A stretch of DNA of 40,281 nt from a virus, in IMG/VR virus record IMGVR_UViG_3300042888_001688, positions 1 to 40,281 of that record; one strand, given 5' to 3'. The notes below the pieces were generated by a model. It saw only the letters and a program-made list of their open reading frames with translations, searched no databases and was not told where the DNA came from. Numbering within the stretch: the first letter of the stretch is position 1; each line of letters begins with the position of its first letter. Positions 1 through 40,281 of the stretch are shown in pieces. A program made the position numbers and the translations under genes.

Positions 1-447
1 TACACAGGTTGCAAACACAACGAAATCATCAACACTTCTTTGGCTTTAGATAATCACGATCCTGAAAATGGAGCAGTGTGGGTTTACGAAGGTTCACATA
101 GATTACCAATTTTACCAATTGAAGTAGATGAGGAGAGAACAAAAACCAATCCTACTTTTTGGAGAAATGAAAGAGGTAAACCGTGTGTTATGCCCGAAGG
201 ACATGACTTTAGAAAAATCGAAGGACATTGCAGAAAGGGTCAAGTAGTTTTGTTACATTCACACAACATCCATGGCTCGGAGACAAATAACTCAAATCGA
301 TTCCGTAGGAACTTTTTGGGTGGTTACTTAAAAAAAGGTGCAAACTTTAACAAAGGTGGGCATATGAAAAGAGAGCCAATTGATTTACACGCTTTAAAAG
401 CGAAACATTGGACAGAATCTGATGAAAAAAATTACGGTGGTTTCTAA
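1..447 (+). CDS. PhyH-like Fe(II)/2OG dioxygenase, 5' truncated
   Basis: The frame is open from base 1, so the N-terminus lies outside the window and no start is assigned. The visible 148 residues resemble the C-terminal half of the phytanoyl-CoA dioxygenase (PhyH) family: ALDNHDPENGAVWVYEGSHR carries the usual 'NG...GSH' stretch after the first metal ligands. HSHNIHGSETNNSNRFRRNF supplies the distal His ligand and the Arg that binds 2-oxoglutarate. The HxD ligands would lie upstream of the window. Family members hydroxylate small molecules or modified residues; the substrate cannot be read from sequence. It is the first of five predicted 2OG dioxygenases in the window. It is followed by an intrinsic terminator. 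Confidence 0.8.
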   Translation, partial: YTGCKHNEIINTSLALDNHDPENGAVWVYEGSHRLPILPIEVDEERTKTNPTFWRNERGKPCVMPEGHDFRKIEGHCRKGQVVLLHSHNIHGSETNNSNRFRRNFLGGYLKKGANFNKGGHMKREPIDLHALKAKHWTESDEKNYGGF

Positions 448-456
448 TCACAAACG

Positions 457-486
457 AAAGGAGAGTTTAATTACTCTCCTTTTTAT
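457..486 (+). terminator. Intrinsic terminator after the PhyH-like gene
   Basis: GGAGAGT (460-466) pairs with ACTCTCC (473-479) around the 6-nt loop TTAATT. The stem is extended by three A-T pairs, and the 3' arm runs into TTTTTATTTT. This is a classical hairpin plus U-tract. Confidence 0.85.
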
Positions 487-517
487 TTTGTATTATAACC
501 AAAATGTATTATCTTTG
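487..517 (+). promoter_or_regulatory. Bacteroidota-type promoter, predicted leaderless start
   Basis: TTTG at 487-490, 19 nt, then TATCTTTG at 510-517, a perfect TAnnTTTG -7 element. The ATG at 523 is only 5 nt beyond the -7 element, so the transcript should begin at or next to the start codon. The -33 element directly follows the U-tract of the preceding terminator. Confidence 0.75.
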
Positions 518-522
518 GATAT

Positions 523-1869
523 ATGACATTTGTAGAAGATAAATTTGAATTCCAAAGTTTCTTAATAGAATATAGAAAGCATACTAATTTAATATACGTT
601 AGATTATCAGATGAAGAAAAGCATGTGATGAATAATCGTATATCTTTTATTTATGTAAAATCAAAAAAGAATGAGTGGGTTATAAATGTGAACAATGGTG
701 ATGGGTTAGGAATTAAAGTAGAAGCATTAGAACAATTATTAGATACAATACACCCTCAGTTAATTTTTAATTACAAAGCAATTTCACAAATATTAAATTT
801 TACAAAAGGATTTGATGTAGATTTAGCTAAATTTATTGAGTATGGTTATCATGATGTTGAGTTAGGAGATAATCAGTTAAACCAATTTTACAAATCAAAG
901 TTTAAAGGTGAACCATATTTGAATGATAGTATTCCAATGGTTAAACAATTAGAACTTATACAACAATATGTTTCTAAGTTTTCACTAAATGTAAATAAAA
1001 ATTCAATTAAATATATAGATGATGCAACAAAAGCATTTAGTTATATTGAAAGTAGTGGATTAAAGATAGATGGGGATTACGTTTTAACCTACAATCCAGT
1101 TCATTTAACAAAGGATAATATGGTTTATACTCAATATAACCTAATGACATCTACACTCCGACCATCGAACCGATATGGTGGTGTAAACTATGCTGCACTT
1201 AAAAAGGATACAGGTGAAAGAAAAGCATTTATAAGTAGATTTGATGGTGGTGAATTGATTAGTTGTGATTATGAAGCATATCACCCAAGATTATTGATGG
1301 ATATTATTTATCAAATGAAATTAAATTCAACTGCAAATGTAAAAGATATGCAATGGATGAAGGATTTCTATGGTAGTGGGTTAGATTTTTATACATGGAT
1401 TGGAAATCAAATTGGTATTGATGATAGAAATGAAGTAAAAACTTTAATATTCCAAAATTTATATGGCGGTATTAGGAGCGAGTTATTAGATATTCAATAT
1501 TTTAAAGAGATACAACATCTTACTGACTTATTATCAGAAACAATGGTAAAAAACAAAGCAATTTTTACGCATTCATATCATATTCAGTTTGGTATTGAAA
1601 GATTAGAACCTATAACTCCCGCAAAAGTTCTTAATTATTATATTCAAGCATACGAAACTGAAAGAAATATACGAAAAATATTAAAAATAAAAGAGAAATT
1701 AGAAGGAAAACACACAAAATTGATATTATATACATACGATGCGTTTGTATTTGATGTGTATCCGTCAGAAAAACAATATTTATATACTGATATCATACCT
1801 ATATTAAAAGGTGGTTATGGTAGGTATCAAATAAAAACAACGACCGGAAAAAATTATGATGAACTTTAA
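523..1869 (+). CDS. DNA polymerase family A-like protein
   Basis: 448 aa. The C-terminal half carries the three palm/finger motifs of Pol I-type polymerases in order and with correct spacing. Motif A is CDYEAYHPR (D249; Pol I DYSQIELR). Motif B is R302-x3-K306-x7-YG (315). Motif C is TYDAFVFDV (D406; Pol I VHDELVFEV). Both metal-binding Asp are kept, but the His and Glu of 'HDE' are Tyr and Ala, and the Glu of motif A is His. The N-terminal 200 residues show no convincing 3'-5' exonuclease motifs. A family B replicative polymerase is also encoded (28624), so this could be a repair, translesion or priming enzyme, or a diverged relative. It has its own promoter and overlaps the next gene by 14 nt. 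Confidence 0.72.
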   Translation: MTFVEDKFEFQSFLIEYRKHTNLIYVRLSDEEKHVMNNRISFIYVKSKKNEWVINVNNGDGLGIKVEALEQLLDTIHPQLIFNYKAISQILNFTKGFDVDLAKFIEYGYHDVELGDNQLNQFYKSKFKGEPYLNDSIPMVKQLELIQQYVSKFSLNVNKNSIKYIDDATKAFSYIESSGLKIDGDYVLTYNPVHLTKDNMVYTQYNLMTSTLRPSNRYGGVNYAALKKDTGERKAFISRFDGGELISCDYEAYHPRLLMDIIYQMKLNSTANVKDMQWMKDFYGSGLDFYTWIGNQIGIDDRNEVKTLIFQNLYGGIRSELLDIQYFKEIQHLTDLLSETMVKNKAIFTHSYHIQFGIERLEPITPAKVLNYYIQAYETERNIRKILKIKEKLEGKHTKLILYTYDAFVFDVYPSEKQYLYTDIIPILKGGYGRYQIKTTTGKNYDEL

Positions 1870-4324
1870 CTTAGACAATCTTAGTGAAATTATTGATGAG
1901 GTTTTAACAGAATTTTGTGTTACATATCCAATTCCAAACTTTGATAACAAAGAACAATTAGAACATTTACGTTCAGTATTGGAACAATTCGGTGCAGAAG
2001 CATTTACCGATATAGAATTGATGGAAGCTATTAGTTTAGCACCAAAGAAATTTACATTGGAAGCACCTAAGAAAGATGGCACTGACCCTAAGTTAGCGGC
2101 AATTTTAAAAAAGAAAGTAAAAAATGCAGATACAGGTAGAGATGTAACCGTAGCATCAGCATTAAATTATAAAGACCAAAAAGGTAGTGGAGCAAGGTCG
2201 GCATATCACGCAGCAGCTGCAATGTTAAAAGGGGCTGGTTATAGTGAAAAAAATGTGGATATGATTGATGACCCTAATCCGGAAGAACCACAATACTATG
2301 CTAAGCAAAAACCACAAGAAAAACCAAATTCTAAAGTAGCACCACAACAAAAATCAACTAAATCAGGTCCAATTATTGATGACCCTAAATTAGCAAAAGT
2401 TACTATTAGTGCAGCAAATAAAGAATTGGCTAAGATAATCAAAGCCGGAGGAATACCTACAAAAGATGGCGTAGGAATTATAACAGCATTAACAAAGACA
2501 TTAAATGGTCAAAACTTAAATGCAAAAGAAAAACAAATTGCAGCAAATTATTTGAGAGTTAAAGATAATCCAACAGATGCGGCGGTTTATATTGTATATC
2601 CTCCAGGAAAAGCAACTAAACATATTAAAGTTAAAGTTGGTAATAAAAACTTAGATAAATTAGTTCAATACGGAAAGAATAATTTTGGAAATAGTAATGA
2701 TGGGAACTCTAGTTCAGGACCAGCAACTCCACCAGTTCCAAAGAAAGGTGTTACTGCAATGAGTATTAATCCAAATAGTGTTGATACTCCAATTAAACAC
2801 GATGGTAATTCATTTCAATTCGGAAATGGACAAAAGATAGAAAAAGTAAATCTACCAAAAAGAGATGAATTGGTTAAATCATTTATCAAAAACCAGAAGA
2901 TGTCTGCGGAAGAAGCAAATAAACAAGCAGATAAATTAATAATAGCAGCGGAACAAAACAATGGTGTAGTTGATTATTTTTCAAAAGGTGGTAATAATAT
3001 AAAAATGATTGATTGGGGAGCTGAGCCTACAACAAACGAAGGTAGAAATACTATTTTAAAAAATGTAAAAGAAAAAAGTATTAAGAAATTTGAATCTTTT
3101 TTTAGAAAAGCAAATAAAGGTCAACTAAGACCAGAAGAAGCTCAAATATTAAAATTTTATAATGATACAAAATCTCCATACGAAACTCCAAATTTTGATA
3201 AATTACCACCGGAGCAACAAAAAAAATTAAGAGATGAGTATGTTGGTAAGATAGAGCATTTAATGGAACTTATGGTAAAGAGTCCATCATTTAGACAAGG
3301 TGTTCCTGATTTTGTTGAGGTACTACGATATTCGGCGTATTTAGGACAAGGATATGAAGCATATTTACCAGCAGATAGTACATTTCAAATTTCAGACATT
3401 ATAGTATTTGCACCTAGAGATATTTTAAAACAAAATACACAAGGAAAAGATTTAGCAGAACAAATAACAGGTAAAGTATCTAACATTATTGAAAGTTTAG
3501 TATTTACAGGCGGCGTATCTGAAAAATTTTTAGAAGGTGGTGCAAGTAGTGGTATTGAGAGGGTTTTACAATCTGAATTTTTTGGTGGTAAAGATGGTAA
3601 ATTTAAAACAAAAGATAGAACATTGGAAATGATGAATACTTACACATTTGCATTTAGAAATAAAGATAGGTTTGCAAAACAAAATCCAAGATTAGAAGGA
3701 TTTGATAAAGATTATAAAGCAGCAATTAAGGTAGGTAAAACAGAAGAAGAAGCAACCGAATATGCTAAAAAAGAAGCAAGTAAACGATGGACTAAATTAT
3801 CAAAAGAAGAACAAAGTAAAAAATTAGGAGAATACGAAGATATTATAAATCAATTACCAGACGATAAGGAAATTGATAAACAAGAAAAAATGATTGAATC
3901 ATATATAGATGATGCAGTTAAAAGTGGTATCATTTCTAAAGAAGAAGCATTTAAAATTAGAAAAGAAGGTCAACATCAAGGTGATTTAATTGCAGGTAAG
4001 GTTGATAAAAAAGGAGCGGGGAATTGTTTAGATAAAAAAGGAAAAGATAAATATAAAAGAATGGTTAGTTTATGGGCAAGAATGGGGGCAGCAGTAGAGC
4101 AAATTTATAATAAAGATTTAAAATATACTTTATTTAAAAATAGTAGAGAATTATTTGATGGTAAAGGTAATTTCAAAAAGAATCAATTGTTAAATAAATG
4201 TGGAATGAGTTGGAGTTATGATCCAGGAATTGCAGCAACTGCAAATGTACAAAATGGACCAAAAGGATGTATGTCATTAGCAATGAATAATCCAAATTCA
4301 TCACATATTATTTCATTAGATTAG
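1856..4324 (+). CDS. Large hypothetical protein, 822 aa
   Basis: I do not recognise the family. The start ATGATG overlaps the end of the polymerase-like gene; 1859 is equally possible. The N-terminal 65 residues are acidic. A segment near residues 75-125 (NADTGRDVTVASALNYKD then a small-residue helix) resembles a short region I associate with T4-like phage virion or hypothetical proteins. This is followed by a low-complexity Pro/Gln/Lys/Ser linker (about 140-175) and a Gly/Asn/Ser/Pro linker near 280-300. The rest (about 330-822) is Lys/Glu-rich and probably mostly helical, with Cys near positions 726, 782 and 806. There is no signal peptide or membrane segment. Linkers between globular parts suggest a multidomain structural or packaged protein, but this is a guess. 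Confidence 0.7.
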   Translation: MMNFNLDNLSEIIDEVLTEFCVTYPIPNFDNKEQLEHLRSVLEQFGAEAFTDIELMEAISLAPKKFTLEAPKKDGTDPKLAAILKKKVKNADTGRDVTVASALNYKDQKGSGARSAYHAAAAMLKGAGYSEKNVDMIDDPNPEEPQYYAKQKPQEKPNSKVAPQQKSTKSGPIIDDPKLAKVTISAANKELAKIIKAGGIPTKDGVGIITALTKTLNGQNLNAKEKQIAANYLRVKDNPTDAAVYIVYPPGKATKHIKVKVGNKNLDKLVQYGKNNFGNSNDGNSSSGPATPPVPKKGVTAMSINPNSVDTPIKHDGNSFQFGNGQKIEKVNLPKRDELVKSFIKNQKMSAEEANKQADKLIIAAEQNNGVVDYFSKGGNNIKMIDWGAEPTTNEGRNTILKNVKEKSIKKFESFFRKANKGQLRPEEAQILKFYNDTKSPYETPNFDKLPPEQQKKLRDEYVGKIEHLMELMVKSPSFRQGVPDFVEVLRYSAYLGQGYEAYLPADSTFQISDIIVFAPRDILKQNTQGKDLAEQITGKVSNIIESLVFTGGVSEKFLEGGASSGIERVLQSEFFGGKDGKFKTKDRTLEMMNTYTFAFRNKDRFAKQNPRLEGFDKDYKAAIKVGKTEEEATEYAKKEASKRWTKLSKEEQSKKLGEYEDIINQLPDDKEIDKQEKMIESYIDDAVKSGIISKEEAFKIRKEGQHQGDLIAGKVDKKGAGNCLDKKGKDKYKRMVSLWARMGAAVEQIYNKDLKYTLFKNSRELFDGKGNFKKNQLLNKCGMSWSYDPGIAATANVQNGPKGCMSLAMNNPNSSHIISLD

Positions 4325-4337
4325 GAAAATAAAATAA

Positions 4338-4736
4338 ATGAAGACACAATTACTTTGTACTTTTAGTACAAAAACAGATGTAGAAAATCACTTAGAATTA
4401 ATTAAAAGCAATTATACATTAGCTTATAACTACATATATGTTCTTCAAAACAAAAATATTCCAAATGAATTGTTTGTAACTTATAATGTGGTAGTAGAAA
4501 ATCAACAACCAAACTTAGAAATGAAAACTATTTTGGTTCATAGAAAAAAACAAAGTAATACATTATACACAATCAATGCTTTGAACAATGTTATTATGGA
4601 AGCGACCGGTGGACAATTAGATAATAAATTTGAAGTGGATTGGGAAAAATATAGAAATTGTATATTGGTTACAAATACCGAAGGTGTAAAAAAAATATAC
4701 ACTAGAGTATTTGATGTGATAGATTTGACAAAATAA
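4338..4736 (+). CDS. Hypothetical protein, 132 aa
   Basis: Starts 13 nt after the 822-aa gene and ends 6 nt before the APS-kinase gene, so it sits in a tight operon. It is small and soluble-looking, with no signal peptide or membrane span. The sequence reads like a compact alpha/beta fold (LLCTFSTKTDVENHLELIK at the N-terminus, then several beta-like stretches). No family recognised. Position and spacing make it a real gene. Confidence 0.7.
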   Translation: MKTQLLCTFSTKTDVENHLELIKSNYTLAYNYIYVLQNKNIPNELFVTYNVVVENQQPNLEMKTILVHRKKQSNTLYTINALNNVIMEATGGQLDNKFEVDWEKYRNCILVTNTEGVKKIYTRVFDVIDLTK

Positions 4737-4742
4737 ATAGTT

Positions 4743-5180
4743 ATGATATATTGGTTTACAGGACAACCTGGTAGTGGAAAAACTACTATGGCTAATTGGC
4801 TGGAAGCTCATTTAATACATAAAGTTATCACTATTGATGGTGATGACATTAGAGATGTATTTCAAAACAAAGATTACTCAGAAGAAGGCCGTAGAAAGAA
4901 TATAACTAATGCACAAACATTGGCCAAGTTCTTACAACACAAAGGTTACAACGTAGTGGTATCATTGGTTTCACCCTACAAAGACCAACGAGATAAATTC
5001 AAATCAGAAATGGGTGAAAACCTAAAAGAAATTTACGTTCATACTTCAAATGAAAGAGGTAGGGAGAATTTCCATGTTTCTAATTATGAAGCACCTACCG
5101 AATTTTACATTGATTTAGATACTACGGATATGCGAGAAATCGATACTTTTAAAAAACTCCGTAAAGATTTGGGAATTTAA
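4743..5180 (+). CDS. cysC: Adenylylsulfate (APS) kinase-like P-loop kinase
   Basis: 145 aa. Walker A is GQPGSGKT (7-14). DGDDIRDVF (32-40) matches the APS-kinase 'DGDNxR' substrate loop. RRKNITNAQTLAKFLQHKG and VSLVSPYKDQR (74-83) match the family's 'NIxR...A.L..G' and 'SPY...R' segments. APS kinase phosphorylates adenylylsulfate to PAPS, the sulfate donor for sulfotransferases and reduction. The protein is shorter than cellular CysC (about 175-200 aa) and lacks the C-terminal part, so related P-loop kinase specificities are possible. The next gene is a nucleotidyltransferase and a DUF2061 protein lies three genes on, a neighbourhood seen around cellular sulfate-activation genes. Confidence 0.8.
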   Translation: MIYWFTGQPGSGKTTMANWLEAHLIHKVITIDGDDIRDVFQNKDYSEEGRRKNITNAQTLAKFLQHKGYNVVVSLVSPYKDQRDKFKSEMGENLKEIYVHTSNERGRENFHVSNYEAPTEFYIDLDTTDMREIDTFKKLRKDLGI

Positions 5181-5199
5181 TAAATAAATTGTATATTAG
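5168..5199 (+). promoter_or_regulatory. Predicted promoter, leaderless start for the nucleotidyltransferase
   Basis: TTTGGG at 5168-5173 and TATATTAG at 5192-5199, 20 nt between TTTG and the -7 element. The ATG at 5205 follows after 5 nt, within GGATATATG. The same nine bases span the start of the gene at 523. The -33 element overlaps the end of the kinase gene. Confidence 0.55.
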
Positions 5200-5204
5200 G
5201 ATAT

Positions 5205-5552
5205 ATGAAAACATACGCATTATACATTGGTAGATGGCAAAATTGGCACAAAGGACATGAGTGGCTAATAACCCAACAATTACAAAAAAACAAAAATGTG
5301 TGGGTAGCAATTAGAGATGTTCAACAAGATGAGAACAATCCTAAAACCGCACAACAGGTTTTAAAAGAATTAGCGAACGAACCATTCTTTGTAAACAATT
5401 CAGATAAGATTTTACTTAGTATTATTCCTGATATTGAAAGTGTAAATTATGGTAGAGGGGTTGGTTATGATGTAATCTATCATGAACCACCAACTGAAAT
5501 AGCAGAAATAAGTGGAACACAAATTCGTAAACAAGTTATAAAAAATAAATAA
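5205..5552 (+). CDS. Cytidylyltransferase-fold nucleotidyltransferase
   Basis: 115 aa. The N-terminus IGRWQNWHKGHEWL has the HxGH motif (H15-H18) of the nucleotidyltransferase HIGH superfamily. ISGTQIRK (102-109) is the typical C-terminal 'ISxTxIR' motif. These enzymes transfer NMP from an NTP, for example NMN, pantetheine-phosphate or glycerol-phosphate (cytidylyl) transferases; ATP sulfurylase shares the fold. Adjacency to APS kinase invites the idea of a small sulfate-activating pair, but the HKGH signature and small size look more like NMN-type adenylyltransferases. Its stop is immediately followed by the next ATG. Confidence 0.75.
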   Translation: MKTYALYIGRWQNWHKGHEWLITQQLQKNKNVWVAIRDVQQDENNPKTAQQVLKELANEPFFVNNSDKILLSIIPDIESVNYGRGVGYDVIYHEPPTEIAEISGTQIRKQVIKNK

Positions 5553-6077
5553 ATGCACATCACACAATATGAATCATTTCTATCAGAAGAATTATTTTTA
5601 GAAGTACAAAAATTTGTAAAAGGATTAATAACTGATAATGAAAAACCACTATCAACTAGTTTTGGTAACTGGCAAAAAGAACTTATAAATGCATCTACAC
5701 CTATACTTATCTATGAATTTAAGTCGGATGAAATTGATTTGCTTCAAAAGATAAAAAAAGAAGTTGAAATAAAAATCCCATATAAAGTTTCAAGTATAAT
5801 GGTACATATGATGCCTAAATTATCATATATACCATGGCACGATGATTCTCATGTAAAAGCAGCTCTTTCTTTGTATTTAAATGAAACATGGGATACAAAC
5901 TGGGGTGGTATTTTTATGTATAAACCGGATAAAGATATACGTGCAGTAGAACCAAAACGAAATTTAGGTGTATTTCAATATAGTGGCATACAACATTGCG
6001 TAACTACGGTTAATATGGATGCCGAATATAGATACTCTTTACAATTTTTCTTGGAAAAAGAAAAACAAATTATCTAA
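5553..6077 (+). CDS. Fe(II)/2OG dioxygenase (prolyl-4-hydroxylase-like)
   Basis: 174 aa. Ligand set is visible: HDD with H96 and D98 in IPWHDDSH, distal H148 in GIQHCV, and R160 in YRYSLQFF for 2-oxoglutarate. NWGGIFMY (116-123) fits the 'GGxL' strand of the P4H-like fold. Length matches single-domain phage/bacterial 2OG oxygenases. No signal peptide, so cytoplasmic. The start abuts the previous stop with no gap. Substrate unknown; protein, nucleic acid base or metabolite hydroxylation are all possible. Confidence 0.85.
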   Translation: MHITQYESFLSEELFLEVQKFVKGLITDNEKPLSTSFGNWQKELINASTPILIYEFKSDEIDLLQKIKKEVEIKIPYKVSSIMVHMMPKLSYIPWHDDSHVKAALSLYLNETWDTNWGGIFMYKPDKDIRAVEPKRNLGVFQYSGIQHCVTTVNMDAEYRYSLQFFLEKEKQII

Positions 6078-6082
6078 TAAGT

Positions 6083-6292
6083 ATGATAGTAGAAAGAAAG
6101 AGACACATTGCTAAAACCATCTCATATCGTATTTTAAGTACCTTAGTTGGATTCTTATTAATGTGGTTGATAAGTGGTTCAATTAAAGTAGGTGCCGCAT
6201 TTGGAGTAGCAGAATTAATATACAAACCTATTCAGTATTATCTACATGAAAGAGTTTGGTACAAATGGATTAAGTACGGATTAAAAAAATAA
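6083..6292 (+). CDS. DUF2061 family small membrane protein
   Basis: 69 aa. The pattern ERKRHIAKTISYRILSTL, then a hydrophobic span GFLLMWLISGS, then VAELIYKPIQYYLHERVW is characteristic of DUF2061. There are one to two membrane segments (about 20-35 and a weaker 38-52), with a Lys/Arg-rich N-terminus likely inside. In cellular genomes DUF2061 proteins are often next to sulfate activation genes, which fits the APS-kinase-like gene three genes upstream. Function unknown. Confidence 0.8.
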   Translation: MIVERKRHIAKTISYRILSTLVGFLLMWLISGSIKVGAAFGVAELIYKPIQYYLHERVWYKWIKYGLKK

Positions 6293-6296
6293 ATAT

Positions 6297-6875
6297 ATGA
6301 TTTATCAACAACAACTATTTAGTGAAGAAGAGTGTGCTTTAATAAAATCATATGTAAACTTACAGCCCACCGATTTAACTAAATATTTTAACACCGAAGG
6401 CAAATTTAAGTTTATAGATGACAATAAATTGGTTGCAACTAGTGGCGGGGCCATATCATATAATGTATATGTTATAAAAAATACAGCAGAAACAGAGTGG
6501 ATGTTTAATAAATTAATGTTATGGTTTAGTGAGGTAAGTAATATTAAAATAAATCATAACCACATAGTAAGAGTATGTACTTTACATAGGTATGGTATTG
6601 GTGATGCCTTTGCAACGCATATAGATTTATCGCATGGATTTGAAGAAAGACGATACAATTTAGGCATTCAATTAAATGATACATATACGGGGGGTGAATA
6701 TATATGTTGGGATGATAATAATAATGAATGTTTAATTTCAAAACAAACAGGCACGGCGTTATCCTATCACGGCAGAATTCTGCACGAAATAAAAGAAATA
6801 ACAAGTGGTGAAAGATGGTCAATTGTAATGCCAATTACAAAACATAACATAATTGAAAAAATAAACTTAATTTAA
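6297..6875 (+). CDS. Fe(II)/2OG dioxygenase (prolyl-4-hydroxylase-like)
   Basis: 192 aa. H108-x-D110 in FATHIDLS, the 'TGGEYICW' strand (131-138), distal H163 in GRILHEI and R173 in SGERWSIV give a complete P4H active site. It starts 4 nt after the DUF2061 gene. No export signal. It is clearly a diverged relative of the genes at 5553 and 6953, not a recent tandem copy. Confidence 0.88.
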   Translation: MIYQQQLFSEEECALIKSYVNLQPTDLTKYFNTEGKFKFIDDNKLVATSGGAISYNVYVIKNTAETEWMFNKLMLWFSEVSNIKINHNHIVRVCTLHRYGIGDAFATHIDLSHGFEERRYNLGIQLNDTYTGGEYICWDDNNNECLISKQTGTALSYHGRILHEIKEITSGERWSIVMPITKHNIIEKINLI

Positions 6876-6882
6876 TAAAAAG

Positions 6883-6921
6883 TTATATATCAGCAAAACC
6901 AAAAATTAGTGGATACGAATG
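6883..6921 (+). repeat. Degenerate copy of the DUF3310 gene start (direct repeat)
   Basis: This spacer sequence resembles 7531-7570, which spans the DUF3310 start codon. Both contain TTATAT, then CAGCAAAACCAAAAAT, and later ACGAAT at the same offset. The copy here is non-coding. The two copies bracket the dioxygenase gene at 6953-7516. Confidence 0.6.
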
Positions 6922-6952
6922 GTTAAATTGATATGCTAAAAAAAATAAAAAT

Positions 6953-7516
6953 ATGTTTCAAATAATTGATAATTTTTTAGATAAAAACGAAATTAAAAAA
7001 TTGTACGATATACTCTGGTCATCTGATTTATATTTAACGGGTATCGAATATTCCAATGCAGATAGAATGGATAGAAGATGGTCAATGGCCAAAAAAGTAA
7101 ATAATGAAGATATTAATATTAATTTTTATAATGAAATATTAAATAAAATATTTTTATTACCAATATTAAACAATGAATATATATGTAAAAGAATTATGAT
7201 AAATGCATACAAATACTCAGATGTCCTCTCAATTCATGATGATGGCGTGATAAACGGATTCAATAATATTACAGCAATAATATATGGCAATGATAATTGG
7301 GATGCAAATTGGGGTTCTGAAACTGTATTTTTTGATAAAATAGGAAGTGATGCTGAAATAATAAAAAGTGTATTACCAAAACCAGGTAGATTGGTATTGT
7401 TTGATGCAGGTATACCACATACAGGTAGAGTACCAAGTCCGGTGTTCCCAAATTACAGATACTCATTGGTATATAATTTACAACTTAACATACCTAAAAA
7501 AACAGGATTAATATAA
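6953..7516 (+). CDS. Fe(II)/2OG dioxygenase
   Basis: 187 aa. H95-x-D97 in SIHDDG, NWGSETVFF (119-127), PGRLVLFDAGIPHTGRV with distal H156, and R169 in NYRYSLVYN form a full 2OG dioxygenase site. The gene is more AT-rich than its neighbours and is bracketed by a short imperfect direct repeat (6883-6921 and 7531-7570). This suggests it was inserted in front of the DUF3310 gene. Substrate unknown. Confidence 0.87.
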   Translation: MFQIIDNFLDKNEIKKLYDILWSSDLYLTGIEYSNADRMDRRWSMAKKVNNEDININFYNEILNKIFLLPILNNEYICKRIMINAYKYSDVLSIHDDGVINGFNNITAIIYGNDNWDANWGSETVFFDKIGSDAEIIKSVLPKPGRLVLFDAGIPHTGRVPSPVFPNYRYSLVYNLQLNIPKKTGLI

Positions 7517-7530
7517 ATCACATAAATACC

Positions 7531-7570
7531 TTATATGCCAGCAAAACCAAAAATAAGAAAAGACGAATTT
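7531..7570 (+). repeat. Second copy of the short direct repeat (DUF3310 start region)
   Basis: Pairs with 6883-6921; see that entry. This is the functional copy because it contains the start of an intact gene. Confidence 0.6.
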
Positions 7571-7834
7571 ACAGATAGTTTACCGAATTTCAAACACACA
7601 CCACCTGCTCCACAAAAAGAAATGGTAAACGGACCAGCATATTATGGTGGTATCGATAACCCATACGAAGTAATAAAGGTATGTGAAGCGTGGGGATTAG
7701 ACAAAGATGCATACCTATTCAATGTAGCAAAATACATAGCAAGGGCCGGAAAGAAGGACCCAGCAAAGGAACTAGAGGATTTGAAGAAAGCAGTTTTTTA
7801 CCTTGAAAGAAGGATAAAATTACTCTCTAAATAA
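7535..7834 (+). CDS. DUF3310 domain protein
   Basis: 99 aa. VNGPAYYGGI (roughly 'VNHPxHY'), EVIKVCEAWGL, FNVAKYIARAGKK and ELEDLKKAVFYLERRI match the DUF3310 (SaV-like) pattern common in phages, sometimes annotated as nucleotide kinase-like. The N-terminal 35 residues are Pro/Lys-rich and probably disordered. It precedes the replication block. The function of the family is not settled. Confidence 0.85.
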   Translation: MPAKPKIRKDEFTDSLPNFKHTPPAPQKEMVNGPAYYGGIDNPYEVIKVCEAWGLDKDAYLFNVAKYIARAGKKDPAKELEDLKKAVFYLERRIKLLSK

Positions 7835-7866
7835 TTTGGTAGTTCCAAAAAAATATCGTATCTTTA
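7835..7866 (+). promoter_or_regulatory. Strong Bacteroidota-type promoter for the SSB/RecA operon
   Basis: TTTGG at 7835-7839 and TATCTTTA at 7859-7866 with a 20-nt spacer between TTTG and TATC. It leaves a leader of roughly 95 nt before the SSB start at 7966, the longest in the window. gp32-like genes in T4 are translationally autoregulated through the leader, so a similar role is possible here. Confidence 0.8.
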
Positions 7867-7965
7867 TTGTATAGGAATTAAGAAAATCGATATTTATACG
7901 TGAGATTAAATCGCGATAATCTTAAAACTTAAAAACAAATTTTTAAACATTAAAAACAAAGCAGC

Positions 7966-8826
7966 ATGAACATTAATGCAATCAAGCAACGTCTTAATTC
8001 GTTGCAAAACACTTCGAAGAAAACGGACTCATTGTGGAAAACCAAACCTGGAAAGTACCAAGTTCGTATCGTACCTTACAAATTCAATAAGGAAAATCCT
8101 TTCATTGAATTGTTATTTCACTACAACATTAACAACAAAACTTATTTGAGTCCAGCTTCTTTTGGAAGACCTGACCCAATTTTAGAGTTCGCAGAAAAAC
8201 TTAAGAAATTAGGTGATACTGAGAATTGGAAAGCGGGTAAGAAAATGGAGCCTAAATTAAGAACTTTCGCACCTGTGGTAATCAGAGGTCAAGAAAACGA
8301 AGGTGTTAAATTTTGGGGATTTGGTAAGACTGTGTATCAAGAGATTTTAGCTATCGTAGCTGATCCTGATTACGGCGATATTACCGATGAAACAAATGGT
8401 AGAGATATTGTTATTGAAATTGTAGAGGAAGCAGGTAAAACATATCCTGAAACTCGAATCAGAGTAAAACCAAATGTATCTTTATTACATGATAATTCTA
8501 CAATCGCAACTAAATTGTTAGATGAGCAAACTGATATTACTGATATCTATTCAGAATTATCTTATGCAGAATTAAAGACTGTGTTAGAGAATTGGTTAAA
8601 CCCAACGGCAGTGCTTGAAGAAGAAAATCCAACTCCTTCTGTTTCTCAACAAACATTAGCACCTCAACCAAAGAAAGTTGAAGAACAATTAGTAACTAAA
8701 GATGCTGCACCTCAAATTGGTGGAAGTGGATTAGTTAATGATTTACCTTGGGATGATGATGAGACAGCTGCACCCGCACCTAAAGTAGATGTGGCAGCAG
8801 CATTTGATGACTTATTTAATTCATAA
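7966..8826 (+). CDS. gp32-like single-stranded DNA-binding protein
   Basis: 286 aa. The N-terminal region (MNINAIKQRLNSLQ, LWKTKPGKYQVRIVPYKFN) and the core (FIELLFHYNINNKTYLSP, VIRGQENEGVKFWGFGKTVY) match the T4 gp32-like OB-fold SSB. The zinc-binding Cys/His set of T4 gp32 is not present. The C-terminus is acidic and ends in a short hydrophobic-acidic tail (LPWDDDET ... AFDDLFNS), the usual partner-binding tip. A Pro/Ala/Glu linker spans about 205-250. It binds ssDNA during replication and recombination. It leads the operon with RecA and the 5'-3' exonuclease. Confidence 0.88.
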   Translation: MNINAIKQRLNSLQNTSKKTDSLWKTKPGKYQVRIVPYKFNKENPFIELLFHYNINNKTYLSPASFGRPDPILEFAEKLKKLGDTENWKAGKKMEPKLRTFAPVVIRGQENEGVKFWGFGKTVYQEILAIVADPDYGDITDETNGRDIVIEIVEEAGKTYPETRIRVKPNVSLLHDNSTIATKLLDEQTDITDIYSELSYAELKTVLENWLNPTAVLEEENPTPSVSQQTLAPQPKKVEEQLVTKDAAPQIGGSGLVNDLPWDDDETAAPAPKVDVAAAFDDLFNS

Positions 8827-8831
8827 TTTTT

Positions 8832-9953
8832 ATGGCAAAAGTAGACTTAGCAAATCAAATTGCTGATAGTCTTAACAAAAAGTGGAAAGACCAAAAGGTA
8901 GCTTTCTTCTTGGATGATGATTCCGATGGAGCCCCAACCAATGTACCAGGTTGGGTTTCCACTGGAACAGCAATGTTAGACGTAGCAATTTCGAACAGAC
9001 CTTATGGGGGATTACCCGTAGGAAGAATTACCGAAATCACCGGTTTAGAACAAAGTGGTAAATCACTTTTAGCAGCACACGTGTTAGCAGAAACGCAAAG
9101 ACAAGGTGGGGTAGCAGTATTAATTGATACTGAAACTGCGGTAAGTAGAGAGTTCTTTGATGCAATTGGAGTGGATGTTTCTAAACTATTATACGTTTCA
9201 GTAGACACAGTTGAGGATATTTTTGAAACAATTGATACAATTATTGAACAAGTTCGTAAAGGTGATAAGGATAGATTAGTTACAATAGTAGTCGATTCAG
9301 TCGCAGCGGCATCAACTAAAAAAGAGATGGATGCTGATTATGATAAAGATGGTTACGCAACTGATAAGGCAATTATCATTTCAAAAGCAATGAGAAAGAT
9401 TACAAATGTAATTGGTAGACAAAAAATCTCCGTTGTATTTACTAATCAACTTAGGCAGAAATTAGGTGTGATGTTTGGTGACCCTTGGACTACATCGGGT
9501 GGTAAAGCATTAGCATTCCACGCTTCGGTTCGTATTCGTTTAAAGAATATGGGACAGATTAAAGCAGGTGAGAGAATCATTGGTATCAAAGTAAGAGCAC
9601 AGGTTATTAAGAATAGATTAGGACCACCATTACGTTCAGCAGATTTCGATATTTTCTTTGATAGAGGTATTGATAATTTTGGTGGATGGTTAAAGGTGAT
9701 GAAAGATAATAAATTAGTTAAGCAAGGTGGTGCATGGTACGAATATGTAGACACTGATACTGGTGAAGTTATTAAATTCCAATCTAAAGATTTTATTCAG
9801 ATGATGGGAGTTAAGGATGAGTTAAGAGACCAAATTTATAGAAAGATTTGTGAAGCAACAATCTTACAATATAAAAAAGAAGGAATCGATCCGGATGAAA
9901 TTACATATGATAACGGAGGGCAAGAGCCTGAACCCGATATCGAAACAGAATAA
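8832..9953 (+). CDS. uvsX: UvsX/RecA-like recombinase
   Basis: 373 aa. Walker A is GLEQSGKS (71-78). A catalytic Glu region lies in IDTETAVS, Walker B is TIVVDSVAA (D155), and TNQLRQKLGVMFGDPWTTSG (204-223) corresponds to the loop L1/L2 DNA-binding region of RecA-family proteins. It forms filaments on ssDNA for strand exchange and recombination-dependent replication. It starts 5 nt after the SSB gene. A Glu/Asp-rich C-terminus follows the core. Confidence 0.92.
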   Translation: MAKVDLANQIADSLNKKWKDQKVAFFLDDDSDGAPTNVPGWVSTGTAMLDVAISNRPYGGLPVGRITEITGLEQSGKSLLAAHVLAETQRQGGVAVLIDTETAVSREFFDAIGVDVSKLLYVSVDTVEDIFETIDTIIEQVRKGDKDRLVTIVVDSVAAASTKKEMDADYDKDGYATDKAIIISKAMRKITNVIGRQKISVVFTNQLRQKLGVMFGDPWTTSGGKALAFHASVRIRLKNMGQIKAGERIIGIKVRAQVIKNRLGPPLRSADFDIFFDRGIDNFGGWLKVMKDNKLVKQGGAWYEYVDTDTGEVIKFQSKDFIQMMGVKDELRDQIYRKICEATILQYKKEGIDPDEITYDNGGQEPEPDIETE

Positions 9954-9959
9954 AGGTTT

Positions 9960-10988
9960 ATGAACGAAACATATAAGAAGTTACTAAACGAAGTAGAAAA
10001 AGACTATCAGCAATTAGGAAAAGAAAAAGTATTAATTGTTGATGGTCTTAATACTTTTATAAGAAGTTGGACCGTAAATCCTACAATGGATGATAATGGG
10101 GACCACATTGGCGGTATAGTAGGTACATTAAAAGGCATCGGTTATGCTATCAGAGAATATAATGCAACTCGTTGTATAATTGTATTCGATGGTAAGGGTG
10201 GTTCTAAAAGTAGAAAGGATTTATATAGTGGTTACAAAGAGAATAGAGGTAACAATCGTTTTAGAGTGAATAGAGCCTATGCAGATTTGATGAACAAAGA
10301 AGAAGAAGGTGTATCTATGAAAAGACAGATGATTGGTTTAATCGAACTCTTAGAGTACCTACCCGTAGAAATTATGTTATACGATAACATTGAAGCAGAT
10401 GATGTTATGGGCTATATTGCCTCACAATTATTAAAAGAGGAAGAAAGTGCAGTCATAATGAGTGCAGATAAAGACTTCCTACAATTAGTAAATGACAAAG
10501 TTAAAGTATATTCTCCGACTAAAAAGAAGTTATATGATAAAGAATTGGTTATTACTGAGTATGGTGTACATCCTGCAAATTTTATGGTCTATCGCACTCT
10601 TGATGGTGATAAGTCCGATAACATTGATGGTATTGCTGGTTGTGGTCTTAAAACTATTATTAAGAGGTTTCCTGAGATTGTTGATTCGAAAGAAATTACA
10701 ATTGATGCGATGTTTGAATTGTGTGAAGAACGAAAAGCACAAAACGGAATCTACGAAAAGATATTAAATCAAAAAAAGTTAGTTGAAAGAAACTATAAGT
10801 TGATGCAATTATTCGATCCTGAAATTCCAACAAACAAAAAACTAACAATTAACCAAAAATATTTGGATAATTCAGCAAAATTGGATAAATTAGGATTCAT
10901 AAAGAAAGCAATGGGAATGAAAGTTATTAATTCATTTGGTGATGTTAATAGCTGGATTCAAACTACTTTCGCAAAATTACATAAATAA
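9960..10988 (+). CDS. 5'-3' exonuclease / RNase H (FEN-like, T4 rnh type)
   Basis: 342 aa. Acidic residues of the FEN superfamily are in place: D28 (LIVDGLNTF), D77 (VFDGKGGSKSRK), E145-D147-D148 (NIEADDVMG), D170 and D172 (MSADKDFLQL), and D217/D220 (DGDKSDNI). The last leads into the helix-hairpin-helix GIAGCGLKT. It removes RNA primers and 5' flaps on the lagging strand. It is 6 nt downstream of the RecA gene and in the same operon. Confidence 0.9.
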   Translation: MNETYKKLLNEVEKDYQQLGKEKVLIVDGLNTFIRSWTVNPTMDDNGDHIGGIVGTLKGIGYAIREYNATRCIIVFDGKGGSKSRKDLYSGYKENRGNNRFRVNRAYADLMNKEEEGVSMKRQMIGLIELLEYLPVEIMLYDNIEADDVMGYIASQLLKEEESAVIMSADKDFLQLVNDKVKVYSPTKKKLYDKELVITEYGVHPANFMVYRTLDGDKSDNIDGIAGCGLKTIIKRFPEIVDSKEITIDAMFELCEERKAQNGIYEKILNQKKLVERNYKLMQLFDPEIPTNKKLTINQKYLDNSAKLDKLGFIKKAMGMKVINSFGDVNSWIQTTFAKLHK

Positions 10989-11019
10989 CAATTAAAAACA
11001 AACATGGAGGAAACAACCT

Positions 11020-11175
11020 ATGAAGTGTCTTAAAAGCAACAAAACAGGGAACATTATTAGAGTAAGTGATAAAGATGCTTACAACGCAACGAGTGAATGG
11101 AAATTTATTCCTAAATCGGAGTGGAAAGAATACAAAAACCCTAAGAAAGAAACAAAAGAAAAAGAAAGTAAATAA
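11020..11175 (+). CDS. Small hypothetical protein, 51 aa
   Basis: The ATG at 11020 is preceded by GGAGG at 11006-11010, an unusually clear Shine-Dalgarno-like site for this genome. The stop overlaps the helicase ATG (TAATG). The product is Lys-rich: MKCLKSNKTGNIIRVSDKDA, then SEWKFIPKSEWKEY, then a Lys/Glu tail. The tight coupling to both neighbours supports expression. A DNA- or helicase-associated accessory role is only a guess from position. Confidence 0.65.
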   Translation: MKCLKSNKTGNIIRVSDKDAYNATSEWKFIPKSEWKEYKNPKKETKEKESK

Positions 11176-12533
11176 TGAACGCAGTAGATACATTAGAAAA
11201 ATTTGGTGAATCATACCAATCTAAAGTCATAGCTGCATTATTATCGGATTTACCTTTTCTTAATCAAGTTTCTGAAATTACAAACAAAGATTATTTTGAA
11301 AGTGAACAAGATAAGTGGATTGTAGAAGCGATATTAGATTATCAAAGTAAACAATTCGCCGCACCAACCTTAGACGTATTTAAAGTTAAGTTGGCATCAT
11401 TGGGAACTGATTCTCAAAAGAAACAAATCATAGAAAGAATAAAACAAATCTATGATGTATTCGGTAGTGAAGATATGGAGTTTGTAAAAACCGAATATAT
11501 TAAATTCTCAAAGTTTCAGAAGTTAAAAGCCGCAATATTTCAATCAGTAGACCTAATCAAATCCGAAAAGAGTTGGGATGAGATAGGAGTTGTAGTTCAG
11601 AACGCATTAAAAGCGGGAATGGAAAACAATTTAGGACATGATTACTATAAGGATATTGCAATGAGGATGGAAGAAACTAAAAGAAGTTCAGTACCTACCG
11701 GATGGAAACCAATCAATGATTTAATGGATGGTGGATTAGGACCAGGTGAATTAGGAGTAATTGTAGCACCGAGTGGAGTTGGTAAGACTTGGGTATTGTG
11801 TAAGATAGCAGCCGATGCTGTAAGGCAAGGTTACAATGTAATGCATTATACATTAGAATTATCAGAAATCTATGCAGGTACGAGATACGATACTATTATG
11901 ACGGGTATTCCATCTAACGAATTGAAAGATAGAAAAGAAGAAGTAGTAGCTAAACTTAAAAACCACAAAGCAAATTTGATGGTTAAGTATTATCCACCGA
12001 GAGGGGCAAGCACAAAAACAATCAAAGCACATTTAGATAAGTACAAAGGATTCGGATTTAAACCGGATTTAATTATTATTGATTATGCAGATTTGTTAAA
12101 GCCCGTAAACAAACGAGATAGTACCTATGCAGAATTGGGTGGTGTGTATGAAGAAATCAGAGGATTGAGTGGTGAGTTGGGTGTTCCAATTTGGACAGCA
12201 TCACAAACCAATCGTTCAGCAATTGATTTTGAAGTTATACAAGCGGATTCAATTGCAGATTCTTATGCAAAAGTAATGACATCAGATTTCATTATGAGTG
12301 TAAGTAGAAAAGCAAAAGATAAGTTAAGTAATACTGCACGATTCCACGTTATGAAAAATAGATTTGGTGCAGATGGTTTAACTTTCCCGGCTAAGATGGA
12401 TACTATGATTGGATTAATAGATGTATTTGAACCATTATCGGCAGATGGTGTGATGACACAAAAAGAATCTAGTAATGGTGGTAACTTAGAAAAGAAACTT
12501 TTACATAAAAAATATATAGAAAATATGGGTTAA
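11175..12533 (+). CDS. Replicative DNA helicase, DnaB/gp41 family
   Basis: 452 aa. Walker A is APSGVGKT (198-205). GWKPINDLMDGGLGPGELGV precedes it as in DnaB-type helicases. Walker B is LIIIDYADLL (D303). YTLELSE (225-231) and TASQTNRSA are further DnaB motifs. The N-terminal 150 residues form the helical DnaB N-domain. It unwinds DNA as a hexameric ring at the fork. No gp61-like primase is seen in this window. Confidence 0.9.
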   Translation: MNAVDTLEKFGESYQSKVIAALLSDLPFLNQVSEITNKDYFESEQDKWIVEAILDYQSKQFAAPTLDVFKVKLASLGTDSQKKQIIERIKQIYDVFGSEDMEFVKTEYIKFSKFQKLKAAIFQSVDLIKSEKSWDEIGVVVQNALKAGMENNLGHDYYKDIAMRMEETKRSSVPTGWKPINDLMDGGLGPGELGVIVAPSGVGKTWVLCKIAADAVRQGYNVMHYTLELSEIYAGTRYDTIMTGIPSNELKDRKEEVVAKLKNHKANLMVKYYPPRGASTKTIKAHLDKYKGFGFKPDLIIIDYADLLKPVNKRDSTYAELGGVYEEIRGLSGELGVPIWTASQTNRSAIDFEVIQADSIADSYAKVMTSDFIMSVSRKAKDKLSNTARFHVMKNRFGADGLTFPAKMDTMIGLIDVFEPLSADGVMTQKESSNGGNLEKKLLHKKYIENMG

Positions 12534-12540
12534 TAAGTAT

Positions 12541-12610
12541 ATAACTTGTGGAAAAAAAAACTTATAAAAAGTGGGTTTTTTTCTTTCAAAAGTCGTATCT
12601 ATATATGAAT
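12541..12610 (+). other. Intergenic segment with weak terminator-like and promoter-like signals
   Basis: The 155-nt gap between helicase and reductase holds an A-tract / ACTT...AAGT / T-tract arrangement (about 12550-12583) that could form a weak terminator. It also holds TATCTATA at 12596-12603, resembling the -7 element but without a clear -33 TTTG. A start for the reductase mRNA is expected in this gap, but I cannot fix it. Confidence 0.3.
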
Positions 12611-12688
12611 ATACTAATAGTTATTGGTACATTTCATACTTTTATCGAAAAAAGTTTTATTTATTAATTTTACAAAAATACAAAAACA

Positions 12689-14545
12689 ATGGACATTTCA
12701 ACAAGAATCCTATCAGAAATTACGGTGTACATGAAGTACGCAAAATATAAGCCAGAATTAAAAAGAAGAGAGACGTGGCAGGAGTTGGTTACAAGAAATA
12801 TGGATATGCATATAAAAACATATCCCAATTTAGAAGAAGAAATCAGAGAGAACTATAAGTTTGTTTATGATAAGAAAGTGTTACCTTCAATGCGTTCAAT
12901 GCAGTTCGCAGGTAAACCAATTGAAATTTCACCAAATAGAATTTATAATTGTGCATTCGCACCTATTGATGATTGGAGAGTATTCTCTGAAATTATGTTC
13001 TTACTTTTAGGTGGAACTGGTGTAGGATATTCAGTACAATCACATCATGTTGATGCATTACCTGAAATTAGAAAACCAAATGCAGATAAGACTCGTAGAT
13101 TTCTTATCGGTGATTCTATTGAAGGATGGGCGGATTCAATTTCAGTATTAGTAAAATCATATTTCTTTGGTGGTTCAAAACCAGTATTTGATTTTAGAGA
13201 TATTAGAGCAAAGGGAGCACGATTAATTACAAGTGGTGGTAAAGCACCAGGTCCTCAACCATTAAAAGAATGTCTAATTAAGATTGACGGTATTTTTGAT
13301 GCTAAAAAAGATGGTGATAAATTAAATCCAATTGAAGTACATGATATAGTTTGCCATATTGCTGATGCAGTGTTGGCAGGTGGTATTCGTAGAGCAGCAT
13401 TAATTTGTTTGTTCTCAGCAAGTGATGAACAAATGATTAGTTGTAAGAGTGGTGCATGGTGGGAAACAAATCCACAAAGAGGTAGAGCAAATAACTCAGC
13501 GGTATTAATGAGACACAAAATCACAAAGGATTATTTTATGGATTTGTGGAAAAGAATTGAAGCAAGTGGAGCAGGTGAACCTGGTATCTACTTATCAAAC
13601 GACAAAGATTGGGGAACTAACCCATGTTGTGAAATTGCATTAAGACCTTTCCAATTCTGTAACTTATGTGAAGTTAATGTAAGTGATGTAGTAGACCAAG
13701 ACGATTTGAATGCAAGAGTAAAAGCAGCATCATTCATAGGAACATTGCAAGCAGGTTATACTGATTTCCATTACCTTCGCCCAATATGGCAGAGAACAAC
13801 CGAAAAGGATGCATTGATTGGTGTATCTATGACGGGTATTGGTAGTGGTGCAGTTTTGAAATTGGATATGAAAGAATCTGCAAAAGTGGTTAAGACAGAA
13901 AATAGAAGGGTAGCAGAAATATTAAAAATAAATGTTTCAGCAAGAACAACAACGGTTAAACCAGCAGGAACTACATCATTAACATTAGGAACAAGTAGTG
14001 GTATTCACGCATGGCATAATGATTATTATATTCGTAGAGTAAGAGTTGGTAAGAATGAATCAATGTATTCACACTTATTAATCAATCATCCTGAATTAAT
14101 TGAAGATGAATATTTCAGACCACATGATACGGCAGTAATTGGTATTCCACAAAAAGCACCTGATACTGCAATCTTTAGAACTGAATCTCCAATTCAATTA
14201 TTAGAGAGAGTTAAAAAAGTACATGGTGAATGGATTAAACCTGGGCATAGAAGTGGTTCAAATTCACATAATGTATCTGCAACAATATCTATTAGAGAAC
14301 ATGAATGGAAAGCAGTTGGTGAGTGGATGTGGGAAAATAAAGAATTTTATAATGGACTTTCAGTATTGCCTTACGATGGTGGAACTTATATTCAAGCACC
14401 ATTTGAAGATTGTACAAAAGAAAGATATGAAGAACTATTAAAAACATTAAGTGATGTTGACTTATCTAAAGTTATTGAAACCGAAGATATGACAGACCTA
14501 AGTGGTGAGTTAGCGTGTGCTGGTGGTGCGTGTGAGGTTAAGTAA
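12689..14545 (+). CDS. Adenosylcobalamin-dependent (class II) ribonucleotide reductase
   Basis: 618 aa. LPSMRSMQFAGKPIE, NRIYNCAFAPID and LLLGGTGVGYSVQ match the monomeric class II ribonucleoside-triphosphate reductase group. NPCCEIALRPFQFCNLCEVN (residues about 311-330) contains the active-site Cys and 'NPC.EI' motif. The C-terminal CAGGACEVK carries the shuttle Cys pair re-reduced by thioredoxin. It makes dNTPs from rNTPs using coenzyme B12, so activity depends on host cobalamin. No small (NrdB-like) subunit gene is nearby, in line with class II. A thioredoxin gene follows 0.9 kb downstream. Confidence 0.88.
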   Translation: MDISTRILSEITVYMKYAKYKPELKRRETWQELVTRNMDMHIKTYPNLEEEIRENYKFVYDKKVLPSMRSMQFAGKPIEISPNRIYNCAFAPIDDWRVFSEIMFLLLGGTGVGYSVQSHHVDALPEIRKPNADKTRRFLIGDSIEGWADSISVLVKSYFFGGSKPVFDFRDIRAKGARLITSGGKAPGPQPLKECLIKIDGIFDAKKDGDKLNPIEVHDIVCHIADAVLAGGIRRAALICLFSASDEQMISCKSGAWWETNPQRGRANNSAVLMRHKITKDYFMDLWKRIEASGAGEPGIYLSNDKDWGTNPCCEIALRPFQFCNLCEVNVSDVVDQDDLNARVKAASFIGTLQAGYTDFHYLRPIWQRTTEKDALIGVSMTGIGSGAVLKLDMKESAKVVKTENRRVAEILKINVSARTTTVKPAGTTSLTLGTSSGIHAWHNDYYIRRVRVGKNESMYSHLLINHPELIEDEYFRPHDTAVIGIPQKAPDTAIFRTESPIQLLERVKKVHGEWIKPGHRSGSNSHNVSATISIREHEWKAVGEWMWENKEFYNGLSVLPYDGGTYIQAPFEDCTKERYEELLKTLSDVDLSKVIETEDMTDLSGELACAGGACEVK

Positions 14546-14614
14546 ATGGTACATGATAACGTAGTTCAAAACATTATTAATGGGATATATCATCCTATTA
14601 GGACAAACAGATGA
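14546..14614 (+). CDS. Possible 22-aa microprotein
   Basis: The ATG directly follows the reductase stop, and the TGA overlaps the next ATG as ATGA. This end-to-end coupling is what a translated spacer gene would show. The peptide is short and unrecognised. It may equally be an untranslated spacer. Confidence 0.3.
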   Translation: MVHDNVVQNIINGIYHPIRTNR

Positions 14615-14811
14615 AATTAAATAAAGAAAATGAAAAGTTATACTATTTGGAACAAGGTAAGGTGGTTTTTACTCCAGAGTATCATATGGCAAGAGGTTAT
14701 TGCTGTGGTAATAAGTGCCGCCATTGTCCGTATGAACCAAAACATATAACAGATAATACTCAATTAGAAACGTTATGGCAGAAAATCACTCAACAAAACA
14801 TAAAGAATTGA
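14611..14811 (+). CDS. DUF5522 family cysteine-rich protein
   Basis: 66 aa. VFTPEYHMARGYCCGNKCRHC contains the invariant CC-x3-C-x2-C arrangement of DUF5522, a small protein family frequent in Bacteroidota. The clustered Cys plus His suggests metal binding. Function unknown. It is one of the sequence clues to a Bacteroidota host. It overlaps the PhoH frame by 37 nt. Confidence 0.8.
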   Translation: MKLNKENEKLYYLEQGKVVFTPEYHMARGYCCGNKCRHCPYEPKHITDNTQLETLWQKITQQNIKN

Positions 14812-15497
14812 CAGAGAAAATCAAAGAAGAAAAGCAAAAAGAAAAAGGACCTATTAAGTTTCAAATTCAATTGAACGAAGAACAAAAAGAGGCAAAAGAT
14901 AAAATTTTAAATAACGCAATCACAATCCTAAGTGGTAAAGCGGGTAGTGGTAAAACACTATTAGCTTGTCAAATTGCATTGGATATGCTATTTAAGAAAA
15001 CGGTTAGTAAAATTATCATTACAAGACCGACAGTAAGTAAAGAAGAAATTGGATTCTTACCAGGAGACCTTAGAGAAAAGATGGAACCCTGGATGCAACC
15101 AATCTATTCAAACTTCTATCTACTTTATAATAGAGAAAAAATAGATGAGATATTAACAAACGGACAAGTTGAAATTGTGCCGGTAGCATTTATGAGAGGT
15201 AGAACTTTCTTAGACTCATTTGTAATTGTGGATGAAGCTCAGAACTGCACTCACGAACAAATGGAAATGATTGTAAGTAGATTGGGTATTAGAAGTAAAA
15301 TGGTAGTATGTGGCGATACTGCTCAGGTTGACTTAAAACAAAAAGGAGAAAGTGGATTTGGATTTTTACTTAGGGTAGCGCAAAAAGTAAAAGAGATGGC
15401 ATCGCAAACATTATTAGTAAATCATAGACATTCGGTAGTTGATGCCCTATTGGAAGAATATGAAGATTTTAAAAACAAAAAAAATGGTAACAGTTAA
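14775..15497 (+). CDS. phoH: PhoH-like ATPase
   Basis: 240 aa. Walker A is GKAGSGKT (54-61). IITRPTVSKEEIGFLPGDLR (81-100) is the PhoH signature. Walker B is FVIVDEAQN (D153, E154), followed by RLGIRSKMVVCGD. The N-terminal 28 residues are Lys/Glu-rich and highly charged. PhoH proteins are ATPases related to RNA helicase domains and are common in phages. Their role during infection is not established. The first ATG lies inside the DUF5522 gene; a later start would remove part of the charged tail only. Confidence 0.88.
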   Translation: MAENHSTKHKELTEKIKEEKQKEKGPIKFQIQLNEEQKEAKDKILNNAITILSGKAGSGKTLLACQIALDMLFKKTVSKIIITRPTVSKEEIGFLPGDLREKMEPWMQPIYSNFYLLYNREKIDEILTNGQVEIVPVAFMRGRTFLDSFVIVDEAQNCTHEQMEMIVSRLGIRSKMVVCGDTAQVDLKQKGESGFGFLLRVAQKVKEMASQTLLVNHRHSVVDALLEEYEDFKNKKNGNS

Positions 15498-15747
15498 AAA
15501 ATTTAGTGCAGTGTGGTGTGGGCCATGTAGAGCATTAGCACCGGTTATGACAGAGATTAAAGGACAATTTTCAAATGTAAAGTTTGAAGATTATGATGTA
15601 GATGATTATATGGAAGAAACACAAAAATATAATGTAACATCAGTCCCAACAATCATCATAGAAAAAAATGGTGAAATTGTTGAAAGGTTTACAGGATTGA
15701 GTTCTAAATTAGCATATGTAAATGCTATAAATGAAGCTATAAAATAA
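15484..15747 (+). CDS. Thioredoxin
   Basis: The ATG at 15484 gives an 87-aa protein with the WCGPC active site at residues 10-14. The frame is open further upstream, but a start at 15439 would add a non-homologous tail inside PhoH. The cis-Pro of the fold is in SVPTIII. It is slightly shorter than host thioredoxins (about 105 aa) because the first helix is missing. The natural substrate here is the class II ribonucleotide reductase upstream. It overlaps the PhoH stop by 14 nt. Confidence 0.9.
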   Translation: MVTVKKFSAVWCGPCRALAPVMTEIKGQFSNVKFEDYDVDDYMEETQKYNVTSVPTIIIEKNGEIVERFTGLSSKLAYVNAINEAIK

Positions 15748-15770
15748 TAGGTTTTATTAAATAAGTTTCG

Positions 15771-15778
15771 TAAATTAG
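15771..15778 (+). promoter_or_regulatory. Possible -7 element before the amidotransferase gene
   Basis: TAAATTAG ends 6 nt before the ATG at 15785, the same geometry as the clear leaderless promoters at 510 and 5192. The -33 region near 15747 has no clean TTTG, so this is weaker. Confidence 0.35.
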
Positions 15779-15784
15779 TTATAT

Positions 15785-17242
15785 ATGTGTGGAATAATAG
15801 GTGGTAACTGGTTTACATCTAAAGAGCAAACCTTTACCCAATTAAATAAAATAATTCATAGAGGCAGAGATGCTTCTCAAGTAGATGTTGTAGATAATTT
15901 TTATATCGGACACAACCGCCTTTCAATACAAGATTTATCGTCATCTGCAAATCAACCAATGTGGAATGACGATAAATCAGTTTGTATTGTGTACAATGGT
16001 GAGTTATGGGAAAGTGATTACACAAAAAAATTAGAGGAAAAAATTTCACTCCCTAGAAAAACAAAATCAGATACAGAAATAATTTTAAATGCATACTTAC
16101 AATTTGGAGTTGAATCATTCATTGAATTGGATGGTATGTTTTCTTTTTGTATAGTCGATAGTAGAATTAATACTGCATTTATTGTAAGAGATTATGTTGG
16201 TGAATTACCTTTGTGGTATGCAATTGATAATGATGGTAAGTTAGTATTCGCATCAGAAAAAAAAGGATTACCAACCGCAGATTTATACGAAAAACAAGTT
16301 AAGACAGTTTATCCTGGAACTTATATAGAATACAATTATAAAACATTAGAGAATAGTATTAAAACATACTACACTTTACCAACTGAAATTATAAATGATG
16401 ATAGAGAAACTATTATTAAAAATATTAGGAAACAATTAGATGAAGCGGTAAAAGTAAAAATGGTTTCTGATGTTCCTATTTGTACAATTCTTAGCGGTGG
16501 TATTGATAGTGTAATTATAACCTACTTACTTTCTAAAATAAAACCTGATATAGAAGCGTTTGTGGTATCAATGGGTGATGGTAATACAATAAACGATGAT
16601 ATTAAATACGCAAGAATTGCAGCTAAAGAATTTAATGTAAAACTACATGAAATTATATTAACAGAAGATGATGTTATAAATGCAATTGATGAAACTCTTT
16701 ATGTTATTGAACAAGACCGTTGGCAAAACTTAGGTAGTGCAATTGCTCAAGTTGCATTAGGAAAAAAGATAGACGAGTTGGGATTTAAAGTAGTATTCAG
16801 CGGAGATTTATCGGATGAAATTTGGGGAAGTTATGGTCACATTCAAGCATTTCATTATAAGCCGGATGATTATGATAAGGCAAGACGGAAGTTAGTAGAG
16901 GATGTGCATAAAACAAATTTCTTAACTACCAATCAATCTATAATGTGGGGTGGGACAGTTGAAGTTCGTACACCATATAGTTGGAGACCATTTGTAGAAT
17001 ATAGTTTAAACATTCCACCATTATATCAGAAAGAAAAAGGACATATGAAACCACTTTTAAGAGCAGCTTTTAGTGGCGAAATTAGTGATGAACTACTTTG
17101 GAGACCTAAAGTTTTCTTTGCAAAGGGGGCAAGGACGGGTGAATTGATAGAAAGCCGTAAGGATATTTTGAAATCTAAATTAAAAGAGTTATATTTGTAT
17201 AAAGACACTCTAAACCTAAATAAATTTTTTGAATATGCTTAA
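15785..17242 (+). CDS. Glutamine-hydrolysing asparagine synthetase-like amidotransferase
   Basis: 485 aa. The mature N-terminus MCGIIGG puts the nucleophile Cys at position 2 (class II glutamine amidotransferase). HRGRD (25-29), YNGELW (70-75) and SDTEIILNAY (95-104) are further GATase landmarks. SGGIDS (237-242) is the ATP-pyrophosphatase loop of the synthetase domain. It is shorter than cellular AsnB (about 550 aa). It could make asparagine, but AsnB-like enzymes also amidate sugars, peptides or bases. Its operon partners (GNAT, methyltransferase, SGNH hydrolase, AAA+ ATPase) suggest a modification pathway more than amino-acid supply. Confidence 0.87.
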   Translation: MCGIIGGNWFTSKEQTFTQLNKIIHRGRDASQVDVVDNFYIGHNRLSIQDLSSSANQPMWNDDKSVCIVYNGELWESDYTKKLEEKISLPRKTKSDTEIILNAYLQFGVESFIELDGMFSFCIVDSRINTAFIVRDYVGELPLWYAIDNDGKLVFASEKKGLPTADLYEKQVKTVYPGTYIEYNYKTLENSIKTYYTLPTEIINDDRETIIKNIRKQLDEAVKVKMVSDVPICTILSGGIDSVIITYLLSKIKPDIEAFVVSMGDGNTINDDIKYARIAAKEFNVKLHEIILTEDDVINAIDETLYVIEQDRWQNLGSAIAQVALGKKIDELGFKVVFSGDLSDEIWGSYGHIQAFHYKPDDYDKARRKLVEDVHKTNFLTTNQSIMWGGTVEVRTPYSWRPFVEYSLNIPPLYQKEKGHMKPLLRAAFSGEISDELLWRPKVFFAKGARTGELIESRKDILKSKLKELYLYKDTLNLNKFFEYA

Positions 17243-17756
17243 CTTTGTAAAAGCAGAACGAGGTACAAATGAAATGATTGTAGCCACAAATCAGGCTATG
17301 GCAATTATAGATTTGTATCCAGAAATATTTCCACACTTATATAAGCAAGGTTATAAACTTGAAAAATATATTAAGAAAGGTAATATTATATTGCAAGATG
17401 GGGTTGTAATTACATTTAGTAAATACAAAGGACATGGTAAGATGAGTAGAAACGCAACCACTTATAAAAAAAGTGGTGATTTTATTTTACATCAAATTGC
17501 AAATATCGACCAACACAATGGAAATGCTAAAAAGATTTTATTTGAGTTTATAGAATATTGTAAATCACAATACGCAGAAAATTTATTTCTGACAGTTAGA
17601 AAATATAATGATAAAGCAGTTAACTTTTATTATAGAAATGGATTTGTAAAAGATTCAGATATAGTTTGGACAAGTAAAAAAGATGGTATCATCCCTGGAA
17701 TAGTTTTTAGATTAAGACTAGTTGCAGACAAAAACATAGAAACAATATGTATTTAG
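17229..17756 (+). CDS. GNAT family N-acetyltransferase
   Basis: 175 aa (ATG at 17229; 17235 also possible, both inside the end of the amidotransferase gene). The C-terminal part NLFLTVRKYNDKAVNFYYRN, followed by GF, matches the GNAT motif A/B region (N-x-x-A-x-x-F-Y-x-x-x-G-F). The acetyl-CoA 'Q/RxxGxG/A' loop would lie in IDQHNGNAKKILFEF (about 97-111). Target unknown. Neighbours suggest it acts in the same pathway as the amidotransferase and methyltransferase. It overlaps the next gene by 10 nt. Confidence 0.72.
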   Translation: MNMLNFVKAERGTNEMIVATNQAMAIIDLYPEIFPHLYKQGYKLEKYIKKGNIILQDGVVITFSKYKGHGKMSRNATTYKKSGDFILHQIANIDQHNGNAKKILFEFIEYCKSQYAENLFLTVRKYNDKAVNFYYRNGFVKDSDIVWTSKKDGIIPGIVFRLRLVADKNIETICI

Positions 17757-18979
17757 ATTATTTCGACCAGTTTAAAAATATGAAACCATATTTGCATATT
17801 AATGCAGAACAATGGAAACATATTCAAACCACATTTGAGAAAGCAGATGTGTGTGAATCCTTAGCAAAATTAGCTATGGAATATCCTCTACCTTATCAAG
17901 AAATTAGTGAAGATGATGCTCGTAAAGAATATTTAGCATTAAAGAAAACGAGATGGAACGAATTATTAAAAGATGATGAATGGTTTATTCGTAAAGCAGG
18001 TGATAGTAGATTTGGATTAGGTATAGAAGGTAAACAATTATATTTTAGACGAGTTAATACCGGAAACCAGGCATCAAACTATTTTCAACAAGCAAATAGA
18101 TGGGGTGTAGATGGGACGGTATCTCCTGGTCCAGATAGAACTTGGAGAACATATGAATTTATGGTTACACTAATGGGTGCAATGTATACTTTAAAGTTTG
18201 ATGAAATTAATAGAGGTAGTTTAAGAGTAGCATTATCATTAAGAAAATATATTTGTTCTCAGTTTAAACCAAATGTAGCAAAAGCTTTATATGATTACTT
18301 TAAAGCAGAAACTATTTTAGATTTTGCAGCAGGTTGGGGTGATAGAATGTGTGGGTTCTACGCAAGTGAAACTGGAAAGCATTATGTAGGTATTGACCCG
18401 CGTAAAGAAAACCATCCTATTTATAGACAACAAGCAGAATTCTATGAAAAGAACAATGGATTTTTTGAAGTGGAGAAGCGAGCTGATTTTGTCGAATCTC
18501 CTGCAGAGGATTTCGACTATGCTGGGTACGATAATTATTTTGATATTGCTTTTACCTCTCCTCCTTATTTTTCGGTTGAAAGGTATTCCTATGATGATAC
18601 ACAAAGTTGGGTTAGATATAAAACGATTGATGAATGGAATGAACAATTCTTACACAAAGCATTAGGAAAGATTTGGAAAACACTTAAAAAAGGTGGTGTT
18701 CTAATTGTAAACATTGCCGATGTATATGCTTCATCAAAAGGAACGGATAAAGGTTATAGAGCAATCACTACTCCTATGAACGAATACCTTGAGAAACAAG
18801 AGGGTGCAGAATACTTAGGCTGTATGGGTATGGAAATGGCAAAAAGACCTGGTAGTGCAGGTGCTGGGGCAATCATAGAGGGTGACGAGAGTAGATATAC
18901 AGATGAAGCATTAGCAAAAGCAGCAGAAGCGGGTGATAAAACTTTTTGTGAACCAATGTGGGTATGGAGAAAAAACTAA
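17747..18979 (+). CDS. SAM-dependent methyltransferase with TSPPYF motif
   Basis: 410 aa. The SAM-binding motif I variant is ILDFAAGWGDR (190-200), with IDPRKEN as the acidic loop. TSPPYF (270-275) is the catalytic motif IV of N4-cytosine/N6-adenine type DNA amino-methyltransferases; SPPY favours N4-cytosine. A large N-terminal domain (1-180) of unknown fold precedes the catalytic part. The same core (AGWGxR and TSPPYF-x-x-ERYS) recurs in the 521-aa protein at 31926. The target could be DNA, RNA or a small amine. Confidence 0.8.
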   Translation: MYLDYFDQFKNMKPYLHINAEQWKHIQTTFEKADVCESLAKLAMEYPLPYQEISEDDARKEYLALKKTRWNELLKDDEWFIRKAGDSRFGLGIEGKQLYFRRVNTGNQASNYFQQANRWGVDGTVSPGPDRTWRTYEFMVTLMGAMYTLKFDEINRGSLRVALSLRKYICSQFKPNVAKALYDYFKAETILDFAAGWGDRMCGFYASETGKHYVGIDPRKENHPIYRQQAEFYEKNNGFFEVEKRADFVESPAEDFDYAGYDNYFDIAFTSPPYFSVERYSYDDTQSWVRYKTIDEWNEQFLHKALGKIWKTLKKGGVLIVNIADVYASSKGTDKGYRAITTPMNEYLEKQEGAEYLGCMGMEMAKRPGSAGAGAIIEGDESRYTDEALAKAAEAGDKTFCEPMWVWRKN

Positions 18980-18985
18980 ATACAA

Positions 18986-19726
18986 ATGAAAGTATTATAT
19001 ACAAATGGGGATTCAGTTAGTTGGGGTTCAGAACTAAAAGATAGAACTAATCGTTTCTCTACATTGTTAGCCAAAGAAAAAGGATTGGTAGATTTTAATG
19101 TAGCAAGTAGTGGTATATCCAATGATAGAATTTATAGAAATACTTTACGAGATTTATGTAAGTTTGTTAATGGTGAGCCAATTTACAATGAAGAATTAGG
19201 ATATGTTAAAGTAGATGAGATGTTTGTATTGATTTCATTCACCGCACCTACTAGATTTGATTATTTTGATGGTGATGTGTTTATAAATGAAAGATTATGG
19301 ACACATAAAGATAAATGGGGCACAATTGATGAGACAAGATTAACAGATAGTAAGTATGTAATTCATCAAACACACTTAACTCCTTCATTACTAAGGGTAT
19401 TTCATCAGATAATTTCTCTTAAATCATTTTGTGAAGCAAATAAAATACCTTATCTTTATGTAAATGCATTCTTTGAGTATGATGGGGATGAAATTATGGT
19501 TCTAAATAAAGATATCAATACTGAAAAAGTAGCAAAACAATTTGATGATACGGATGATTACTTTGGGTTAGTAGATTTATGGAAACAAATTCCAAAAAGT
19601 TTTAAAGATATAAACCTAACAAAATATCTAAAAGGATTTAAGGATGATGGTATGTTTGAGGAAAGAGGACATCCATCACCAAAAGGACATAAAGAAATAG
19701 TAGAATTATTAAAAAATAAAATTTAA
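18986..19726 (+). CDS. SGNH/GDSL-type hydrolase
   Basis: 246 aa. Block I is NGDSVSWG with Ser10. Block II is NVASSGISNDRI (about residues 37-48). The C-terminal GHPSPKGH supplies the catalytic His (H229) in the usual 'DxxHPxxxGH' position. No signal peptide, so it acts inside the cell. SGNH enzymes remove acetyl or acyl groups. An acetyltransferase gene two genes upstream makes an acyl add/remove pair plausible. Confidence 0.78.
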   Translation: MKVLYTNGDSVSWGSELKDRTNRFSTLLAKEKGLVDFNVASSGISNDRIYRNTLRDLCKFVNGEPIYNEELGYVKVDEMFVLISFTAPTRFDYFDGDVFINERLWTHKDKWGTIDETRLTDSKYVIHQTHLTPSLLRVFHQIISLKSFCEANKIPYLYVNAFFEYDGDEIMVLNKDINTEKVAKQFDDTDDYFGLVDLWKQIPKSFKDINLTKYLKGFKDDGMFEERGHPSPKGHKEIVELLKNKI

Positions 19727-19730
19727 ATAA

Positions 19731-20855
19731 ATGTTACATAAAGAGCAATACAAATTATATTCACCGGCACATGGTAGTGAGTTTCCTTCGGAGAAATACA
19801 TTTCAGAAAAGACAGGTAAATCTATTAATGTAGCATACTTTTCAAACAATGTAATATTTGATGATAGCGTTATACCATATCTGAAAGAGAAAGGATTAAC
19901 GTGTATACATGAAAAAAGGACATACTATGAACCAACTGATTATAGTATTACTGCAGTATATGAATATGTGAATAATGATGATTTAATATTAATTGGATTT
20001 TCAAATAGGAACGATTCATATCCGGGTGACGAGGTAGATGATGATGAAGCGATTTTAAAAGCAAAACAAGCACCTTTGAAATTATGGATTCAATCAACTT
20101 GTGAATTAGCATTGGTGTTTGAAATATTTCCTGAATTGAACAATTTTGCTAAGAAGGATATGAAAGGTAAGATTCATTTATTGAAATCTACATCATACGG
20201 ATTTGAAACCGAAGCATTTGATTTGGGTAAACCTACAATTGATTTAGATTTGAATTATGGAACAGGTTTTAGTGATATGCATAATAATATTGTTGATACT
20301 ATACAAGGTAAGAATGATAATAATGCAAAGTTAGTTCTATTGCATGGACTAGCGGGGACAGGCAAAACAACTTATCTAAAATACTTAGCACATGAATTAG
20401 GTAAGAAGGTTTTATTTTTACCACCTGTTATGGCAGAAAGTATTGTAAACCCAGATTTTGTTCCTTTCTTAATGGAGAACAAAGATTGTGTTTTGATTAT
20501 TGAAGATGCTGAGAAAGTAATCGGTGATAGACAAAATAGTGGTAGTTCAGTTGGTGTATCTAATCTATTGAATTTAAGTGATGGTATATTAGGTGATATC
20601 CTAAATATCTATATAATAGCAACTTTCAATATGGATAAAGAAAAAATTGATAGTGCTTTATTAAGGAAAGGTAGATTGATTGCTGAACACAAATTTGGTA
20701 AGTTATCTTTTGAAGATACTAAAACTTTGTTAAAGAAGTTGAATAAACAAACCGAAGCTAAAGAAGGATTAACATTAGCGGAGATTTATAACATTGATAA
20801 TCAGCAAGATAAGACCAAAGATGAAAGGGTAACGATTGGTTTTACAAGATATTAA
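19731..20855 (+). CDS. AAA+ ATPase (BCS1/proteasomal-ATPase-like)
   Basis: 374 aa. The AAA module occupies the C-terminal half: Walker A GLAGTGKT (206-213), Walker B CVLIIEDAE (about 243-251), sensor 1 in IYIIATFN, and RKGRL as arginine-finger region. The N-terminal 170 residues contain no recognised domain and are likely a substrate-binding part. Such stand-alone AAA proteins are common in T4-like phages of unknown role. It is last in the 15.8-20.9 kb run. Confidence 0.82.
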   Translation: MLHKEQYKLYSPAHGSEFPSEKYISEKTGKSINVAYFSNNVIFDDSVIPYLKEKGLTCIHEKRTYYEPTDYSITAVYEYVNNDDLILIGFSNRNDSYPGDEVDDDEAILKAKQAPLKLWIQSTCELALVFEIFPELNNFAKKDMKGKIHLLKSTSYGFETEAFDLGKPTIDLDLNYGTGFSDMHNNIVDTIQGKNDNNAKLVLLHGLAGTGKTTYLKYLAHELGKKVLFLPPVMAESIVNPDFVPFLMENKDCVLIIEDAEKVIGDRQNSGSSVGVSNLLNLSDGILGDILNIYIIATFNMDKEKIDSALLRKGRLIAEHKFGKLSFEDTKTLLKKLNKQTEAKEGLTLAEIYNIDNQQDKTKDERVTIGFTRY

Positions 20856-20905
20856 TATATATAACTGATTGATTATCAGCAAGTTATAACAAACTTCCTA
20901 AAATA

Positions 20906-20937
20906 TTTGGTAGATTGAAATAATTGTTGTATCTTTA
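20906..20937 (+). promoter_or_regulatory. Promoter of the tmRNA/RNA locus
   Basis: TTTGG at 20906-20910 and TATCTTTA at 20930-20937, spacer 20 nt. It lies about 20 nt upstream of the predicted mature tmRNA 5' end. Confidence 0.75.
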
Positions 20938-20957
20938 ATTAAGTTCATTGAAATAAT

Positions 20958-21331
20958 GGGGATGCTTTGGAATTGATTGCAATGAGAATTGTAGTATCAC
21001 ACGTAGAGGTAAGTGCTAGAAACTCTTTAAAACTGCACAAAACAATAACTGACGAAATGTCAACTATGACCTTTGATTCCTTAATGGATTTCATCGGTGC
21101 CGATTACGCTGTAGCAGCATAATTACTCCCGTACACATCATGGGACAATTAAATAGAATGTGAAATCGTTTTCTTTGTTATTTCAAAACAAAGTGGTGGA
21201 CCGTTGTACTAACCATACAGCCTCAATTCTTTTGAAAAGTTAGTAAGATTAAAACTTTATTCTAAACGTGTGACATGCTGGTATTATGATTACTTTGTAA
21301 GACAAGGGTTCGACTCCCTTCATCTCCACCA
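20958..21331 (+). ncRNA. ssrA: tmRNA (transfer-messenger RNA)
   Basis: The 5' end GGGGATG (20958-20964) pairs with CATCTCC (21321-21327), and an encoded ACCA follows. The T-arm AAGGG-TTCGACT-CCCTT and the preceding GACATGCTGGTATTATG stretch resemble bacterial tmRNA 3' ends. The 5' segment GGAATTGATTGC mirrors the usual tRNA-like D region. The tag frame ends GCC GAT TAC GCT GTA GCA GCA TAA, giving ...ADYAVAA, very like the canonical ...NYALAA degradation tag. The stop is at 21120-21122. The frame is open further upstream (DEMSTMTFDS...), so the tag may be about 20 aa; I cannot fix the resume codon. tmRNA rescues stalled ribosomes with SmpB. Confidence 0.92.
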
Positions 21332-21335
21332 ATAT

Positions 21336-21408
21336 CGCGATGTAGTAGCAGAGGTAGCTCGCTAGGCTCATAACCTAGAGGTCGGAAGTTCGAATCTTCC
21401 CATCGCAA
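21336..21408 (+). tRNA. tRNA-Met (CAT), initiator type
   Basis: The acceptor CGCGATG/CATCGCA has a C1-A72 mismatch, the hallmark of bacterial initiator tRNA. The anticodon arm CTAGG-CTCATAA-CCTAG and the GGTAGCTCG D-region resemble E. coli fMet; only two G-C pairs abut the loop instead of three. The T-arm GGAAG-TTCGAAT-CTTCC is perfect. A second, elongator-like tRNA-Met lies at 24746. Confidence 0.85.
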
Positions 21409-21412
21409 CAAA

Positions 21413-21490
21413 TGTTAGGGTTGAAGCCATCAACTAATAAAACCGATTGAGTGAGGTGTTCGACACCGAAGAAAGCCGGATATCCTAACA
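21413..21490 (+). ncRNA. Unclassified structured RNA element A
   Basis: A 78-nt segment closed by TGTTAGG (21413-21419) and CCTAACA (21484-21490). Internal hairpins are GTTGA-AGCCA-TCAAC and GGTG-TTCGA-CACC. It resembles a tRNA in closing stem and a TTCGA loop, but has no anticodon arm, and 15 nt separate the TTCGA hairpin from the 3' strand. It follows the initiator tRNA by 4 nt and is likely co-transcribed. Confidence 0.5.
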
Positions 21491-21510
21491 AAATAAAAAA
21501 CCCAAAGAAA

Positions 21511-21542
21511 TTTGGTAGATTGAAAAACATATCGTATCTTTA
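21511..21542 (+). promoter_or_regulatory. Promoter before structured element B
   Basis: TTTGG at 21511-21515 and TATCTTTA at 21535-21542, 20-nt spacer. It is one of the closest matches to the window consensus. Transcription would start at about 21548, exactly where element B begins. Confidence 0.72.
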
Positions 21543-21547
21543 ATTTA

Positions 21548-21595
21548 TAAGATTGGAACTTATAGGTGATGAAAGATACTCGGTATTCAATCTTA
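21548..21595 (+). ncRNA. Unclassified short structured RNA element B
   Basis: TAAGATTG (21548-21555) pairs with CAATCTTA (21588-21595) over 8 bp. The 32-nt interior contains a small ATAC/GTAT hairpin. It sits directly at the predicted transcription start of the promoter at 21511. It could be a leader structure or a stand-alone small RNA. Confidence 0.35.
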
Positions 21596-21615
21596 GGAAA
21601 AAAAGTTTACAAATA

Positions 21616-21647
21616 TTTGGTACTTTGAAAAAATTATCGTATATTTA
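21616..21647 (+). promoter_or_regulatory. Promoter of the long non-coding RNA
   Basis: TTTGG at 21616-21620 and TATATTTA at 21640-21647, 20-nt spacer. A start near 21653 would give a transcript of about 1.2 kb ending at the terminator at 22816-22853. Confidence 0.72.
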
Positions 21648-22576
21648 TAAAACAATAGGGTAACACCTAAAAAGTTCTTTACATTATTGAAAATATTTCA
21701 CATAGTAAGTTTATCTTACATAGTGAATAACGGCCGCATATGGTCGGTAAATAAACTTGGAAACAAGGATAAAGTGGGTGTATTAAGTGATACATCTGCG
21801 GTTACTTTCCCCGTAAGGAGAGACTAACTCAAGTATGCAAGTGGGATATTATTTAGGCTTTGTACGAAAGGGTAACACTATATCGGAACAGTCAGAATAA
21901 TTGGGGTATTATAGATACTCTAATTGAGGTGGGAACACCAATAAGAATAACCCATAGAATATCAGTAAGAAATGTAGACTTAATCCCTCTACATCATTGC
22001 GGTATTCATTATCAGAGTGGTCTTAACATCAAACCATCCGAAAGGACGTAAGATAAGACTGTGTACAGGTGGTGCTGTTACTATCCTTTGAACTAGTTTA
22101 CCAAAACTACTCAATGAAGATGACTCAAAATAACGCAGTAGGGATATTGCATCGGGTAGTTTAGTATTCTCTCGACCAAAAGTTGGGGGAGCTAGTGGTA
22201 AACCACTACCTGAATAATTCTATAAACTAAAACTCAATTTTTACTTCGGTGTAAAAACTACAATTTAAAAATTAAGCTTAAGTGTTTACCAGTTGCAGGT
22301 GAAAGGTGTGTACATAGTTAAGAGCTGTTCTTAGCCACGATACTTCCGCAAGAAGTCTGTGATTCTATCGAAAGGTTTCTAATTCCGCAAGAATTAATTA
22401 GGCTGCGAGGCTTGAAGAAAATGATTAAGTAGAGAGTAATCGGCAACTTAAAGACTGATAGTCTTAAATCATCCACATTGAATTGGTACTACTCAAAAGG
22501 TAGTGGAAACGGAAGGAACTAATAATCTTTCTAAAGCTGGTTCACAATATGGAGTATTCTCATCCCTATTTTATTT

Positions 22577-22616
22577 TATCATAATGGTTAATGTTGGTTC
22601 GATTCCAATAATGATA
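22577..22616 (+). other. Acceptor/T-arm-like minihelix within the long RNA
   Basis: TATCAT (22577-22582) pairs with ATGATA (22611-22616). Just inside is a perfect tRNA T-arm: GTTGG-TTCGATT-CCAAT (22593-22609). The D and anticodon arms are replaced by about ten nucleotides. It looks like a tRNA top-half mimic embedded in the transcript, or the 3' remnant of a tRNA. Confidence 0.45.
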
Positions 22617-22679
22617 GCAGAGTAATTCATCGAGGCTAGTATTAACCGGAGCATGACTTGACGTGGCGTATTTTGAAGA

Positions 22680-22709
22680 TTGATTACTTTTTTAATTCGA
22701 TTATATTTA
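22680..22709 (+). promoter_or_regulatory. Possible internal promoter near the 3' end of the long RNA
   Basis: TTG at 22680-22682, 19 nt, TATATTTA at 22702-22709. An ATG follows after 6 nt (22716), the same spacing as the predicted leaderless genes. The -33 part is minimal. Confidence 0.35.
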
Positions 22710-22715
22710 TAACAA

Positions 22716-22784
22716 ATGAAAGCATTGACATTACATACACTTTGTAGCACACCGAATCAGATTTGGGGTAGCAGAGATATGTAA
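22716..22784 (+). CDS. Possible leaderless 22-aa microprotein
   Basis: An ATG lies 6 nt after a TATATTTA element. The frame runs 22 codons (starts MKALTLHTLC, ends IWGSRDM) to TAA. It lies between the long RNA's core and its terminator. No homology recognised; it may be chance. Confidence 0.25.
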   Translation: MKALTLHTLCSTPNQIWGSRDM

Positions 22785-22815
22785 AGTTAGGCTAGATTTA
22801 TATTAAGAATTTTAG

Positions 22816-22853
22816 AAAACCCTGACTTTAATTAGTTGGGGTTTTTTGTTTTT
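22816..22853 (+). terminator. Intrinsic terminator of the long RNA
   Basis: A 12-bp stem (22816-22827 with 22834-22845, core AAAACCC/GGGTTTT with two G-U pairs) caps the loop TTAATT and runs into TTTTTTGTTTTT. The 6-nt TTAATT loop is identical to that of the terminator at 457. Confidence 0.85.
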
Positions 22854-22925
22854 GGGATGGTAGCTCAGCGGCAGAGCAGATGACTGTTAATCATCAGGTC
22901 GAGATATCGTAATTCTCCCTTCCCT
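22854..22925 (+). tRNA. tRNA-Asn (GTT), slightly degenerate
   Basis: Anticodon arm GATGA-CTGTTAA-TCATC. D-stem GCTC/GAGC. The acceptor GGGATGG/CCTTCCC has a T-T mismatch at pair 5. The T-loop is ATCGTAA instead of TTCGAAT, so function may be reduced. It begins at the U-tract of the preceding terminator. Confidence 0.8.
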
Positions 22926-22943
22926 CAATTGTTTATTTGATAT

Positions 22944-23016
22944 GCAGATGTCGTATAATGGTTCATTACTCCTTCCTTCCAAGTAGGAGACGGAGGTTCG
23001 ATTCCTCTCATCTGCT
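22944..23016 (+). tRNA. tRNA-Gly (TCC)
   Basis: Acceptor GCAGATG/CATCTGC is perfect. The T-arm has GAGG-TTCGATT-CCTC. The anticodon loop CTTCCAA gives TCC, with one mismatch in the anticodon stem. Confidence 0.85.
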
Positions 23017-23096
23017 CAAACGGTTACCAATCCGGAACACGCCTGGAAGTTTAGTGTATTAGCACACCAGGAAATGGTGATAACAAAATTGGAAAT
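23017..23096 (+). other. Inter-tRNA segment with tRNA-remnant-like folding
   Basis: The 80-nt gap can form CCTG..GTGT-ATTAGC-ACAC-CAGG and CACC-AGGAAAT-GGTG. The first resembles a D-arm region (TTAGTGTATTAGCAC) and the second an anticodon arm with GAA. There is no T-arm or 3' acceptor. It may be a decayed tRNA (possibly Phe). Confidence 0.3.
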
Positions 23097-23168
23097 TGTC
23101 GGATGGTGTAATTGGCAGCACAATAGATTTTGATTCTATTAGTTTTGGTTCAAGTCCAGGTCCGATAA
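23097..23168 (+). tRNA. tRNA-Gln (TTG)
   Basis: Acceptor TGTCGGA/TCCGATA with T1 as usual for Gln. Anticodon arm AATAGA-TTTTGAT-TCTATT. T-loop TTCAAGT. Confidence 0.88.
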
Positions 23169-23173
23169 CAAAA

Positions 23174-23247
23174 TGGGAATTAGCGTAGTCCGGTATCGCG
23201 CTAGCTTTGGGAGCTAGAGGCCGTAGGTTCGAATCCTGCATTCCCAA
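23174..23247 (+). tRNA. tRNA-Pro (TGG)
   Basis: Acceptor TGGGAAT/ATTCCCA, anticodon arm CTAGC-TTTGGGA-GCTAG, T-arm GTAGG-TTCGAAT-CCTGC. All stems are well formed. Confidence 0.92.
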
Positions 23248-23252
23248 CATAT

Positions 23253-23325
23253 AGGAATATAACTCAGCTGGTAGAGTGCTAATCTGATACGTTAGATGTC
23301 ACAAGTTCGAATCTTGTTATTCCTA
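23253..23325 (+). tRNA. tRNA-Ile (GAT)
   Basis: Acceptor AGGAATA/TATTCCT. Anticodon arm CTAAT-CTGATAC-GTTAG gives GAT. T-arm ACAAG-TTCGAAT-CTTGT. Confidence 0.9.
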
Positions 23326-23329
23326 CAAA

Positions 23330-23399
23330 CGCGTGGTAGGCTATGGCAGCCAATTGGTCTCCAAAACCAAAGGAGAGGGTTCAATTCCTTCACTGCGTG
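23330..23399 (+). tRNA. tRNA-Trp (CCA)
   Basis: Anticodon arm TTGGT-CTCCAAA-ACCAA is clear. T-arm GAGGG-TTCAATT-CCTTC. The acceptor is best drawn GCGTGGT/ACTGCGT with three G-U pairs, so ends are uncertain by one or two bases. Confidence 0.82.
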
Positions 23400-23404
23400 C
23401 AAAT

Positions 23405-23477
23405 AGTTTCATAGTGAAATGGATTATCACATAACACTACGGATGTTAGAGTGTAGGTTCGAATCCTACTGAAACTA
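23405..23477 (+). tRNA. tRNA-Arg (ACG)
   Basis: Acceptor AGTTTCA/TGAAACT, anticodon arm TAACA-CTACGGA-TGTTA. A34 would need host TadA editing to inosine to read CGN codons. Confidence 0.9.
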
Positions 23478-23482
23478 CAAAT

Positions 23483-23552
23483 GGTTAGTTAGGTCGTGGA
23501 GGCCGGTGGGACTGCAAATCTTACGGAGTTAGTTCGATTCTAACACTAACCT
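23483..23552 (+). tRNA. tRNA-Cys (GCA)
   Basis: Acceptor GGTTAGT/ACTAACC, anticodon loop CTGCAAA, T-arm GTTAG-TTCGATT-CTAAC. The anticodon stem contains two G-U pairs. Confidence 0.9.
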
Positions 23553-23557
23553 CAAAT

Positions 23558-23629
23558 GGTGTTTGAAGCTTTAAGGTGAAGCGCTAGTTTGTGGAGCTAG
23601 ATAAGACGGTTCGATACCGTCCTTACACC
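23558..23629 (+). tRNA. tRNA-His (GTG)
   Basis: Anticodon arm CTAGT-TTGTGGA-GCTAG. An extra G at -1 opposite C73 fits His identity. T-arm GACGG-TTCGATA-CCGTC. The acceptor GTGTTTG/CTTACAC has two adjacent U-U mismatches. Confidence 0.88.
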
Positions 23630-23633
23630 CAAA

Positions 23634-23718
23634 GGAAAGTTGGGTGAGTGGTTGAAACCAGCAGTTTACTAAACTGCCGACTGTTAAAGGTCCGTGAGTT
23701 CGAATCTCACACTTTCCG
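23634..23718 (+). tRNA. tRNA-Ser with unusual ACT anticodon
   Basis: Type II tRNA with variable-arm stem GAC/GTC. Acceptor GGAAAGT/ACTTTCC, T-arm GTGAG-TTCGAAT-CTCAC. The anticodon arm GCAGT-TTACTAA-ACTGC gives ACT where bacteria normally have GCT for AGY codons. Confidence 0.85.
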
Positions 23719-23725
23719 CATAAAT

Positions 23726-23800
23726 ACCGGTATGGCGGAATTGGCATACGCAGTGGTCTTAGAAGCCATACAATTATAGGTTCGAATCCTATTACCGGTA
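23726..23800 (+). tRNA. tRNA-Leu (TAG) with short variable region
   Basis: Acceptor ACCGGTA/TACCGGT, anticodon loop CTTAGAA, Leu-like D-arm GGCGGAATTGGCATACGC. The variable region is only about 7 nt, whereas bacterial tRNA-Leu has a long arm. Confidence 0.82.
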
Positions 23801-23858
23801 CAAAATGTACTTTTTTCACTTTTTACCAAAAGTCCGAAAATTTTTTTGAGGGTAATTT

Positions 23859-23890
23859 TTTGGTATATAGGGAAAATTATTGTATATTTA
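23859..23890 (+). promoter_or_regulatory. Promoter inside the tRNA cluster
   Basis: TTTTGG ends at 23862 and TATATTTA is at 23883-23890, 20-21 nt spacing. It would re-initiate transcription for element C and the second half of the tRNA cluster. Confidence 0.6.
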
Positions 23891-23901
23891 ACATATAAGG
23901 T

Positions 23902-23965
23902 TGATTGGGAAACAAAATGAGAAATCGTAGAGTGAGGGGGTTAAAAGCCAAAGTAAAGCCAATCA
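23902..23965 (+). ncRNA. Unclassified structured RNA element C
   Basis: TGATTGG (23902-23908) pairs with CCAATCA (23959-23965). The interior is purine-rich, with a possible GG-GTTAAAAG-CC hairpin. It starts about 5 nt after the predicted transcription start of the promoter at 23859. A 37-codon frame (ATG 23917 to TAG 24030) overlaps it and runs into tRNA-Glu, and is probably not a gene. Confidence 0.35.
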
Positions 23966-24008
23966 TAAAAGTAATCGTCCACGCACCCATCTTTTACTTT
24001 CCTTTAAC

Positions 24009-24080
24009 GCTCAGTTCGACTAAGGGTTAGGTCACATCCCTTTCACGGATGTAATACGGGTTCGAATCCCGTACTGAGTA
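24009..24080 (+). tRNA. tRNA-Glu (TTC)
   Basis: Acceptor GCTCAGT/ACTGAGT (G-U first pair), anticodon arm CATCC-CTTTCAC-GGATG, T-arm TACGGG-TTCGAAT-CCCGTA. Confidence 0.9.
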
Positions 24081-24088
24081 CAATATAA

Positions 24089-24161
24089 GCCTGGATAGCT
24101 CAGTTGGTAGAGCAACTCATTTGTAATGAGTAGGTCGTCAGTTCGAATCTGACTCTGGGCT
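24089..24161 (+). tRNA. tRNA-Thr (TGT)
   Basis: Acceptor GCCTGGA/TCTGGGC with two G-U pairs. D-arm GCTC/GAGC. Anticodon arm ACTCA-TTTGTAA-TGAGT. T-arm GTCAG-TTCGAAT-CTGAC. Confidence 0.93.
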
Positions 24162-24163
24162 CA

Positions 24164-24263
24164 AAGATGAGAGTAGATGAAAGTGAGCATCCGTAATACC
24201 GGTTCACTCGAGATGCAGCTAGTAAATACATTGATTAATTAGACGTAGTTAATCTCTCATCTT
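24164..24263 (+). ncRNA. Unclassified structured RNA element D with pseudoknot
   Basis: A 100-nt segment closed by ten base pairs: AAGATGAGAG (24164-24173) and CTCTCATCTT (24254-24263). Inside, GTGA (24183-24186) can pair with TCAC and the adjacent GCATC with GATGC in the interleaved order of an H-type pseudoknot. A separate hairpin is GATTAA...TTAATC. It is not a tRNA. A 21-codon frame (24177-24242) overlaps it. Confidence 0.55.
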
Positions 24264-24266
24264 ATT

Positions 24267-24340
24267 GGAATGGTAGTTCAGTTGGTTAGAACGCCGCCCT
24301 GTCACGGCGGAGGTCGCGAGTTCGAGTCTCGTCTATTCCG
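24267..24340 (+). tRNA. tRNA-Asp (GTC)
   Basis: Acceptor GGAATGG/CTATTCC, anticodon arm GCCGC-CCTGTCACG-GCGG region with loop CTGTCAC, T-arm GCGAG-TTCGAGT-CTCGT. It starts 3 nt after element D. Confidence 0.93.
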
Positions 24341-24349
24341 CATAAAAGA

Positions 24350-24421
24350 GGTCTGTTAGTTAAATGGATATAACTTCTCACTTCTAATGAGATATTCGTG
24401 GTTCGATTCCACGACGGACTA
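24350..24421 (+). tRNA. tRNA-Arg (TCT)
   Basis: Acceptor GGTCTGT/ACGGACT with G-U pairs, anticodon arm TCTCA-CTTCTAA-TGAGA, T-arm CGTGG-TTCGATT-CCACG. It reads AGR codons, which are frequent in this AT-rich genome. Confidence 0.92.
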
Positions 24422-24427
24422 CGAAAT

Positions 24428-24513
24428 ACCCTGGTGGCGAAATTGGTAGACGCGCAAGACTTAAAATCTTGTTATCAGTAATGATAGTGACAGTTCGATT
24501 CTGTTCTGGGGTA
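24428..24513 (+). tRNA. tRNA-Leu (TAA)
   Basis: Type II. Acceptor ACCCTGG/CTGGGGT, anticodon arm CAAGA-CTTAAAA-TCTTG, variable arm TATCA-GTAA-TGATA, T-loop TTCGATT. TTA is the dominant Leu codon in the window. Confidence 0.93.
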
Positions 24514-24516
24514 CAT

Positions 24517-24604
24517 TGTAACGATTCGTAAGAATGGCGGAACAGACGCTAAGTATGAAATGGAAACTTGGGTTAGCCCGGACACAAACCGCACAGCCGT
24601 TACA
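24517..24604 (+). ncRNA. Unclassified structured RNA element E
   Basis: TGTAACG (24517-24523) pairs with CGTTACA (24598-24604). Inside are an ATTC-GTAA-GAAT hairpin with a GNRA loop, GCGG/CCGC enclosing AAGT/ACTT, and GGG-TTAG-CCC. This multibranched fold sits between tRNA-Leu and a terminator. The segment is also open in one frame to TAG at 24670, with an ATG at 24560 (36 aa), so a small protein cannot be excluded. Confidence 0.45.
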
Positions 24605-24662
24605 AAACTTATGGGCTTTGGTGATATAGCCGCAAGAGATTCATATGTTTCTCATTCACTAT

Positions 24663-24697
24663 ATAAGTAGGTGATTCCACACCTGCTTATTTTTTTA
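24663..24697 (+). terminator. Intrinsic terminator within the tRNA cluster
   Basis: ATAAGTAGGTG (24663-24673) pairs with CACCTGCTTAT (24680-24690) over 11 bp around ATTCCA, followed by TTTTTTAT. Confidence 0.88.
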
Positions 24698-24744
24698 TCG
24701 TTGAAAGAAACGATATCAGATTTTATCGTTAGATTAAACGATAA
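24696..24744 (+). repeat. Twin hairpins with matching stems
   Basis: Hairpin 1 is TATCGTT-GAAAGA-AACGATA (24696-24715). Hairpin 2 is TTATCGTT-AGATTA-AACGATAA (24723-24744). The stems are the same sequence and could also cross-pair. They lie between the terminator and tRNA-Met and may direct processing. Confidence 0.55.
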
Positions 24745-24745
24745 T

Positions 24746-24819
24746 GGGAATGTAGCTCAGATGGTTAGAGCAGCGCACTCATAATGCGAAGGTCATTGGT
24801 TCAAATCCATTCTTTCCCA
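24746..24819 (+). tRNA. tRNA-Met (CAT), elongator-like
   Basis: Acceptor GGGAATG/CTTTCCC (one T-T), D-stem GCTC/GAGC, anticodon arm GCGCA-CTCATAA-TGCGA. It lacks the C1-A72 mismatch. It could also be tRNA-Ile2 if C34 is modified to lysidine. Confidence 0.88.
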
Positions 24820-24835
24820 CAAATACTTTACTAAA

Positions 24836-24867
24836 TTTGGTAGTATAATTTATTTTTTGTATATTTA
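24836..24867 (+). promoter_or_regulatory. Promoter for the small-gene pair at 24875
   Basis: TTTGG at 24836-24840 and TATATTTA at 24860-24867, 20-nt spacer. The ATG at 24875 is 7 nt after the -7 element, so a leaderless or near-leaderless mRNA is predicted. Confidence 0.7.
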
Positions 24868-24874
24868 ATGAACA

Positions 24875-25045
24875 ATGGAGATTACAAAAGAAAATATTGC
24901 AAAATTAATAGGTAAAGAAGTGCATAGTTATGTGTTTATGCACGATAAAAAAAATGGTGCAACAACTATAAAAGTAAATCCTCATATAAAAGAAGAAAGT
25001 ATAAAAATTTCAATAAAACCTAAAAAAGAAAGTTATGTTCGTTAG
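24875..25045 (+). CDS. Small hypothetical protein, 56 aa
   Basis: Reads MEITKENIAKLIGKEVHSYV, then a His/Asp/Lys turn and a Lys-rich C-terminus ending KKESYVR. It follows a good promoter and overlaps the next gene by 11 nt, which supports it as real. No family recognised; basic, soluble, compact. Confidence 0.6.
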   Translation: MEITKENIAKLIGKEVHSYVFMHDKKNGATTIKVNPHIKEESIKISIKPKKESYVR

Positions 25046-25304
25046 TTATTATGTAATTTGTGTTATTTATTGTTTCTATCAGTTATTTAAAAACTTAGAC
25101 AAACGATATTCAAATGACCCTACCGGTGGTTCTCCTGAATTGGATACTATTATGGTATTGATGATGGCATGGGTATTGGCACCTATTGATGCATCTTTGA
25201 CCTGGATTAGATGGTATAAAGCAGCAGAGGAAGCTAGAATAAGACAAAATAGATTTGAATTAGATACGAGTGATTTCAGAAACGAAGAAACACATATCTA
25301 TTAA
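25035..25304 (+). CDS. Small membrane protein, 89 aa
   Basis: A hydrophobic N-terminal segment (VSYYVICVIYCFYQLF, about 3-18) is followed by a charged stretch and a second hydrophobic segment (TIMVLMMAWVLAPI, about 39-52). The C-terminus is charged. It is probably a two-span inner-membrane protein of unknown role. It is coupled to the upstream 56-aa gene by an 11-nt overlap and ends 5 nt before a tRNA gene. Confidence 0.65.
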   Translation: MFVSYYVICVIYCFYQLFKNLDKRYSNDPTGGSPELDTIMVLMMAWVLAPIDASLTWIRWYKAAEEARIRQNRFELDTSDFRNEETHIY

Positions 25305-25309
25305 TAATA

Positions 25310-25394
25310 GGAAGCTTGCCAGAGTGGTTGAATGGAACGGTCTTGAAAACCGTCATACTGAAAGGTATCTGGGGTTCGAATCCCTGAGCTTCCG
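25310..25394 (+). tRNA. tRNA-Ser (TGA)
   Basis: Type II. Acceptor GGAAGCT/AGCTTCC, anticodon arm ACGGT-CTTGAAA-ACCGT, variable arm with ATACTGAAAGGTAT, T-loop TTCGAAT. Confidence 0.93.
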
Positions 25395-25405
25395 CAAATT
25401 AGATT

Positions 25406-25621
25406 ATGTTAGAATTTAAAAATCCAATTCCAGTTATAGTGGAAGGTGATAAAGAAGGTTACGCAATTTATGTTACGAATGGAGGACCATTTGAAAACGA
25501 TATTTGGTGTATAGTTATATGTGATGGTGGTATTGTTAGACATTACCGAAGCGACCAAATTAGAATGCATCATAACGCTACTTTAGACCTAACAAAAGAT
25601 AATGGAAAAGGTAACAAATAA
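25406..25621 (+). CDS. Small hypothetical protein, 71 aa
   Basis: A compact beta-rich sequence (PVIVEGDKEGYAIYVTNGG, DIWCIVICDGGIVRHYRSDQ) with a Lys/Asn tail. It starts 11 nt after tRNA-Ser and overlaps the next gene by 20 nt. No family recognised. A small all-beta domain is likely. Confidence 0.6.
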   Translation: MLEFKNPIPVIVEGDKEGYAIYVTNGGPFENDIWCIVICDGGIVRHYRSDQIRMHHNATLDLTKDNGKGNK

Positions 25622-25811
25622 ATTTAATGTAGATTTAGTAATTGGTGATAAATTATTAATCATATCGGATAAGTTGGGTAATAAAATGTTAGCCAATGTA
25701 GATAAAGATGAGATAATAACAATCACCGGTTTTTCGGATGACGGAAAAATATTATATCACAATAACTCATTAGCCTTACCGGTTAATAGTAATGTATATA
25801 AAAAATTGTAA
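25602..25811 (+). CDS. Small hypothetical protein, 69 aa
   Basis: Beta-rich (FNVDLVIGDKLLIISDKLGN, then DEIITITGFSDDGKILYHN) with alternating hydrophobic residues. It may be an SH3- or OB-like mini-domain, but this is not established. The stop codon overlaps the first bases of the tRNA-like gene at 25807. Confidence 0.6.
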   Translation: MEKVTNKFNVDLVIGDKLLIISDKLGNKMLANVDKDEIITITGFSDDGKILYHNNSLALPVNSNVYKKL

Positions 25812-25956
25812 GGTGTTGAAATTTGGCAGACATGTCCTCTCGTCTCGAGGATAGGGACATAGAAATAGAAAAGTAATATGGGGTTGACCACCAGCTTGCA
25901 AGCATCAATGTTACTTTCCGAATCTCCCTGTGGTGGTTCGAATCCATCCCTTACAG
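25807..25956 (+). tRNA. tRNA-like gene with oversized interior (Leu-like ends)
   Basis: The outer parts are a good tRNA: acceptor TGTAAGG/CCTTACA, a Leu-like D-region TTGAAATTTGGCAGACA, and T-arm GGTGG-TTCGAAT-CCATC. Between D- and T-arms lie about 105 nt instead of the expected 35-45. These form TCCTC-TCGTCTC-GAGGA (no T33, so not a normal anticodon loop), ATGTCC/GGACAT, AAAGTAA/TTACTTT and GCTTGCAAGC. It may be a tRNA carrying a small insertion, or a tRNA-like RNA that is not a decoder. Confidence 0.55.
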
Positions 25957-25968
25957 CAAATTAAAAGT

Positions 25969-26994
25969 ATGAAATATTTAATTACATCGGGTTGTTCATT
26001 TACATCATCGGCAAGGGTTAATTACCATCGTAGTGATGATACATTTTTAAGAGATGATAAACAAATGTGGTACTATCCACATTGGTTACAAAGAATTTTA
26101 CCGGAGCTCAAAATATACAACATGGGTAGTCCGGGTAATAATAATTCAATGATTGTTCGTTCTGCATTATACAAAGCTAAAGAACTAATAAAAAACGGAG
26201 TTGACCCAAAAGAAATCAGTATGATTATACAATGGTCATCTTATTTCAGACGTACCCATTTTATTTCAAAGGAACTTACTCCTTATATTGAATTTGAAAA
26301 GCATGCCGATTTTGTAAACGATTATTTAAAAGAAAAAGAATTTTCAGGTCAAAATGGATATTGGTTAAACTTAGCTATACCCGATATGAAATATTCTTCA
26401 ATTGAAAGGGAAAGTCCAAGAGTATTTCAATACAATCAATCCTACTTAGAAACATTGTATAATGATGAAAGTAGATATATAGAATGGTTGGAATATTTTG
26501 ATTATTTAATTCAATTTTGTAAAGCAAATGGTATTGAATTAAAATGTTTCTTTATGCATAATTCATTTTCATTAAAATATGATTATGGTTTAATGCCAGG
26601 TGGATATCCTACTAAACAAAAAATGATTAAAGGTATTTTTGAAGATAAAGATATTATAAATACTTGGGATGATACCAAACTTAGAGTAGATGATTATCCA
26701 TATGCAAAATATTTATATGATTCAATTGATTGGGATAAATATTGCTGGTTTTTTGAAGAGGAAGGATTACATAAATATGGTGGAGTATTTGAATGGACAA
26801 TCAGAAATCAAATAAAAAGTACGGATATCGATTTTAATCCACTATGGATGGAATATCAAAAATATGGTAGTCAAACTAAATTAGAAAACGCATTATTAAC
26901 TGGAGAAATAGGACATACGGGACATGTTAGTAGTTGTAATTACAAAAAGTTCACAGAAGATGTTATCTTAAAATGGGATATGTTTCAAAAATAG
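25969..26994 (+). CDS. SGNH-hydrolase-like protein
   Basis: The ATG at 25969 is preferred; an earlier in-frame GTG at 25930 lies inside the tRNA-like gene. 341 aa. The N-terminus MKYLITSGCSFT and the downstream YNMGSPGNNNSMI (about 52-64) correspond to blocks I and II of an SGNH-like family common in phages. Near the C-terminus GHTGHVSS may hold the catalytic His. No signal peptide. It is a different subfamily from the GDSL protein at 18986. Catalytic function is uncertain. Confidence 0.68.
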   Translation: MKYLITSGCSFTSSARVNYHRSDDTFLRDDKQMWYYPHWLQRILPELKIYNMGSPGNNNSMIVRSALYKAKELIKNGVDPKEISMIIQWSSYFRRTHFISKELTPYIEFEKHADFVNDYLKEKEFSGQNGYWLNLAIPDMKYSSIERESPRVFQYNQSYLETLYNDESRYIEWLEYFDYLIQFCKANGIELKCFFMHNSFSLKYDYGLMPGGYPTKQKMIKGIFEDKDIINTWDDTKLRVDDYPYAKYLYDSIDWDKYCWFFEEEGLHKYGGVFEWTIRNQIKSTDIDFNPLWMEYQKYGSQTKLENALLTGEIGHTGHVSSCNYKKFTEDVILKWDMFQK

Positions 26995-27009
26995 TGTATA
27001 TTTATGAGT

Positions 27010-27561
27010 ATGAGAATAAAATTGTTTGTTGCATTACCAAGTGAGTTTCCAAAAGGATTAGAACCAATGGGAGTGGATGTTATATACACTGGGGTTGGTA
27101 AAGTAAATGCAGCAATTAAAGCAACTGAAATATTAAAAGATTTATCACCAACCGAAACAATAGTAATAAACTTTGGTTCAGCTGGTTCATCTGATTATAA
27201 AATTGGTGAACTTATTAAATGTTTACAATTTCAACAAGGTGATATAGATACTAAGCAATTTGCAAAAAAATATGTTACTCCATTTGATGATATAATTTAC
27301 CCTAAATTAGAAGCAGGAATTTTAACATTTGGTAATAGTGATGTATGTTTTACAACTGATACGTTTCAAAGTAATACAAAACGTTCAGTATGTGATATGG
27401 AAGCATATTCAATTGCAAAAGTATGTAAAATATATGGTTTTGATTTTGTTTCATATAAATTTATTTCGGATAATGGTGATGCAAATGATTGGAAAAAAAA
27501 TCACAATAAAGGAATAGCAAAATTCTTAGAAAAATTAAAAGAAGATTTTAAAGTAAGCTAA
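27010..27561 (+). CDS. MTA/SAH nucleosidase-like (nucleoside phosphorylase family)
   Basis: About 183 aa. I prefer the ATG at 27010, because TATATTTA at 26997-27004 would place the transcript start there; ATG 27004 is in frame. VIYTGVGKVNAA, INFGSAGSS and CDMEAYSIAKVCKIYG followed by FISDNGDA are the MTA/SAH nucleosidase signatures, including the purine-binding and catalytic Asp near the C-terminus. It would cleave S-adenosylhomocysteine or methylthioadenosine, removing product inhibition of methyltransferases. It is shorter than cellular Pfs (about 230 aa). Confidence 0.78.
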   Translation: MRIKLFVALPSEFPKGLEPMGVDVIYTGVGKVNAAIKATEILKDLSPTETIVINFGSAGSSDYKIGELIKCLQFQQGDIDTKQFAKKYVTPFDDIIYPKLEAGILTFGNSDVCFTTDTFQSNTKRSVCDMEAYSIAKVCKIYGFDFVSYKFISDNGDANDWKKNHNKGIAKFLEKLKEDFKVS

Positions 27562-28058
27562 TGCTAGTTAAATTAAAATACGATAATATCACATTTAACA
27601 ATTTATTAAATGAATCTTTAAATAGTAATTATATACAATCACATTCTAATCACAATGGAGTTAATGATTATATAAATGACTCTAATTTTTTAGAATCACA
27701 TCCGGTTTACAAAACTACATTTGAATACTTTAATTCAATATTCCCTTTATTAAATTTTAAACTACATTTTCAATCATCTAATAAAAATATAGATTGGCAT
27801 GTAGACGACAACGATACTGATAAATTACGATTTATAATGCCAATCATAACCAATGAATTGGTATTAAGTTATGTTGAAGAAATGAGTGCAGTATATGAAT
27901 TTGTAATGTTTCCTGGATACATTTATCATTTTAGTATACAAAACAAACATAAAGTAAATAATTTGGGAACTAAAAATAGAATTGCATTAATATTTGATAT
28001 TGAAAATACAATGGAAAATAAAAAAATAATAAACGATATGTTCGAAAAGGTAATATGA
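27561..28058 (+). CDS. Fe(II)/2OG dioxygenase, Asp/Asn beta-hydroxylase-like
   Basis: 165 aa. IDWHVDDND gives H80 and D82, and the distal His is H130 in NKHKVNNLG. R140 follows in KNRIALIFDI. The 'H...NxG...R' order is that of the aspartyl/asparaginyl beta-hydroxylase branch. It overlaps both neighbours by 1-4 nt. It is the fifth 2OG dioxygenase of the window and belongs to a different branch than those at 5.5-7.5 kb. Confidence 0.75.
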   Translation: MLVKLKYDNITFNNLLNESLNSNYIQSHSNHNGVNDYINDSNFLESHPVYKTTFEYFNSIFPLLNFKLHFQSSNKNIDWHVDDNDTDKLRFIMPIITNELVLSYVEEMSAVYEFVMFPGYIYHFSIQNKHKVNNLGTKNRIALIFDIENTMENKKIINDMFEKVI

Positions 28059-28585
28059 TTAAGTTAAGAAAAATACTTAAAGAAATTAAAAACGGTCCTT
28101 ACGAATATGGATGTGTAATGTTATACTTTGATTTTAATGAAAGTCAACTTACCGGTATTATAGATGATAAAGATATTTACGATGATGGTAGTGGTAAGTA
28201 TGGTAAAGAAACAGAACCCCACGTCACTTTGTTATATGGATTACATTCTAACGTAACTCCACAAATAGTTCAACAATTATTAGATAGGATTCATTTTGGG
28301 GATATACAACTAAGTAATGTTTCAGTTTTTGAAAGTGATAATTATGATGTATTAAAAATGGATGCGGTTGGTGATGGATTAGAAAAAGCACATCATCTAT
28401 TAAGCAAACTACCAAACTCAAACGAATTTACAGATTATAGGCCACATATGACAATTGCTTATTTAGAAAAACAAATGTGGCAATCATATACAAATAGAAT
28501 GCGAGATTTACAATTTCAAGTAACGCCTATCTTTGCAGTATATTCAATCCCATCCGGAAAGAAATTCAAATTAAAGATTAAATAA
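28055..28585 (+). CDS. 2H phosphoesterase (RNA ligase/CPDase-like), possible anti-CBASS
   Basis: 176 aa. Two HxT motifs at the expected spacing: PHVTLLYG (H56, T58) and RPHMTIAYL (H131, T133). This is the 2H phosphoesterase fold, which hydrolyses 2'-5' or cyclic phosphodiesters. Phage 2H enzymes include Acb1, which destroys CBASS cyclic-nucleotide signals, and others acting on tRNA ends or ADP-ribose phosphates. Which applies cannot be told from sequence. ATGA overlap with the upstream gene. Confidence 0.8.
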   Translation: MIKLRKILKEIKNGPYEYGCVMLYFDFNESQLTGIIDDKDIYDDGSGKYGKETEPHVTLLYGLHSNVTPQIVQQLLDRIHFGDIQLSNVSVFESDNYDVLKMDAVGDGLEKAHHLLSKLPNSNEFTDYRPHMTIAYLEKQMWQSYTNRMRDLQFQVTPIFAVYSIPSGKKFKLKIK

Positions 28586-28586
28586 T

Positions 28587-28617
28587 TTTGTAGTTAAGAT
28601 AATTTGTTGTATCTTTA
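28587..28617 (+). promoter_or_regulatory. Promoter of the DNA polymerase gene, predicted leaderless
   Basis: TTTG at 28587-28590 and TATCTTTA at 28610-28617, 19-nt spacer. The ATG at 28624 is 6 nt past the -7 element. Confidence 0.72.
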
Positions 28618-28623
28618 TAACAT

Positions 28624-31149
28624 ATGTATCAAAACGTCTACTTACAAAAAGGAAAGGATTTAGTTCATCTTTGGGATGATAAATTAGGGTATCAAACATT
28701 CCCATACAAAACATTCAACTACGCTTACGCCCCGGCAGAGCGAGGACAATCAACGGCATTAGATGGTACAAAGGTTACTAAAATCTATGAGTTCCAAAAG
28801 GATGACCCGGCTTATTACGAAACTGATGTACCCGAAACAACCCGTATCTTAGTAGATTTATATTCGGAAAGTGATTTACCATCGGAAGGACATGTGGTTC
28901 TTACTTTTGATATTGAGGTAGAAATGGAAAGCGGATTGCCGGATGTAGAGAAAGCTGAAAATGAAATTACAGCAATTGCGGTGCACGATGGACCAACAAA
29001 TACTTACTATGCATTAGTCTTAGATAAAGAAGGTAAGTTACAAAATACAATAAAAAAAGATAATCGTATTATTAAGGCATTTAGAAGTGAAAGAGAGTTA
29101 CTTAATGCGTTCTTAACTATTTACGAACATATCAATCCTACAATATTAACAGGATGGAATATAGATTTCTTTGATATTCCTTATTTATTCAATCGTTTAG
29201 TTAATGTATTGGGTAAGCAAAATGCGTATAGATTATCACCAATTAGAGATGCGTTTTATTCACCATATAGAAAAAAATGGACGTTTGCGGGAGTTAGTAT
29301 ATTAGATTATATTACTTTGTATAAAAACTATAACTATGGGTTATCACCATCATATACATTGAATTATATTGCAAAGAAAGAATTAGGTAGAGAGAAAGTT
29401 GAATATGCTGGAAGTTTAGATGATTTATTTAAAGAGGATTTAGAAAAGTTTATTGAGTATAATATTGTGGATGTTGAGTTGGTAGTAGAGATGGATAGAA
29501 AATTACAATTTATTGATTTATGTAGAGGTATCTGTCACGCTGGACACGTTCCATATGAGGATTATATCTATTCATCAAAGTATTTAGAGGGAGCGTGTTT
29601 GAACTACTTAAAGAAAAGAAACTTAGTAGCACCAAACAAACCATCAGATAGAAGGGAACAAATGGAAGCTCTGAAAGAGAGTGGTGAGCAGGGTTTCATT
29701 GGAGCATATGTAAAAGACCCGATACCAGGTAAGTATGATTGGTTATATGATTTGGATTTGACATCACTATATCCATCAATTATTATGAGTTTGAATATAT
29801 CACCCGAAACAAAGGTGGGTAAGATTGCAAATTTTGATGCAGAAGCATTTGTTAAAGGTGATTATAGAGTATGGAACATAGAACATACGGCACTTAATTA
29901 TACTACCGAAGAATTGAGAAAGGAATTGAATGAGGAGAATTTATCTATATCATCTAATGGAGTATTATATACACAAGAGAAAGTAGGATTGATTGCAGAT
30001 ATATTAGATGAGTGGTTTCAACAAAGGGTTGAGTTCCGTAAATTAGAAAAGAAATATGGTAAAGAAGGTGATACAGCAAAACACGCATTCTATGCTAAAA
30101 GACAATTGGTTCAAAAGATTTTACTTAACTCTTTATATGGAGTATTAGGATTACCTGCATTTCGTTTTTATGATGTGGATAATGCAGCGGCAGTAACCAC
30201 TACGGGACAAACGGTAATTAAGAATACGGCAAAGATGGTAAACATTAAGTACAACAAAGAGTTGGGTACTAATGAAGATTATAACATATACATTGATACG
30301 GATTCAGTATTCTTTTCAGCCCTACCATTAGTTAAACATAGATTTCCCAATTGGGCAGAGTTTGATGATACTGCAATGACAGAAAAGATTGATGATATAG
30401 CAGGTGAGGTGCAGGATTTCTTAAATAAGTTCTATGATATGATGGCAGATAAGTTCTTCAACATTAAGAAACATAGATTTGAAATTAAGAAAGAGTATAT
30501 CAGTAAAGCAGGTATTTGGATTGCAAAAAAAAGATATGCACAATGGATAGTTGCAGCGAATGGTTTACCGATGGATAAGTTAGATGTAAAAGGATTAGAT
30601 GTAGTTCGTTCATCTTTTCCAAAAGCATTTCAAGATTTTATGGCGAGAATGTTGAGAGATATTCTACAAGGTAAAACAAATGAAAGTGTAGATACTGAAC
30701 TAGCAGAGTTTAAATTATCATTAGCTGGGTTAGATGTAGCACTTATTGCAAAGGGTGGGGCAGTTAAAGAAATTAGTAGATATGATAAAGGTGGTAAAAA
30801 TAAACAATTGGGTGATTTTGAGAAAGGAACACCTGCACATATTAAAGCAGGTATTACTTACAATAGATTACTTAAACATTTCAATTGCCCTTTCAAATAT
30901 GCACCTATGAGAGATGGTGATAAGATTAAGTGGGTATATCTAAAACAAAATCCATTAAGTTTAGAAACTGCAGCATTTAAGGGTTATCAAGACCCTCCTG
31001 AAATAATGGAGTTTATCCAAAAGTATATTGATGTGGATAAAATATTTGAAGCAGAATTAGAAAATAAAATGGATGATTTCTATAATGCATTAGGGTGGGA
31101 AAAATCATCATTTAGTTCAAAGAAATTAGAGGAATTCTTTTCCTTCTAA
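28624..31149 (+). CDS. DNA polymerase, family B (T4 gp43-like)
   Basis: 841 aa. The 3'-5' exonuclease has TFDIEVEME (D96, E98) and GWNIDFFDIPYLFNRL. Polymerase motif A is LDLTSLYPSII (about 377-387), motif B KRQLVQKILLNSLYG (about 492-506), motif C YIDTDSVF (about D558). It is the replicative enzyme, working with the clamp at 31207 and the loader at 35153 and 36667. It is slightly shorter than T4 gp43 (898 aa). It has its own promoter with an unusually short distance to the start codon. Confidence 0.95.
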   Translation: MYQNVYLQKGKDLVHLWDDKLGYQTFPYKTFNYAYAPAERGQSTALDGTKVTKIYEFQKDDPAYYETDVPETTRILVDLYSESDLPSEGHVVLTFDIEVEMESGLPDVEKAENEITAIAVHDGPTNTYYALVLDKEGKLQNTIKKDNRIIKAFRSERELLNAFLTIYEHINPTILTGWNIDFFDIPYLFNRLVNVLGKQNAYRLSPIRDAFYSPYRKKWTFAGVSILDYITLYKNYNYGLSPSYTLNYIAKKELGREKVEYAGSLDDLFKEDLEKFIEYNIVDVELVVEMDRKLQFIDLCRGICHAGHVPYEDYIYSSKYLEGACLNYLKKRNLVAPNKPSDRREQMEALKESGEQGFIGAYVKDPIPGKYDWLYDLDLTSLYPSIIMSLNISPETKVGKIANFDAEAFVKGDYRVWNIEHTALNYTTEELRKELNEENLSISSNGVLYTQEKVGLIADILDEWFQQRVEFRKLEKKYGKEGDTAKHAFYAKRQLVQKILLNSLYGVLGLPAFRFYDVDNAAAVTTTGQTVIKNTAKMVNIKYNKELGTNEDYNIYIDTDSVFFSALPLVKHRFPNWAEFDDTAMTEKIDDIAGEVQDFLNKFYDMMADKFFNIKKHRFEIKKEYISKAGIWIAKKRYAQWIVAANGLPMDKLDVKGLDVVRSSFPKAFQDFMARMLRDILQGKTNESVDTELAEFKLSLAGLDVALIAKGGAVKEISRYDKGGKNKQLGDFEKGTPAHIKAGITYNRLLKHFNCPFKYAPMRDGDKIKWVYLKQNPLSLETAAFKGYQDPPEIMEFIQKYIDVDKIFEAELENKMDDFYNALGWEKSSFSSKKLEEFFSF

Positions 31150-31152
31150 AAA

Positions 31153-31184
31153 TTTGGTAGAATGGAATAAAAGTCGTATCTTTA
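31153..31184 (+). promoter_or_regulatory. Promoter of the sliding-clamp operon
   Basis: TTTGG at 31153-31157 and TATCTTTA at 31177-31184, 20-nt spacer. A leader of about 15-20 nt precedes the ATG at 31207. Confidence 0.78.
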
Positions 31185-31206
31185 TTATATAATAAAACAT
31201 AAAAAA

Positions 31207-31926
31207 ATGAACAAAACAAGAATTACACGCTTTATCAGCAAATACAATTTAGCTGGATTAGTTGAATCGGTTACATGGACTACCGATGGTCAAAAATTAT
31301 CAACAAAGTTTATCGCAGATGACAAAACCGTATTAGGTGAAATCACATTAGATAACTTTAACTTTGAAAATGCAGAGTTAGGTATCTATACGACTTCTAA
31401 TCTAAACAAAATGTTATCGGTATTAGGTGATGATGTTAATTTAGAAGTTCAAAAGGTTGAGGATAAATCAATCGCATTAGGTTTAGGTAGTGATGATATC
31501 AAAGCGGCTTATCAATTAGCAGATTTGAGTGTTATCCCAAATGTACCTGAACTAAAATCATTACCTCCATTTGATATCGAAATCGATTTAGATGGTAAGT
31601 TTATTGACAAATTCATCAAAGCTAAAAACGCATTGAGTGATGTTGATACATTTACAGTATTAACTGAGAAAGGTAATTTGAACATTGTTATGGGTTACTC
31701 TAATGTAAACTCAAACAGAATTACATTCAAAGCAATAGAAAACTATGCAACTGATGTAAAAGCAATTTCATTCTCTGCAAAGTATTTGAAAGAGATTTTA
31801 ACTGCAAACAAAGAAGCAACATCTGCTAAATTGTTAGTATCTTCAAAAGGATTAGCTCACATTAGTTTCATCATTGATGATTTCGTTTGTAAGTATTATT
31901 TAGTTGAAGTTCAGCTATCAGCATAA
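31207..31926 (+). CDS. Sliding clamp, gp45-like
   Basis: 239 aa, close to T4 gp45 (228 aa). The two-domain clamp architecture is suggested by repeated beta-rich halves (ITRFISKYNLAGLVESVTWT ... and FIDKFIKAKNALSDVDTFTV ...). It encircles DNA as a trimer to hold the polymerase and, in T4, supports late transcription. Its position directly after the polymerase and before the loader genes agrees. It overlaps the next ATG (TAATG). Confidence 0.87.
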   Translation: MNKTRITRFISKYNLAGLVESVTWTTDGQKLSTKFIADDKTVLGEITLDNFNFENAELGIYTTSNLNKMLSVLGDDVNLEVQKVEDKSIALGLGSDDIKAAYQLADLSVIPNVPELKSLPPFDIEIDLDGKFIDKFIKAKNALSDVDTFTVLTEKGNLNIVMGYSNVNSNRITFKAIENYATDVKAISFSAKYLKEILTANKEATSAKLLVSSKGLAHISFIIDDFVCKYYLVEVQLSA

Positions 31927-33491
31927 TGAATTACGAAAAGAAATATTTTTACGAGAGAAGTGATTGGTTCTATGACCCGGAAATGAATCTTAAGTACGAA
32001 CAAGTACTTGAGATGTCATTCCCTGACTTCGAAACGTGGGTAGCCAACTTTAAGAAAACTGCATTAAAGCAGTGGGATGAGACCGGTGCACCACCTAAGA
32101 TTGGGGTTAATGAAGCAGAAATCATTGAGAACTTTTCTAAACTACAAGGTTATAAGATAACTAAGTTTGAGGAAAAGGATGATGATGGAAATGAAGTTAT
32201 ATTTAACTTTAATAAATTCGCTACTCCCGTAAATCAATTCTTTCCGGCTATGTACAAAACTGCAATTGGTGGTAGTACATATGATAAACCAAAACCATCA
32301 ATTCACGAAATCTTTTCATCGGATGATTATTTAGAGTTATTCACAAAGCAAATGAGAAGATTGACGAGACAAGATGGTATGTATCGTTTCTCTAAAACCC
32401 TACATAAAGATAATCCAGAGTTTCATAATTCACACTTAGCAACAGGTAAGGAATGGATTGAGAAATGGCAAAGTGGAGATAGAGGAAATGGATTAGGATT
32501 CGCATTATCGCAAGCAGATAGTAGAATACCATCATTACCCATTTCAGCAGAGGAAGTAAAAGTGTTATACAAAAGTGGTGTGTTAGAATATAAACATATC
32601 GCATCTTTGAAAACTGCAGATTGGGGTGAGAATATAGATAACTTAGTTGATTTACCTAAACAACCAATTCAAATCAGGGTGTACCCATTGGGTCAGAGAA
32701 TATTTCCTGAAGCAACAGCCGCATTTAGAATTGGTATGGGTTCTCAACCAGCAGTAAATTTTCCACCATTAACTGCAAAGTATTTATATGAAAGGTTTAC
32801 TCAACATATTAAAGGACAAGATAAGATTAATATCTATGACCCTTCGGCGGGATGGGGTGGTAGAATATTAGGAGCATTGAGTGTGGGTGATAGAAATATT
32901 CACTACATTGGAAATGACCCTAATACTGAAAACCAAATACCAGAGATAGGTAAGACTCGTTATGAATACTTAGCAGAGTTCTTTAATACACAAGTACCGG
33001 GTGTAGCTAATCCATTTTGGGGACATCAAAATACATATGAAATCTTTACAACAGGTTCGGAGATTATATCGGAAGACCCAAATTTTCAAAAGTATAAAGG
33101 TAAGTTAGATTTTATATTCACATCACCACCATACTTTGATAGAGAGAGATATTCAGATGATGATTCTCAATCGTTTAAAAAGTTTAATTCATATGAAAGT
33201 TGGAGAGATGGATTCTTAAAACCAACCTTAACAACGGCTTTTGAATATCTTAAAAATGATAGATACATTTGCTGGAATATTGCAGATATTAAGGTGGGTA
33301 AAGATAAATGGTTTACATTAGAACAAGATAGTATTGATGTACTTACAAGTTTAGGTATGGAATACAAAGGTAAACTTAGAATGACAATGAGCCCAATGAC
33401 TGGTGTAGATTTAAGTGGTGTAAAGAACTCTATGAAATTAGAAGGAACATCATATAAATACGAACCAATTTTTATATTTTATAAACCATAG
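31926..33491 (+). CDS. SAM-dependent methyltransferase with TSPPYF motif, 521 aa
   Basis: Motif I is IYDPSAGWGGR (303-313), the acidic loop is GNDPNTEN, and catalytic TSPPYF (399-404) is followed by DRERYS. This is the same core as the 410-aa enzyme at 17747 (TSPPYF-SVERYS), so the two are paralogues with different N-terminal regions. A 290-residue N-terminal part of unknown fold precedes it. SPPY enzymes usually methylate an exocyclic amino group of DNA bases. It is inserted between the clamp and dUTPase genes. Confidence 0.8.
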   Translation: MNYEKKYFYERSDWFYDPEMNLKYEQVLEMSFPDFETWVANFKKTALKQWDETGAPPKIGVNEAEIIENFSKLQGYKITKFEEKDDDGNEVIFNFNKFATPVNQFFPAMYKTAIGGSTYDKPKPSIHEIFSSDDYLELFTKQMRRLTRQDGMYRFSKTLHKDNPEFHNSHLATGKEWIEKWQSGDRGNGLGFALSQADSRIPSLPISAEEVKVLYKSGVLEYKHIASLKTADWGENIDNLVDLPKQPIQIRVYPLGQRIFPEATAAFRIGMGSQPAVNFPPLTAKYLYERFTQHIKGQDKINIYDPSAGWGGRILGALSVGDRNIHYIGNDPNTENQIPEIGKTRYEYLAEFFNTQVPGVANPFWGHQNTYEIFTTGSEIISEDPNFQKYKGKLDFIFTSPPYFDRERYSDDDSQSFKKFNSYESWRDGFLKPTLTTAFEYLKNDRYICWNIADIKVGKDKWFTLEQDSIDVLTSLGMEYKGKLRMTMSPMTGVDLSGVKNSMKLEGTSYKYEPIFIFYKP

Positions 33492-33493
33492 TA

Positions 33494-33928
33494 ATGAAAG
33501 TACGAATTAAAAAATTAAATGAAAACGCAGTAATACCAACCTATGCAAAAGAAGGTGATGCTGGAATGGATTTAGTAGCAACATCGGTTATATCAGAAAC
33601 ATATACTCAAATAACATATGGATTGGGCGTTGCATTGGAAATACCCGAAGGATTTGTAGGATTAGTATTTCCTCGTTCATCAATTAGAAAAACTAGATTG
33701 CAATTAAGTAATTCAGTTGGGGTAATTGATAGTGGATATAGAGGTGAGTTGCAAGCCACATTCAACAAAATTATAACAACAATTGAAAATCAAAAAAATG
33801 ATTATAAAGTTGGTGATAGAGTTTGTCAACTTATGATTATACCACATCCACCAGTACAATTTTTAGAAGTAAAAGAATTATCCGATACACTAAGAGGTGA
33901 AGGTGGATTCGGTTCAACAGGAAAATAA
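33494..33928 (+). CDS. dut: dUTPase
   Basis: 144 aa, usual trimeric dUTPase length. All five motifs are visible: DAGMDL (1), PRSSI (2), GVIDSGYRGEL (3), GDRVCQLMI (4), and RGEGGFGSTG (5). It converts dUTP to dUMP, preventing uracil incorporation and feeding dTMP synthesis. Confidence 0.95.
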   Translation: MKVRIKKLNENAVIPTYAKEGDAGMDLVATSVISETYTQITYGLGVALEIPEGFVGLVFPRSSIRKTRLQLSNSVGVIDSGYRGELQATFNKIITTIENQKNDYKVGDRVCQLMIIPHPPVQFLEVKELSDTLRGEGGFGSTGK

Positions 33929-33929
33929 T

Positions 33930-35153
33930 ATGATTTATTTACATGGTCCATTTGATAGTGCAACTAATAGAGCATTATTTTATAATACAAAATGGTGGGA
34001 TTTATATTATAGATTTTTAGTATTAGAACCATCACATGAAATTGGAGATGAACTAAGAAAAAACTTACATACCGAACAACGTGAGTTTTTTATAGATAGT
34101 GCTTTCATTCATGATAGAGAGTTTGAATTAGTATCAGACCCTGGTTATCATATTATTCCTACAAATTTGATGGGATTACAATCTACAATTGCAGAAGCAA
34201 TTAAAAATAATCCAAATAATAAATACTATATATTCGATACCGCGAATTTAGAACCATATAATATTTTTGATAATATAGATTATATTAGAAGTAATCCTAA
34301 TTGTATATTTTACACTACACTAAGAATTGTAGAACCTAATAAACTTTTTGATTTTGGATTTATATTAAGAAAATTTATAGCAAATAGAATTGTATTACAG
34401 CATTATCAATGTAATGAAATTTTTAGGAACACTAAAAAAGAATATAGATTAGATTTATCAGTTAGAAACTTTCCTCAAAAAGATGAACGCGTTGAGTTGT
34501 TAAAAGTATTACAAAATTATCAAAAGGATAATATTAATCTTAGAGTAAACGATTACTATGTAAATAGAATGGAGCAGTTGTATGAATTTGCAACAAAATA
34601 TAATAACGCAGATAAGTTAGACCAATACAAAAATGAATTTAAGTTATTAGATAGATTAAAGCAAAGTTTAGCACCAACTACTACATTAGTCGCCGGTCAA
34701 CAAGAACATATTGGGGCAATGAAACTAATAGATGTAACATTTTCATCCGATATACAAATTATGTTTGAATCTAATCAAAATGGATTATATAGATTGAGTG
34801 AAAAAGAATGGTGTAATATTACTGAAAAAACAATTGATAATTTATTGATAGGTAAACCATTTATAATTTGTAGTAAGGTGGCATATGATTTTTTAATACA
34901 CTTTGGATTTGAAACATATGAAACCGAATTAGGTATAAATTATGATGAGATTTGGGAAAATCATGATTTTATAGTTAGAAATTTAACAAAGAATATAATC
35001 CGTATTTCAGAAATGAAACAAGATGAATATGATGTAATGTTAGATAAATGTTCAATAGCAGCAGAAACAAATAGACAAAAATGTTTGGATTATATCGAAG
35101 AAAATAGTATCTTAGACAATATAATAAACGATTACAAAATAAATTTTAAATAA
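33930..35153 (+). CDS. Hypothetical protein with glycosyltransferase-like C-terminus
   Basis: The ATG at 33930 (407 aa) follows the dUTPase stop; an upstream in-frame GTG is inside dUTPase. The C-terminal segment ITEKTIDNLLIGKPFIICSK, then FLIHFGFETYETELGINYDE, resembles the acceptor end of phage proteins annotated as GT10/fucosyltransferase-like ('EKT...kPF...lGF.TF...DE.YD'). The N-terminal half is unrecognised and has no signal peptide. It sits inside the replication block, which is odd for a glycosyltransferase; a DNA-glycosylating role would fit phage practice but is unsupported. It overlaps the clamp-loader ATG by 1 nt. Confidence 0.6.
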   Translation: MIYLHGPFDSATNRALFYNTKWWDLYYRFLVLEPSHEIGDELRKNLHTEQREFFIDSAFIHDREFELVSDPGYHIIPTNLMGLQSTIAEAIKNNPNNKYYIFDTANLEPYNIFDNIDYIRSNPNCIFYTTLRIVEPNKLFDFGFILRKFIANRIVLQHYQCNEIFRNTKKEYRLDLSVRNFPQKDERVELLKVLQNYQKDNINLRVNDYYVNRMEQLYEFATKYNNADKLDQYKNEFKLLDRLKQSLAPTTTLVAGQQEHIGAMKLIDVTFSSDIQIMFESNQNGLYRLSEKEWCNITEKTIDNLLIGKPFIICSKVAYDFLIHFGFETYETELGINYDEIWENHDFIVRNLTKNIIRISEMKQDEYDVMLDKCSIAAETNRQKCLDYIEENSILDNIINDYKINFK

Positions 35154-36100
35154 TGAGCTTTTTTGAAAAAGAATCCGTAAAAACGGAAAACACATTGTGG
35201 GTAGAAAAATATAGACCACAAACACTAAAAGATTATATAGGTAATGACCTTCTTAAAGAGAAAGTACAATCCTATTTAGATAATAATGATGTTCCGCATT
35301 TACTTTTATATGGTAAAGCTGGGACAGGCAAAACTACATTGGCTAAAATCATAGCACAAACAATTGAATGTGATATGATGATAATCAATGCATCAGATGA
35401 GAACAATGTTGAGACGGTAAGAAATAAGGTAAAAAACTTTGCAAGTGGAGCAGGGTTCAAAGGATTCAAAATTATCATATTAGATGAGTTTGATTATATG
35501 ACACCAAATGCACAGGCAATCCTTCGTAATTTAATGGAAACATTCAGTAGGCATACTCGTTTTATCTTAACCTGTAACTATCATGAAAAAATTATCGAAC
35601 CAATTTTATCGCGTTGTCAAACTTTTGCAGTAAATCCACCATCAAAGAAAGAAGTAGCAGTTCATGTTACGGAAATCTTAAATAAAGAAGGTATTAGATA
35701 TGATGTTAAAGATGTAGCAGATATTATTAGTAGTTTCTATCCTGATATTAGAAGGGTTATGAATACCTGCCAACTACAATCATCTAAAGGTGAGTTAAAG
35801 GTAGATAAACAAACAATCTTACAAGCTGATTTTAAAAATAAGATTGTAGATTTATTAGCGAGTGGTGAAGAAAAGAGAAACGCATATATGCAGATTAGAC
35901 AAATAGTGGGTGATAATAAAGTGAATGATTTTGCAGAACTTTATACGGCACTATATGAAAGATTAGATGATTATGCAGCGGGTAATACTGCAAATGTAAT
36001 CTTAGAATTAGCACAAGGACAATTTAGAGATGCCTTAGTAATAGATAAAGAAATATGTTTTATGGCAACAATCATCGCAATTATTAACATTATAAAATAA
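35153..36100 (+). CDS. Clamp loader large subunit, gp44/RFC-like
   Basis: 315 aa (T4 gp44 is 319). VEKYRPQTLKDYIGN is the RFC-box start. Walker A is GKAGTGKT (54-61), Walker B ILDEFD (D111-E112 with D114), sensor 1 LTCNY, and the SRC arginine finger (153-155). It opens and loads the clamp with gp62 (36667). Confidence 0.94.
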   Translation: MSFFEKESVKTENTLWVEKYRPQTLKDYIGNDLLKEKVQSYLDNNDVPHLLLYGKAGTGKTTLAKIIAQTIECDMMIINASDENNVETVRNKVKNFASGAGFKGFKIIILDEFDYMTPNAQAILRNLMETFSRHTRFILTCNYHEKIIEPILSRCQTFAVNPPSKKEVAVHVTEILNKEGIRYDVKDVADIISSFYPDIRRVMNTCQLQSSKGELKVDKQTILQADFKNKIVDLLASGEEKRNAYMQIRQIVGDNKVNDFAELYTALYERLDDYAAGNTANVILELAQGQFRDALVIDKEICFMATIIAIINIIK

Positions 36101-36105
36101 ACATT

Positions 36106-36414
36106 ATGACAGAGAATTTTGAATTAGCAAAGCCGTTAGGCGACAGAGTATTAGTAACAATTGAATCAAAAGAAAAAACAATTGGTGGAATAATTATCCC
36201 AGATTCAGTTAAGACGGGTGATAATAAAATAGCAGTTGTAGTTTCAACCGGAGATGGTGTTTACACACATAGTGGGGCTAAAATTCCAATGACAGTAAAA
36301 CCAGGTGATAAAGTATTATTACCAATGGGTGAAATGAGTGTACAAAAAATTAAATTAGGAGATAAAGATTATTTCTTATGTAGAGAAATGGATTTATTAA
36401 TGGTAATCAGATAA
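36106..36414 (+). CDS. GroES-like cochaperonin
   Basis: 102 aa. KPLGDRVLVTIESKEKTIGG, followed by IIIPDSVK, matches the GroES start and mobile loop with the hydrophobic IIIP GroEL-binding segment. VKPGDKVLLP and YFLCREMDLLMVIR complete the barrel. T4 encodes gp31 as a GroES substitute for capsid folding; this one is much closer to bacterial GroES. It would cap host GroEL to fold phage capsid proteins. It sits between clamp-loader genes. Confidence 0.88.
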   Translation: MTENFELAKPLGDRVLVTIESKEKTIGGIIIPDSVKTGDNKIAVVVSTGDGVYTHSGAKIPMTVKPGDKVLLPMGEMSVQKIKLGDKDYFLCREMDLLMVIR

Positions 36415-36425
36415 AATAAATAGTT

Positions 36426-36680
36426 ATGCAACCAATGGATTTAAGTAATTTAGGACAAAGTTCGGCAGGTCCGGATTTAAGTAAAACAACTGCAATGGAA
36501 TGCAAATGTGGCGGACAATTTTTCTCACCAGGATTACACTTTAGAAAATCAAGTGCATTAGCAAGTTCGACCGGTAAAGCAGAAATCACTCCTGTTGAAA
36601 TTTATCTATGTATTGAATGTGGTGAAGTGTTTGAAGACCTATTACCAAAAGAACTAAGACCCGAAGATGACAAAAATTAA
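36426..36680 (+). CDS. Small zinc-ribbon protein
   Basis: 84 aa. CKCGG (C26, C28) and CIECG (C62, C65) form a likely four-Cys zinc ribbon. The N-terminus MQPMDLSNLGQ resembles small T4-like phage proteins of unknown role near clamp-loader genes. It might be a transcription accessory factor, but this is a position-based guess. It overlaps the gp62-like gene by 14 nt. Confidence 0.72.
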   Translation: MQPMDLSNLGQSSAGPDLSKTTAMECKCGGQFFSPGLHFRKSSALASSTGKAEITPVEIYLCIECGEVFEDLLPKELRPEDDKN

Positions 36681-37152
36681 AAAAAATCCGGATAAAGAAG
36701 TAAAGAGATTAGGTTTGTTCGACCATATCTCTGCTGTGACTGAGTATCAAGACCCACAATATTGGAAGAAAATTTCTGATGATGATAAAAAGACCTTTGG
36801 TAATTTTATTATACAAAGGTATATATCTATGAATCCTGATTGGATAGAGTGGATAGCAGAAGTACAACCATATGTTCAATCACTACCTAATGAATATTTT
36901 TATAAATTCTTTAGTGATATGATTCCACCAAAGAAGTATTATCTAAAATATATTAAAGGTAAGAGAGCAAATGATTATGAAGATTGGGTAGTTGAATTAG
37001 TAGTTAAAGAATATACTTGCTCTACAAAGCACGCAAATGAATACTTAGATATTCTATACACAACCAAAGAAGGTAAAGAGCAAATTAAAGGTATGTGTGA
37101 AAAATATGGTATTGATAAAAAATTAATAACCTCACTAAAATTAAAAATTTAG
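36667..37152 (+). CDS. Clamp loader small subunit, gp62-like
   Basis: 161 aa (T4 gp62 is 187). LGLFDHISAVTEYQDPQYWK, then FGNFIIQRYISMNPDWIEWI, fits the gp62 pattern 'FDHLNAI...RxLSM'. KKYYLKYIKGKR is the matching basic segment. It binds gp44 to form the loader. Identification rests on this pattern and on the gp45/gp44 neighbourhood. Confidence 0.72.
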   Translation: MTKIKKNPDKEVKRLGLFDHISAVTEYQDPQYWKKISDDDKKTFGNFIIQRYISMNPDWIEWIAEVQPYVQSLPNEYFYKFFSDMIPPKKYYLKYIKGKRANDYEDWVVELVVKEYTCSTKHANEYLDILYTTKEGKEQIKGMCEKYGIDKKLITSLKLKI

Positions 37153-37169
37153 TTTAGACGAGACTTTTA

Positions 37170-37177
37170 TATATTTA
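37170..37177 (+). promoter_or_regulatory. Possible -7 element before the membrane-protein operon
   Basis: TATATTTA at 37170-37177, with only TTTAG at the expected -33 distance. AGGGG precedes the ATG at 37199. It would start the change from replication to surface genes. Confidence 0.35.
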
Positions 37178-37198
37178 TTAGCATAAAGGGGTAAATAT

Positions 37199-37852
37199 AT
37201 GAAAGCGAAGTTATTAAACTTAAGCCAAACTATTGGCGAAAAAATCGCGCTAGGATTTATAAGTCTAGCGCTTGTATGGGTTGTATGTGCGTTGTTATTC
37301 ACAGCTACTATGACCTACTTGGAATTAGCAGGTAAAACTGAAATAACAAGAGATGTTGCAAATTGGATTGAATGGAGAATTGACGGTACATTCAAAAATT
37401 CACCTGAAAACATTTGGTATGATGCCGATAAGCAAGTAACAATTGAATCAGTAACAAACGAAGTAAAAATCGGTAAGTTAGCAGGAAATCGTAAATTAGA
37501 ATTTGGTGTTAAGAATATTTTAGAAGAATATCTACAAGATAAAGGATATAATCTATCTTCGGTAGCACCAAACAAAGTATCAGTTCAAATTATATTTTTA
37601 GATGTTCTTACAACAAAAAAGAACATATCGGTTTTTCATAGTGGAGAAGAAGAAGTTGTAATTCGTTTACGTGGCATTCTTAAATCCGAAGGAAAGAAAG
37701 ACAAAGTAGTTATAGTAGAAGAGTCCTCCTCAGAAATATCAATGAGTACATTGATTATCGGTGAAGGTGGTGGTTTTAATCAAACAAGTTTAAGTAATGC
37801 ACTTAAAAAAGGTTGTGACAAACTAATCACCAAACTATTTGAGGAAAAATAA
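37199..37852 (+). CDS. Membrane-anchored hypothetical protein, 217 aa
   Basis: A single strong transmembrane segment (GFISLALVWVVCALLFTATM, about 19-38) follows a short basic N-terminus. The remaining 175 residues are probably periplasmic and alpha/beta (KVSVQIIFLDVLTTKKNISV). The C-terminus SNALKKGCDKLITKLFEEK is a helix like that ending many small outer-membrane-associated lipoprotein-like domains. Family not recognised. The following two genes encode exported proteins, so the three may act together at the envelope. Confidence 0.65.
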   Translation: MKAKLLNLSQTIGEKIALGFISLALVWVVCALLFTATMTYLELAGKTEITRDVANWIEWRIDGTFKNSPENIWYDADKQVTIESVTNEVKIGKLAGNRKLEFGVKNILEEYLQDKGYNLSSVAPNKVSVQIIFLDVLTTKKNISVFHSGEEEVVIRLRGILKSEGKKDKVVIVEESSSEISMSTLIIGEGGGFNQTSLSNALKKGCDKLITKLFEEK

Positions 37853-37853
37853 A

Positions 37854-39509
37854 ATGAAGAAATTCTTTATGACGTTAGGGATAATTATACTATCCCTATT
37901 AACATTGACAGTAAACGCACAATTAACAATCAACCAATCAGTAACACCTACAACAGGTTTAAAGGTTGGTGACACAATTTCAGTAAAATATACAGTTGCA
38001 AGAGGTACAACTACACCAAGATATTTTTGGTTGAGATATCAATTCAACAATAAAGCATTGGCATATGTTTCAACCACATTCTCACAAGGAACATCGGTTC
38101 AAACATATTATACCGGTTGGACATCTTATAGATTTACAGCAAGTACCGCAAATAACATAATTGCTACAAATTTATATGCACAATATCTAGCATCTCCTTG
38201 GTCTTACACAGCTAATTCGGATTGGAATGTAGGACAATTGACTATACAAAGAACCGATGCATCAATCAACGGAGATATTGCAACTCAAAAATATGTAATC
38301 AAAGATTTGGGTGAATATACCAACATACATAAATTGGATTTAGCATATTCAGTAGATGCAGCAAGTGCATACATTACTCCAATTACAACTGACCCAGGTA
38401 CAATGTCTTTATCAAATGTAAGTGGTAATACATCTCAATTCAAAGTTAGAGTTTTATTCCCATCTGGATACTCAATCACAGACCATAGCATACAATTGAT
38501 GAAATTGAAATCAGATGGTAGTGGTGATATAGATTGGACACAACAACCAATTCAACAAAAAGTATTGGATGCAAGTGGTGAAGCAACATTTACATCAGGT
38601 ATTAAAGTTGGTGATAGTTTGGGTGTATTTGTAGGAGCTGCATTTCAAAAGAGTTGGATGAATAACATTGTGACCGTATCGGATGCATATAAAGCGTTTT
38701 TAGGTGTTTCACAAACTGATATTACTGGTGCAGGGACATACTTTACAAGACCTGTATTAGAAAAGAAAGTTGGTTTAATTACAATAGGTAAAAGTACATT
38801 TAGTGAAAGTGATTCATATAATATATTTGCACATGTAATGGGTATAAATGCAGACTCAATTGCAATGATACCAAAATCAACATCAACATCGGTAAGATGG
38901 TATAGTGGTTTATTAAATCAAAGTTGGTTAGATGGTACTCCTAAAAATAGAGTATATGTAACTAACTCAACACAAGCGGTAGATGCAGTATTTGCATGGG
39001 GTGGAGATTTGGATTGGTCACATTCATCTCATCCTGACACAATTGCAAGTAGAGTGAGTACGGGTAATTATACAAATTCAATCGGTAATGAAAATGTAAT
39101 AAAATCATTTTCAGTTGCAAATATGAGTTACACATCAGTAATAGAAACTGCAAAATTAAGTTTGAACTCTACAATTACAAATGGTAAAGTTGTATTAACA
39201 GGAACTTTAACAAAAGAAGGATTGGCGGGTTTAGAAGTAATTTTACAATATGATAATACTAAATTAACTTTTGATAATGTTGCTTTTGATGCGGGTGCAA
39301 ATGTTGTAAATTTCTCAACAAATAACGCCGGCAGATTAACATTTGGTTCAATGGACCAGGTTAAAACGGGTAGAATTAAAACAGGTACACCATATAGATT
39401 AACATTTACTCCAAAAGAAACATTAGCAAATACGGCAGGTTTATTCTATACAGTCCTAGCAGACGCAGTTGATGGTAGTGGTAAAAAAATTAATCTAATA
39501 GTAGAATAA
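37854..39509 (+). CDS. Secreted protein with cohesin-like C-terminal domain
   Basis: The ATG at 37854 gives 551 aa and a clean signal peptide (KK, a hydrophobic core FFMTLGIIILSLLTLTV, then cleavage after NA before Q). An earlier in-frame start at 37839 would bury it. The middle is Ser/Thr/Asn-rich beta sequence. The last 120 residues (SLNSTITNGKVVLTGTLTKE, then LAGLEVILQYDNTKLTFDNV) look like a cohesin/carbohydrate-binding beta-sandwich. Exported adhesin-like proteins are unusual in a phage. It could be displayed on the infected host or be a tail-associated protein with a host-like leader. Confidence 0.7.
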   Translation: MKKFFMTLGIIILSLLTLTVNAQLTINQSVTPTTGLKVGDTISVKYTVARGTTTPRYFWLRYQFNNKALAYVSTTFSQGTSVQTYYTGWTSYRFTASTANNIIATNLYAQYLASPWSYTANSDWNVGQLTIQRTDASINGDIATQKYVIKDLGEYTNIHKLDLAYSVDAASAYITPITTDPGTMSLSNVSGNTSQFKVRVLFPSGYSITDHSIQLMKLKSDGSGDIDWTQQPIQQKVLDASGEATFTSGIKVGDSLGVFVGAAFQKSWMNNIVTVSDAYKAFLGVSQTDITGAGTYFTRPVLEKKVGLITIGKSTFSESDSYNIFAHVMGINADSIAMIPKSTSTSVRWYSGLLNQSWLDGTPKNRVYVTNSTQAVDAVFAWGGDLDWSHSSHPDTIASRVSTGNYTNSIGNENVIKSFSVANMSYTSVIETAKLSLNSTITNGKVVLTGTLTKEGLAGLEVILQYDNTKLTFDNVAFDAGANVVNFSTNNAGRLTFGSMDQVKTGRIKTGTPYRLTFTPKETLANTAGLFYTVLADAVDGSGKKINLIVE

Positions 39510-40281
39510 TGAAACATCTATTAGTTACATTATTTCTTTTAATATCATTTTTAGGGTTCGGACAGAGTGTATCTGCTCCGGACTCTAAATCTTTTTTACA
39601 ATCTACTACCGGACAAGATGCAAGTGGATTTGTATTGAGTGGATTTAGTTCTACTGCAACACTATTAGCATCAATCAGTTTAGTTAATCCACCATCAGGT
39701 ACAACATTCGTATTAAACACAACAACGGGTTTAACTGCCGCAAGTGGATTCACTTTAAGTGGTAACAAAACACGATTAGTGGTTACAGGAACGATGGCTG
39801 ATATTAATACGGCATTAGCATCCCTAAAAGTAAATACAGGTTCAGTAAGGGGTAATATTGCTTTATCAGTAGCCACAACTATAAATCCAACGGGATATTA
39901 TTACAATGGAGTAAATGGACACTTTTATAGACCAATAACAACCGGTGCAACTTACACAAATGCAAGAGCAGCATCGTTATTAACTACATTCAAAGGACAG
40001 ACCGGATATTTAGTAACAATCACTTCTGCCGATGAAGATGCTTTTATTTTTAATAATGTTCCTCAAGGTAATATTTGGTTTGCACTAACCGATGAAGTAG
40101 AGGAAGCTAGATGGACGATAGATGCAGGACCTGAAAAGGGAACTCTTATCAAAATAAATAACGGACAAACAAACGGAAACATTCCTGGTCAATATAATAA
40201 TTGGGCAGGTGGTGAACCAAATAATAGTGGTAATGAAGATTACGCAGTAACTAAATGGGGTGGTGGTTCTCAATGGAATGA
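39509..40281 (+). CDS. Secreted C-type lectin domain protein, 3' truncated
   Basis: Open from ATG 39509 (overlapping the previous stop) to the window end, 257+ codons. A signal peptide MKHLLVTLFLLISFLGFG is followed by Q. The first 125 residues are Ser/Thr/Gly-rich repeats. From about 135 a C-type lectin-like domain is clear: GHFYRPITTGATYTNARAAS, GYLVTITSADEDAF, IWFALTDEVEE, and NNWAGGEPNNSGNEDYA with the EPN calcium/sugar motif. EPN predicts mannose-type specificity in classical lectins. Likely a receptor-binding or surface adhesin. No stop in the window. Confidence 0.82.
   Translation, partial: MKHLLVTLFLLISFLGFGQSVSAPDSKSFLQSTTGQDASGFVLSGFSSTATLLASISLVNPPSGTTFVLNTTTGLTAASGFTLSGNKTRLVVTGTMADINTALASLKVNTGSVRGNIALSVATTINPTGYYYNGVNGHFYRPITTGATYTNARAASLLTTFKGQTGYLVTITSADEDAFIFNNVPQGNIWFALTDEVEEARWTIDAGPEKGTLIKINNGQTNGNIPGQYNNWAGGEPNNSGNEDYAVTKWGGGSQWN

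Follow-up and report, generated by a model that had tools for sequence, protein, structure and literature searches.

The window, that is, the whole stretch of DNA analyzed here, is a 40,281-base linear IMG/VR record that carries phage replication genes for UvsX, a DnaB-like helicase, ribonucleotide reductase, DNA polymerase, and a clamp loader. An earlier note on this DNA had placed a large noncoding RNA within a phage tRNA cluster, a location that is confirmed by a tmRNA gene and 19 tRNA genes, 18 of which follow the RNA and one of which precedes it. Judged only by the type of its promoter and boxA, the phage probably infects Bacteroidota. The nearest relative of its DNA polymerase is that of Microcystis phage Mel-JY01 (50%), a phage that gave no match to the window RNA in a blastn search of the GenBank phage collection; the single match returned there was a weak one, to an uncultured megaphage. 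Farther downstream, between tRNA-Thr and tRNA-Asp, the fold of positions 24161–24266, which has a long closing stem, is stronger than that of shuffled sequences (z −2.98). The RNA features, promoter-like sites, conserved elements, and 22-codon ORF described below all lie on the plus strand.

The cluster opens with a phage tmRNA gene (20958–21331; called by ARAGORN and matched by Rfam RF00023 at 97.8 bits), for which a long tag peptide, DEMSTMTFDSLMDFIGADYAVAA, is predicted. A C1 × A72 mismatch is a mark of initiator tRNA, and the tRNA-Met gene that comes next (21336–21409; ARAGORN, sequence classification) carries it. Beyond it lies E1 (21413–21490), a small conserved structured RNA motif of the form GAAGCC..TAATAAAACCGA..AAAGCCGGA that is not part of GOLLD and recurs in at least 120 IMG/VR stretches. 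E1 folds with a z of −2.66. Its inner helix occurs in 13 types and, at the best of three offsets, forms all four pairs in each of the 62 instances that were parsed; in 11 E1 loci put through Rfam, no family reached its gathering score at the motif. In 69 of the 95 instances found elsewhere, an ATG with a probable ribosome-binding site occurs no more than 150 nt from this motif of some 75 nt, and most of the 40 following starts listed belong to a UvsX/RecA-like recombinase, as judged from protein sequence. In those settings E1 looks like a cis-regulatory leader.

The large RNA itself occupies 21653–22566; the promoter was used to place its 5′ end, and the Rfam model together with the alignment to place its 3′ end. 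A cmscan search against Rfam matched RF02032, the GOLLD 3′ domain, at 22152–22566 on the plus strand with 283.4 bits (E 4e-80) over model positions 1–416 of 416, the curated cut-off being 150 bits. Up to an E of 5, nothing from the ROOL, OLE, HEARO, or intron families was listed for the window, so that among the families that the earlier note had listed for comparison only GOLLD was matched. The note had guessed at a relative of GOLLD or ROOL or at a new class, and the first of these guesses is borne out: the window RNA is GOLLD itself.

Relatives were collected from IMG/VR with a 3′-domain pattern, the neighboring ATPase gene, and a 3′-end pattern. The first yielded 17 stretches, of which all 16 that were scanned with Rfam reach the GOLLD cut-off, while GOLLD was found by nhmmer in the 17th, L018; the second yielded 23 loci, and the third at least 120 stretches, some of them already in the set. 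The cut-off was likewise reached in 50 of 50 records, both the 16 loci and the 50 records having been chosen beforehand for GOLLD sequence, and of 155 sequences put through a profile search 151 contain GOLLD; this last set was largely GOLLD-selected and counts the window as well as its own copy. Dropping identical cores and cores that do not span the model ends leaves 86 unique GOLLDs, which fall into 29 groups at 85% identity; the records compared are related to each other. When members that exceed 95% identity are removed, along with those that have no boxA-like word 400–600 nt upstream, 54 non-redundant full-length members remain, which measure 823–961 nt counted from that word, and 44 of these form the alignment used below (A2; 10 left out). 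A blastn search with the region of one relative, L210, matched two uncultured megaphages over at least a third of the query among the best 20 of 71 records, the other matches among these being short and located at the tRNA.

Fold and cage contacts

A consensus fold of the 44 aligned phage GOLLDs, computed with RNAalifold, contains 190 predicted pairs, 133 of which show at least one compensatory double change. Homologues without covarying stems, which the earlier note had named as grounds for abandoning its proposal, are thus not what we find. In the 3′ domain, 66 of 89 pairs carry a double change and 96.9% of cells are paired across the 44 sequences; in the 5′ domain (21690–22151), 67 of 96 predicted pairs carry a compensatory change, with 97.8% of cells paired. 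On this comparison the 5′ half of the RNA (about 21690–22151), which lies beyond the Rfam match, is conserved as well, and a structured 5′ region is joined to a total length above 800 nt, the window RNA being about 0.9 kb. The claim that the region holds no credible gene is sustained too: the sole listed ORF of at least 60 codons is a 63-codon TTG ORF at 21860–22051, which falls within the structured 5′ domain. When partners were slid by 1–3 columns, 37–48% of cells were paired and 18–35 double changes appeared, and when partners were shuffled, 79% and 76% were paired. These controls are supportive and do not amount to a formal test, because a structure taken from the alignment on which they are run is favored in any case.

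The top covarying column pairs outside the helices include scattered single pairs that resemble shared ancestry, and from that list we used only runs of neighboring pairs or pairs that match published contacts. One such run links the two domains: a hairpin loop of the 5′ domain (21911–21915) pairs with the start of the 3′-domain linker (22219–22223) through five base pairs in 44 of 44 sequences, with covariation between GC and AU versions. The alignment then enters a variable linker (22224–22272).

These observations gain meaning beside the GOLLD of env-38, which builds a hollow 14-mer cage whose linker is disordered and faces the interior, and for which an L20 contact, a pseudoknot, L27 contacts, and a GC-to-CG switch in L21a are described in the parts of the report covered here (PMC12286853). 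We assigned the helix names L20, L21a, L22, and L27 from the text of that report, so that agreement with the published contacts is one of kind. The duplicated hairpin that the earlier note had pointed out is indeed present, with TTCCGCAAGAA at 22344–22354 and again at 22383–22393, and we take the pair as L20 and L21a. The loop of the first (22348–22349) pairs with 22276–22277 by two base pairs in 44 of 44 sequences, in CG, GC, and AU versions, the identity of the partner with the J13/15 of the report being putative. The second has a self-complementary GC center in a symmetric loop, and among relatives both CCGCAAG-type and GUCGAA-type loops occur, with a switch from GC to CG. A pseudoknot between L22 and the linker has five pairs in 44 of 44 sequences, and three pairs of the L27 type are likewise formed in 44 of 44, two of the three being invariant. 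The window RNA keeps loop contacts of the kinds that hold the solved 14-mer together, and would be expected to fold into the same 14-mer cage. The early suggestion that this might be a particle RNA fits the cage published for another GOLLD, as far as the covered parts of that report go (PMC12286853).

Linkage to initiator tRNA and tmRNA genes

GOLLD genes tend to adjoin initiator tRNA and tmRNA genes. Among the 76 GOLLDs with at least 1000 nt upstream and at least 100 nt downstream, 51 have an adjacent CAT tRNA (50 called by ARAGORN, one found by a text pattern), and all 51 are mismatched at 1:72; this number is a lower bound, because several negative loci hold an odd-shaped CAT tRNA missed by ARAGORN. 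Counted by sequence cluster, an initiator-type tRNA adjoins GOLLD in 17 of 27, lying upstream in 14 and 13–20 nt downstream in three. Once duplicates are merged, 45 adjacent CAT tRNAs are mismatched and one is paired at 1:72, as against two mismatched and 13 paired among the non-adjacent CAT tRNAs of the same loci. A second rule, which slides the acceptor ends, gives 45 to 1 for the adjacent and 11 to 4 for the non-adjacent tRNAs (Fisher p 0.011); we keep the first count, because in 9 of these 11 the second rule had shifted the start by two bases and position 1:72 is paired by eye. In eight representatives of clusters with several tRNAs, the initiator neighbors GOLLD in five, where 0.73 would be expected; the remaining three have no initiator by the rule, and two of them, L034 and L048, hold upstream CAT tRNAs missed by ARAGORN. 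A tmRNA scores above the Rfam cut-off in 29 of the 50 GOLLD records searched, and in 27 it lies within 5 kb of GOLLD, with distances taken by hand, 16 of these upstream on the same strand and 11 convergent downstream; the two further tmRNAs are 16.8 and 59 kb away.

How much this closeness means can be debated. GOLLD may well form a cage and yet owe its neighbors to an RNA island co-inherited among related phages, with no function shared between its parts, and we regard this account as a serious contender that stops somewhat short of probable. It is favored by the kinship of many of the loci, by the 10 of 27 GOLLD clusters in which the classifier finds no adjacent initiator tRNA, and by three relatives (L212, L229, and L232) in which the initiator tRNA persists without GOLLD. 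These three come from a marker-gene sample of 30 loci that extend 3 kb or more beyond the marker, among which a strict dependence of the initiator tRNA on GOLLD was not found: both occur in 16, GOLLD is accompanied by a degenerate initiator in three and by no clear one in four (among them L205, with a weak tRNA there), three have neither, and L165 is ambiguous. Passive inheritance fits less well with the two opposite arrangements in which the initiator tRNA occurs, upstream or 13–20 nt downstream, with the two arrangements of the tmRNA, and with the 27 of 76 eligible loci in which the adjacent tRNA is the only one that ARAGORN finds. It also leaves the specificity for tRNA type to be accounted for, 45 of 46 unique adjacent CAT tRNAs being initiator-like as against 2 of 15 non-adjacent ones (11 of 15 with the second classifier). 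We prefer a functional tie between GOLLD and translation.

In the covered parts of the cage report, GOLLD is said to lie often near tRNA islands, tRNAs can sit in its linker, the env-38 GOLLD is downstream of a Met-tRNA, and ribosomes bound GOLLD in pull-downs (PMC12286853). We did not find the boxA-like head of GOLLD, its initiator-tRNA neighbor, or its linkage to tmRNA in print. No publication among the matches listed joins GOLLD with initiator tRNA, a scope outside which Weinberg 2009 and 2017 fall, or with boxA, antitermination, or NusB; none was found that links GOLLD with a phage tmRNA, Weinberg 2009 again being outside the scope and the tmRNA of PMC6582537, in the parts covered, being that of the host. 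The covered parts of the env-38 report (PMC12286853) mention no boxA-like leader, E2, or tmRNA linkage and, apart from the Met-tRNA ahead of env-38, no linkage to initiator tRNA.

Leader elements and transcript limits

The promoter that the earlier note had placed at 21616–21647, just ahead of GOLLD, holds up well. It has a near copy at 21511–21542, ahead of the element E2, and the pattern that the two share occurs in none of 100 shuffles. The 32-nt form (TTTG, then TAtaTTTa) is close to TTG-N17-21-TAnnTTTG, a site of the Bacteroidota type that we find upstream of 16S genes in eight of nine Bacteroidota replicons, the host comparison covering these nine out of a longer list and one Bacillota replicon. 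By eye in the alignment, a promoter-like site directly ahead of GOLLD is kept by many relatives; some show just the upstream copy, with E2 after it.

At the head of the transcript stands a boxA-like word, GTTCTTTAC (21674–21682). Among the 79 GOLLDs with at least 800 nt upstream, 76 have a word of the form RTTCTTTR[AC] 350–700 nt before the 3′ domain, related sequences being counted separately; in 350-nt background windows taken from these loci the rate is 4.7% (181 of 3866). The word is absent from L002 and from two mycobacterial loci (L042 and L043). The commonest forms are GTTCTTTGAA and GTTCTTTAA, from which the window word differs by one base, and within the window GTTCTTTRM is not rare, with 4 matches where 2.1 are expected. 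The gamma-proteobacterial consensus for boxA is GYTCTTTAANA, as given in the covered parts of a study whose authors did not consider noncoding RNAs (PMC5725501), and the window copy matches this gamma-proteobacterial form imperfectly because it has C at position 9. What we observe is an untranslated transcript with the boxA consensus close to its 5′ end, imperfect in the window copy. The word also stands 122–223 nt before the 16S match in six of the nine Bacteroidota replicons; its exact form is absent from the rRNA leaders of the other three, Flammeovirga, Flavobacterium, and Chryseobacterium, and of the Bacillota replicon. In E. coli, the boxA of rrn operons is necessary and sufficient to recruit antitermination factors, according to the covered parts of the report (PMC10250234), and by analogy the boxA of GOLLD would load the host NusB/S10 antitermination complex.

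A different use of the word is conceivable, in which GTTCTTT is a structural part of GOLLD that pairs with an invariant AAAG (about 22533–22536) and is no site for Nus factors. RNAalifold does pair these bases, with four of the five pairs invariant in 44 of 44 sequences, so that conservation of the word could be structural; the four invariant pairs, on the other hand, have no covariation behind them and prove nothing. The word also turns up where GOLLD pairing plays no part: it heads an unrelated structured RNA in nine of 10 sequences (see below), it stands in the six host rRNA leaders, and up to 16 of 46 initiator tRNAs in these loci have a GTTCTT[TA][AG] form no more than 60 nt ahead of them (19 hits, at least three of which are the end of tmRNA), compared with 14 of 440 other tRNAs. 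We consider a purely structural role unlikely, and favor a leader signal that Nus factors would read.

Between the two promoter-like sites lies E2 (21549–21594), a hairpin element with the core TAGGNNATGAAAGATACTCG that we recognize by conservation, its fold z being only −1.22. The core occurs in at least 120 stretches. In 31 of 53 unique contexts (counting loci that the E2 scan was the first to bring in and that extend 1.1 kb or more beyond the element), a GOLLD 3′ domain starts 462–803 nt downstream on the same strand, and GTTCTTT follows E2 within 75 nt in 21 of 74 cases compared with 198 of 12,374 background windows. Often found before boxA and stable-RNA genes, E2 may be an antitermination element of the nut or put kind.

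At several E2 loci the element heads a different RNA of about 0.55 kb, which ends in a terminator-like hairpin. Ten loci carry this E2-led RNA of about 560 nt (L247, L271, L304, L308, L340, L342, L451, L452, L453, and L455), and their ten unique sequences, three of which are 97–99% identical, give 108 predicted pairs with 22 double changes, as compared with 3–7 when partners are slid. By eye, nine of the 10 carry GTTCTTT at the head, and eight or fewer have the strict E2 core. Five of the loci were scanned against Rfam without any family matching this RNA up to an E of 1, and we put it forward as a candidate new large phage RNA.

Downstream of GOLLD the picture departs from the earlier note, which had drawn a single RNA of 1.2 kb running from promoter to terminator. 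The GOLLD fold and the Rfam model both end at 22566, so that the end given before, 22853, is off by about 290 nt. The terminator itself is there as claimed, an intrinsic-terminator-like hairpin with a T-run at 22813–22848, three terminator-like sites having been found where shuffles give a mean of 0.4; it comes after a small ORF and not directly after GOLLD. That ORF, a candidate of 22 codons with the product MKALTLHTLCSTPNQIWGSRDM (22716–22784), is conserved in six of the seven loci compared, the window being among them, and sits between GOLLD and a tRNA-Asn gene. A promoter-like site at 22680–22707 is of a kind no commoner than chance (8 compared with 6.0 in shuffles).

Two further elements stand closer to GOLLD. 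A tRNA-like minihelix, composed of an acceptor and a T-arm-like loop (22577–22616), follows GOLLD directly and is kept in several relatives; other relatives carry a fuller tRNA-like sequence at this position. The minihelix is recognized by conservation in sequence and alignment (fold z only −0.87), with no call from ARAGORN or Rfam, and could direct processing of the GOLLD 3′ end by RNase P. E3 (22621–22693), which ends in TTTTTT and is conserved in 30 stretches, is a possible GOLLD terminator; all nine loci newly found by an E3 scan have GOLLD within 3 kb, whereas its fold z of +0.64 and its absence from the terminator-like sites found speak against termination. Because neither element folds better than shuffles, the roles proposed for both lean on conservation only. 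In L210, by eye, a terminator-like hairpin lies about 13–15 nt after GOLLD, and the same hairpin follows the initiator tRNA in the GOLLD-less sisters L212, L229, and L232.

Given the downstream elements and the L210 hairpin, the 1.2 kb stretch is probably made up of at least two units. That one RNA should run to the hairpin at 22813–22848 is suggested by the promoter-like and terminator-like sites that bracket the region, but we judge it quite improbable, with the GOLLD fold stopping well short, E3 with its T-run, the promoter-like site, and the conserved 22-codon ORF intervening, and L210 having its hairpin so soon after the fold. We favor a GOLLD transcript that would end near 22566. Least of all could the locus encode an unrelated new class of large RNA, the alternative that the earlier note had kept in view, or a group I/II intron, the match by which it had proposed to overturn itself: nothing speaks for either except that the 5′ half lies outside the Rfam match, no intron, ROOL, OLE, or HEARO family appears at E up to 5, and the full-length RF02032 match rules both out, leaving them a vanishingly small chance.

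A working model and known systems

Taken as a whole, we find it probable, with some reserve, that the window encodes the GOLLD cage RNA of a probable Bacteroidota phage, transcribed in the manner of rRNA and tied to translation, with a function that we infer. A host-type promoter and the boxA-like word would start the transcript. The boxA would then load the host NusB/S10 complex, allowing an untranslated RNA of about 0.9 kb to be made at a high rate and without Rho termination, much as rRNA is. GOLLD would fold into cap and ring domains and assemble like its solved relative, and the cage, late in infection, would act on, store, or protect initiator tRNA or stalled or free ribosomal subunits. 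This last action on translation components is the weakest step of the explanation. While comparison supports the fold and the leader word, our confidence falls from assembly through antitermination to function.

A more ambitious proposal would have Bacteroidota phages run an rRNA-mimic program, in which E2 and boxA, as a nut- or put-like pair, drive both GOLLD and the RNA of about 0.55 kb, and in which GOLLD cages, with the phage initiator tRNA and tmRNA, take over translation initiation and ribosome rescue. We offer it as a speculation that is rather unlikely in its entirety.

With the cage structure solved (PMC12286853, in the parts covered), the leader word and the linkage to initiator tRNA and tmRNA become testable leads on function; they address how a phage can mass-produce a long RNA that is not translated, and what machinery of the cell this RNA may serve. 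The 54 full-length phage GOLLDs further supply what appears, from covariation, to be a conserved 5′ domain beyond the Rfam match.

Among known systems, the leaders of rRNA operons with boxA share with GOLLD a host-type promoter-like site, a GTTCTTTR that heads a long untranslated RNA, and tRNA neighbors; they differ in that GOLLD contains no rRNA and its binding of Nus factors is putative. The mycobacterial GOLLD, like that of the window, lies inside a phage-derived tRNA cluster, as described in the covered parts of the report (PMC6582537), while the mycobacterial loci in our set, L042 and L043, have neither the boxA-like word nor an adjacent initiator tRNA. ROOL is likewise a large phage RNA found near tRNAs, and forms an 8-mer cage according to the covered parts of the cage report (PMC12286853); the window differs in having no ROOL match in Rfam at E up to 5. 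The closest parallel is GOLLD as defined by RF02032 and, within the parts covered, by the env-38 cage (PMC12286853). Unlike the RF02032 match, the window GOLLD includes a 5′ domain outside the matched part; with known GOLLD it has in common the full 3′ domain, a length of about 0.9 kb, a phage origin beside tRNAs, and the order of domains, a 5′ domain followed by a 3′ domain with its variable linker.
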